In this document: positions 1 through 39,343 of the stretch, piece by piece
Numbering within the stretch: the stretch's first letter is position 1
How the letters are laid out: every line of letters begins with the position of its first letter
Source of the DNA: Acidobacteriaceae bacterium
GTDB taxonomy: Bacteria > Acidobacteriota > Terriglobia > Terriglobales > Acidobacteriaceae
DNA: 39,343 nt
Reading direction: 5' to 3'
Assembly: GCA_003152695.1 (NCBI GenBank)
Contig: PMAT01000053.1
Location: forward strand, 93,806-133,148
Program-made: the position numbers and the translations under genes
Notes under the pieces: model-generated
The model's input: the letters and a program-made list of their open reading frames with translations, nothing else
What the model was told of the DNA's origin: nothing
The model's database searches: none

Positions 1-80
1 TCCAGCGCGAGGTCGGTTTCCAGATTTGCAGTGGGAAAGTGCTCAATGATAGGGTCTTCGGTTTGAACTTTGGTTGCCAT
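1..80 (-). CDS. N-terminal fragment of an unknown protein (runs off the window)
   Basis: An ATG on the minus strand at 78-80 opens a frame that stays open to the window edge, giving 26 codons that begin MATKVQTEDPIIEHFPTA. A Shine-Dalgarno-like GGAGG lies about seven bases upstream, which supports this start. I do not recognise the family from so short a piece. It would be transcribed in the same direction as gcdH, nearly 800 bp upstream of it. Confidence 0.55.
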   Translation of the reverse strand, partial: MATKVQTEDPIIEHFPTANLETDLAL

Positions 81-271
81 ATGGCCTCCGGGATGCCGCG
101 ACTTGCCGCGCCGGAATAGGAGTGCAGTTCAGCGCAAGTCCGCGGGCGTACTGGGTATGTAAAAAGACAGAACAGGAGCGCTTTCGCGAGCCTGGTATCC
201 GGCAAACCGTAAGCATACCGCTACGGCGGGCGTCTTGCCATCGAATTTCAGAACAGAGCAGAACGCAACCC

Positions 272-313
272 CTAGCCCCTAACTACTAGCCCCTGACCAC
301 TAGCTCCTAACCC
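272..313. repeat. Three tandem 14-bp CTAGCCCCTAACTA-like units
   Basis: Units at 272-285, 286-299 and 300-313 read CTAGCCCCTAACTA, CTAGCCCCTGACCA and CTAGCTCCTAACCC. The period is exactly 14 bp with two to four differences between units. There is no spacer, so this is not a CRISPR. Confidence 0.8.
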
Positions 314-318
314 CTGCT

Positions 319-355
319 CTAAAACGCCGCCAGTCCGTGATGTGCTCCCCGATGT
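319..355 (-). pseudogene. Vestige of the 3' end of a gcdH-like gene
   Basis: On the minus strand this segment aligns with the last dozen codons of the intact gcdH that ends at 867. The shared core is GGGGAGCACATCACGG, followed after a few bases by CGTTTTAG. One base is missing relative to the intact gene, so the frame is broken before the stop. Only about 36 bp can be aligned. A partial duplication or a decayed tandem paralogue is the likely explanation. Confidence 0.5.
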
Positions 356-456
356 TCCCCACCATGGGAATTCGCGTCGGCGATTCGGGGGTACCCCCCT
401 CCCCCTGTCCCTTGCAAAATCTTGAAAACAAATGGTCTGGCTAGAAAATTGTCCGC

Positions 457-515
457 AAAGTATTGAGCCGGTGAGACTTACAGCTAAAATCTTGAGCCGC
501 AGGGACTTGCACGCT
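457..515. repeat. Imperfect tandem duplication of about 30 bp
   Basis: Units 457-485 and 486-515 share AAA-T--TTGAGCCG followed by GACTT and a final GCT, about three quarters identical by eye. A third shorter match (CAAAATCTTGAAAAC) precedes them near 413. No function is visible. Confidence 0.5.
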
Positions 516-866
516 GGACTTGCGGCGATTTACCGATTTCATCTCTGGCAGGGTTAGCGGCTAGGCCCGCAGCGCACGTCACATTTTGTCAAAGAGCGAT
601 CCGCCAAAAGCCGCGACGACACTGAGCCGTCCCTCAGCCGTCGGACACACAACGGCCAACATAACAGTGTTCTCGGTGACAGATCCGCAGACAAGGAAAA
701 TCCGTAGCCTCAAAACACGAAAGTAATCGGTGGTTTGGTCAGATGAGAGTCTGTCTCCCCACTCTCTAGCCTAAGGAGGCCAGAAGACCCGGCTCCGACC
801 GTTGAAGGAGTACGGCATCCTTGGCGCGGGTGCGCGCATGGGTGGGGAATAAGCTCACAAGTAAAC

Positions 867-2045
867 CTAAAACGCCCCTATTCCCGTGATGTGCTCCCCA
901 ATGATCAGCGCATGGATGTCGTGCGTGCCCTCGTAGGTTTTCACCGACTCCAGGTTCGCCATGTGGCGGAAGATGGGATATTCATCGGCAATTCCATTGG
1001 CGCCGAGGATGTCGCGGGCCATGCGCGCGCACTCCAAAGCCATCCAGACGTTATTGCGCTTGGCCATTGAGATATGCCACGGCTTAGCCTTGCCGAGGTC
1101 CTTCAGGCGGCCCACCTGCAACGCCAGTAGCTGCGCCTTGGTGATCTCGCTGATCATCCACACCAGCTTCTCCTGTACCAGTTGATGCGATGCGATGGGC
1201 TGGTCGCGGAACTGTTTGCGGAATTGAGCGTACTGCAGCGCGCAGTCATAGCAGGCCATCGCTGCCCCGATGGCTCCCCAAGCGATACCGTAGCGCGCCT
1301 GGTTGAGACAGCTCAATGGCGACTTGAGTCCCCCCGATTCAGGCAGCAGATTTTCTGCTGGGATACGGACATCCTGTAAAGAAAGACTAGAAGTAACTGA
1401 CGCCCGCAGCGAAAACTTTCCGTGAACGTCAGCCGCCTTGAATCCGGGGCGATCGGTTTCGACGATGAAGCCGCGAATGCGGTTGTCCTCATTTTCAACT
1501 TTGGCCCAGATGATGGCGATGTCGGCGATCGAGCCGGAGGTGATCCACATCTTCTCGCCGTTCAGCACGTAGCCGTTGCCGTCCTTGCGCGCGCGCGTGC
1601 GCATGGCCCCCGGGTTCGAGCCGGCATCGGGCTCGGTTAAACCAAAGCATCCAAGAATTTCTCCCAGCGCCATCTTGGGGAGATACTTTTGCTTCTGCTC
1701 TTCGCTGCCGAAGGTGTAAATGGGATACATGCACAGCGCCGACTGCACGCTGACAAACGAGCGCACACCGCTGTCGCCGCGCTCCAATTCCTGGGTCATC
1801 AGACCGTACTCGACGGCCGACATGCCGGCGCAGCCGTAGCCCTTGAGGCTGGCGCCGTAGAAGCCCAGTTCGCCCATGGGCTTGATCAATTCCTTGGGGA
1901 AACGGCCTTCGCGGTTGCACAGCTCGATGCTGGGGATGAGGTTCTCCTCGATAAATTTGCGAGTGTTGTCGCGGACCAGCCGTTCGTCGTCGTTGAGCAG
2001 GGTGTCGAACTCGATGAAATCCACGCCTTTGAACTTGATTGCCAT
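867..2045 (-). CDS. gcdH: Glutaryl-CoA dehydrogenase-type acyl-CoA dehydrogenase
   Basis: The 392-residue product has the full acyl-CoA dehydrogenase fold. It includes the FAD/substrate region around GCFGLTEPDAGSNP and the WITSG segment, and a C-terminal half with ARYGIAWG and ILGANGIADEYPIFRH. The catalytic base is Glu372 in TYEGTHDIHAL, and the protein ends in ITGIGAF. This is close to the ITGIQAF ending of glutaryl-CoA dehydrogenases, which separates it from short-chain dehydrogenases. The family oxidises and decarboxylates glutaryl-CoA to crotonyl-CoA in lysine and tryptophan breakdown, passing electrons to ETF. The length is normal. The start is ATG 2045 after a purine-rich GAGAGAG. No pathway neighbour lies in view, so substrate is inferred from sequence alone. 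Confidence 0.9.
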   Translation of the reverse strand: MAIKFKGVDFIEFDTLLNDDERLVRDNTRKFIEENLIPSIELCNREGRFPKELIKPMGELGFYGASLKGYGCAGMSAVEYGLMTQELERGDSGVRSFVSVQSALCMYPIYTFGSEEQKQKYLPKMALGEILGCFGLTEPDAGSNPGAMRTRARKDGNGYVLNGEKMWITSGSIADIAIIWAKVENEDNRIRGFIVETDRPGFKAADVHGKFSLRASVTSSLSLQDVRIPAENLLPESGGLKSPLSCLNQARYGIAWGAIGAAMACYDCALQYAQFRKQFRDQPIASHQLVQEKLVWMISEITKAQLLALQVGRLKDLGKAKPWHISMAKRNNVWMALECARMARDILGANGIADEYPIFRHMANLESVKTYEGTHDIHALIIGEHITGIGAF

Positions 2046-2372
2046 GCACTCTCTCGCTTGTGGAAGATTTAGCGGTGGGACAAACAGTTGAAGGTATCAG
2101 GCGGCGAAGAGCAGGGTCAAACGCAGACAACGACAATCCGGTACGTGCTCATGTAAACTAATCGTGCTACCCGGCGAGTAGAGAGTGGCGCCAAGGGCGC
2201 CCGCCTGCAGTCGAAGCCGCTCCTGGTGGTATGGGAGCGTGGGCTGATGACGTGTGCATCTCGCGCTGACGCGCCCATCCGCTTCCCATCTGCGTTTTAC
2301 TCCGGCCAAAAGTAGACAACCAGTGCCGCAGCCGTTTAGCGGACAAATCGAGTTACATTTCAGGAGAAGAGA
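2046..2372. other. Divergent intergenic region between gcdH and the zinc-ribbon gene
   Basis: This 327-bp spacer separates a minus-strand and a plus-strand gene, so it should carry both promoters. I could not single out a convincing -35/-10 pair. An AGGAGA Shine-Dalgarno sequence for the downstream gene lies at 2362-2367. Confidence 0.4.
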
Positions 2373-2552
2373 ATGGCGAAGATCGCAAAGACCGCGGACC
2401 GAAAGAAGGTCATGGACACCACCAAGAGCACCGATTGCCCCAAATGCGGCAAGCCCACCCGGGTCGTCAAGCGCGTGAAAGATCGCGAGAAAGACATTCC
2501 GGGCGGCATGTACATCTCGTGCTCGGCGTGTGAGTTTTACGAAAAGCTGTAG
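2373..2552 (+). CDS. Small zinc-ribbon protein, 59 residues
   Basis: A short gene starting at ATG 2373, with a good AGGAGA ribosome binding site six bases upstream, and ending at TAG 2550-2552. The product has a lysine/arginine-rich N-terminus (MAKIAKTADRKKVMDTTKST), then CPKCGKP at residues 22-28 and CSAC at 50-53. Four cysteines in two CxxC knuckles about 25 residues apart are the signature of a zinc ribbon. The basic N-terminus suggests nucleic-acid or ribosome contact, but that is inference. It is not part of an obvious operon. Function is unknown. Confidence 0.8.
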   Translation: MAKIAKTADRKKVMDTTKSTDCPKCGKPTRVVKRVKDREKDIPGGMYISCSACEFYEKL

Positions 2553-2690
2553 GACATCGGCAGCTTTGGGCGGCGTGTCAGTTTAGTTAGGAGTGCGCTT
2601 CCGACCGCGCTGTTACCGTTTGTGGAGAGGCCCTGCCGCGTGAAACTGGCTCACCTTGTTCTCTCACCGTGTCTGGCAGGATGCACACGA

Positions 2691-3089
2691 CTAAACCGCA
2701 AAGTGAATGCCCCAGAAGAATATCAATAGTGGCATTGCCAAGAATGAAACGAATCTCCCACGCCCCTTTCCGACAAGACAGAAAATTCCTGCAACTAAGC
2801 ACGCCATGGCGTTCACGTTCACCCAAATTCCTATTGCTGGAGTGAGCCCTAACTTATGCCCGGTAACATAGCGATAAATGAACTCGGCCGAGAGGTTAGC
2901 CAAGCTCAGCGACAGCGCCACCAATCCGATGAAAAAAAGCGTGCTTCGCCAATGAGATTGACGGTCCCTGTCTCGAGTTCGTCGAACCCACGCTGTGGCG
3001 ATCAATCCATAGAGTGCCAATAAAAGCAAAGTTCCTAACAGCTCCCGCCGTGGGTAGTGTCCTAAACTTGCGTTGATGAAAAACAGCAA
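2691..3089 (-). CDS. Small integral membrane protein, function unknown
   Basis: The frame encodes about 132 residues with four hydrophobic stretches: LLGTLLLLALYGLIATAW, TLFFIGLVALSLSLANL, IGIWVNVNAMACLVAGIF and VSFLAMPLLIFFWGIHF. Basic residues (RRTRDRDRQ) between the first two suggest a cytoplasmic loop. The start is uncertain: I use TTG 3089 because the frame upstream runs antisense through the start of the gene at 3129. The two genes would then be divergent and share about 40 bp. No family is recognised. Confidence 0.5.
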   Translation of the reverse strand: MLFFINASLGHYPRRELLGTLLLLALYGLIATAWVRRTRDRDRQSHWRSTLFFIGLVALSLSLANLSAEFIYRYVTGHKLGLTPAIGIWVNVNAMACLVAGIFCLVGKGRGRFVSFLAMPLLIFFWGIHFAV

Positions 3090-3093
3090 TCGG

Positions 3094-3122
3094 TTGCAAT
3101 TGCGTTTCCTCGCTGCTATTGT
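3094..3122 (+). promoter_or_regulatory. Candidate sigma-70 promoter placing transcription at the start codon
   Basis: TTGCAA (3094-3099) and TATTGT (3117-3122) are separated by 17 bp. The -10 ends six bases before ATG 3129 and no Shine-Dalgarno sequence is present. A leaderless transcript of the following gene is therefore plausible. Confidence 0.4.
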
Positions 3123-3128
3123 GGCGGC

Positions 3129-3419
3129 ATGACACGAAGCCGCAACGATCTCCGCGCACTGCGAAACATGATAGACGAAGCGCACCGCATCCTCGCCACG
3201 ACCTCTCTGCCAGAGGGCCGCTCTGAGCGAGCCTATGAGCTTCTGACAGCCGCCGTCCACCTGGCCGATGATCTTCTCTCGGTGTCCCCGGCTGTTGCGC
3301 TAGGGAAGAAGGGCGGCAGGGCGACGGCCAAGCGCGGGGCTGATTACTACAGCAAGATTTCCGCCATGAGGAAGGAGCACAAAGGTGGCAGACCACCAAA
3401 CAAACCCAAGCCTAATTGA
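3129..3419 (+). CDS. Small basic protein with a KGG-like/AT-hook-like tail
   Basis: The 96-residue product has a helical N-terminal half (residues about 5-60). Its C-terminus is rich in glycine and lysine, LGKKGGRATAKRGADYYSK, and ends GGRPPNKPKPN. The GGRATAKRG-DYYSK segment resembles tails of small proteins common in soil bacteria, and GGRPPNKPKP resembles an AT-hook, so DNA binding is possible but unproven. It has no clear ribosome binding site, and a promoter ends just upstream. It converges on the ClpP-like gene across a hairpin-bearing spacer. Confidence 0.6.
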   Translation: MTRSRNDLRALRNMIDEAHRILATTSLPEGRSERAYELLTAAVHLADDLLSVSPAVALGKKGGRATAKRGADYYSKISAMRKEHKGGRPPNKPKPN

Positions 3420-3507
3420 GACCCTGTGTCGGCTTGATTTTGATTCCGCCCCATCTTAAATGTTGGACAGAAGTGCCATTTCGAGTGAAAATAGTTGCAT
3501 AGCACTA

Positions 3508-3569
3508 GTGTGCAATGGAGGCTAAGTCTCAGTAAACAGAGCCTCCATTGTGGTAATTAACTTGCACAC
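3508..3569. terminator. Strong inverted repeats between convergent genes
   Basis: CAATGGAGGCT (3513-3523) and AGCCTCCATTG (3540-3550) form a perfect 11-bp stem with a 16-nt loop. A second perfect pair, GTGTGCAA (3508-3515) with TTGCACAC (3562-3569), overlaps the first arm and could compete with it. The site lies between a plus-strand gene ending at 3419 and a minus-strand gene ending at 3619. There is no T-run, so a terminator role is only a guess. Confidence 0.45.
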
Positions 3570-3618
3570 AGAGAACCGGAGGATTGTGCCCTTGCTCCCA
3601 AGTATGCAAGCCACTGCG

Positions 3619-4233
3619 TTACCGTTGGAATACGAGAGCCACTACGGGATTGCCCGGAGGAACGTTAACTTCGCGAATCTCGTCAACGATCCCATTAGCC
3701 AAAGCGAAGGCAGCATCTTTTGTCTGAGCCTCCAAGAACAGATTGGCGACATCATCCTCGCTAATCTTGGTCCGCTCGCCGATGACAGAGCCTATACGCT
3801 TTTGATCAGCGGTGATGTTATCGAGCCGCTCCCGTAGAAACTTCGCTTCCATCAGTTGGTTCGGTTGTGTCGGGCAACCGACTCCGTGAAACATGAAGGT
3901 GGAATGTGGACACGCATAACGCTTGCTACCAGCGAGGAATATGGCGTTGCCGATAGAATCCACGTTCCCGACATTGTGAGTAATTAGTTCTACTGGTAAG
4001 GCCCGGAGCACGTTGTAGAGAGTCATGCCGTGCATCACCGATCCGCCCGGCGTGGATAGCATCAAGTAAAGCTGCTTCACACCTTGGTTCGCAAAGTTGG
4101 AAGCTGTTGCGATTAATGTTTCGGTGGTGTTAGGTACGATTTCCGCCGAGAACGAAATGTAAACCGTCCCTGGCGGCTGCTGTTGTTGAATCAGTCCGGG
4201 TTGCAGCCGGACTGGAGTGAGAGGTGGTTGCAT
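3619..4233 (-). CDS. ClpP-like serine protease
   Basis: The 204-residue product has the ClpP/crotonase-like fold: YLMLSTPGGSVMHGM (residues 56-70), then the nucleophile region HNVGNVDSIGNAIFLAG with Ser93, and the histidine region CPHSTFMFHGVG with His116. It ends with ALANGIVDEI, as in ClpP (eA-eyGliD). The residue aligning with the third ClpP catalytic residue (Asp) looks like Ala169, so the triad may be incomplete or use another acid. The N-terminus is proline/glutamine-rich (PGLIQQQQPPG). I chose ATG 4233 because upstream in-frame sequence runs through a tRNA-like gene. No Clp ATPase lies nearby, and its substrate is unknown. It sits in an accessory patch with a transposase-like gene. Confidence 0.75.
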   Translation of the reverse strand: MQPPLTPVRLQPGLIQQQQPPGTVYISFSAEIVPNTTETLIATASNFANQGVKQLYLMLSTPGGSVMHGMTLYNVLRALPVELITHNVGNVDSIGNAIFLAGSKRYACPHSTFMFHGVGCPTQPNQLMEAKFLRERLDNITADQKRIGSVIGERTKISEDDVANLFLEAQTKDAAFALANGIVDEIREVNVPPGNPVVALVFQR

Positions 4234-4314
4234 TTTGGGATTACCCTTCTGCGTTTCGTAACGCGGATGTTGACATCGCGGCGCACCTTGCGCGATGATT
4301 TTGGGTTTCTTGAA

Positions 4315-4402
4315 CCGAAGGTGGAGGAATCGAACCCCAATCCGGGTGAGGGATTGTTTCGCGGGGTATAGGCCCGCTAGGAGCACCAGCTCCACACCTT
4401 CG
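4315..4402 (-). tRNA. Candidate allo-tRNA: 8/4 acceptor/T-stem, long variable arm, anticodon UAU
   Basis: Read 5' to 3' on the minus strand. An 8-bp acceptor stem pairs 4402-4395 (CGAAGGTG) with 4323-4316 (CACCTTCG). The 5-bp D-stem is GGAGC/GCTCC with loop TGGT. The perfect 5-bp anticodon stem is GCGGG/CCCGC with a seven-base loop CCTATAC. The variable arm is AATCC-CTCACCC-GGATT. The 4-bp T-stem GGGG/CCTC closes a canonical TTCGATT loop. The discriminator base is G at 4315, and CCA is not encoded. By position the anticodon is UAU, with C instead of U at position 33. The 8/4 branch with a long arm matches the noncanonical tRNAs reported from Acidobacteria by Mukai and colleagues. G73 plus a long arm would suit seryl-tRNA synthetase. 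Whether it is charged or expressed is unknown. Confidence 0.75.
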
Positions 4403-4987
4403 TCCAAGGAAAAGCCGGTTTTGTCGCAAGCCAAGACCGGGGGGACAACCGAACACTCACCATGGTCCACGTCAGAGGCTCCTCTAAGAATCTGCTGACG
4501 TGGGCCTTCGTGTTATCGCTCGCTGCACGGCAAGGTGGTGCAGTGGTGACAGCGAGCTATGCGTGTATCTTCATAAGCGACCTCGATCCCTGTGTACCAC
4601 TTTGGTACCAGGGAATTGGACACACGAATTTTCTTGACTTGGTCGAGGGGAATTTCGTAAGGTAGGAGCGTTCCACGGCTCCCACATCCGGCTCACCAAG
4701 GTTTTCAAAGTTTTCAGGCCCGAATCCTTTTGCGGAGGATCGGGCCTTAATACTTTCGTGCAGCATACTCCCGACATCTGTCGGGTGGCAAGTGTAATCT
4801 GTCACTCTCCGTTGCGGATTGCTAACGATTTCCACAAGATACGGTGTAAGACGATCTTAGTGATGTTGACTCAAGGGATTCCCGTCCCTGTGGACGGCTG
4901 TGGAAAAATCGGCACAATTTAGTCTGCGCTATCTTCGTATAAATTTTGCCCTTGACAAACAGCAACCGCTTCGTGTAAGCTGTACTC
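4403..4987. other. Hairpin-rich spacer between the tRNA-like gene and the transposase-like gene
   Basis: No convincing protein gene is seen. Four strong inverted repeats follow one another: CCACGTCAG/CTGACGTGG (4467-4475/4495-4503), GCTCGCTG/CAGCGAGC (4518-4525/4550-4557), TCCCTGTGTACC/GGTACCAGGGA (4587-4598/4604-4614, one bulge) and GGCCCGAATCCT/AGGATCGGGCC (4717-4728/4736-4746, one bulge). None is followed by a clear T-run. A structured noncoding RNA or decayed mobile-element ends are possible. Confidence 0.5.
4952..4981 (+). promoter_or_regulatory. Candidate promoter of the transposase-like gene
   Basis: A perfect TTGACA at 4952-4957 is followed after 18 bp by a weak -10, TAAGCT (4976-4981), seven bases from ATG 4988. 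The gene has no obvious Shine-Dalgarno sequence, so transcription may begin at or next to the start codon. Confidence 0.4.
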
Positions 4988-5926
4988 ATGAATTGCAAAG
5001 AGTGCAGCATCGAATGCCGGAAGTTTGGGAAGCATCGCAACGGGCTACAGCGCTTTCACTGCCTGCAATGTGGCCGGACGTACACCGAAGAACACGCACG
5101 GTTGTTCGGCGCAATGATCGTTCCCGAAGATAAGGCGCTACTGGCGATTCAACTCTTGATCGAAGGAACGAGCATTCGCAGTGCCGAGCGGATTACAGGA
5201 CTGCATCGCGATACGATCATCCGACTACTTGTCTTGGCTGGCGAACGTTGCATAAGACTGATGGACGCACGGATGCGGAATCTCCAGTGCGAGCGCGTGC
5301 AATCGGATGAAATCTGGACATTCGTCGGCAAGAAACAGCGCTGGGTTCGTGATGAAGATTCAAACGAAATCGGCGATGCTTGGGTGTTCGTAGCAATTGA
5401 CGCCGACACAAAGCTGATCCCGACCTATGCAGTCGGCAAGCGCAACCTCGCTACAACCCACGCCTTCATCGGTGATCTGAAACAGCGCCTCGCGAAGCGT
5501 GTCCAGTTGACAACTGACGGGTTCCGCTTTTACGTGACGGCTGTCGAAGAGCACTTTGGGGCCGAGATTGACTTCGGCCAGATAGTGAAGCTGTACGGCG
5601 ATTATGGACAGCATGACGCAGCCGGACGCTACTCACCGGGGCCGATAGTCGAGGTCATATCCAAAGTGCGGCAGGGCGATCCCGATCCCCGGCACATGAG
5701 CACATCTTTTGTGGAACGGCAAAACCTCACGATGCGCATGTCCATCCGCCGCATGACCCGGTTGACGAATGCGTTTTCAAAGAAGCTGGACAACCTGAAA
5801 GCGGCTTGTGCCCTGCACTTCGCGTATTACAATTTCTGCCGGATACATCAGACGTTGCGCGTGACACCAGCAATGGAAGCTGGCATCGCGGATCATGCGT
5901 GGAAGATCAGGGAACTGCTACAGTAA
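4988..5926 (+). CDS. IS1-family-like DDE transposase
   Basis: The 312-residue product starts with a zinc-finger-like segment (Cys3, Cys6, Cys10, Cys25, Cys28), as in the InsA part of IS1. A helix-turn-helix region follows (GTSIRSAERITGLHRDTIIRLL, residues 60-81 approximately). The DDE core shows Asp107 in QSDEIW, Asp177 in TTDGF and Glu243 in FVERQN. The tail NFCRIHQTLRVTPAMEAG is typical of this group. In IS1 itself the two parts are joined by frameshifting; here they form one frame. I find no terminal inverted repeats or target duplication. The stop overlaps the 3' end of the convergent next gene, so this may be a resident or immobilised copy. Confidence 0.8.
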   Translation: MNCKECSIECRKFGKHRNGLQRFHCLQCGRTYTEEHARLFGAMIVPEDKALLAIQLLIEGTSIRSAERITGLHRDTIIRLLVLAGERCIRLMDARMRNLQCERVQSDEIWTFVGKKQRWVRDEDSNEIGDAWVFVAIDADTKLIPTYAVGKRNLATTHAFIGDLKQRLAKRVQLTTDGFRFYVTAVEEHFGAEIDFGQIVKLYGDYGQHDAAGRYSPGPIVEVISKVRQGDPDPRHMSTSFVERQNLTMRMSIRRMTRLTNAFSKKLDNLKAACALHFAYYNFCRIHQTLRVTPAMEAGIADHAWKIRELLQ

Positions 5927-6256
5927 GTGCGGCGCTAGCGCTTTTAATCTCTCAGTTGCTTCATGCAGTTCAGCGGCTAAGCGCTGCTTCTCTTCCAATA
6001 CGTGTACTAGCTCGTGGTGGTTAAGCAATCCCTCAAATGAGTGCAATGCCTGACCGCGCAACTGTGGAGGCGGAACGTAGGTCACCTTTCCGCCTTCCGC
6101 TTTCAACGTCTGAAAGATCTGATTCTGCTGCACCAAGAACTGCATTTCCATAAATGCACGATTCAGCTTTTCTTGAACGTGGTTCAACTCGCCCTTTAGG
6201 TGGCTGTAATGTTCCGCCGCCCTTCCGACCTGCTCGTATTTCTCTTCTTCGCTCAT
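5918..6256 (-). CDS. Coiled-coil protein of unknown function
   Basis: From ATG 6256 the product has 112 residues. It is strongly helical, charged and heptad-like: MSEEEKYEQVGRAAEHY, then HLKGELNHVQEKLNRAFMEM, and near the end LEEKQRLAAELHEATERL. A short linker with VTYVPPPQLRG separates two coiled segments. The frame remains open upstream of 6256, but that part lacks helical character. The 3' end overlaps the transposase-like gene's stop by 9 bp. No known family is recognised. Confidence 0.55.
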   Translation of the reverse strand: MSEEEKYEQVGRAAEHYSHLKGELNHVQEKLNRAFMEMQFLVQQNQIFQTLKAEGGKVTYVPPPQLRGQALHSFEGLLNHHELVHVLEEKQRLAAELHEATERLKALAPHLL

Positions 6257-6330
6257 ATGCCAAATGGTACTACTTTGGCTGAGCGCTGGCGAATATCTGG
6301 ATTGATTCGTTCCGGGTTGGTAAACTTCCA

Positions 6331-6765
6331 TCAACGCACCTTTAGGACACTACCCCGCCGTGCTACCACGTGTTGCCATTCTGCCGTGTCCCGTATAAAA
6401 GCGACCCCCACCTCAGTAGTCACTTCAACCGGCACGCCATTTTCCACAAACGGCTTATATTTCCAGCCCCGAACTTCCTCAACCGCACGCTGAGCCAAGA
6501 TCGGATGGCCGCTTATTACCCGTGCGGATTCAACGTCTCCGGAAGGCGAAATAGCTACTTCAAGAATGACGGTGCCACTAAGTCCCAACTTTTGCGCATC
6601 TGGTGGGATTGAGGGAAAGGTGCGCCGCAGAAGATGGCTTTGCTCTTCCGCAGGAGACATGTGTATGGGTTGAGTGTGCTCCGACTGAGCAGATGCAATT
6701 GCGCAAAATCCGAGCATAACGATAATCGGCCTGCGAAGAAGCCTCAAGGCCCAATCAGCGCACAT
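6331..6765 (-). CDS. Secreted TonB C-terminal-domain protein
   Basis: From ATG 6765 the product is 144 residues. It starts with an N-terminal signal or anchor (LLRRPIIVMLGFCAIASAQ), and the rest is a TonB C-terminal domain: LGLSGTVILEVAISPSGDVESARVISG, then LAQRAVEEVRGWKYKPF and VPVEVTTEVGVAF. These are the beta-strand/helix signatures of the energy-transducer fold (PF03544). It lacks the long proline-rich periplasmic spacer of true TonB, so an envelope adaptor role is more likely than energy transduction to receptors. It lies 34 bp downstream of the E1-alpha-like gene on the same strand and may be cotranscribed. Confidence 0.75.
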   Translation of the reverse strand: MCADWALRLLRRPIIVMLGFCAIASAQSEHTQPIHMSPAEEQSHLLRRTFPSIPPDAQKLGLSGTVILEVAISPSGDVESARVISGHPILAQRAVEEVRGWKYKPFVENGVPVEVTTEVGVAFIRDTAEWQHVVARRGSVLKVR

Positions 6766-6799
6766 CCTGCCCAACCTTCGGAGTTGATTCCCGCATCGC

Positions 6800-7714
6800 C
6801 TACTCGATCTCGGTGTCGATCTGATCGACGATTTGCTGCTTCCACTCATCATCCCAAGCGCCCCGCCTGCTCATGTAGTGTTGCAGGTGCGTCAGTGGGT
6901 CCTTGAAACTGGCCGGCTCGGTTTGGCACTCGATGAGCGTCGGTCCACTCCCATTGCGAGCGCGGTGGATGGACTCTTGCGCCGCGCGCCACACCGCGAC
7001 CACGTCTTTCCCGTCCACCAGGATGCTGGGGAACCCATAATCCTTCGCCAGGAAGCTGAATTCTTCCAGCGCACTATGTTTTCTGCGTCCGGGGTCGTCC
7101 AGCCCGGCGCTCCTGGTCACATAAATGATCGGCAGCTTGTGAATGCCGGCAAACTTCAAGGCTTCGTGGCTGGCCTCGAGCGCCGCCGCATCTTCGTCCC
7201 AGAAGGCGACCACCACGTTGGTTCTTTTCTCCAGCTTATGAGATAGAGCAAGACCAGTGGCTAGATTGAATGGATCGGCGAGGAAGGCCGCGGAGGCCGA
7301 GCCCGACCATACACATCCGCAGGAAATGATCGCCACTCTACATTCCTCTGAATCGTTTGCGCTGCCCTCCTTCAACAAATGCTTCAGTGGCGTTCCCATC
7401 GCGATGCGGGCGGCGAAGTTGCGCTGGGAAGCGGCAATGGTATCTTCCGGCTTCAGGTCAATGGAGGCGCCGGTCACAATAGCCTCGTGGCCCGCGGCGA
7501 GATCGTAAACAAGCACAGTGTTGCCATCGTGTGCTCGCTCCCCCATCATGCGGCACTTCAACATCGCAGAGTACATCCTGCGCAGCATGTCGAGATTCGA
7601 CGAAGGAGGCCCGCTGCCATTGGCGGGCTGCGTCAGCGCGGAGGTCGGCGGTTCTTTCGCCGTGGCCTTGTCACGGCTGGAGCCTTTAGCTCGCTTCTTG
7701 CTCTTCGTTGCCAT
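6800..7714 (-). CDS. Degenerate 2-oxoacid dehydrogenase E1-alpha-like protein
   Basis: From ATG 7714 the product has 304 residues. A basic, low-complexity N-terminus of about 40 residues precedes an E1-alpha-like domain: LDMLRRMYSAMLKCRMMGERAHD, HEAIVTGASIDLKPEDTIAASQR, and DPFNLATGLALSHKLEKRTNVVVAF. The family's Mg-thiamine-diphosphate motif GDG-(x)n-N should follow, but here it reads WDEDAAALEASHEAL, and the later asparagine region reads YVTRSAG. The cofactor site therefore looks lost or altered. No E1-beta or E2 gene is adjacent. It may be a non-catalytic regulator, a scaffold, or an enzyme with changed chemistry. It is followed by the TonB-domain gene. Confidence 0.65.
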   Translation of the reverse strand: MATKSKKRAKGSSRDKATAKEPPTSALTQPANGSGPPSSNLDMLRRMYSAMLKCRMMGERAHDGNTVLVYDLAAGHEAIVTGASIDLKPEDTIAASQRNFAARIAMGTPLKHLLKEGSANDSEECRVAIISCGCVWSGSASAAFLADPFNLATGLALSHKLEKRTNVVVAFWDEDAAALEASHEALKFAGIHKLPIIYVTRSAGLDDPGRRKHSALEEFSFLAKDYGFPSILVDGKDVVAVWRAAQESIHRARNGSGPTLIECQTEPASFKDPLTHLQHYMSRRGAWDDEWKQQIVDQIDTEIE

Positions 7715-7951
7715 TGAATGAGTCCCAGGGGATGCGCCATTGTAGCGCACAAAGTTTTCGGCGTGGACTTGCGAGACGCCGCTATTCGGTGGGCGTCTGA
7801 ATTTACTTGCGGTGATGAGAATCGCAACGCTCGTCCTGATTTGATGAACGTACCGTTACGAGTTTTCAACATCAATGTGCATAACGCTGTGGAAAACGCC
7901 GACGGCCTACTACTTAAGTTGTCTCAATTCTGAAATCTTCACCACAATGCA

Positions 7952-7966
7952 CCGCACGAAGTGCGG
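7952..7966. terminator. Short perfect hairpin upstream of tlyA
   Basis: CCGCAC and GTGCGG pair perfectly around a GAA loop. The hairpin lies in the divergent spacer between the E1-alpha-like gene and tlyA. There is no T-run, so the function is unclear. Confidence 0.3.
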
Positions 7967-8066
7967 AATGTAACGTTAACAAAACTGCACTGCAACGTTC
8001 GGGTGGTCGATGGGTCGTCGTCACCACCGTTTCGAGCGGCGGTCGCCATCGTGCTAGTCTGGCGCG

Positions 8067-8846
8067 GTGAAATCGAGGCTCGACAAACTGCTCTTGCAAC
8101 GCGGGCTCGCGCCCTCGCGGGAGCGCGGCCAGGCGCTCATCCTTGCCGGCCGGGTGTTGGTCAACGAGCAGAAGGTTGAGAAGGCAGGGACGAACGTCGA
8201 AGAGGACGCCACCATCCGCATCCTGGGCGACGACCAGCCGTTTGTCAGCCGTGGCGGATTGAAACTGGCGCGAGCGCTGGAACACTGGCGCGTCGACGTG
8301 CGAAACAAGTGCTGCATGGATATTGGCGCCTCCACCGGGGGCTTCACCGACTGCCTGCTGCAAAATGGGGCCTCGCGGGTGATCGCGGTGGATACCGGAT
8401 ACGGGCAGCTGGATCTAAAGCTGCGCAGCGATCCCCGGGTGCATCTGCTGGAGAAGACCAACGCGCGCTATCTCACGCCGGAGCATATCTGGGCTGGCGC
8501 CGAGACGCCGGAACCTATCCGCTTCATCGCCATGGATGTTTCCTTCATCTCTGCTACACTCGTTCTCCCGGCCGTAGTGCGCTGTGCGCGCGCGAGCGCG
8601 TTGGGTAAGGCGTTTGAGTTGGTCCTGCTGGTGAAGCCGCAGTTTGAAGTTGGCCGGGGTCAAGTCGGCAAGGGTGGAATCGTGCGCGATCCCCAGGCAC
8701 AGCAGACGGTGGTGAGCCGGGTCAGTGGCGCGGTGGAAGAACTGGGCGGGACGGAGGTCGAGGTGATCGACTCCCCAATTCTCGGCGCGGAAGGAAACCG
8801 CGAGTTCCTGCTGCACGCCTGCTTTCTCCCGCTTCCGGCAAGATAG
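8067..8846 (+). CDS. tlyA: TlyA-family rRNA 2'-O-methyltransferase / hemolysin
   Basis: The 259-residue product opens with an S4 RNA-binding domain (residues about 1-62, RLDKLLLQRGLAPSRERGQ). An FtsJ-like methyltransferase domain follows, with the SAM-binding motif DIGASTGGFTDCLL after SRGGLKL, then AVDTGYGQLDLKL and the catalytic region FIAMDVSFISATLVLP. Near the end it has VKPQFEVGRGQVGKGGIVRDP, diagnostic of TlyA. The family 2'-O-methylates cytidines in 16S and/or 23S rRNA. The start is GTG 8067. The gene stops 37 bp before nadK on the same strand, a pairing seen in many bacteria. Confidence 0.9.
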   Translation: MKSRLDKLLLQRGLAPSRERGQALILAGRVLVNEQKVEKAGTNVEEDATIRILGDDQPFVSRGGLKLARALEHWRVDVRNKCCMDIGASTGGFTDCLLQNGASRVIAVDTGYGQLDLKLRSDPRVHLLEKTNARYLTPEHIWAGAETPEPIRFIAMDVSFISATLVLPAVVRCARASALGKAFELVLLVKPQFEVGRGQVGKGGIVRDPQAQQTVVSRVSGAVEELGGTEVEVIDSPILGAEGNREFLLHACFLPLPAR

Positions 8847-8883
8847 CTTGCCGCGCTACACTGACGCTGTTGACACCGAAGAT

Positions 8884-9741
8884 ATGAAGTCTGTCGCCAT
8901 CATCTCGAAGCCGTCCAAGACCGAGTTGGCCGGCATCCTGCCGGAGTTGCTGGATTGGTTTCGCAACCGCGGTTATCAACTCTACCTTGACCAGGAAACC
9001 GCGCAGTACACCGACGGCGAAGAGATTGTTCCGCGTGAGCAAATCGGCGCGAAGCATCCCAATTTTGCCCTGGTGCTGGGCGGGGATGGTACTTTGCTCT
9101 CGGCGGCGCGTGCCGTCGCGCACGAGGGCGTACCCATCCTGGCGGTTAACCTGGGTTCGCTGGGATTTCTCACCGAAGTTCCACTGAGCGAGTTGTACCT
9201 CACGCTGGAGGCCGTGGACTCGGGCCTCTGCCCTGGGGAAGAGCGCTCGGTGCTCGATTGCAGCCTGTTTCGTGGCGGAGCGTGTCTGGCTCACCACTTC
9301 GCCTTGAACGATGCGGTGGTGAACAAGAGCGCGATCTCCCGGCTGATTGACTTCGATCTGCTGATTGATGGCGAATACGTGTTCAACTACAAGGCCGATG
9401 GCGTGATCATTGCCACTCCCACCGGTTCTACCGCCTATTCCTTGGCGGCAGGCGGTCCCATCCTGATGCCATCGGTGGAATCGTTCGTGGTGACGCCGGT
9501 TTGTCCCCATTCCCTCACCCATCGTCCTTTGGTCGTAACCGACAAAGCTCAGATCGAGTTGCGAGTTGAAACCGGGGATGAAGAGGACGCATTCCTAAGC
9601 CTCGATGGACAAGTCGGCTTGCCAGTAAAACGCGGTGATCGGCTGATTTGCGCGCGCGCCGGCCACACCGTAAAGCTGCTGCGCATGCGAAAGACCTTCT
9701 TCGAGGCGCTGCGCGCCAAATTGAAGTGGGGACAACGCTAG
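8884..9741 (+). CDS. nadK: NAD kinase
   Basis: From ATG 8884 the product has 285 residues, normal for the family. It carries the signature GGDGT (residues 66-70) after FALVL, then NLGSLGFLTE, the NDAVVNKSAISRL segment and YKADGVIIATPTGSTAYSLAAGGPI. These are the nucleotide-binding and active-site motifs of ATP-NAD kinase, which makes NADP from NAD in the cytoplasm. An in-frame TTG further upstream (8848) would add twelve residues without conserved features. It follows tlyA and is probably in one operon with it. Downstream it converges with the CAP-domain gene. Confidence 0.92.
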   Translation: MKSVAIISKPSKTELAGILPELLDWFRNRGYQLYLDQETAQYTDGEEIVPREQIGAKHPNFALVLGGDGTLLSAARAVAHEGVPILAVNLGSLGFLTEVPLSELYLTLEAVDSGLCPGEERSVLDCSLFRGGACLAHHFALNDAVVNKSAISRLIDFDLLIDGEYVFNYKADGVIIATPTGSTAYSLAAGGPILMPSVESFVVTPVCPHSLTHRPLVVTDKAQIELRVETGDEEDAFLSLDGQVGLPVKRGDRLICARAGHTVKLLRMRKTFFEALRAKLKWGQR

Positions 9742-9803
9742 CTATTTTCCGGCGCAGGAGAGCGCATCCTCAAAAAAATACCTCTGGTGTAACAAGTCAT
9801 CCC

Positions 9804-11768
9804 TCAATTTGGCAGGCGGGCAAAATCCTCGGTCACATATACCTGGCCGCCGCTTCTGATGACACTCACGCCGACCGCGTTGTAATTAGAATTCAGGATG
9901 TTGTCGTGATGATCAGGATCATCCATGAGCCCTTCATGAGCCGAGGGCACATCCTTGCCGACGGCAGTGTTCTCCCCTCCTTGGTCGACAGCCAGGTTCT
10001 CATTGGCGAAGCGAATGTCGACAGAGGGTTCTCCCTCGAACTGATGGGAGACAGTCTTATGTGCGACCATTAGCTTAGTATGTTTGCGGGCCGCCCGCGT
10101 CAGACGCGGATCCACGGGCAGCGGCTGAAGGCCCTTTATGGTACGTGCCTGATTGATCAGCTCCACCAGTTGTTTCTCGCCGGCCAGATCAAACGGTCCC
10201 GGGGGTTCCTCAAGGGAGGCATAAGTTGGTCTCGCCCGAGAAGCACGAGGAGCTGGAGGTGGCCCCTCGCTCGGAATCCAACCATCCTGAAGCTGCTGCA
10301 GAACGGTGGGATCGTTATTGAGCGGCAAGTCGGCGCCGGTTTGCGTGTCTTGCATTCCAATGCCGAAGTCCTCGACGTCGTAGTGGGTCCCAAAAACGAC
10401 ACCCTGGCCTTGGGAAAGCAAAGTCGCTCGTGCGATGGATGGACTGGCAAACGTCGGATTGCGACCGCTCTCGTTGTCTCGTTGAATAAGGCGGTTCGCC
10501 AACATCAGCAATTTTTCCTGCTCGTCAGGTGGCCGCCCGATCCGCTCTTGAAAGGCCGCAACATCATTTGAAAAATTGCGCCTCTGCCGGATGATCGAGT
10601 TGGCTCCATGGGCTTCGGCCACGTCGTAGCAAAACGCCAGCGCCTGTTCTGACCGCAGTCCAAGTGCATTGGCCGCGCCTTGCGCCGAGGCCATCCGCGA
10701 CATCATCTGGTCGACCTGCACCCGCTGAAACGATTGCTCGTAGCCCAGCTTACGGAACCGGTCTCTCCAGGTTGGTTGCAGGTGTCCGGAGTCGTCAAGT
10801 ATGCGCTTCAGAACGGCTTGGGAAGACGCTTCACAGGGGCCGCTGATGGTCTTGCTCAGCCACTGCGTGTCTGCGCCGAAAATCTCGGCAAAACGTTTCT
10901 GGTCGCGCTTTTGAAATTTCAGCAGGAGCGGCTGCAGGCTGCATTCGCTCAGACTCCAACTCCCGGCGCCGAAATACAGGTCTTTGGCGGTCGCATGAAT
11001 GGCTGGAAATGGATCGGTCCCTCCGGCTTCGAGGGTGGCAGTAAGCAGGATCAATTTCCATACGAGAGGGTCGCCTCCCCAGCTCACCATGGCTGCCTTG
11101 ATTGCCGCCACGGACAACCCAAACTTCTGCGCGGCCGCGGCTAAAGCGGCCTTTTGCAATTCCTCATTGGTCGGTGACGCAGCGGGTGACTGCGCTGGCG
11201 GACTCACGATGTTCCATGCAACGGTCAGCAGCCGCGCACTTCCGTAATCGAGAAGGGGAGGGTAATTCGAGCGATTTCGGGACGTGTGCCGAGGCTGGGA
11301 CGCGGGCTTCTTTTTCTGAGCTGCGACACCTTGATTGACGCTGGCGTGTATGGCCAGCATTCCGGAACCACTTTCCAGTATGGCCTTGTCAGCGTGTTTC
11401 GCCAGCACGACCGGATCGTAGTTGTCTTGTTCATTATCAAAGGGCGGGACCCGGATGCGCCCGTCATAAGGAGAGATGAACGCCAGGTCCAGGCCATCTG
11501 GCATGCCCATCAACTGCAGCGTGACCCAGGCGGCCGGCTTGGTGTTGGGCGCGAGCTTAAGCCTGGCCTTGCCGTTCTGGTCGGTGAACTGTGGAGCCCC
11601 GCCGTCTCCTGCCGCCCCGATTCGGACATTGGCAAAAGGATGTTGCTCGGTGTCCATCACAACCAGCACCAGGACACCCTCTTCGGCCAGCATGGCGCAG
11701 GTCACGAGCAAGAAAACGATAAGCAGCAAGACAGCCCGCCAGCGACAGGCGAATCCGTCGACGTGCAT
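9804..11768 (-). CDS. Large exported protein with a C-terminal CAP (SCP/PR1) domain
   Basis: The 654-residue product starts with a signal/anchor (WRAVLLLIVFLLVTCAMLAEE). A short Ig- or carboxypeptidase-regulatory-like module follows (VLVLVVMDTEQHPFANVRIGAAG). A long central region without recognised motifs comes next, including MVSWGGDPLVWKLILLTATLEAGG, which recalls lysozyme/phage-like repeats only weakly. The last 120 residues form a CAP domain: LVELINQARTIKGLQPLP, ARKHTKLMVAHKTVSHQFEG, and HHDNILNSNYNAVGVSVIR. Bacterial CAP proteins are secreted and mostly of unknown role. It lies 42 bp downstream of the membrane protein gene at 11811-12566, and the two share N-terminal module style, so they are likely an operon. 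Confidence 0.75.
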   Translation of the reverse strand: MHVDGFACRWRAVLLLIVFLLVTCAMLAEEGVLVLVVMDTEQHPFANVRIGAAGDGGAPQFTDQNGKARLKLAPNTKPAAWVTLQLMGMPDGLDLAFISPYDGRIRVPPFDNEQDNYDPVVLAKHADKAILESGSGMLAIHASVNQGVAAQKKKPASQPRHTSRNRSNYPPLLDYGSARLLTVAWNIVSPPAQSPAASPTNEELQKAALAAAAQKFGLSVAAIKAAMVSWGGDPLVWKLILLTATLEAGGTDPFPAIHATAKDLYFGAGSWSLSECSLQPLLLKFQKRDQKRFAEIFGADTQWLSKTISGPCEASSQAVLKRILDDSGHLQPTWRDRFRKLGYEQSFQRVQVDQMMSRMASAQGAANALGLRSEQALAFCYDVAEAHGANSIIRQRRNFSNDVAAFQERIGRPPDEQEKLLMLANRLIQRDNESGRNPTFASPSIARATLLSQGQGVVFGTHYDVEDFGIGMQDTQTGADLPLNNDPTVLQQLQDGWIPSEGPPPAPRASRARPTYASLEEPPGPFDLAGEKQLVELINQARTIKGLQPLPVDPRLTRAARKHTKLMVAHKTVSHQFEGEPSVDIRFANENLAVDQGGENTAVGKDVPSAHEGLMDDPDHHDNILNSNYNAVGVSVIRSGGQVYVTEDFARLPN

Positions 11769-11810
11769 TGGGGCTTCTTTCTTTTTCGCCCTAATTCTTT
11801 CCAGACGAAG

Positions 11811-12566
11811 TTAGTCGCGTTGCAACAAAATGGTGCACGGCGTGTCTCCCGCCGGACACCACGAATTGGCCGCGTGGTATCCAGTTTTCTCGGCATGCAA
11901 CTGCACTTGCTGTCCGTCAGTCGCATGCGCCGGCAGCGAAAAATTACCAGACGCTTTGGTGACCTGGGCCTCGGAATCGTAGCCGATCACGCTCACCGAA
12001 GCGCCCGCAATAGCGGTCTGCTTGTCATCTTCAATGATGCCGATGACCTTGGCCGCGCGGTCGTTCTGCAGCGGTACCGTCACGCTGGGATTGTGGTCGT
12101 CGCCCAACTGGAGCGGCACCTGGCCCTTCAGAAATGCCGCATCCTTTGAGGCATAGAAGGTCACCTTGCCGTCGAGAGGCTTGCTGTCCTTGGGGACGAC
12201 GAACAGCCAGCCGCCCTCGACCTTCATGGGCTCGCCGCCAATCGAGGACCAGACTTTGGCGTCTCCCACTGGCGTCTGATGGCTGTCCACCACGATTACC
12301 CTGACGCGGTACGACTCGCTGCCCACGTTCGACGTGGCCCGCGAGATGGACACCCCGTAGCCGATGACGCCACCCAGCATGGCAAGGTACATGACAGCTT
12401 TGATCTTGGCATCGGCGTCCTTGAAGAAGAAATATCCAAGAACACCAAGGAACAGAATCATCAGTGCGAGGATGCCAAGAGGGCTCTTTGACGCAGCTTG
12501 GATTATGCCGGTCCAATCCTTGGGCATCACATCGGATCCTTGCAGCAGTAGCATGGCGATCGCCAC
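11811..12566 (-). CDS. Membrane protein with carboxypeptidase-regulatory-like domains
   Basis: The 251-residue product has two transmembrane segments near the N-terminus (LGILALMILFLGVLGYFFF and AVMYLAMLGGVIGYGVSI). An extracytoplasmic part of two beta-rich modules follows, YRVRVIVVDSHQTPVGDAKVW and KVIGIIEDDKQTAIAGASVSV. Both resemble carboxypeptidase-regulatory-like domains, which are common in Acidobacteria surface proteins. The start is GTG 12566, preceded by a strong GAGGAGGAA ribosome site. The CAP-domain gene follows in the same direction with a 42-bp gap. Specific function is unknown. Confidence 0.7.
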   Translation of the reverse strand: MAIAMLLLQGSDVMPKDWTGIIQAASKSPLGILALMILFLGVLGYFFFKDADAKIKAVMYLAMLGGVIGYGVSISRATSNVGSESYRVRVIVVDSHQTPVGDAKVWSSIGGEPMKVEGGWLFVVPKDSKPLDGKVTFYASKDAAFLKGQVPLQLGDDHNPSVTVPLQNDRAAKVIGIIEDDKQTAIAGASVSVIGYDSEAQVTKASGNFSLPAHATDGQQVQLHAEKTGYHAANSWCPAGDTPCTILLQRD

Positions 12567-12733
12567 GGCTTCCTCCTCGGCGTCCTAAAGTGGAATTGCT
12601 GGATTTCCTGGGGTCTGAGAAACTTATCTCGATTTGCTCTAGCTGTCAATCCAGTTACACTAATGCGTAACCCCGATTTCCGTTCCTGTCGCCGCCAACA
12701 TACAATACGACATCGATTCTCTGGGACCTGTTT

Positions 12734-14146
12734 ATGACTGATCTTGCTATGATTCTGGCCGTTATCGCCGGTGCATTGTTGGGTGGCGCGTTCGCGGCGC
12801 TGCTGGCGCGCTCCAAGGTTGCCGCTCTGGCCGAACGGCGAAACGGTCTTGAGCAAGAACTTTCAGGCGCCAGACACAGCGTCGAGCAACAGGCAGCCGA
12901 GATCAAGTTACTTTCCGAAGCCAGAGCGGCTTTGAATGCTACGTTAGAGAGCGAACGCCGCAATGCTGAAGAAAAGCTTCGCCTTCTTGCTGAAGCCGGC
13001 GAGGAGTTGAAGACGCAATTCAAGGTGCTGGCGGCAGCGGCGCTGGAAAGCAACAACTCGAATTTCCTTCAACTCGCGAAGACGACGTTGCAAAATTACC
13101 AGACTCATGCCGCCGGCGAATTGGCCCAGAAGGAGCAGGCGGTCAGGAACCTGGTTGATCCTATTGCGCAATCGCTGGCGGAAATGAGTCAGCAGATACA
13201 TGGTTTGGAGCAGGCGCGCAGCCACGCGTACGGCACTCTCACCACGCAAGTAGCGTCGCTGCTCGACGCCCAGAAAGCTCTGCAAGCCGAGACCGGCAAT
13301 CTGGTGAAAGCGCTGCGCGAGCCCCAGGCGCGTGGACGTTGGGGTGAGTTGCAACTGCACCGCGTTCTTGAGCTGGCCGGAATGCTGGAGCATTGCGACT
13401 TCAAAGAGCAGGAGTCCATTAGCAATGACGAGCGGCGATTCCGTCCTGATGTAATTGTTAACTTGCCGGGCGACAAGCAAATCGTAGTCGATTCCAAGGC
13501 CCCGTTGGCGGCTTACCTGGCGGCGCTCGAAGCGCCCGACGAAGCCACGCGCACCGCTCGCCTTGCCGACCATGCGCGCCAGATCAGGCAGCATATCGAT
13601 GCGCTGGGTGGCAAATCCTACTGGGCGCAACTGCCCTGTACGCCGGAGTTCGTCGTCCTGTTTCTGCCGGGCGAGGTATTCTTCCGGGCGGCCATGGATT
13701 CGGATGCGGAGCTGCTTGAATACGGGGTCAGCCAAAGGGTTATCGTCGCGTCGCCGACAACACTGATTGCATTGTTAAAAGCTGTCGCCTACGGATGGAA
13801 CCAGAAGAATCTGGCCGAGAGCGCGCGCAAAATCAGCGAGGCGGGAAAGGACCTCTACAAGCGGCTTTGCACCATGACGGGACACATGCACGAGATGGGC
13901 AGGAAGCTGGGTGGCGCGGTGAAATCCTACGACGAGATGGTGCGTTCCATGGAGCGCCGCGTGTTTCCGGTTGCCCGAAAATTTCCTGAACTCGATCATT
14001 CGCTGCCGGCGCAATTGCTGCCGGAGATCGAGCAGTTGGACAAAATTCCCTTTGAGCTGCAAGCGCCGGATTGGCACGATGGCGAGGAAGAAGAGTCCGG
14101 GCTGCCGGTTACGAGCGACGAGGCCGCGAACAGCGCCAAGGTGTGA
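12734..14146 (+). CDS. rmuC: DNA recombination protein RmuC
   Basis: The 470-residue product has an N-terminal transmembrane helix (AMILAVIAGALLGGAFAALLA). A long coiled coil follows (residues about 30-160, with many Glu/Ala/Arg heptads). Then comes the RmuC nuclease-like domain, with the hallmark RGRWGELQLHRVLELAGM, the DVIVNLPGDKQIVVDSKAPL stretch, and VLFLPGEVFFRAAM. RmuC limits inversions at short inverted repeats. The family fold is related to restriction endonucleases, and DSK fits the active-site region. Length and order match the family. The gene is convergent with the acyltransferase gene. Confidence 0.92.
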   Translation: MTDLAMILAVIAGALLGGAFAALLARSKVAALAERRNGLEQELSGARHSVEQQAAEIKLLSEARAALNATLESERRNAEEKLRLLAEAGEELKTQFKVLAAAALESNNSNFLQLAKTTLQNYQTHAAGELAQKEQAVRNLVDPIAQSLAEMSQQIHGLEQARSHAYGTLTTQVASLLDAQKALQAETGNLVKALREPQARGRWGELQLHRVLELAGMLEHCDFKEQESISNDERRFRPDVIVNLPGDKQIVVDSKAPLAAYLAALEAPDEATRTARLADHARQIRQHIDALGGKSYWAQLPCTPEFVVLFLPGEVFFRAAMDSDAELLEYGVSQRVIVASPTTLIALLKAVAYGWNQKNLAESARKISEAGKDLYKRLCTMTGHMHEMGRKLGGAVKSYDEMVRSMERRVFPVARKFPELDHSLPAQLLPEIEQLDKIPFELQAPDWHDGEEEESGLPVTSDEAANSAKV

Positions 14147-14165
14147 GCCCTCAGCATTCCCTAAA

Positions 14166-15017
14166 TCATTCTGAATGCGGCGGAGCCGCTGCGGAATCGA
14201 CCAAGCCGGTTTTCCCGCTGGAGCGAAGCTGTTGGTGCAAGCGAAGTACCGCGCGATGCAGAGTCTGGCTGAGCTGCTGGCGATCGCCGGTTGCAGGCAT
14301 GGGCTCGCCGAACGCGATGGTTGCACGAATGGTCTTCTTTGCCAGCAGATTGAGAGCGTGGCCAAGCAGCGCCATGTCGCCCCACCAGCAGACTTCCCGT
14401 TCGACCACGCCATTATCCAGTTCGTAGCGGATGGAACAGGGCGTTACCAGCGCTCCTGCATCAATCGCGGGCTGCAACATGGTGGAGTGAAAGCGCAGGA
14501 CGCTTTGTCCATCGGTTGTGGTGCCCTCGGGAAAAAGCACAACCGGAACTCCAATCTTCAGGGCCTCAGCGACACTGGCGTTGGCGCGCGCAGCATCTTC
14601 CTGGTCATGGCGTCGCACGAACACGCTGCCCGCCCAGCGGGCATAGCGGCCGAAGATGGGCCACTGCTCGACCTCCGCTTTGGACACGAAGACGCAGGGC
14701 ACCGCGGCGCTCATGACGAGGATATCGAGGTAGCTGAGATGGTTGCTGACGATCAGTCCGTGGGACGGCAAGGCTCCGGCGCTCGATAGATGGACGTGGA
14801 TAGCCGACAGCCCGCGCGCGCAGCTTTGGTGCAGCCACTCGGCGCATTCGGCGCGCGAAGCATCGCACCCTAGTTTGCGATGTTCCCAGAGCCCGTACAG
14901 GGCTGCCGCCGCGATGGCCAGCCCTCGAAGGGATCTTCGCAACTGTCTCGCAAGCAGTTCGCCCATTTCACCACAGGGCGCGTGTTGGCCCTTCTCGAAG
15001 TCTACCCGCAATGGCAA
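14166..15017 (-). CDS. PlsC-type 1-acylglycerol-3-phosphate acyltransferase
   Basis: The 283-residue product carries the NHxxxxD motif in SNHLSYLD (His93, Asp98) and the FPEGTTTDG motif (residues 162-170). These are the active-site and phosphate-binding blocks of the LPLAT/PlsC superfamily. A hydrophobic segment near residues 30-44 (LRGLAIAAAALYGLW) would anchor it in the membrane. The family transfers acyl chains to lysophosphatidate or other lyso-lipids. The exact acceptor cannot be read from sequence. The first ATG (15017) is used; a second one at codon 18 is possible. Its 5' end faces the tRNA-Glu promoter. Confidence 0.8.
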   Translation of the reverse strand: MPLRVDFEKGQHAPCGEMGELLARQLRRSLRGLAIAAAALYGLWEHRKLGCDASRAECAEWLHQSCARGLSAIHVHLSSAGALPSHGLIVSNHLSYLDILVMSAAVPCVFVSKAEVEQWPIFGRYARWAGSVFVRRHDQEDAARANASVAEALKIGVPVVLFPEGTTTDGQSVLRFHSTMLQPAIDAGALVTPCSIRYELDNGVVEREVCWWGDMALLGHALNLLAKKTIRATIAFGEPMPATGDRQQLSQTLHRAVLRLHQQLRSSGKTGLVDSAAAPPHSE

Positions 15018-15045
15018 TTGGCAGCGAAATGCTGCGGGACTCGTT

Positions 15046-15075
15046 TTGACACTGCTTCTAAGCGGCTGCTAGTAT
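15046..15075 (+). promoter_or_regulatory. Promoter of tRNA-Glu
   Basis: A perfect TTGACA (15046-15051) and TAGTAT (15070-15075) are separated by 18 bp. Transcription would start about 30 bases before the tRNA, which fits a tRNA leader. Confidence 0.6.
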
Positions 15076-15111
15076 CAACCTGTTCAGGTGCAAAGTTCCC
15101 TCCAAGCAACC

Positions 15112-15189
15112 GTCCCCGTCGTCTAGCCCGGCCTAGGACATCGCCCTTTCACGGCGGTAACACGGGTTCAAATCCCGTCGGGGACGCCA
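15112..15189 (+). tRNA. tRNA-Glu (anticodon TTC), CCA encoded
   Basis: A canonical cloverleaf: acceptor GTCCCCG/CGGGGAC, D-arm GTCTAGCCCGGCCTAGGAC, anticodon stem around CTTTCAC (anticodon TTC), T-arm CGGGTTCAAATCCCG, discriminator G, encoded CCA at 15187-15189. The 3' half from 15144 is supplied by the integrated element and is repeated exactly at 28990-29036. Integration therefore preserved the gene. Confidence 0.96.
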
Positions 15190-15190
15190 A
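15144..15190 (+). repeat. attL, 47-bp direct repeat
   Basis: Starts at CCCTTTCACGG in the anticodon loop and ends at CGCCAA just past the CCA. It is identical to 28990-29036. The bases on either side differ between the copies (G versus C before; C versus A after), which fixes the limits. Confidence 0.95.
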
Positions 15191-15714
15191 CAAAATCAGT
15201 AACTTACAGGCAAACCCCCGAGGGAGCTAGCCTGTGGTACGTCATGCGTACGTCATAGCGACGATCCAGACTTTAGGGGAGCTTGGAGGCGTAACAGCCC
15301 TTGGGGAACGGCATGGTGTTGGCACGTGGTGGCGTTCCACTGCGAGTTCCACAGCATAGCAACCCATTCTCCACGCTGCAGGCGCGTTTGAGTGACCGAG
15401 GTATGGTGGGTGCAGAATCACTGCGCGCGGGATCACAGGTCTACTTAGTGTGCGATCCAAGCGAGAGAATCCTAGGCACTCCTATGGCGGAGAACTGTCA
15501 GCAGTTCGACCAATACACAGAGGAAATCGCACCGTCGCTCAATGCGACGTTTAATCAGTGGTTGTGAACGGGGTCAGCCGCACGGAAGCGCACGTATTTC
15601 GAGCGTAAAATAGACAAAGGCCGCGCCCGGCGGCATCGGACGACGCGCTCGTCTCGTTGCAATGTCCGCATGCGCTAGTTTTCAATCGGCACGACGATGA
15701 TGTGAGGTGTTCAC
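15191..15714. other. Left-end spacer of the element with integrase arm sites
   Basis: No supported gene. It contains the two GTACGTCAT sites (15237-15256). An open frame of about 88 codons around 15301-15567 has no ribosome site and no recognisable features. The stretch just before 15715 carries a GAGGTG ribosome site for the next gene. Confidence 0.5.
15237..15256 (+). promoter_or_regulatory. Left arm-type integrase sites (paired GTACGTCAT)
   Basis: Two identical 9-mers, GTACGTCAT at 15237-15245 and 15248-15256, are 11 bp apart start to start and 47 bp inside attL. A matching pair with the same pitch and orientation lies inside attR. This arrangement is what arm-binding domains of tyrosine integrases recognise. 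Confidence 0.65.
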
Positions 15715-16818
15715 GTGAGCAAGCAGAAGCTACGCGTCAAAAATACGCAGTTGGATAACCTGATTTCCAATCTCCGGGGCGAGGTCGGCGAGGTCATAAC
15801 CTCGTGGGTTCTCTTGCGCCACATGATGGCAGGGGAGCGCCAGTTAAGCTCCGACGATTTTGCAAAGGATCTCGCGAACGAGAACCTCGCCTTCGTGAGC
15901 ATGTTAAAAACGAAGCTTGCAGATGAAATCGTCGCGCGGCTGTCGGAGTTGGCGGAACCCAAGACCGGGCGGCTGACATTTCATTTTGCGGCCACAAAGC
16001 TGGGGAAACTGGACGGCGAGGTGCGAGCGTTCAGAACCTTCATCACGCGCCAGAAGTTTCAACAAAAGCGAAACCTCGATATTAGCCATAAGGAGTTGCC
16101 GGAGAAGTGGGCGCAGCACGGGTCTATTGTTATCCCTTATCGAACTCTGCGCAGGGGCGTCGGCCATGCGCTACGGATGATGAAGAAGATCGACTGCATC
16201 GTGCTGGGACCCGCTGCAAAATATCTCTGGCGGGAAATGCGGAAGAAACGATACCAGCTCATGAATCCCCCCAGCGCTGCGTACATGCTGATCCCGTACA
16301 TGAACCTTTCGAAGGAGATAAGGCAGAAGGTGATTATGGAGGAAATGGCCGAGGGCCGTCAGGTTTGGTCCGAAATGACCACAACCATCAATGGGCAGGA
16401 AACCAGGGTCTCTGCGTGCCGGGAATGGGGCGCATTCCTTTTGGGCGGCAGGGTGATCGTTTTGGATCACTACCCTTTGCAGACGTTGAACATTGAGATT
16501 CCCACTGCGGATGCGGCCGGAACAGCCGAGCTCGTGGAAGCGGAACCGATAACCGCGGAGAAAATGATCACGGCGAAATACCGTGTTACGAAGAAGGACG
16601 GTGACAACCGGATGTCGTTCGCGCCCGTCCAGCGGGTGCATCAGTTGGACACTGGCGCCCTGACAGAACTCGTGGACATCCATTTCAACCTGAACGACAA
16701 GCTCAGGCAGGATTTCGGCGAAATGAACGTCGGCGACGAAAAGGAGTTTTCGCTTACCGTGAGAGTTCTGACGGGGTATCGCCCCACACAGCAAGATATG
16801 CCGAGCGCAACCGGGTAG
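15715..16818 (+). CDS. Unknown 367-residue cargo protein
   Basis: Starts at GTG 15715 after a GAGGTG ribosome site. The N-terminal third is helical and charged (LDNLISNLRGEVGEVITSWVLLRHMMAGERQ; DEIVARLSELAEP), without signal peptide or membrane span, so it is probably cytoplasmic. A middle basic stretch reads FITRQKFQQKRNLDISHKELPEKW, and the C-terminal part is beta-rich (VHQLDTGALTELVDIHFNLNDKL). The DRFRG-like or nuclease motifs I looked for are absent. I do not recognise a family. It is the first gene inside attL and converges with the HEPN-like gene 36 bp away. Confidence 0.65.
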   Translation: MSKQKLRVKNTQLDNLISNLRGEVGEVITSWVLLRHMMAGERQLSSDDFAKDLANENLAFVSMLKTKLADEIVARLSELAEPKTGRLTFHFAATKLGKLDGEVRAFRTFITRQKFQQKRNLDISHKELPEKWAQHGSIVIPYRTLRRGVGHALRMMKKIDCIVLGPAAKYLWREMRKKRYQLMNPPSAAYMLIPYMNLSKEIRQKVIMEEMAEGRQVWSEMTTTINGQETRVSACREWGAFLLGGRVIVLDHYPLQTLNIEIPTADAAGTAELVEAEPITAEKMITAKYRVTKKDGDNRMSFAPVQRVHQLDTGALTELVDIHFNLNDKLRQDFGEMNVGDEKEFSLTVRVLTGYRPTQQDMPSATG

Positions 16819-16853
16819 TCACAGCGGCTTTAGCGAGACGCCACTTCGGAAGC

Positions 16854-17411
16854 TCACACGGTCTCTTCAAGACGGCGCGATATGTCCACCGCCTCTCTGA
16901 GATTGTCGGCCAATCCTGCAAACATCCTAGACCGCTCCGGGTCACTGGCGGCAACGGCGTGTAGCAACTCGCCGCATTTGTCAATGCCCCATTCAAACAG
17001 CCGGTGCGAAGCGAGCAGCGACAGCACTTCCGCTCCGCTTTGCGCCGTGTGGCTGTCGAGCAGTTGCATCTCCTGTAACCGTTTCACATATTCCGGATAG
17101 TTTTCGGGGTTGAACGGCGGTGTTGCTGGATGAATGATCTCATGTCGCACTTCGACCAGATCGGCAATAGCCTGCACCAATGGGATAGGAAGGTTGTAGC
17201 TCTTCACTACGTCCATCAGTGGTTCGATACCGGCGAGCGGGCCTGAGCGCCGCGTTGACGTAAACAAACGCTGGTGCTCTATCAGGAATGCTTCTATTCC
17301 TGCGACCAGAAGCGGCAGCCCGGCGTAGACCCACAGCGAGCGTTCGCCCGCACCAATCTGGGATGAACGCTGAAATAGTATGCCCACAAGTTGGAAGTAC
17401 TCGGTAGACAT
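16854..17411 (-). CDS. HEPN-like protein with an Rx4H motif
   Basis: From ATG 17411 (GGAG ribosome site six bases upstream) the product has 185 residues and is nearly all alpha-helical. It contains EVRHEIIHPATPPF with Arg89 and His94, an R-x4-H motif that is the active-site signature of HEPN ribonucleases. In this fold the motif sits at the end of a helix, as the local sequence suggests. HEPN proteins serve in toxin-antitoxin, abortive-infection and CRISPR systems by cutting RNA. No antitoxin-like partner is obvious; the convergent 367-residue gene or the adjacent mrr are candidates by position. An alternative start at 17471 lacks a ribosome site. Confidence 0.6.
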   Translation of the reverse strand: MSTEYFQLVGILFQRSSQIGAGERSLWVYAGLPLLVAGIEAFLIEHQRLFTSTRRSGPLAGIEPLMDVVKSYNLPIPLVQAIADLVEVRHEIIHPATPPFNPENYPEYVKRLQEMQLLDSHTAQSGAEVLSLLASHRLFEWGIDKCGELLHAVAASDPERSRMFAGLADNLREAVDISRRLEETV

Positions 17412-17630
17412 CGTGCTCCAACTACCGGTTTGGTGTTCATGTAATAGGCGCTCCGTGCGTTCTTTTCGCATGTGACGACCGTCCGTCGCTACGCCAGTTT
17501 TCTGCGCTATCCTTTCGTCTTGGATTTTCGGCCCAGTTTAGTGGGATTATGACCGCGTGCTCACGCCGGAAGAATGCGTCAATCCGTCAATCTCCGTGAG
17601 TGCATCCCGCGAAGAACGGCGATGAGAGTT

Positions 17631-18551
17631 CTATTCTTCGAAGTAGCTTGAATCTAGTTTTGGTACGCTGAGCGGACGAAGGGTGACGCCAATTCCGTGC
17701 TCGACCATGAATTCGGCGAGCTTAACACCGTTAACAAGAACGATTCGCTCGACCGATTTTGCGAACTCTGTTGCCTGTGGGGTGAAGGTCGATGTCGTTA
17801 TGAACACGCCTTTGGTTGCCTTTTGTCCGGCGAGCGCACCGTAAAATGCTTGCACCTCCGGACGTCCAACCACACCCTGCCACCGCTTAGCCTGCACGTA
17901 CACCTTTTCGAAGCCCAGACGATCCAGGGAAATCACGCCGTCTATTCCTGCATCGCCAGGCCCACCGGTCCGAGCCAAATCCGTTTCACTCCTGCCGTAC
18001 CCCATTTTGTAAAGAACCTTGAGGACAATATCCTCGAAATGCTCCGGCGAGACCTTAGAAAGTGTTTCAACAAGCTCGGCAGTGACACTCCGTCGCAGTT
18101 CGGAGAGCGCCTGCTCCAGCCGATCATCCGGGCTCACTTTAGCTGTATCCGGAGGAGCTGGAACAATAGGAGCGGTCACAGATTCTTGAGCATCGGATGC
18201 CGCACTAAGTCGAATGTCCGTGTTTTCACTAGCGAGTTTTTCCACTGTCTCCGCAGATAGGGGTGCAGGATGACTGCTCGCAAAAGTACGGCCCTGCTCG
18301 GTCAGTTGCCAATAGCCCCATTTGGGACTTTGCGAGAATCCCGCGCGTTTGAGGCGGTCATGTGCCCAACCGATACGGTTCTTGTAGACCCGCTGAGCGC
18401 CGCTCGGGAGTACTTCGGAACGGTCGGTATCGCTCAGATGCAATGCGTCCGCGGCGGCGTTATGCACGTCCGCTGCGGGGGCTCCGTCGGGGTGCTCCAC
18501 TAAGTACCGCAGTACAGGCTCAATGAATTTGTCGTACGTCGGAACAGGCAA
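17631..18551 (-). CDS. mrr: Mrr-type restriction endonuclease
   Basis: The 306-residue product has the two-part Mrr layout. An N-terminal winged-helix DNA-binding domain covers residues about 1-90 (FIEPVLRYLVEHPDGAPAADV, RIGWAHDRLKRAG, YWQLTEQGR). After a linker comes the PD-(D/E)xK-fold catalytic domain (residues 165-306), with HFEDIVLKVLYKMGYG, GGPGDAGIDGVI (Asp204) and YVQAKRW (Gln220, Lys222). The QxK variant is typical of Mrr. Known Mrr enzymes cut methylated or foreign DNA. The start is TTG 18551, chosen because a GGAGGT ribosome site lies six bases upstream. It is part of the element cargo and follows the same direction as the HEPN-like gene. Confidence 0.88.
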   Translation of the reverse strand: MPVPTYDKFIEPVLRYLVEHPDGAPAADVHNAAADALHLSDTDRSEVLPSGAQRVYKNRIGWAHDRLKRAGFSQSPKWGYWQLTEQGRTFASSHPAPLSAETVEKLASENTDIRLSAASDAQESVTAPIVPAPPDTAKVSPDDRLEQALSELRRSVTAELVETLSKVSPEHFEDIVLKVLYKMGYGRSETDLARTGGPGDAGIDGVISLDRLGFEKVYVQAKRWQGVVGRPEVQAFYGALAGQKATKGVFITTSTFTPQATEFAKSVERIVLVNGVKLAEFMVEHGIGVTLRPLSVPKLDSSYFEE

Positions 18552-19086
18552 TCGCTACCTCCGGGCCGGGCGTGTTTCGCCGTGGTTTGGGGCATCGCTC
18601 CCTATTCTACCGTGATAGGGCAAACGTAAGCAGTGACGGGAGAGATTACGCTAGGGCTGCCGAAGGGAGCTAACCCGGCTCACTTCGGCATCACGGAACC
18701 AGCGTCAGCGGGGGCTTGTGACGGCGCGGCGCGCGTTGATTCCTAGCGTGTCGGCAGCCACCAGACGGAGATGACCAGCACCCACGCCCCGAAGAAATGA
18801 CGACGCGAGCGCTCGTGATAATGCTCGTGATGCACATGGGAGACGCCGTGAAGCACCAACTCACATCTCGTAAAAGCTACTAGCGAATGTTTGCCAGCAG
18901 TTCGCTTGCAGAAATGTTGGCTTTCCGGGGACGACGGAGCTGCTGTGATGCAGGTCACCACTACCCAGCCCGTTTCGGAGTATAGTCGGTGCCGGGTAGT
19001 CAAACCCTGAGTGCAATCAACCACTCGCGGACCCAAAGTAGAAATCCCGATTAAAGCTGAATTTGGGTTTACTACCGGGAGGAATC
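18552..19086. other. Divergent spacer upstream of mrr and of the envelope gene run
   Basis: A 535-bp stretch between divergent genes. A His-rich minus-strand frame (18743-19036) ending SVWWLPTR has no ribosome site and is not called. GGGAGGA at 19074-19080 is the ribosome site for the next gene. No clear promoter could be assigned. Confidence 0.45.
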
Positions 19087-19959
19087 GTGCATTCCACTGG
19101 CCGACCCGTATGTGCTCTTCTGCTTTGCGTGCTCCTCACGCACGCGTCGCTTTCAACCACCCAACAGGCTGCTCCTCAACTGCCTGCGACACCTTCTTCA
19201 AGCTCCAACAAATTTGCCCTTGATGATGGCACTCCTGTCAAGCTTCGATTGAACCGAAACCTCAGCTCAGCTGACGCGAAGGCTGGAGACAACATCGATT
19301 TTGAAGTACTGGAGGAGGTGAAAGTCGGCGACGTGGTCGTCATACCAAAGGGCAACCTCGCTCTCGGCACTGTGACTGCTGCCGAGCACAAAAAGCACAT
19401 GGCACGGGGCGGAAAGCTCGATATAGAGATCGACTATGTCAAGCTCGCAGATGGCGAGAAAGCGGCACTCAGGGCAGTAAAGGAAACCAAGGGCGGCGGG
19501 CATACAGGAGCAATGACGGGCGCTATCGTCGCGACGAGCCTAGTGTTTTGGCCAGCCGCGCCATTTTTTCTTTTCATGCACGGCAAAGACACCACAATCC
19601 CCAAGGGCACTGAGATCACTGCCTATGTAAGCGGCGCGATGCCACTTGATGAAGCCAAGTTTGCACCGGGCGCAACGATGCAGAGTTCGACTTCAACGCA
19701 GCAACCGACCGCCGCGCCTCAAGAAGTGATTGTCGATTTCAGATCGACACCGACGGGAGCCGACATTACGGTGGATGGCTCCATGGTAGGCAGCACTCCG
19801 TCTTCGATCTCCCTGAGTCCGGGCGAGCACATCATCACAATCTCCAAACAGGATTTTCGGACGTACGAGCGGACCATGACCGTGAAAGCCGGGCATCCGG
19901 TAGTCGCAGCATATTTACAGCAAGTGAAGACAACCATTCAATTTGACCGTCCCCAATGA
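19087..19959 (+). CDS. Exported PEGA-domain protein
   Basis: Starts at GTG 19087, with GGGAGGA just upstream; an in-frame TTG at 19063 would lengthen the signal peptide and lacks a ribosome site. The 290-residue product has a signal peptide (VCALLLCVLLTHASLS), a Ser/Pro/Gln linker, and a domain of about 130 residues (VKLRLNRNLSSADAKAGDNIDFEV, VVVIPKGNLALGTV). A hydrophobic segment follows (AIVATSLVFWPAAPFFLFMHG). The C-terminal PEGA domain is at residues 213-280 (VDFRSTPTGADITVDGSMVGSTP and SPGEHIITISKQDF). PEGA domains occur on surface proteins of many soil bacteria, with unclear ligand. It opens the plus-strand cargo run. Confidence 0.75.
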   Translation: MHSTGRPVCALLLCVLLTHASLSTTQQAAPQLPATPSSSSNKFALDDGTPVKLRLNRNLSSADAKAGDNIDFEVLEEVKVGDVVVIPKGNLALGTVTAAEHKKHMARGGKLDIEIDYVKLADGEKAALRAVKETKGGGHTGAMTGAIVATSLVFWPAAPFFLFMHGKDTTIPKGTEITAYVSGAMPLDEAKFAPGATMQSSTSTQQPTAAPQEVIVDFRSTPTGADITVDGSMVGSTPSSISLSPGEHIITISKQDFRTYERTMTVKAGHPVVAAYLQQVKTTIQFDRPQ

Positions 19960-19996
19960 GTGTTGCCCAATGCGTCCAACAGATAGGCGCACCTAG

Positions 19997-20113
19997 CCCG
20001 GCACCACGAGCGCCCCATTCGAGGCGGGAGAGCACGGTCAAGTCGCAGTGAAGGTGATTGATGATCGCGGGAACGAGCTGCTGGTGGTGAAGAAATTGAG
20101 CGAGTCAAAGTGA
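19997..20113 (+). pseudogene. 3' remnant of a site-specific DNA methyltransferase gene
   Basis: Between a TAG at 19994-19996 and TGA at 20111-20113 an open frame encodes APFEAGEHGQVAVKVIDDRG followed by NELLVVKKLSESK. This matches the usual C-terminal ending of type III-like site-specific adenine methyltransferases (VKVIDDRGNEL-VV). No start codon, methyltransferase motif (DPPY) or upstream part is present. It is the tail of a deleted gene, suggesting that the element once carried a modification or restriction-modification gene next to mrr. The identification rests on this short tail. Confidence 0.45.
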
Positions 20114-20131
20114 GCGGCGGGGAGGCAGGAA

Positions 20132-20740
20132 ATGAATGAAGCGACAGGGACGGCACTGTCACCGGCCGCTATGCGCGACCAGACACCCAAGACATCGCGG
20201 CGTCTGCTGGTGACGCTGGTCGGCGTTGTTTTCTTGGCTGGGTGTGCTATAGGCGGCGTCTGGATATACAACCAAGTAACGTGCCAAAAGCCGCTACAAC
20301 GACTCCTCGTTGCTGATCCTCGTAATGGCGTTCTGCAAGCCAAGGCGCATCTCGATGGCTGGATTGACCCTGATTCACTTGTCTTTGACGTGACGGACAT
20401 CTCCGGTAACGCAAGCCAGATGGATGTATTCCGGGTGTTCCTGCAATATGCAAATGCGCAGAAGGATCGTCAATATCGGAAAGTTGTGCTGGCGTCCTAC
20501 GGTGACAAGAAGTTCGTTTTGCCCGGTGATTATTTCCACCAACTCGGGCAAGAGTACGATGCGCAGAATCCGGTCTACACAGTACGTACCTTTCCACATC
20601 ATGTCTCGACCCTAGATGGAGCTAAACCGTTTCCTGAACCGGAAGGGGGCATTCTTTGGGTGATTGGGAAAGAGATGGAGGAATTTAATCAGTTCAACCG
20701 GCGCTGGTACTTAGACGACTATATCGCGAGGCATAAATAG
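20132..20740 (+). CDS. Single-span membrane protein of unknown function
   Basis: Starts at ATG 20132 after a GGAGGCAGGAA ribosome site. The 202-residue product has one transmembrane helix (LLVTLVGVVFLAGCAIGGVWIY, residues about 25-46) and a soluble domain beyond it. That domain contains DPDSLVFDVTDISGNASQMD and LQYANAQKDRQYRKVVLASYG, and ends YFHQLGQEYDAQNPVYTVRTF and EMEEFNQFNRRWYLDDYI. No known family is recognised. Its stop (TAG) is followed directly by the ATG of the next gene, so the two are translationally coupled. Confidence 0.65.
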   Translation: MNEATGTALSPAAMRDQTPKTSRRLLVTLVGVVFLAGCAIGGVWIYNQVTCQKPLQRLLVADPRNGVLQAKAHLDGWIDPDSLVFDVTDISGNASQMDVFRVFLQYANAQKDRQYRKVVLASYGDKKFVLPGDYFHQLGQEYDAQNPVYTVRTFPHHVSTLDGAKPFPEPEGGILWVIGKEMEEFNQFNRRWYLDDYIARHK

Positions 20741-21760
20741 ATGGATGACAAACTTTTTCAACGAGGACAGGCTGCTGGCGCGATTCTGGTTGCTGCCTCC
20801 TATTTCCTGCCGTGGGCAAGCGTAATGTCGCCGCTCGGCTCCGTGCAGCTAAGAGGTCTATATGTGGATTATGCCTGGGCGCTGCTAATCCTAGCGCTGT
20901 TGCATCTTCTGTCGCAGTTCGCACGACCAAACAAAGACACGCTTGGACTCACCGAAAAATCAATGAAATATGTGGGATTGGCGTGGCGCTTGGTCCCATG
21001 CGCGTTGATAGGGTTCTTCGCTTGGTATGCGGCTAAATTTGTCATGGGCACCCATACGACGGGAGGAACGGCAGCAGCGTTCGGAATATCGTTGGACTCG
21101 ACGGTCAAGGCTGGCTTGGACTACGGCTACTGGATAGGGGCAGCGGGATCCATACTGCTGGTACTGAGTGTCGGCTTCCTTGATCACCAGATTGTTCGGC
21201 TCATTAGTTACGCAGGTGTAATCGCGGTCGTGAGTATCGGACTTGCATACGGATTTTCCCTGCCCGGTAGGCATTTCCAACCATCTTCGACAACAGCGTC
21301 TAGCGGAGGTGGAATCAGCGGCACGCAACCAAGTACGGTTCCGGCCGTTGAAGGAGATTCCGTACAGCCGGACTTCGACGCTTCGCCTTACGTGCAGGTA
21401 TCTTCGATCACTGGGCAGACATTGCCTAAGAACTATGACGCGAGCAGGTACAGCAATACCGTGCTTATATCGCGGGTCTTCAAGAACATCGGAACCAAAG
21501 CGATTGTTGGGCTGCAGGGGCGGGTGTCTGTGATCGACGGCTTTGGAAAGGAGGTATATGCATTTAATTTCCGTGACGATGACAAAATTCTACCGGGCCA
21601 CGATTCTGGTCGGGGTGGCTTTAGCTTCGAGGAGAATCAGTTCGATGAGGACGATCCATATCACAGAATGGAGCCTTTAGTTGACGCCGGAACCGCCAAG
21701 TACAGTATCCAGATCCGCCAAATCGCATTTCAAGACGGAACCGTGCTGCCCAAGCAGTAG
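20741..21760 (+). CDS. Polytopic membrane protein with an extracytoplasmic domain
   Basis: The ATG abuts the stop of the preceding gene. The 339-residue product has five hydrophobic spans in residues 1-175 (AAGAILVAASYFLPWASV, YAWALLILALLHLL, LVPCALIGFFAWYAAKFV, YWIGAAGSILLVLSVGF, ISYAGVIAVVSIGLAYGF). A Ser/Gly-rich linker and a soluble beta-rich domain of about 130 residues follow (TVLISRVFKNIGTKAIVGLQ and RVSVIDGFGKEVYAFNF). The soluble part resembles proteins predicted to bind or present extracellular ligands, but no family is assigned. It belongs to the envelope-gene run. Confidence 0.65.
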   Translation: MDDKLFQRGQAAGAILVAASYFLPWASVMSPLGSVQLRGLYVDYAWALLILALLHLLSQFARPNKDTLGLTEKSMKYVGLAWRLVPCALIGFFAWYAAKFVMGTHTTGGTAAAFGISLDSTVKAGLDYGYWIGAAGSILLVLSVGFLDHQIVRLISYAGVIAVVSIGLAYGFSLPGRHFQPSSTTASSGGGISGTQPSTVPAVEGDSVQPDFDASPYVQVSSITGQTLPKNYDASRYSNTVLISRVFKNIGTKAIVGLQGRVSVIDGFGKEVYAFNFRDDDKILPGHDSGRGGFSFEENQFDEDDPYHRMEPLVDAGTAKYSIQIRQIAFQDGTVLPKQ

Positions 21761-21908
21761 TGACGCTCATGAGCCAATACCCGAAGTACAGGAACCGAGG
21801 CTTTGAAGCAGCTTGAGCAACTTGAGGCGGACAGACCGAACACTTTGGACAAATAAGCCTACTGCCCTTACCGCATCGAAGTGAAGTGACCTTCACAGGT
21901 GATCGTCT

Positions 21909-22289
21909 ATGAAACGTGCAATCGTGGTTTCCGTGATGGTGTTGTTGCTTGCGTTAATCGCAGTCCAAACGGTAAGAGTAAATTACTGGAAGAAACTGGC
22001 GGGCACCCAAACCGCAACATGTAACGCAGCAATCAAAATAAACAACAGCTCTTGTGAAAAGGCCGTTAAAGATAATACTGATACGTGGCTGCGGATGCAT
22101 AACCATCTTTGGAACCTTTATATGCTCGAAGAAGCTCGCCTAGCCAATCGACGGGGAATCATAAACGTTAGAGAAGAACTTCAACTGGAGGAGCTAACAA
22201 ACAGTGAACTTAGAGTGGCACGCGACAACAACATAGAGATATTGAATGCAACACGTACGATCACGTTCGTCGGATCGGAAGGAAAGTAA
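21909..22289 (+). CDS. Small membrane-anchored helical protein
   Basis: Starts at ATG 21909 after AGGTGA. The 126-residue product has an N-terminal membrane anchor (AIVVSVMVLLLALIAVQTV). A largely helical extracytoplasmic part follows, with one short disulfide-capable pair (TCNAAIKINNSSCEK) and charged heptad-like helices. No known family. Next in the plus-strand cargo run, about 150 bp after the polytopic protein gene. The composition is clearly AT-richer than the chromosomal flanks. Confidence 0.6.
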   Translation: MKRAIVVSVMVLLLALIAVQTVRVNYWKKLAGTQTATCNAAIKINNSSCEKAVKDNTDTWLRMHNHLWNLYMLEEARLANRRGIINVREELQLEELTNSELRVARDNNIEILNATRTITFVGSEGK

Positions 22290-22358
22290 TATGAAACCTG
22301 TACCAGCGCAGCTCCTTTAAGTCGGCTCCCGAAATGCCGGTGTGGAGAGGAAAATAAA

Positions 22359-22544
22359 ATGGATGAGCTATTTGTGGCGCTTTTCTATCTTTTAGCTTTA
22401 GGTCTTGCCATTACGATGATTATCGCACAGTGGCGGTTGTTTGCTATTAAACGGACTCTTGATGAGATGCTATTTCTAGCACAGCATGAACATAAAGTGG
22501 GATGTGAATCTTGTCGAACACGCTCACTGCCTATCGTTGGATAA
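22359..22544 (+). CDS. 61-residue single-span membrane protein
   Basis: ATG 22359 follows GGAGAGGA at a good distance. The product begins MDELFVALFYLLALGLAITM, a membrane span, then WRLFAIKRTLDEMLFLAQHE with a charged amphipathic helix, and ends CESCRTRSLPIVG with a CxxC. It may be a small subunit or a holin-like or toxin-like peptide, but I do not assign a function. It lies about 70 bp after the preceding gene and about 100 bp before the Ntn-hydrolase gene. Confidence 0.6.
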   Translation: MDELFVALFYLLALGLAITMIIAQWRLFAIKRTLDEMLFLAQHEHKVGCESCRTRSLPIVG

Positions 22545-22646
22545 AACGCAAGGCGTCAACAATTAGGCCCGTCTTTGACGTTTTACTATAGCAGTACCGT
22601 TTGCAAGGTCGATGACAAGCCTATCTTGGGTAACATACTTCCCAAA

Positions 22647-23402
22647 ATGGTATCTGTATTTTGTTCGCACGTACTTTGGATCGCACTCTACCTGTTTGGT
22701 GGCGGCGCGTATCTGCACGCGACTACGGCGATTGCGGTGACAACTGCCACATCTGCCTATATCGGAGCGGACAGCAAGGTTGATCCGGGCGGCACGATGT
22801 GCAAACTTGTCGTCAACAAGAGAGTTGCAGTGGGGATGAGTGGGCAGCTTGCTGATAGAGCCACCAACTTCAGCGCAGCGCGAAGTGTTGCGACCGCACT
22901 CGCAGGGTCGCGAGGTTTCAAAGACGCGATTGATTCGGTAATTCGGAACGTTGAACCCCCGCTGAAGCGCAGCATGAAATGGGGATTCGTGAATGATCCC
23001 ACCACCTACGCGCAAGAGTTTCAAGGGAAAAACGCCCTCGCCTTGCTCATTGTTGGCATCGGCGAGAGGGGTCAGCCGCAGATAGTCTATGTCGCATGGA
23101 GAACCGAGAACGGGGATATTATGCGCCTCCCCATCAGCCGCTTCGGCCAGAATGCCTTTGACGCGATAGGGGTCTACGATGCTTTCATCCCCTATCTGTC
23201 CGCACATCCAGAATGGAAATCCATCGGAGCCGTGGATCGTATCCGAAAGGTTTTGGAGATCGAAAGCGCAGCCAGCCCCGACATGGTTGGCCCACCATTT
23301 TCGATTATCGTTTCGGGGGCCAAAGGACTGCGCTGGATTCAGCGCGGCCCGTGCGAAACCTCTCCGAAGCATGGAGAACCAAAAGGCCCAAAGGCAAAGT
23401 GA
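22647..23402 (+). CDS. Predicted secreted proteasome-fold Ntn hydrolase
   Basis: From ATG 22647 the product has 251 residues. A 25-residue signal peptide ends at GGAYLHA, and the next residues are TTAIAV. After cleavage Thr1 would be N-terminal, as in proteasome beta subunits and HslV. Asp17 and Lys19 fall in YIGADSK, and the Lys33-equivalent lies in TMCKLVVNKRVAVGMSGQLAD (minus five residues). Further on, ALLIVGIGERGQPQIVYV and FDAIGVYDAF match the family's middle and GSG-type motifs. This is a strong proteasome-family pattern by eye. Such enzymes are normally cytoplasmic, with a propeptide or Met removal exposing Thr1. Here a secretory signal would do so. A TTG start at 22575 is possible but has no ribosome site. 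No partner ATPase is seen. Confidence 0.75.
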   Translation: MVSVFCSHVLWIALYLFGGGAYLHATTAIAVTTATSAYIGADSKVDPGGTMCKLVVNKRVAVGMSGQLADRATNFSAARSVATALAGSRGFKDAIDSVIRNVEPPLKRSMKWGFVNDPTTYAQEFQGKNALALLIVGIGERGQPQIVYVAWRTENGDIMRLPISRFGQNAFDAIGVYDAFIPYLSAHPEWKSIGAVDRIRKVLEIESAASPDMVGPPFSIIVSGAKGLRWIQRGPCETSPKHGEPKGPKAK

Positions 23403-23551
23403 GACTAACCACCAGGTGTTGCTCATTCAGCACGCCACGTTTCGGGCGCGCAACACGGTTTTGTCCCAGCACCAGTTCGAGAGGTTGTTGATTTGGTTGT
23501 TGCGGCTGTGAAGGTCTGACATGTCATCCCTTTCCGCCGGGCTGACGCCGA

Positions 23552-23953
23552 TCACGTACCCAAACTCTTCATCACTCTTTGTATGATTGCGCGCCGTCTT
23601 TGCGCTTCAAGCAACTCAACGATCTGTTCGTTGCTCAGTTCGGCAAAATCGTACTCCGGCGCCTGCTCATGCTTTCTTACGATAAGTTCTCGTGGCAGAA
23701 GCGAGCCACAGATCCTCAGATAGATAACTGGATCGTCTTGGCGAACTCTCTCAATTGTAGCGGCACCATGTTCGGCGAAGTCCTTTGCTATAGTTTCGAG
23801 GAAGGTTTCAGTCAATTTGTTGCGTGACCCATTGGGACGACCACCGCCGCTATTTCCCGTTAGAAAACGGCCCCCGGCGTCCCTTTCGGTCAGCGTTGCA
23901 CGTGGTGCAATTTCAATAGCCGTGACTGAGGCCGGAGCTTTATCGTTTGCCAT
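23552..23953 (-). CDS. DUF5681-like small protein
   Basis: The 133-residue product contains GRFLTGNSGGGRPNGSRNKL (residues about 28-47). This is close to the conserved core of DUF5681 (GRF-G-SGN-GRP-GSRN), found on phages and integrative elements. The remainder is helical (FAELSNEQIVELLEAQRRRAI). ATG 23953 follows GAGGG. It is the last gene of the minus-strand module, about 90 bp after the PrimPol gene. Role in replication or packaging is unknown. Confidence 0.6.
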   Translation of the reverse strand: MANDKAPASVTAIEIAPRATLTERDAGGRFLTGNSGGGRPNGSRNKLTETFLETIAKDFAEHGAATIERVRQDDPVIYLRICGSLLPRELIVRKHEQAPEYDFAELSNEQIVELLEAQRRRAIIQRVMKSLGT

Positions 23954-24046
23954 TGGCTTTCCCTCTGCGGTTGCCCGCTACTCTAACCTGGACGGAAACA
24001 CGGTTAAGCGAACGCGAAAAAAGCGAACAAAGCCCCGCCGCGAGTA

Positions 24047-26149
24047 TCACCGGACACTTCCTTCGCTTCCTTCGCACTCGGGACCAATGAACCAATCCTC
24101 CGTACTGCGGCCAGGGGTTTCGGTGCGCCCGGAGTGCGCTAGACCTTTCTCCCGCAGCAGACGCAGCGCGGCCTCAATTTCCGTGGCCGCGCGATGTCCC
24201 GCGAACAGCGCGCTAATTTGCGAGCGGGTCAGTCCCATGTCGCGTGACCGGCGTAGGGCGCTCAGGATGGCGTCCGCGACCGGGTCGCCCAGAGCATCCC
24301 CGAAGATCCAGCGGGCGGATTTCTCGCAGTAATCCCAGAGTGCCAGAGCAGCTACAAGATGCGGCACTCGAATTTCGTCTGAGCAATCAAGTAGGGCATA
24401 CAGCATACTCAGTCTCAGCACCTGAGCCTCTGCGCGCGACGTGACGGCCCCAAGTAGGCCCGGCTGTCCATCCGACAATTCCGGGTACACCGTTGCCCAC
24501 AGCTCACGCGCGGCGTCGTCACGCTTGAGTAGGCGTGCCACGCGTCCGAACTCGACAGCGGGACGCAGCGACACCGCCAGCGCGTCTAGCTCCCTATCGC
24601 TCAGAGAGCCGCCCTCCGGTAGGCACTGAGATCGAACACTGCGCGCCCAAAGAATGCGGTTGGCAAAGCCGTTTGCCGACTCTGTGAGGGTGAGGCACCG
24701 ACGCAATTCGTCGCGGGTGATGTGTGCCACTATGCTGATGTGCGCGTCCTCAACGTGCAATGGGTCGCGCTTGACAAGCGTGCGGAGAGAACCGGAGTCC
24801 CACGCCTCACGAATCAAGGGCGAGAGCGTGTTGCCTTCGCGCGCCATCACCTTGAGAGTAGACGCGAATTCAGCTTGCACGACAAACAGCCGTCGATCTG
24901 TAGCGGCACCGTCGTGGTCCGCAACGGCAGCAATCAGACCTTCGCCGCTGCTCAGACCGCTCTGGATGCGCTCTAGCGCCCACAGAGGGTCGATCCTAGC
25001 AAGTATGTCCCGAACACGATTCCAAGCCGTCCCTTTGCGGCCTTTGGCAGTTTCACCAACGCAAGCGAAGAAAATGTTGCTATAGTGTCGCGTGCTCTCC
25101 ACCTGGCAGTAGGACTTGCGACCGATAACACTGCCGTATCCGGCGAGAAAGTGCAGCAACAGAGCGGCCTTGTCGGCCTCAGAGTGAGGGAGAATGGTGT
25201 TGACGACCTTTCCAGCCAACCCGTAGACGGCGGCATCGTTGAGTGTCGGTATGCGCGGCCCTTCGTCCTTAAATCCGGTTCCCTTTGCGACTATTTTCTG
25301 CTTAACCTTTTCGGTCACAGCGTCTAGCTTTATCGGAGGAAGAACATCGTCAAAGCTACGGCGAATCATATTGTCAATATACGTCTTACGCTTTGTAGCT
25401 TTATCACGTTGTCCAAGTGCGGAGAGAAGGAACAGCCTTCTAATCTGTTCAACGTTACGTGAATAGAAGCCAAGCATGTTGATAAGAGCAAAATCCGCTT
25501 CAGACTGCGATGGGTAATAGTCCTGCCACTCTCCGCGAAACAGCCGTTCAAATTTCTTTCCGTTTTCAGCACTACAGCCCATCTTATATATTTCTTCGTT
25601 TGTATATCTGACATCCTGCGATGGCTCTGCCTCTATCTCCGGCTTAGTTCCGCCCAATTCTTCCCACAAGCTATTCAATAGCGCCTGCCGCTCCGCGATA
25701 GGTTTATCGTGGTACGTGCGTCCCGTCACCGTCATGTACCGACGTGACGAGTAAACCTCAACGCAATTACGGCGACGGCCTTCCGGTATCTTGCCCTTGA
25801 CTATTAAATGAAGTCCCTTGCCGGATGGCGAAATCTCGCTATAGGTATCAAATGATTCTGCAATCGTCTTTTGAGCATCTATGATCGACACGTCTCCTTT
25901 GGGATCATCCAAATCTATGAAGGTGTAGGGATCGCTATCGGCGAGTACGAAGCCAAGTCCAGAATGCTGCCCGAATGCTGGTGACGTGACGGCCTTAGAA
26001 TAGCTGCACCACGTAGCGGGATCAGCAACACTGGCAAGTTGTCCAGTGACCGCAGAGTACGGGAGCTTCGTCTGCCTGCCTTCTGCCGTTGCGGCATACT
26101 TCCAAAGTACCCACTGTGGATACGCCATCAACTCTTCTGGAATGGGCAT
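24047..26149 (-). CDS. NrS-1-like PrimPol fused to a DUF3987-like NTPase
   Basis: The 700-residue product starts with a primase-polymerase domain like that of phage NrS-1 polymerase: YPQWVLWKYA, LGFVLADSDPYTFIDLDD (Asp79, Asp81), EISPSGKGLHLIVKGKIP (His114) and VEVYSSRRYMTVTG (Glu131, Arg137). A helical bundle follows (NEEIYKMGCSAENGKKFERL, residues 184-203). The C-terminal half is DUF3987-like, with a Walker-A-like CVGETAKGRKGTAW (residues 363-376). It probably primes and unwinds the element's DNA during replication. It starts three bases after the stop of the small gene upstream, so translation is probably coupled. It is the replication core of the element. Confidence 0.8.
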   Translation of the reverse strand: MPIPEELMAYPQWVLWKYAATAEGRQTKLPYSAVTGQLASVADPATWCSYSKAVTSPAFGQHSGLGFVLADSDPYTFIDLDDPKGDVSIIDAQKTIAESFDTYSEISPSGKGLHLIVKGKIPEGRRRNCVEVYSSRRYMTVTGRTYHDKPIAERQALLNSLWEELGGTKPEIEAEPSQDVRYTNEEIYKMGCSAENGKKFERLFRGEWQDYYPSQSEADFALINMLGFYSRNVEQIRRLFLLSALGQRDKATKRKTYIDNMIRRSFDDVLPPIKLDAVTEKVKQKIVAKGTGFKDEGPRIPTLNDAAVYGLAGKVVNTILPHSEADKAALLLHFLAGYGSVIGRKSYCQVESTRHYSNIFFACVGETAKGRKGTAWNRVRDILARIDPLWALERIQSGLSSGEGLIAAVADHDGAATDRRLFVVQAEFASTLKVMAREGNTLSPLIREAWDSGSLRTLVKRDPLHVEDAHISIVAHITRDELRRCLTLTESANGFANRILWARSVRSQCLPEGGSLSDRELDALAVSLRPAVEFGRVARLLKRDDAARELWATVYPELSDGQPGLLGAVTSRAEAQVLRLSMLYALLDCSDEIRVPHLVAALALWDYCEKSARWIFGDALGDPVADAILSALRRSRDMGLTRSQISALFAGHRAATEIEAALRLLREKGLAHSGRTETPGRSTEDWFIGPECEGSEGSVR

Positions 26150-26152
26150 TTG

Positions 26153-26590
26153 CTAGTCTCTTCGCCCTATGTGCGGTGTTGCTCCATCGCCGAATCCGCC
26201 TCGGCAAGAGCACTCGCCAAGAAGCTCGGCTATTTCGTGGTCGCTACTAACGTCGGCAACAGCAGTGAGTTTAAATGTGCAAATACGAAAGAAAGCATCG
26301 CCCCTCCATACTGGAAAAGCTACATGAAATCCGGGCGAAAGCTCGATGACGCATATCCACAGCTTTGTTAGGGAGAAGCCACCAGAGTTGGACAACGGTG
26401 ACCACGATCCAAACTCTCCGGCAATCCATAAACGGATAGACAAATGTCGTTTGGGACGATGATGCGTGGCGAACCACTCACAAGCGTGTAGGTACGCCGG
26501 GTCGTACGCATCAGATGGTTTGTAGATGCGCCAGAGGCCAGCCTCTTGGAGTGTCAAGTAGTTACGCGGTATGTTGCTGTCTGAAGTCAT
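26153..26590 (-). CDS. Unknown protein between Xis-like and PrimPol genes
   Basis: ATG 26590 has a strong GGTGGAGGGG ribosome site. The 145-residue product begins with LTLQEAGLWRIYKPSDAYDPA and HACEWFATHHRPKRHLSIRL. The C-terminal part is compositionally odd (CSCRGGFGDGATPHIGRRD), and I cannot exclude that it is out of the original frame. It stops three bases before PrimPol's start codon, so it is probably cotranslated. No family is recognised. Confidence 0.5.
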   Translation of the reverse strand: MTSDSNIPRNYLTLQEAGLWRIYKPSDAYDPAYLHACEWFATHHRPKRHLSIRLWIAGEFGSWSPLSNSGGFSLTKLWICVIELSPGFHVAFPVWRGDAFFRICTFKLTAVADVSSDHEIAELLGECSCRGGFGDGATPHIGRRD

Positions 26591-26638
26591 GCGTACCCCT
26601 CCACCTGAAAATCACTTCGCTGCACGGACGTTGAAAGC

Positions 26639-26953
26639 CTATCCTCTCCAGACCGGGACTTCGGCCTTGATAGATTCTGACTTCTGCTTGCTTGGCTTAG
26701 TGGGAGTGGTCAACCCCTCATTTGGAAGCGAGCGAAGCCACGCCTTAAGAGAGTCAACTAGAACGAGTCTTTTTCTTCCAGCTTTCACGGACCATACGTC
26801 GCCGCGCGCTAGAACTTCGTACAGGTAGGAACGGCTGATGCCGCTAAGTTTGCAGGCGGTACGAATGTCGCAAGAAATGGCGTCGCAGAAAGTGGTCAGC
26901 CCATGTGGCTGTGGGGCAGGGATGCTTACATCGCCGAGAAGGACGCGTGCCAT
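26639..26953 (-). CDS. AlpA/excisionase-like DNA-binding protein
   Basis: The 104-residue product has a winged helix-turn-helix pattern ISRSYLYEVLARGDVWSVKA followed by GRKRLVLVDSLKAWL, typical of MerR-like excisionases and AlpA regulators. ATG 26953 has AAAGGA upstream. It sits first in the minus-strand module after the integrase, upstream of the unknown and PrimPol genes. Its likely role is directionality factor or activator of integrase or replication. Upstream there is a 10-bp inverted repeat (26964-27040) that could be its own operator. Confidence 0.7.
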   Translation of the reverse strand: MARVLLGDVSIPAPQPHGLTTFCDAISCDIRTACKLSGISRSYLYEVLARGDVWSVKAGRKRLVLVDSLKAWLRSLPNEGLTTPTKPSKQKSESIKAEVPVWRG

Positions 26954-26963
26954 TGGTTCCTTT

Positions 26964-27040
26964 CGATAATGGCCAATACCGAAGTAACTTCGGCTCGTTG
27001 GGTTCTAGGCCCGGCACCGCCGAGACCTGAGCCATTATCG
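26964..27040. promoter_or_regulatory. Inverted repeats in the xis leader
   Basis: CGATAATGGC (26964-26973) and GCCATTATCG (27031-27040) are perfect 10-bp inverted copies 57 bp apart. Inside lies CCGAAG-TAA-CTTCGG (26979-26993). Both lie between the predicted promoter and the xis start. They could be operators or a folded leader. Confidence 0.5.
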
Positions 27041-27081
27041 CCAACCAGAGGCACCGCAACCGGTAAGCTTTACTACTACGG

Positions 27082-27109
27082 ATGGTACTGAATAAAATCG
27101 GATTGTCAA
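27082..27109 (-). promoter_or_regulatory. Candidate promoter of the xis-PrimPol operon
   Basis: On the minus strand TTGACA (27109-27104) is followed after 16 bp by TACCAT (27087-27082). The -35 is perfect, the -10 is weak. The transcript would have a leader of about 120 bases that includes the inverted repeats. Confidence 0.4.
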
Positions 27110-27453
27110 GGAATTTGTTTCAGATCGTCAAGCCTCATAGCAGAAGGCTTGCCGCGCGGCGGCCAAACACCCTAGAGATGCGGAGCATGGACTATCGATC
27201 ATCTAGCTTTTTTGTAGCCTGACTGTAGTATGGGCGAATAATTTACCCCTCAGTTAGTTATAGATAAGGCCGATTGCAAAATACGACTCCCAAGATTTTC
27301 AGACATTGAATTGAAAAGTACGGCAACGTATACGGAGTGAGGAGCGTGGTGATTCAATGAAAACTTCGGGGTGTGCCGGGGTCTACTATCATGTTTCACA
27401 GCGTACATATGCACTTTCGCTTTGTGAACTTGACTTTCCCGGTAGCGAACCGT
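27110..27453. other. Spacer between integrase end and the xis operon promoter
   Basis: About 340 bp of AT-rich DNA without a supported gene. An imperfect inverted repeat TTCACAGCG/CGCTTTGTGAA lies at about 27395-27427 near the end of the integrase gene, but it has no T-run. Nothing else is seen. Confidence 0.4.
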
Positions 27454-28830
27454 CTAACCCTTCAGCGTTTGCTTCGCGTGATTCTGGCGGATGACTTCGC
27501 TAATACGACGATGGGAAGCCATTGCGAGGATTCGCCCCTTCTTACGCTTCACGGAAGCATCGGCAGCCACAACCTTCACGGTCATGAAGCCAAAGCTCGG
27601 CAGGTTGGCACGAATGATCTCCTGTTTGTAGGAGCGGCACAGATGCGCGTAGTGACGTTCGGTGATGCGCGTATCTTTGTGGCCCAATTGCTCCGCCACA
27701 ACTGCGATAGGTACGCCATTCATCACGGCTAGTGAAGCATAAGTGTGTCGGAGAATGTGAAACGTAACGCAACCGACTTTGGCGTCACTGCACGCTTTAT
27801 CCATCGGCCTCTTTTGCTCCGACGTTTTCCACTGTCTACCATTAGCGCGCAAGAACATTCGTTCCGATGGCGCTCTATGCTTCGTAGCGTGCGAGAAAAA
27901 CGCAACGCCTTCACCATTTAGCGCAACGTGTCGTGCTTTGCCGTTCTTACTCTTCTCAACGAAAATCGTTTCGTTATCAGGATTGAATGCATCAACGCTC
28001 ATTGCGGTCAATTCACCGTATCGGCAACCCGTGAGGAGCGCGGCTTTGACCAGCGTTTGAAAGTCTGCTTCACATGCGTTGATTAGCGCGGTCACTTCGT
28101 CCGGCGTGAGAAAGCGGACTTTCGGTAGATCAACTTCACGGAACGGCTTAACCGCTTCCCATGCTGCTTTACTGCTAACGCGGCGGTTTTCGTGAGCGTA
28201 GTTCAACGCAGCTTTAAGAACAGTCAGAATGCGATTCGCGGTTGCTTGCCGTTTGCGCATGGCATCAGGATCATTTGCTTCAATGTCGCGATACGCTTGT
28301 TCTGCGTCTTTACGCGTGCGAACGCGCGGCGGTGCTTCTGCGATGGAATCGCGCCATGCCTTGACCTTGCCGTGCGTCAGCTTCGATACGTCGATATGAC
28401 CTAACGACGGTACGATGTGCGCATGAATGATTGCGCGTGTTCTGTCGAGCGGCTTGCGTTTTATCCTCTCGCGGTCAGCAAGATAATCGTCCATCGCTTG
28501 ACGCACGGTGTATGGACCTGTGAGCACGTCTCCAGCGTCAGCCCTGCCGAGTTCTGCGAACCAACGGCGAGCGGCTTCTTGCGCTTGCGAGAACGAAAGC
28601 ACGCGTACGCCATCGGCCTCTACGGTGTCATCCGCAACGCCTAGCGCATGAAAGCGGCGTCCCTTCGTAGGATCGTATAGGCGCGCGATCCAGGTGCCGC
28701 CTTGCGCGCCTTTCCGGTAGCCGATGTGCTGGCCTTCGGCGATTAGGTGCCAGTACGGATCGCGCCGGATGGAGAGTTTTGCCCGCACTGTGCGATTGAC
28801 GGTACGCGGATTACTTGACGTTCGCGGCAT
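27454..28830 (-). CDS. int: Tyrosine-type site-specific integrase
   Basis: From ATG 28830 (AAGGAG seven bases upstream) the product has 458 residues. An arm-binding/SAM-like N-terminal half is followed by the catalytic domain with Arg270 (TGCRYGEL), a Lys in VEKSKNGKAR, HILRH with His358 and Arg361, His384 in QLGHKDTRIT, and the nucleophile Tyr394 in RHYAHL. This is the complete R-K-H-R-H-Y set. It should catalyse recombination between attP and the tRNA-Glu 3' end. The gene ends inward, and its start is about 160 bp from attR. The right arm sites overlap its 5' flank, so Int binding could repress its own expression. Confidence 0.93.
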   Translation of the reverse strand: MPRTSSNPRTVNRTVRAKLSIRRDPYWHLIAEGQHIGYRKGAQGGTWIARLYDPTKGRRFHALGVADDTVEADGVRVLSFSQAQEAARRWFAELGRADAGDVLTGPYTVRQAMDDYLADRERIKRKPLDRTRAIIHAHIVPSLGHIDVSKLTHGKVKAWRDSIAEAPPRVRTRKDAEQAYRDIEANDPDAMRKRQATANRILTVLKAALNYAHENRRVSSKAAWEAVKPFREVDLPKVRFLTPDEVTALINACEADFQTLVKAALLTGCRYGELTAMSVDAFNPDNETIFVEKSKNGKARHVALNGEGVAFFSHATKHRAPSERMFLRANGRQWKTSEQKRPMDKACSDAKVGCVTFHILRHTYASLAVMNGVPIAVVAEQLGHKDTRITERHYAHLCRSYKQEIIRANLPSFGFMTVKVVAADASVKRKKGRILAMASHRRISEVIRQNHAKQTLKG

Positions 28831-28851
28831 CGATTTACGCTCCTTAACAGC

Positions 28852-28871
28852 GTACGTCAATGGTACGTCAT
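28852..28871 (+). promoter_or_regulatory. Right arm-type integrase sites (paired GTACGTCA)
   Basis: GTACGTCAA (28852-28860) and GTACGTCAT (28863-28871) are 11 bp apart, exactly the pitch of the left pair. They lie between the integrase start and attR. Confidence 0.65.
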
Positions 28872-28947
28872 AAACACTGTGGGATGCAAGAAGATTCTGG
28901 TGGACACGAAATCTGCCATCGCCGCATGTTTATTGTGTTGTATCGCG

Positions 28948-28970
28948 TCCAGCGGTGTCCAGCGGTGTCT
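28948..28970 (+). repeat. Perfect 10-bp tandem repeat near attR
   Basis: GTCCAGCGGT occurs twice in direct contact (28948-28957, 28958-28967), followed by GTC. It lies 20 bp inside attR. Such tandem repeats often bind excisionase or bending proteins, but that is inference. Confidence 0.5.
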
Positions 28971-28989
28971 ATAGAAGTCCTCGTTATAC

Positions 28990-29036
28990 CCCTTTCACGG
29001 CGGTAACACGGGTTCAAATCCCGTCGGGGACGCCAA
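28990..29036 (+). repeat. attR, 47-bp direct repeat
   Basis: Identical to 15144-15190. It is the displaced native 3' end of tRNA-Glu; no complete cloverleaf can form here, since the 5' half is absent. Confidence 0.95.
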
Positions 29037-29277
29037 ATCCTTCAGCGAGTTACAGAGCTTGCTTCCGGCAGTGAGGCTATTCCGTTGACTTAGCGTTCAG
29101 CGATCCTGAGATCGTCCAGGGTAGGCCAGTTGTGCGCGCGGACGGCGACCCATCAGGATTTCGGCGTTCCCATCTAAGCGCGTGGGGAGCTTGGCTGCGC
29201 GGTGGAGGGTTCACTACGAGAGGCGGTCTATCGCAGTGAGGGCGCGCCCCTTCGAAGTATTTCGTCAGGTCCCATGT

Positions 29278-29712
29278 TCATCCAAAAAGCAGCGCATCCA
29301 ACATTTGCTCAGCGATGGATGCCGGAGTGGTCGCTGTCGTTCCCCACTCGAAGCGAACGCTGCCTTCATCGGTCGCGGCGACATCCCACTGTCCGCTCTT
29401 GGTGGCGCATTCCCACGACATCCTGCTGATGGCATCATCGAATGAGGCATGCAGCCGCCGAATCTCGCCGTCAACGTTAGAGTGAATGCTCAATTCAATG
29501 TCTTCCGTCGGGTCAAATGTCAGCATTTTCTTGTTTACTTTAGTGTTAAAAGCCCTGCAGTTTTCGATCGTCATTTGCCTGACTTCGCGCCATAAAGTCA
29601 GGCCAAAAGCCCTTTTGATGCGCTGCTGCTCAACCAACTTTTCGTCTTTCTTTCGTTGATCTTCGCGTTTCTGCTGTAACCTAGCCATCGCGTAATCCGA
29701 CCAGTCGCTCAT
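29278..29712 (-). CDS. Small unknown protein between attR and an older att scar
   Basis: The 144-residue product begins with a charged helical region (MARLQQKREDQRKKDEKLVE). A mixed alpha/beta region follows (NTKVNKKMLTFDPTEDIELS), and it ends WGTTATTPASIAEQMLDALLF. It has no signal peptide or membrane span. A GGAG lies rather far (about 15 bases) from ATG 29712, so the exact start is uncertain. No family is recognised. It lies between the intact attR and a degraded att copy, so it may be left over from an earlier insertion. Confidence 0.55.
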   Translation of the reverse strand: MSDWSDYAMARLQQKREDQRKKDEKLVEQQRIKRAFGLTLWREVRQMTIENCRAFNTKVNKKMLTFDPTEDIELSIHSNVDGEIRRLHASFDDAISRMSWECATKSGQWDVAATDEGSVRFEWGTTATTPASIAEQMLDALLFG

Positions 29713-30651
29713 AAGGTCTGCCTATCTCCTCTTTCGCTGAAACCCAGTAATCAAAACTAGGACCTTGTGTGTGGCCCTGAACAACCCATCCGTGATACAA
29801 GGTACTACGGCAAGAGCAGGAACCGTATCCTACTCCGCGACAACCAGACAGGAGCCGGAACCTTCTCTGCGGAACTGCCCGATGATCTCTCATCTCGTCC
29901 GCGGGCGGTGCTCTTTGCCGCATCCGCCTGCTTCCGACCGTCGCCTCGGCAATGACGTGCCGACCGCTCTATTAGACATATTAGTACTTTCGCCCCGCGC
30001 TGGGTTATTCCTGTCTTCAAGTCGTTGCCAGACTGCCACGAGGGTGGCACGAGTTCAAATCGGGGATACCAAGAAAAATCACCGAATCCAGCGGATCCAC
30101 CTCGTACCTTGGCGGCGAGTGCCTTCGCTCCGTGAGGAGCGCCGCCAAACGCCAGACAAGGTGCGCCTCTTGGTTGACGGGGGAAACTGAGAAGCCCTTT
30201 TATAGTGCATTCCGTTTGCCAGAGATGGCCGTCTGGAGGCCACCCGCAGAGGGCACGCTTACCCTGGCGGATGGTCCTGCAGCGGCCTCTGAAACCCTTG
30301 CCGGACAAGACTTTCCCTAGATGGGAGTGTTGATGGAATGGTGTTGCGCGGGAGTCGTTTCAATTGCGGACAATAGGATGCGCAACTTCTTGCAGCCTTG
30401 TGGAGAATCCCTGCTTTCTTCAGGTCATCAATTTCCCAGAAAGGTCCCGAGAGCAGGGTCCATGCGGTCTTGGTCGTTGTTCACTGCCGGTTGCCGCCAT
30501 CGCTCTGGCGGATTGACATCTCCGGCAGTTCAGGATAAATTTCCAACGCCCTTACTTGAGTCGAGATGTAGTTGACCACCTGCACATTCGAGATGTCAGA
30601 GGTCCGCATCGGAACCCGCCCATTCCATTTGAAAAACACTCGAGGAGAAAA
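29713..30651. other. Spacer carrying a degraded att copy
   Basis: No supported gene. The only recognisable feature is the decayed tRNA-Glu 3' copy (30033-30072). Just before 30652 is the GAGGAGA ribosome site of the following gene. Confidence 0.5.
30033..30072 (+). repeat. Degraded third copy of the tRNA-Glu 3' end
   Basis: Alignment with attR over 29 bp gives about 22 identical bases (…CACG-G-GT--CACG-GTTCAAATC), then a 5-bp deletion, then GGGGATACCAA against GGGGACGCCAA. It no longer can form a T-stem. It is best read as a decayed attachment scar of an older element. Confidence 0.6.
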
Positions 30652-32118
30652 ATGAAGCTTTTGCGAATGCTCGGATTCGCTACAGGAGTGCTGTTGGCTG
30701 CCGCAGGCATGGCCAGCGCACAATCGTGGCAGCCCTTAGCGCACCAACCCAGTTTTACCGCTGGTCATGCTCTTCTACTCACCGATGGTACCGTTATGGT
30801 CCATCACGAGGACCCGAATGACGGCTTTTCGGATTGGTGGAAGTTAACTCCAGACATTAACGGCAGCTACGTGAACGGAACGTGGACCCAGCTTGCCTCC
30901 CTGGCGCCGGACTATGGTCCGTTGTTTTTTGCGTCCGCGGTGCTGCCCGACGGCCGAGTCATCGTTGAGGGCGGAGAGCAGAATTTTGCGCAATATGTTT
31001 GGACCAACAAGGGCGCAATCTACAACCCGATAACCAATGTGTGGACGTCGATGACCCCGCCCAGCGGCTGGAGCAGCATTGGCGATGCCCAGAGCGTGGT
31101 CCTGAGCAACGGGACATTCATGGTAGCCAATTGCTGCAGCACTCAGCAGGCCCTGCTCAATGCATCCACTTTGACATGGACCGCTACCGGTTCCGGCAAG
31201 TTCGACGAGAACGACGAGGAAGGATGGAACTTGCTCCCCGGCGGCAAGGTGTTGACGGTGGATGCCTACGTAAACCTTGGGGAGGGCAATGGCACGAACT
31301 CCGAAATCTATAACCCCAGTACGGGCTCCTGGACGAGCGCTGGCAGCACGGTCGTGCAGCTCTGGGATTCCCACGGCTCCTATGAGGTTGGTCCTGCGAT
31401 GTTGCGGCCTGACGGCACCGTCTTTGCCAGCGGAGCGAATGGCGCCGGCGCAGGTCACACCTCCATTTACAACTCCAGCACGGGTAGCTGGATGCCTGGC
31501 CCCGACTTTCCTGACGGATTGGATATCGCTGACGGTCCCGCGGCGTTGCTACCAGACGGCAATGTGCTGGTGAGTGCGAGCCCGGGAATATTTCAGAATG
31601 GCACGGTCTTCTTCGAGTGGGACGGCACAAACCTGAATTCGGTTCCGGCTACGCCCAACTCCCAAGACAATTCGTCCTGGTACGGACGTATGCTGGTCCT
31701 TCCAACCGGCCAAGTCCTCTACACCGACGGCAGCCGGGATGTCGAAATCTACACCCCCGCCGGGATCCCCAATCCTAACTGGGCTCCCTCGGTGGTTCTC
31801 ACTCTAAGCGGGCCCTTCATCAACCGCGGGAGCACCATCATGCTCGGCGGGAGAAAGTTCAACGGTTATTCGCAGGCGGTTGCCTACGGGGATGATGCGC
31901 AGGCCGCCACGAACTACCCCATCGTGCGCCTAACCAATGTCAGCACGGGGCACGTTTTCTACTGTCGCACGCACGACCACAACACCATGTCGGTGGGGTA
32001 TGTCGGCCCTGCTTACACTCATGTTGATATACCGTCCAACATGGAAGTAGGACGGACCTACCTGGAAGTGATTGCCAATGGCATCACGTCGCCCAGATAC
32101 AATGTTGCAATAAGGTAG
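30652..32118 (+). CDS. Secreted kelch/galactose-oxidase-like beta-propeller protein
   Basis: From ATG 30652 (GAGGAGA upstream) the product has 488 residues. A signal peptide (MLGFATGVLLAAAGMASAQ) precedes about six kelch-like repeats (ALLLTDGTVMVHHEDP, AVLPDGRVIVEGGEQ, MLRPDGTVFASGANG, ALLPDGNVLVSASPG, LVLPTGQVLYTDGS). The C-terminal IPT/Ig-like domain reads SVVLTLSGPFINRGSTIMLGG to NGITSPRYNVAIR. The repeat style is that of galactose-oxidase-like kelch proteins; I cannot confirm the copper ligands or Tyr-Cys cofactor, so activity is open. It is exported. An apparently single gene, closed by a terminator at 32143-32178. Confidence 0.8.
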   Translation: MKLLRMLGFATGVLLAAAGMASAQSWQPLAHQPSFTAGHALLLTDGTVMVHHEDPNDGFSDWWKLTPDINGSYVNGTWTQLASLAPDYGPLFFASAVLPDGRVIVEGGEQNFAQYVWTNKGAIYNPITNVWTSMTPPSGWSSIGDAQSVVLSNGTFMVANCCSTQQALLNASTLTWTATGSGKFDENDEEGWNLLPGGKVLTVDAYVNLGEGNGTNSEIYNPSTGSWTSAGSTVVQLWDSHGSYEVGPAMLRPDGTVFASGANGAGAGHTSIYNSSTGSWMPGPDFPDGLDIADGPAALLPDGNVLVSASPGIFQNGTVFFEWDGTNLNSVPATPNSQDNSSWYGRMLVLPTGQVLYTDGSRDVEIYTPAGIPNPNWAPSVVLTLSGPFINRGSTIMLGGRKFNGYSQAVAYGDDAQAATNYPIVRLTNVSTGHVFYCRTHDHNTMSVGYVGPAYTHVDIPSNMEVGRTYLEVIANGITSPRYNVAIR

Positions 32119-32142
32119 AGAAAAATCTGCGGCACGACGAAC

Positions 32143-32178
32143 AAGCGCCCCGTCTCTTAACCCAAGACGCGGGCGCTT
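32143..32178. terminator. Bidirectional terminator between convergent genes
   Basis: AAGCGCCCCGTCT (32143-32155) pairs with AGACGCGGGCGCTT (32165-32178) with one bulge around a TTAACCCAA loop. The stem is GC-rich, ends in AA/TT and lies between two converging genes, so it can work in both directions. Confidence 0.7.
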
Positions 32179-32220
32179 TGCATTCGGAACGATGCGCGCG
32201 GTACCCCGCGCCCATGGTTT

Positions 32221-34440
32221 CTACCATGGACCTTTCTTTCCCGGTGGTGGATGTTCAACGCATTCCGGGCTGTGGGGGCGGAAGAAACAGTTAACTTCCA
32301 GCCAATCCTGATTGTTTGGTCCGGAGATCCGGTTGTGCCATTGGTCTTGGATGGCCTTGATCTGGGCGGGGTTCATTTGCCAGGACAACGGAGGATCGTT
32401 ACCTTGAAATTCAAAGGTGGCCAGACGGATGGGTACGCTCTTGTCTGACCATTGAGCCGCAAAACTTGAAACTGCTTCGCGGTCGCGAACCAACTGCCCG
32501 GTGTTCCGGACATTCAACAAGGCCGACACCGGCGCTTCGGCTTGGTAAAACCAGCCTTTGTTGCCGGCACTTGGGTTGATGGCACCGGCTGGAAACGATC
32601 GAATCTGAATAATCAGGATGTCCGGTCTTTTTTCTGGAGGAGTGGAGGACAAGGCCTCGTTCAGCCATTCCAAAAGGCTGTTAACACCGTAGTTGTCGTA
32701 GTATCCCCCATCTACAACGTGGTACTGAGGGCCGTCCGCGATGGCCCTGGCCGCGGGCGTTACAAAAGGAAACGTAGCCGCCAGCCGCACGGCGGTGACC
32801 ACCGGAATGTCGTTGTTGGGAAACAACTGGGCAAAGGTTTTTCGCTGCGGGCCTTCAATCTGGTTTTGCTGAAGGGTGCTGGTGGTGGCCAGCAGTAACG
32901 GCTCTCCGCTTTCCACCAACGTAGCATTGAAGATGACGGCCGGTCGCCATCCTTCCTGAACTCCCTGGCGCCATTCGCTCAAGTTGGCGGTGATCGGTCC
33001 GCGGCTGCGCCATCCTTCCTCCAGCGCCCATCCGCGATCGATGAGCTTGTCTTTCTCGGTTTTGAGGTAGGGCAAGAAGATGCGCGACAGGTCGGGATAG
33101 ACCATAGCCCAGGCAATGTCGTCAAGGCTGGGTTTCTCAGCCGCCTCCACGATGCTGGGAAGTTCGCTGTCTGTCGCGGTAAACCCGTAAGGCGGCGAAT
33201 CGGCGTGGTAGCGGTTGACGAAATACATGCTGCCCACCGCTCCGCCGGAAACCGAGCTGATCAATGCGATGGAATCGGCGAAGTTGACCGGCTTGTCCGG
33301 CGGACCGTTGCGCAGTTCGGTTTGAAGTCCCGTGAGCACTTGTACGGTCCAGGCCGCGGCCTGGATGCCTCCGCCTGCCGTCGCGATGACCGTCACACGT
33401 CCGCGCGGATGATCGGCGTCCGGCGCCAGCCGGGTTTGGGCAGTCAGGACCTGCGCCGGGCTTATCTCCGCGATCGTCGATGCGGGTCGTAACTCATAAA
33501 AGTGGTCCGACTTAGAGTACAAGTTACTGCCGGCAACAAACACGATTAGCAACAACAACAGCGGCACTCGATAGCGATCCAGAAAAAAGGCCGCAATAGC
33601 CAGGCTCCAGTTCAACAGAATCAACAACAGGATTACGTAAGCGATGGCCGGGACGCCGAATTGTTGGCCGAGGCGCGCATGCTTGAACCATCCCAGTATC
33701 AGGTACAGCGCGATCGTACAGAGCAACATGATGAAACTGAGCCACTGTCCGGGATACAGCAACCCGGTGCGGGGATCGAAATAGCCAGCCCGCAATCCGC
33801 CGGGCAAATCTTTGGCCCAATCGCCCAGTTGCTGGCGGGTCTCCGAGGAAACAACGTCGTGACGATAAGCCCAGGCGAGCCATCTCCGCAGGAAGGCAAA
33901 GTGCACGGGATAGCGATTCTCCGCGGGTATGTGATAACGAGGCGATAACAGCACGGTGAGCCACAAGGCGCCGTACCCTACAACATGCACGGCCACAATG
34001 TCGGCCAAAGCGGCGCCAAGCCGTACGCCGAGTGCGTTCTGGGCCTGCCCGTTGCTGAACACGGTGGCCATCAGCATCGGCAAGGTAAGCGCCTCAGTGA
34101 AGAGTAGGGCGCGATGGGTGACGACGTCCTGGGTCAGAGCTTGCTGAATCCCGAAGCGCTCTTTGCCATTCAGCAACACCACCCGGAATACCACCAGGAT
34201 GCTAAAAGCCAGGGTTGTAGTGGCAACCATGGTCCAAAGAATGTTCCAGGGGCCGAGAAGAAACAGATTGCCGAGCAACTGGCGAAGGGCGAACAAAGAC
34301 ACAATCGGCAGCACAAACAACGTGATGCCCACCAGGATGGGCACGCGCAACAGGTAAGCGTACTGTAGCTTTGCTGCCAGGGGCAGCCGTTTTGGCGGCG
34401 CATTGTTTGGGTCCGCAACAGGCGCGGTGGTTGCTGCCAT
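32221..34440 (-). CDS. Membrane-anchored patatin-like phospholipase
   Basis: From ATG 34440 (GGAGG at a good distance) the product is 739 residues. The N-terminal 300 residues hold about seven to eight membrane spans (VPILVGITLFVLPIVSLFAL, ILWTMVATTTLAFSILVVF, MLLCTIALYLILGWF, PLLLLLIVFVAG). A patatin domain follows: TAGGGIQAAAW (oxyanion glycines), SSVSGGAVGS with the nucleophile Ser398, and VVDGGYYDNYG with the catalytic Asp in the DGG motif. Patatins are serine-aspartate dyad lipid acyl hydrolases. The multi-span N-terminus is unusual for the family and would place the catalytic domain at the membrane. Substrate unknown. A gene of the same strand (TPR) lies about 195 bp upstream. Confidence 0.8.
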   Translation of the reverse strand: MAATTAPVADPNNAPPKRLPLAAKLQYAYLLRVPILVGITLFVLPIVSLFALRQLLGNLFLLGPWNILWTMVATTTLAFSILVVFRVVLLNGKERFGIQQALTQDVVTHRALLFTEALTLPMLMATVFSNGQAQNALGVRLGAALADIVAVHVVGYGALWLTVLLSPRYHIPAENRYPVHFAFLRRWLAWAYRHDVVSSETRQQLGDWAKDLPGGLRAGYFDPRTGLLYPGQWLSFIMLLCTIALYLILGWFKHARLGQQFGVPAIAYVILLLILLNWSLAIAAFFLDRYRVPLLLLLIVFVAGSNLYSKSDHFYELRPASTIAEISPAQVLTAQTRLAPDADHPRGRVTVIATAGGGIQAAAWTVQVLTGLQTELRNGPPDKPVNFADSIALISSVSGGAVGSMYFVNRYHADSPPYGFTATDSELPSIVEAAEKPSLDDIAWAMVYPDLSRIFLPYLKTEKDKLIDRGWALEEGWRSRGPITANLSEWRQGVQEGWRPAVIFNATLVESGEPLLLATTSTLQQNQIEGPQRKTFAQLFPNNDIPVVTAVRLAATFPFVTPAARAIADGPQYHVVDGGYYDNYGVNSLLEWLNEALSSTPPEKRPDILIIQIRSFPAGAINPSAGNKGWFYQAEAPVSALLNVRNTGQLVRDREAVSSFAAQWSDKSVPIRLATFEFQGNDPPLSWQMNPAQIKAIQDQWHNRISGPNNQDWLEVNCFFRPHSPECVEHPPPGKKGPW

Positions 34441-34635
34441 GGCACAACCTCCAAGCTGGCAGGCGAGAATGGGCAAATGTTCTTGTCCAGAACCGATGCA
34501 CTGGCACGAAGCCGGTACCGGCAAATCTGCATACTGTATCGAAATTCCTGGACTGGATAGAGAACGATTCCTATTCCATAAGGGCAGCGATGCGGTTTGG
34601 ACCCGGTATCACACAGTTCTACCGATGCGCCATGG

Positions 34636-35652
34636 TTACTGAGGCTCGCCCTGGGCATTTGTGCTGACGCGGGCCAGGCCGGCACGCACTTGGCTGGCTT
34701 CCGGACCGTTAGGACTCTCCCGGAGATACATTTGGTATTCCGTAGTGGCATTCTTCAGCTGATGCTTATTTTCGAAGGCGCGACCGGCAAGATAATGAGC
34801 CACGGCATAGCCCTCATGCGAAACGTGGTGGACCGTGAGAGCACTGTGCAGCGCTCCGTCGTAATCGCCGGTCCTTAACTGCGCAATCGCGAGCAGGATC
34901 AGCGACGCGGGGGCTTGCGGCTCGACCGTGAGTGCCTTCTGCAATAACTCTTTCGCGGCACCGTACTGCTCATCGCTGAGTAAGAGCCGCGAGTAATTGC
35001 GGTCAGCATCGGGGTTCTTATCGTTCAATTGCACTGCGTGCGCAAAGGCAGCGCGCGCTTCGCCCGTTTGTCCGAGATTCATGAGGGCGACCCCCAAATT
35101 GTCATAGGCGGCGTCGTATTCCGGATAGGTGACAGTTGCCTTCTGGAACAGATCAGCCGCCTTCTTGTAGTCCTTTTCTTGAAAAGCCTCTAATCCTTTC
35201 TCAAACGACTTGCGAGCGGCCGAGGGGATCTTCAGTTGCGATGCCGAGGTGATGGCCACATTGCCCGGTTTGGAGTTCGGGTCAGGATCGGAAGTGGCAT
35301 GCACCTGCACATATACCGGCCTGAAATGGTCCTGCTGGGTAATCTGCACTTCGTCGGAAACGGCCTCCTCAATGCCCATTCCGGAGACCTTCACTTGAAA
35401 ATCGCCGGACCCCGTGATGTGAAAATGCGCCTCTCCTAAATCGTTGGTAAAAGTCTCCATTGCCGATACACCGGAGGAGTCCATCAAGTCGACTCGCAAC
35501 AGTTGGGGTGCAGGCCGTCCATTGGGGTAAGTGACGTGAACTTGGATCTCAACCTGGTTGAGTTGCGACTCCGACCCGCGTTGGGCGAATGCGATCGAGG
35601 CGACCAACAACGAAAACAATAGAACGAGGAGCGCTGATTTCGACCGGAACAT
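34636..35652 (-). CDS. Exported TPR-repeat protein with a carboxypeptidase-regulatory-like N-terminal domain
   Basis: The 338-residue product has a signal peptide (LLVLLFSLLVASIAFAQR) and a beta-sandwich N-terminal module (VEIQVHVTYPNGRPAPQLLRV). About five TPR motifs follow from residue about 145 (FEKGLEAFQEKDYKKAADLF, YDAAYDNLGVALMNLGQ, RNYSRLLLSDEQYGAAKELL, LILLAIAQLRTGDYDGALHS, HYLAGRAFENKHQLKNATTE). The combination is common among Acidobacteria envelope proteins. TPRs are protein-protein interaction repeats. ATG 35652 has GGAGG upstream. Interaction partner unknown. Confidence 0.75.
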   Translation of the reverse strand: MFRSKSALLVLLFSLLVASIAFAQRGSESQLNQVEIQVHVTYPNGRPAPQLLRVDLMDSSGVSAMETFTNDLGEAHFHITGSGDFQVKVSGMGIEEAVSDEVQITQQDHFRPVYVQVHATSDPDPNSKPGNVAITSASQLKIPSAARKSFEKGLEAFQEKDYKKAADLFQKATVTYPEYDAAYDNLGVALMNLGQTGEARAAFAHAVQLNDKNPDADRNYSRLLLSDEQYGAAKELLQKALTVEPQAPASLILLAIAQLRTGDYDGALHSALTVHHVSHEGYAVAHYLAGRAFENKHQLKNATTEYQMYLRESPNGPEASQVRAGLARVSTNAQGEPQ

Positions 35653-35824
35653 ACTGCCTCCGGAGCTCGTGGTAATTGGGATGCATTCTATCGCAATTCA
35701 CAGCGGGACAATGTCAACGTTTTGTAGAGAACTAAGTTGCGGTCAGCGCCAAACAGATACGCCTAGCCGGGAAGGAAAAAGGCGGAGGCCCGTTCCCGAC
35801 CTCCGCCGAGGATTGAGGTTTTGC

Positions 35825-36694
35825 CTAGGGGTTCGTATGCAAATAGAAGTAATTTCCCCCCTTCCCAGTTTCCAGCTTGTAATCGGAGGGAATCTGGAAC
35901 AGGGAGGCATCGGGCTCGCCGCGGCTGACATTGGTGACCTTGCTCGTCATAGTACCCATCATCGGGTCTTTGTGGGTGGTCATCAGCGGAATCTGCAAGT
36001 CGGTAGAGAACCAACGTTCGGTGACCACCTCGATGGGCTTCGCGTTGCCGATCTGGCCGGCAGCAATGGTGCGGATCACGCGCGTGCCCACCGCGGACAG
36101 CCCCAGGATAGTCTTGGTGCCCAACTGCTCGGTGCTGACGTTCTCTTCGTTGGCCTTCGAGGAGACCCAGGACGGTGCCTCGCCGCCCGACGCTTCGCCC
36201 TCGGAGACCCTTGCCCGCATGGGGGGAGGGAACGGCATCTGATGTGCCGTCTTATTCTGTGGATTGAGCATATAGCGATTGCCGGAAACCGGATCGGTGA
36301 TCGCGATCATGGTGCCTTTAGCGGCGCCGGTGGTGGGAGTGTTTAGCTCGAATCCGATTTCGCGGCGGACGCGGCCTTGCGAATCGCGATAAATCGTGGT
36401 CTGATTTTCCGTGTGGATGGTGTTGCCGTCCCCTAACGTAGTATCGCGCGTCATGGTTACATTCGCGGTCATCGGTGCGCCCTTGACTACCCTACCGTCG
36501 GCCATTTCCTCGTGCACAAATCCACCTGCGAAACCGGGCCCTACTTGCATGGTTACCATTCCCCCAACCGGCGGCGGAGGTGGAGGCAAGGGTTCTTCTT
36601 GGGCTGCCGCCAGCACGGAGAGTCCGGTGAGCAGCCACCCAATCAGCAGGCCCATGGAAAGGGCGTGAGCTTGTACAGCTTTCTTGAGATTCAT
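35825..36694 (-). CDS. Secreted protein of unknown function downstream of a sigma/anti-sigma pair
   Basis: The 289-residue product has a signal peptide (LLIGWLLTGLSVLAAAQ) and a proline run (PLPPPPPPVG). A beta-rich domain follows, with GDGNTIHTENQTTIYRDSQGR near the middle and TSKVTNVSRGEPDASLFQIP near the end. No known family is recognised, but its place 42 bp after the anti-sigma gene suggests it is a target or sensor of the same system. Start ATG 36694 has a weak GGGGAT. Beyond that, no function can be read from sequence. Confidence 0.7.
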   Translation of the reverse strand: MNLKKAVQAHALSMGLLIGWLLTGLSVLAAAQEEPLPPPPPPVGGMVTMQVGPGFAGGFVHEEMADGRVVKGAPMTANVTMTRDTTLGDGNTIHTENQTTIYRDSQGRVRREIGFELNTPTTGAAKGTMIAITDPVSGNRYMLNPQNKTAHQMPFPPPMRARVSEGEASGGEAPSWVSSKANEENVSTEQLGTKTILGLSAVGTRVIRTIAAGQIGNAKPIEVVTERWFSTDLQIPLMTTHKDPMMGTMTSKVTNVSRGEPDASLFQIPSDYKLETGKGGNYFYLHTNP

Positions 36695-36736
36695 AGCATC
36701 ATCCCCATTCTTGAATTCATGGCTACGGTTGTAACT

Positions 36737-37483
36737 TCAATTCACGATCCGCACGGCCCGCACCACACCGTCGAGCCCCACTATCACGTCAGCCATCTGC
36801 GGCTGCGCATTGTTTTGTGCAGGCAACTCCATGCGCACCACCTGGGCATCGCCGGAGCAACTGAGTGGGTCGCAGAGCATCAGGGCAATGTAGTCAGCGT
36901 CCGCGCTGGTCTGTGATGGCTCAGTCATATCTGGACTCGGCTTGCTCGCAGATGGAACGCGCCGGGTTGGAGACCGACGAACGTTGCTTCGCGACCCCGC
37001 GGGTAGCTGTGGATGCGGCTGGGACTCGAACGTGTCGGCAACGACGGTTGGCGCACTGACGCTTGGCTGTGCCACTTGGCTCTTCACCGGCACATTTATA
37101 GAGCGCTGCTCCAAAAGCCGCACCCCCAGGAAAAGTGCTACCACGATGGCTGCCCCGATGGCCACATACGCCCCGACTTCGAAGAACCGGCTCAGTCGCA
37201 TGGCGATTGGAGTGACTTGGTAAGCCATTTCTGGCTGCACGGGCTGGGAGTTGCCTTGCCGGAATGCCCGGAGCAGCGCCCGTTCCACATCGGGGCCAGC
37301 CGCGCAGGCGGCGGTTCGCGCTTGCAAGGTCTGCATCGTAGCCGCGAGCATTCGCTGCTGTTGCAACCAGGCTGCGCACTTCTGGCACCCGCCCGCATGG
37401 TCCAGGATCTGCAGGTCCCGCGCCTGCGATCGTTCCCACAAAGTCAGAGCGGTAGCACGATGTTCGAATTCACGGCATGTCAT
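36737..37483 (-). CDS. Anti-sigma factor with a zinc-finger-like N-terminus
   Basis: From ATG 37483 the product has 248 residues. The N-terminal HXXXCXXC-like segment (DHAGGCQKCAAWLQQQ) in a helical domain is typical of zf-HC2 anti-sigma factors. A single membrane span follows (AYVAIGAAIVVALFLGVRLL), then an extracytoplasmic Pro/Ser-rich region. The last part (VVRMELPAQNNAQ and MADVIVGLDGVVRAVRIV) is a short soluble domain. The ATG overlaps the sigma gene's stop by four bases, so the two are translationally coupled. It probably holds the sigma factor at the membrane until a signal releases it. Confidence 0.75.
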   Translation of the reverse strand: MTCREFEHRATALTLWERSQARDLQILDHAGGCQKCAAWLQQQRMLAATMQTLQARTAACAAGPDVERALLRAFRQGNSQPVQPEMAYQVTPIAMRLSRFFEVGAYVAIGAAIVVALFLGVRLLEQRSINVPVKSQVAQPSVSAPTVVADTFESQPHPQLPAGSRSNVRRSPTRRVPSASKPSPDMTEPSQTSADADYIALMLCDPLSCSGDAQVVRMELPAQNNAQPQMADVIVGLDGVVRAVRIVN

Positions 37484-38088
37484 GACACGCACCTCGCCGT
37501 AACGCTCGATATCCCGGGCGCACCCGCTGCCGAGTGTTGCAGCTTCCGGCTGAGCATGTCGTGCGCCCGGTGCAGCCGCGAACGGATGGTGCCAAGCGCG
37601 CACCCGAGGGCCTCCGCCGCATCTGCATAAGTCAACTCCTGGAGATCGCAGAGCACCACCGCCTCGCGATAATGTTCCGGCAGAGAAAGCACAGCCTTCC
37701 ACACCGCGGTCGAAGTCTGTTGCCGGGCGATTCCGTCACCGGGATCGCTATTGACGGTCAAAGACTGCGCCTCGTCATCCAGCGGGCTGCTCAACCCCGT
37801 CTCCGAATAATTACGCTCCAGCGCCCGCCGCACGTAGTTGCGGGCCACCCCGAACAGGTAAGCTCCCAGCGCGGCGCGGGACGGATCGAAATCGCGGCCC
37901 CGCTGGATCAGGAACATAAAAACATCCTGGGTTACCTCTTCGGCGATCAGCCACGAGCCGCTCATGTGCAAGGCGAAGCGAAAGATGGGACCCTGCCGCC
38001 GGCGGTAGAGGGCAGTGAAGGCATCTTCGTTTCCGGCCAGCGCTTGCGCAAGCAGCTGTTCGTCGGTCAGGTCGGTCAACAACTCCAC
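37480..38088 (-). CDS. ECF-type sigma-70 family RNA polymerase sigma factor
   Basis: The 202-residue product has sigma region 2 (NEDAFTALYRRRQGPIFRFA, EEVTQDVFMFLIQRG) and region 4 (SLPEHYREAVVLCDLQELTY and AEALGCALGTIRSRLHRA). The missing region 3 and short length define an ECF sigma factor. It likely directs its own operon and others in response to an envelope signal passed by the anti-sigma gene immediately downstream. The start is GTG 38088; TTG codons at 38082 or 38079 with GAGGTGGAG just upstream are alternatives. Two genes after it encode a membrane anti-sigma and a secreted protein. Confidence 0.85.
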   Translation of the reverse strand: MELLTDLTDEQLLAQALAGNEDAFTALYRRRQGPIFRFALHMSGSWLIAEEVTQDVFMFLIQRGRDFDPSRAALGAYLFGVARNYVRRALERNYSETGLSSPLDDEAQSLTVNSDPGDGIARQQTSTAVWKAVLSLPEHYREAVVLCDLQELTYADAAEALGCALGTIRSRLHRAHDMLSRKLQHSAAGAPGISSVTARCVS

Positions 38089-38288
38089 CTCGAGGGGTGA
38101 ACCCGATCTCGTTTCCGTCAGTATTTCCCCTGGCCGAAACGGAAAGTTCCGAAAAGTTAGGATTCTTTATCGTATGCCCTGGCGGGCTTACCAATATAGA
38201 AACACCGTGGAGAGGAAAAAGGCGCTATCAATCATCGGTCTCCCTCGATGCGACGACTCTTCCGCACCGCGGAAGTGAAGCGAGATCC

Positions 38289-38579
38289 TCAGCTAATCAG
38301 CTCCGCTCGCGTCACATCCAGAGGATGATCGATCAATGGCGCCACGCGTTCGATGAATCGCACCGTATGCGGCAAGCTGGCGTGATAATCGAATGCCTCT
38401 TCGTTTGTCCAGCGGGAGTGAATATAGAACAGTCCCGGATCTCGGATCGAGCGGAAGGCGTGAATGCTCAGGCAGCCGGGTTCCTCGCGGGTGGGACGTA
38501 CCACAGCATCCAACGCCACCGCGACAGCACCCTCATTGCCCGCGAGCGCGTGAAAGCGGGCGAATATGAATAACTCCAA
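38289..38579 (-). CDS. Antibiotic biosynthesis monooxygenase (ABM) domain protein
   Basis: From TTG 38579 (GGAGG six bases upstream; an ATG at 38600 lies before that ribosome site) the product has 96 residues. The dimeric alpha/beta-barrel pattern is LFIFARFHALAGNEGAVAVA, EEPGCLSIHAFRSIRDPGLFYIHSRW and NEEAFDYHASLPHTVRFIE. ABM-domain enzymes include quinol monooxygenases and small dehalogenase-like proteins; the substrate is not predictable here. A single-domain protein, probably a homodimer, lying about 45 bp before the transglutaminase-like gene's stop in the same direction. Confidence 0.75.
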   Translation of the reverse strand: MELFIFARFHALAGNEGAVAVALDAVVRPTREEPGCLSIHAFRSIRDPGLFYIHSRWTNEEAFDYHASLPHTVRFIERVAPLIDHPLDVTRAELIS

Positions 38580-38623
38580 GGACCGCCTCCAGACAATCAT
38601 CCAACTCCGTCGTTGCTACAAAG

Positions 38624-39343
38624 TTACTTCCCCGATGAAGCCGCCGCGGTTTGCGACCCGGACGCCTTTCGCTCGCCGGCCTTCAGTTCTTCAAAGCTGA
38701 ACTGCTTGCCCACAGCCTCATACGGCTTGCCGTCAACCTCGACGTAAGGATAGACGAAATAATTCAACGGTGGGCCGTCCTGCTTGGGCGAAAGGGTTAT
38801 GTCGCGGCCGCTGGAGAACCGGACCCGGTTGGCGTCGAGGCTACCGAAGAAATAGTCCTTTTTCTCTTTGGCTTTCCATGCCTCGGAGATATCAACCGGA
38901 ATCCAGCCGATCTTGGAGGCGTAGAACTCCGCCCAGCAGTGATAGCCGGCAATGTCTCCTTTGTCCTTGTTCTCAGGCAGAGGAAACCCGATGTCGAACT
39001 TCGCAGGAATGCCTTCGGCGCGCAGCATCCCGATGAACGGCGAATGGAAATCGGTGCAATTGCCGTGCTTGGCATCGCAGGCCCACAGGGCATCTCCGCG
39101 GCCCCAACCGGTTCCGGTCTTGTCGTAGCGCATGGTCGTGAACAGGTAGTCGTAGACCGCTTTGGCTTTGGCGACGGTCCCAACCTGGTTGGCAGCCACC
39201 TCTTGGGCCAGGGTCTTCATCTTGCCATCGATGGGGATAAGCTTGTCAGGCTCGACAAATCGGGTCATCGACGCTGGCACGACACCGGGCTTGCTGTCCT
39301 TGCGCTCGAGTTGCGCAAGGTCGCCGAGCGAGTACTCGCGGCG
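38624..39343 (-). CDS. Transglutaminase-like domain protein, 5' part outside the window
   Basis: The frame ends at 38624 and remains open to the window edge through coding-like sequence (REYSLGDLAQLERKDSK), so the start lies beyond. The visible part holds a transglutaminase-like core: KHGNCTDFHSPFIGMLRAEG (nucleophile Cys), GYHCWAEFY (His) and WIPVDISEAWK (Asp). This is the Cys-His-Asp triad in the order expected. Bacterial members are proteases or peptidase-like enzymes rather than cross-linkers. The C-terminus is a short lysine-rich tail. It lies upstream of the ABM gene on the same strand. Confidence 0.8.
   Translation of the reverse strand, partial: RREYSLGDLAQLERKDSKPGVVPASMTRFVEPDKLIPIDGKMKTLAQEVAANQVGTVAKAKAVYDYLFTTMRYDKTGTGWGRGDALWACDAKHGNCTDFHSPFIGMLRAEGIPAKFDIGFPLPENKDKGDIAGYHCWAEFYASKIGWIPVDISEAWKAKEKKDYFFGSLDANRVRFSSGRDITLSPKQDGPPLNYFVYPYVEVDGKPYEAVGKQFSFEELKAGERKASGSQTAAASSGK

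Follow-up and report, generated by a model that had tools for sequence, protein, structure and literature searches.

The window, a stretch of 39,343 nucleotides from an Acidobacteriaceae bacterium, holds an 8/4 allo-tRNA gene with the anticodon UAU (4315–4402, minus strand) that is cargo of a complete IS1-type transposon. This location is new here, as is the finding that in related transposons the codon read by such a tRNA recurs at fixed positions of the transposase gene. Allo-tRNAs were reportedly described by Mukai and colleagues in 2017. The recurrence of the codon at fixed places in the transposases points to a decoder carried by the element itself, and on balance we favor the view that a Ser-type tRNA private to the transposon decodes AUA (or UUA) in the transposon's own transposase.

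A first-pass annotation of the window had proposed an 8/4 allo-tRNA with anticodon UAU at this place, and the sequence together with the ARAGORN call at 4315–4402 bears this out. Read 5′ to 3′ from 4402 to 4315, the tRNA has an 8-bp acceptor stem (CGAAGGTG/CACCTTCG), a D-arm with a 5-bp stem and the 4-base loop TGGT, an anticodon arm with a 5-bp stem and the loop CCTATAC (C at position 33), a 5-bp variable arm, and a T-arm with a 4-bp stem (GGGG/CCTC, one G-U pair) and the loop TTCGATT. G73 is present and CCA is absent from the gene. Every structural element that the annotation had listed (the acceptor, T-stem and loop, D-loop, variable arm, anticodon loop with UAU and C33, and the SerRS-type G73 and long arm) is thus found in the sequence, and the layout of Acidobacteria allo-tRNAs was rightly recognized, the lineage being acidobacterial. 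Its coordinates were also correct; the strand had been left unstated, and the gene actually lies on the minus strand, with the anticodon at 4368–4370, where the plus strand reads ATA. The claim that standard finders miss such a gene is only partly true, because ARAGORN calls it at exactly these ends, as tRNA-Ile(tat); it does hold for Rfam RF00005, with which the allo-tRNA went unreported at the gathering score and, in a scan of its own genome, at E ≤ 10. Bacterial tRNA-Sec has an 8/5 branch and a UCA anticodon, and tRNA-Ile reading AUA has a short variable region and A73. The 8/4 branch and UAU exclude the former identity for the window RNA, and the long arm and G73 exclude the latter. When folded, the plus strand of 4315–4402 scores 3.57 sd lower than its shuffled versions, of which 1 in 200 is as low. 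Promoter-like TATAAT sequences and terminator-like hairpins in some relatives had raised the idea that the opposite strand encodes the real RNA. We rejected this idea because G-U pairs on the tRNA strand would turn into A-C mismatches (14 G-U cells on the tRNA strand by hand count in a 15-sequence alignment, with 4.5% of all cells unpaired), and because CCA is encoded on the tRNA strand in some members.

The pairing on which the first-pass annotation depended is conserved in homologues. A covariance-model search, run with a two-sequence model in 298 genomes of the order, gave matches in 22, of which 16 have a TATA-containing anticodon loop. In alignments that were fitted to the structure, and so are biased in its favor, 95.5% of pair cells hold standard pairs across 15 sequences including the window, changes on both sides occur at 20 of 27 pairs, and the covariation score is 0.526 (shuffled mean 0.164, slid versions at most 0.177), which is strong covariation; the 8-bp acceptor stem and 4-bp T-stem are 100% paired in these sequences, and all 22 first-search matches give 93.8% standard pairs and a score of 0.575. 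The stems diverge among relatives while the anticodon loop stays. Of 54 tRNA rows, 43 were scored as having G73 (the script misparsed several others, and one locus appears twice), and automatic scoring gave an encoded CCA behind base 73 in 15 of the 54 tRNAs. Inspection by eye found mismatched or 8-base anticodon loops in L133, L134, L141, L146 and L154 (8-base loops in four members), and showed that some transposon-borne long-arm G73 tRNAs are of a 7/5 form, not 8/4. Among the 22 matches, L076 and L078–L082 were left out of the neighborhood work as having other anticodons or being weak, although L080, at 26.3 bits, has the loop CTTATGA. From a wider search we accepted nine matches (L083–L091), the threshold being about 60 bits. 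L106, a candidate allo-tRNA, proved to be a tRNA-Sec. Within the 25 loci taken, L151 has the anticodon UUA, and L154 resembles, by eye, a degenerate UAA.

IS1-family elements have terminal inverted repeats and produce a target repeat of 8–9 bp. The window element is 3302 bp long (3053–6354), as delimited by its inverted ends and target repeat: a left terminal inverted repeat at 3053–3081 on the plus strand (GGTAGTGTCCTAAA...TGCGTTGATG) and a right one at 6326–6354 on the minus strand, with 27 of 30 positions matching, flanked by an 8-bp target site duplication, CCGCCGTG, at 3045–3052 and 6355–6362 (both plus strand). Its transposase (4988–5926, plus strand; 312 amino acids, five AUA codons) matches Pfam PF03400 with E 7.5e-07 and 30 bits (cut-off 24.1), and so the IS1-family features, namely the DDE transposase PF03400, the inverted ends and the 8-bp repeat, are all present. 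A passenger gene for a ClpP-like protease (3619–4233, minus strand; PF00574) lies downstream of the tRNA on its strand, a small conserved ORF of 96 amino acids ending in GGRPPNKPKPN (3129–3419, plus strand) adjoins the left end, and a further passenger ORF is found at 5918–6334 (minus strand); Pfam gave no match for the latter two. In L137, L138 and L144, homologues of the 96-residue ORF lie on the strand opposite to the tRNA and begin 24–25 bp beyond it. A tie between the ClpP-like gene and the tRNA was considered and dropped, protein clustering having found a relative in only 1 other of the 25 loci, more than 5 kb away. A region with approximate ends at 2628 and 6790 is absent from four genomes of the same genus, which join window positions ~2551–2560 to ~6791–6796 with 40–128 bp between; one of the four matches to about 2627 in the wider search. 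This missing region exceeds the transposon because TonB_C and membrane ORFs beside the transposon also fall in it, these being likewise missing from the four relatives. The end sequence of the window transposon recurs in seven other loci, and in two of these, L142 and L144, inspection by eye places the tRNA between the two ends and gives GGAACTCT and GAAATCTG as target repeats.

Codon 89 of the window transposase, set in GERC-AUA-RLMD (5252–5254, plus strand), is AUA in all four tRNA-linked IS1 transposases and in none of 28 taken as unlinked, 13 of which have A there. This comparison set omits six near-duplicate rows and L301, and in 11 of its 28 loci (L276–L286) about 1.5 kb on each side was scanned, with ARAGORN alone. 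AUA reaches 21.3 per 1000 codons in the 4 linked transposases vs 5.5 in the 28 taken as unlinked. The codon in EV-AUA-SK (5657–5659) is AUA also in 9 of the 28 unlinked transposases, and UUA in L291. Ile/Val columns account for 50% of AUA sites vs 55% of AUC/AUU sites in the IS1 group (25 and 57 sites), and we therefore set this group aside as independent proof of recoding, its AUA sites being as Ile/Val-like as its AUC/AUU sites. As the IS1 AUA sites are Ile-like, and one also occurs in unlinked transposases, recoding in the window element, where the location of the tRNA and the enrichment of AUA are observed, is argued from its IS1595 relatives, whose codon patterns would then extend to it. 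L301, which lies in the window's own genome (C49) and belongs to neither group, is an incomplete copy of an IS1-type transposase gene in which seven codons, codon 89 among them, are AUA. No tRNA was found within ~5 kb of it, which counts against the private-decoder view, and the tRNA of the window might act for it in trans.

An IS1595-type transposase lies within ~6 kb in 12 of the 25 allo-tRNA loci and an IS1-type one in 3; L138 holds an IS1 remnant, and several other loci offer little flanking sequence (for example, L148 has 21 bp upstream and L150 has 650 bp). The transposase of L134 was assigned to the IS1595 family by PF12762 and PF12760. From a search for relatives the best 80 of 487 were used, which with five further loci gave 85 transposases; 79 of the 80 loci are acidobacterial by annotation (L198 is annotated Deltaproteobacteria), and seven of the first 12 IS1595 loci were judged identical to loci of the 80 and counted once. 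Linked tRNAs, sought with covariance model R2 and ARAGORN, divide this set into 36 UAU-linked, 5 UAA-linked and 29 with none found (here called unlinked), and the other 15, here called "short", offer at most 1.5 kb of downstream sequence, show no tRNA and were kept out of the comparison. In the same set (best 80 of 487 plus five), both inverted ends were found in 30 of the 41 linked loci, and the tRNA lies inside them in 30 of 30. At least 7 of 8 target-repeat positions agree in 27 of these 30 elements, in a search that allowed 30 placements and for which we estimate a chance of ~1% per element; L188, L227 and L243 fall short. Four elements (L199, L209, L243 and L256) measure 1620–1912 bp, leaving little room beyond the transposase and tRNA(s), and L217 is an intact element with a target repeat of 8 of 8 in which no tRNA was found. 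Cargo genes vary between elements and the tRNA is constant. In eight elements, the passenger genes contain 7.2 AUA and 7.7 UUA per 1000 codons vs 3.4 and 2.8 in flanking genes, where both codons are rare, and the transposases are poor in UUA (1.9 per 1000). A search of plasmids returned only transposases below 60% identity.

The codon that recurs in these transposases matches the anticodon of the tRNA that they travel with. All counts in this paragraph and the next refer to the best 80 of 487 relatives plus five, unless stated otherwise, and the fixed codons 4, 259 and 267 are numbered on L134/L177. Of the 36 UAU-linked transposases, 31 have AUA at codon 4, codon 267 or both, against 1 of 29 unlinked and 0 of 5 UAA-linked (Fisher 3.5e-12 for UAU-linked vs unlinked, with kinship ignored). 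UUA, which is found at either codon in 0 of 36 UAU-linked and 0 of 29 unlinked rows, stands at both in 5 of 5 UAA-linked rows, or in 5 of 6 had L251 not been moved by hand from the UAA-linked rows to those with none, which was done because its tRNA-Leu(UAA) has A73 and sits on the opposite strand. The 15 short loci have AUA at fixed positions in six cases and UUA in two (at both codons). Overall, AUA amounts to 12.9 per 1000 codons in linked vs 2.2 in unlinked transposases, with 2–7 AUA codons in each UAU-linked one and 0–2 in 28 of the 29 unlinked, L215 having five. L184 and L187 have a UAU tRNA and AUA at none of the three fixed positions.

In a transposase tree built with AUA and UUA masked, linked rows fall in several groups, and most unlinked rows form a neighboring group. 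The UUA rows make up one clade of seven, so the codon switch is one event. Four unlinked rows (L181, L217, L205 and L215) are nested among UAU-linked rows. Two of these, L181 and L217, have no tRNA that we could find and one AUA each, none at a fixed position, a pattern that fits joint loss of tRNA and codons. The other two do not fit joint loss unless their tRNA was missed: L205 has AUA at codons 4 and 267, and its 1.6 kb of downstream sequence yielded no tRNA; L215, a plain exception, has five AUA codons, one of which is fixed codon 259, and a search of 5.7 kb downstream likewise yielded none. We also examined a second sample of 47 loci from viral_contigs, gathered after the hypothesis was formed and searched with ARAGORN (47 of 47) and with model R2 (29 of 47). 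In seven of these loci, six of them distinct (L329 and L330 are alike), a UAU tRNA lies no more than 3.7 kb from the transposase, and AUA occupies at least one of the three fixed positions in 7 of 7. At least one fixed codon was readable by pattern in 24 of the 40 others, and AUA was present at a fixed codon in two of those 24: in L349, at codon 4 alone, and in L353, where 244 bp are available downstream. Among the 40, some are rich in AUA and UUA (for example, 7 and 14 in L345) and no tRNA for either codon was found in them; the fixed codons of such loci were mostly unreadable by pattern.

We next consider which residue AUA stands for, scoring residues on the columns of unlinked IS1595 relatives, again within the best 80 of 487 plus five. 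AUC and AUU in linked transposases score as Ile (+451.6 and +121.1), as does AUA in unlinked ones (+7.6); AUA in linked transposases gives −56.7 for Ile, with Val best at −15.1, and column by column it points to Lys, Arg, Ala, Ser and Thr. At the non-fixed AUA sites, 12% of the residues in unlinked transposases are Ile or Val, vs 56% at AUC sites. The column environment of the non-fixed AUA sites is nearest to Ala, then Thr, Ser and Lys, and the nearest relatives at these sites (n = 35) have T in 6, K and E in 4 each, M, L and A in 3 each, I, G, S and Q in 2 each, and four residues once. Concerning the fixed sites, 22 of 29 unlinked transposases have Ala in column 267, and in the predicted structure of one IS1595 transposase (mean pLDDT 84.9) residue 267 opens helix 267–282 after Ser266; column 259 is M, I or V in 26 of 29 unlinked relatives. 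Ile is thus disfavored at the IS1595 sites, and we gave up naming the residue from column profiles, which leave Ser, Ala, Thr and Lys unseparated. That AUA is probably not read as Ile in linked IS1595 transposases is supported by these profiles, and since the sites are not Ile sites, missense decoding there is likely. SerRS charges its tRNAs independently of the anticodon. The suggestion of the first-pass annotation, an AUA-to-Ser missense tRNA, is plausible and gains from the IS1595 relatives; for serine itself, we infer that AUA would be read as Ser from the fit of G73 and the long arm to SerRS, features generally held, and given in passages of PMC7609411 on these RNAs, to be SerRS identity features. 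On the host side, the window genome has a TilS-like match (PF01171), and three CAU tRNAs are found among 30 tRNA loci scanned (of 53 matches), one of them resembling tRNA-Ile2. With a TilS-like protein and an Ile2-like CAU tRNA, the host should read AUA as Ile, and the allo-tRNA would compete.

The computations give the fold, the location inside the transposon, the match of codon to anticodon, the two nested joint absences and the one codon switch; expression of the tRNA, its charging with serine and an effect on the transposase are inferences. Acidobacteriota IS1 and IS1595 transposons carry a long-arm G73 tRNA gene inside their inverted ends, with an anticodon able to read a codon seldom used by the host (AUA by UAU, UUA by UAA), and that codon stands at fixed positions of the transposase gene. 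The element's tRNA would be charged by the host SerRS and, at AUA codons, would compete with the host tRNA-Ile2 and insert serine, and full output or activity of the transposase may thereby depend on the element's own tRNA. That this amounts to a transposon family with a private code, in which a Ser-type tRNA re-reads AUA or UUA and the transposase is correct only with its own tRNA, we put forward tentatively, giving it somewhat less than an even chance.

A simpler account would be control by rare codons without recoding, the tRNA supplying decoding of AUA (or UUA) and the residue being standard or unimportant. Both codons are rare in these genomes, one of the fixed codons is the fourth of the gene, the AUA sites of the IS1 group suit Ile, and so does the M/I/V column 259; even so we judge this account unlikely, as the tRNAs have Ser-type G73 and long arms, not the features of tRNA-Ile or tRNA-Leu, and AUA avoids Ile columns in linked IS1595 transposases and favors them in unlinked ones. 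The tRNA might also be a regulatory or toxin–antitoxin-linked RNA that rides on transposons, with the AUA codons coincidental. Among ten chosen proteins, some loci indeed have a Gp49-like protein (below the Pfam cut-off) with an HTH partner nearby, or ImmA/IrrE-like, Panacea or Abi_2 passengers, and links to transposons or toxin–antitoxin systems are hypothesized in parts of PMC7609411. We dropped toxin–antitoxin cargo as the function because the cargo differs between elements; and with the tRNA staying where passengers change, elements holding hardly more than transposase and tRNA(s), and a codon that tracks the anticodon, a regulatory role is quite improbable. Very improbable indeed is a decaying tRNA relic, passively carried by transposons: the irregular anticodon loops described above, and the C33 and lack of an encoded CCA in the window tRNA, would suit decay, but 95.5% of pair cells hold, with both-side changes at 20 of 27 pairs, the anticodon loop is constant while stems diverge, and codons and tRNA are absent together in L181 and L217.

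Streptomyces bldA is a chromosomal tRNA-Leu for UUA with standard decoding, and some phages bring suppressor tRNAs by which a stop codon within the phage genes is reassigned. As with bldA, a tRNA for a rare codon of a GC-rich genome would set the output of the genes holding that codon, but the tRNA here is mobile and Ser-type. As with phage suppressor tRNAs, the tRNA of a mobile element would change the reading of the element's own genes, but here the codons are the sense codons AUA and UUA and the carriers are transposons of 1.6–4.4 kb. Known IS1595 and IS1 transposons with passengers share PF12762/PF12760 or PF03400, inverted ends and 8-bp target repeats with these elements, whose cargo differs in including a tRNA matched to transposase codons, sometimes as nearly the sole cargo. 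According to section 7 of the review PMC7609411, UAU ranks with the most predominant 8/4 allo-tRNA anticodons, and the window RNA is therefore one of a known kind, with the 8/4 branch, long arm, Ser-type features and soil bacteria of the Acidobacteria allo-tRNA-UAU described there. The same section reports that an allo-tRNA-UAU pseudogene in Edaphobacter strain C40 shares sequence with an overlapping ORF for a transposon-related protein, leaves the natural role of the group open, and describes allo-tRNA-UAU as unusable for translation in E. coli, which counts against decoding of the transposase by its own tRNA. Unlike the tRNAs described there, the genes here lie inside defined IS1 and IS1595 transposons, have their cognate codon fixed in the transposase, and include a UAA/UUA sister group. 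The first-pass annotation had missed the predominance of UAU, the transposon cargo and the concentration of cognate codons in transposases. We found no report, in mainly openly accessible literature, of a transposon with a tRNA matched to the codons of its own transposase. If the private decoding of AUA or UUA is true, the UAU group of allo-tRNAs has a job, namely serving its carrier transposon, natural reassignment of a sense codon exists at the scale of a single 2–4 kb element, and there are implications for the self-limitation of mobile elements and for code-based barriers to gene transfer. The claim is directly testable, since transposase, tRNA, codons and two pairs (AUA/UAU and UUA/UAA) are defined.

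Several other observations concern these loci. In the window, an ordinary tRNA-Glu gene is found at 15112–15189 (plus strand), and the region 4440–4540 shares with L074, L075 and L077 a variable hairpin upstream of the tRNA, on the strand opposite to it, with CACCAYGG before and a T-rich, terminator-like stretch after. ARAGORN gives the anticodon UUA, which would read the stop codon UAA, for tRNAs in L243 (7350–7435), L281 (2897–2986) and L151 (6713–6797), two of the three adjoining an IS1595 or IS1 transposase. In L179, L184, L199, L201 and L256, a further tRNA-like gene, ~75 bases long and short in its variable region, lies directly upstream of the UAU tRNA; ARAGORN gives these genes differing anticodons, namely ggc, tgga, cgc, tgc and cg. 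L078 and L079 are other allo-tRNAs, with anticodons GCC and GUC, and are followed within ~80 bp, behind promoter-like sequence, by palindromes resembling their own anticodon arm (GGTTTGGCAAACCG, GGCTTGACAAGCCG). In L134, L140 and L141 the tRNA and a HigB/Gp49-like gene, which has an HTH partner, point away from each other, and palindromes such as TCTCAAAAAAGAGA lie between the two.
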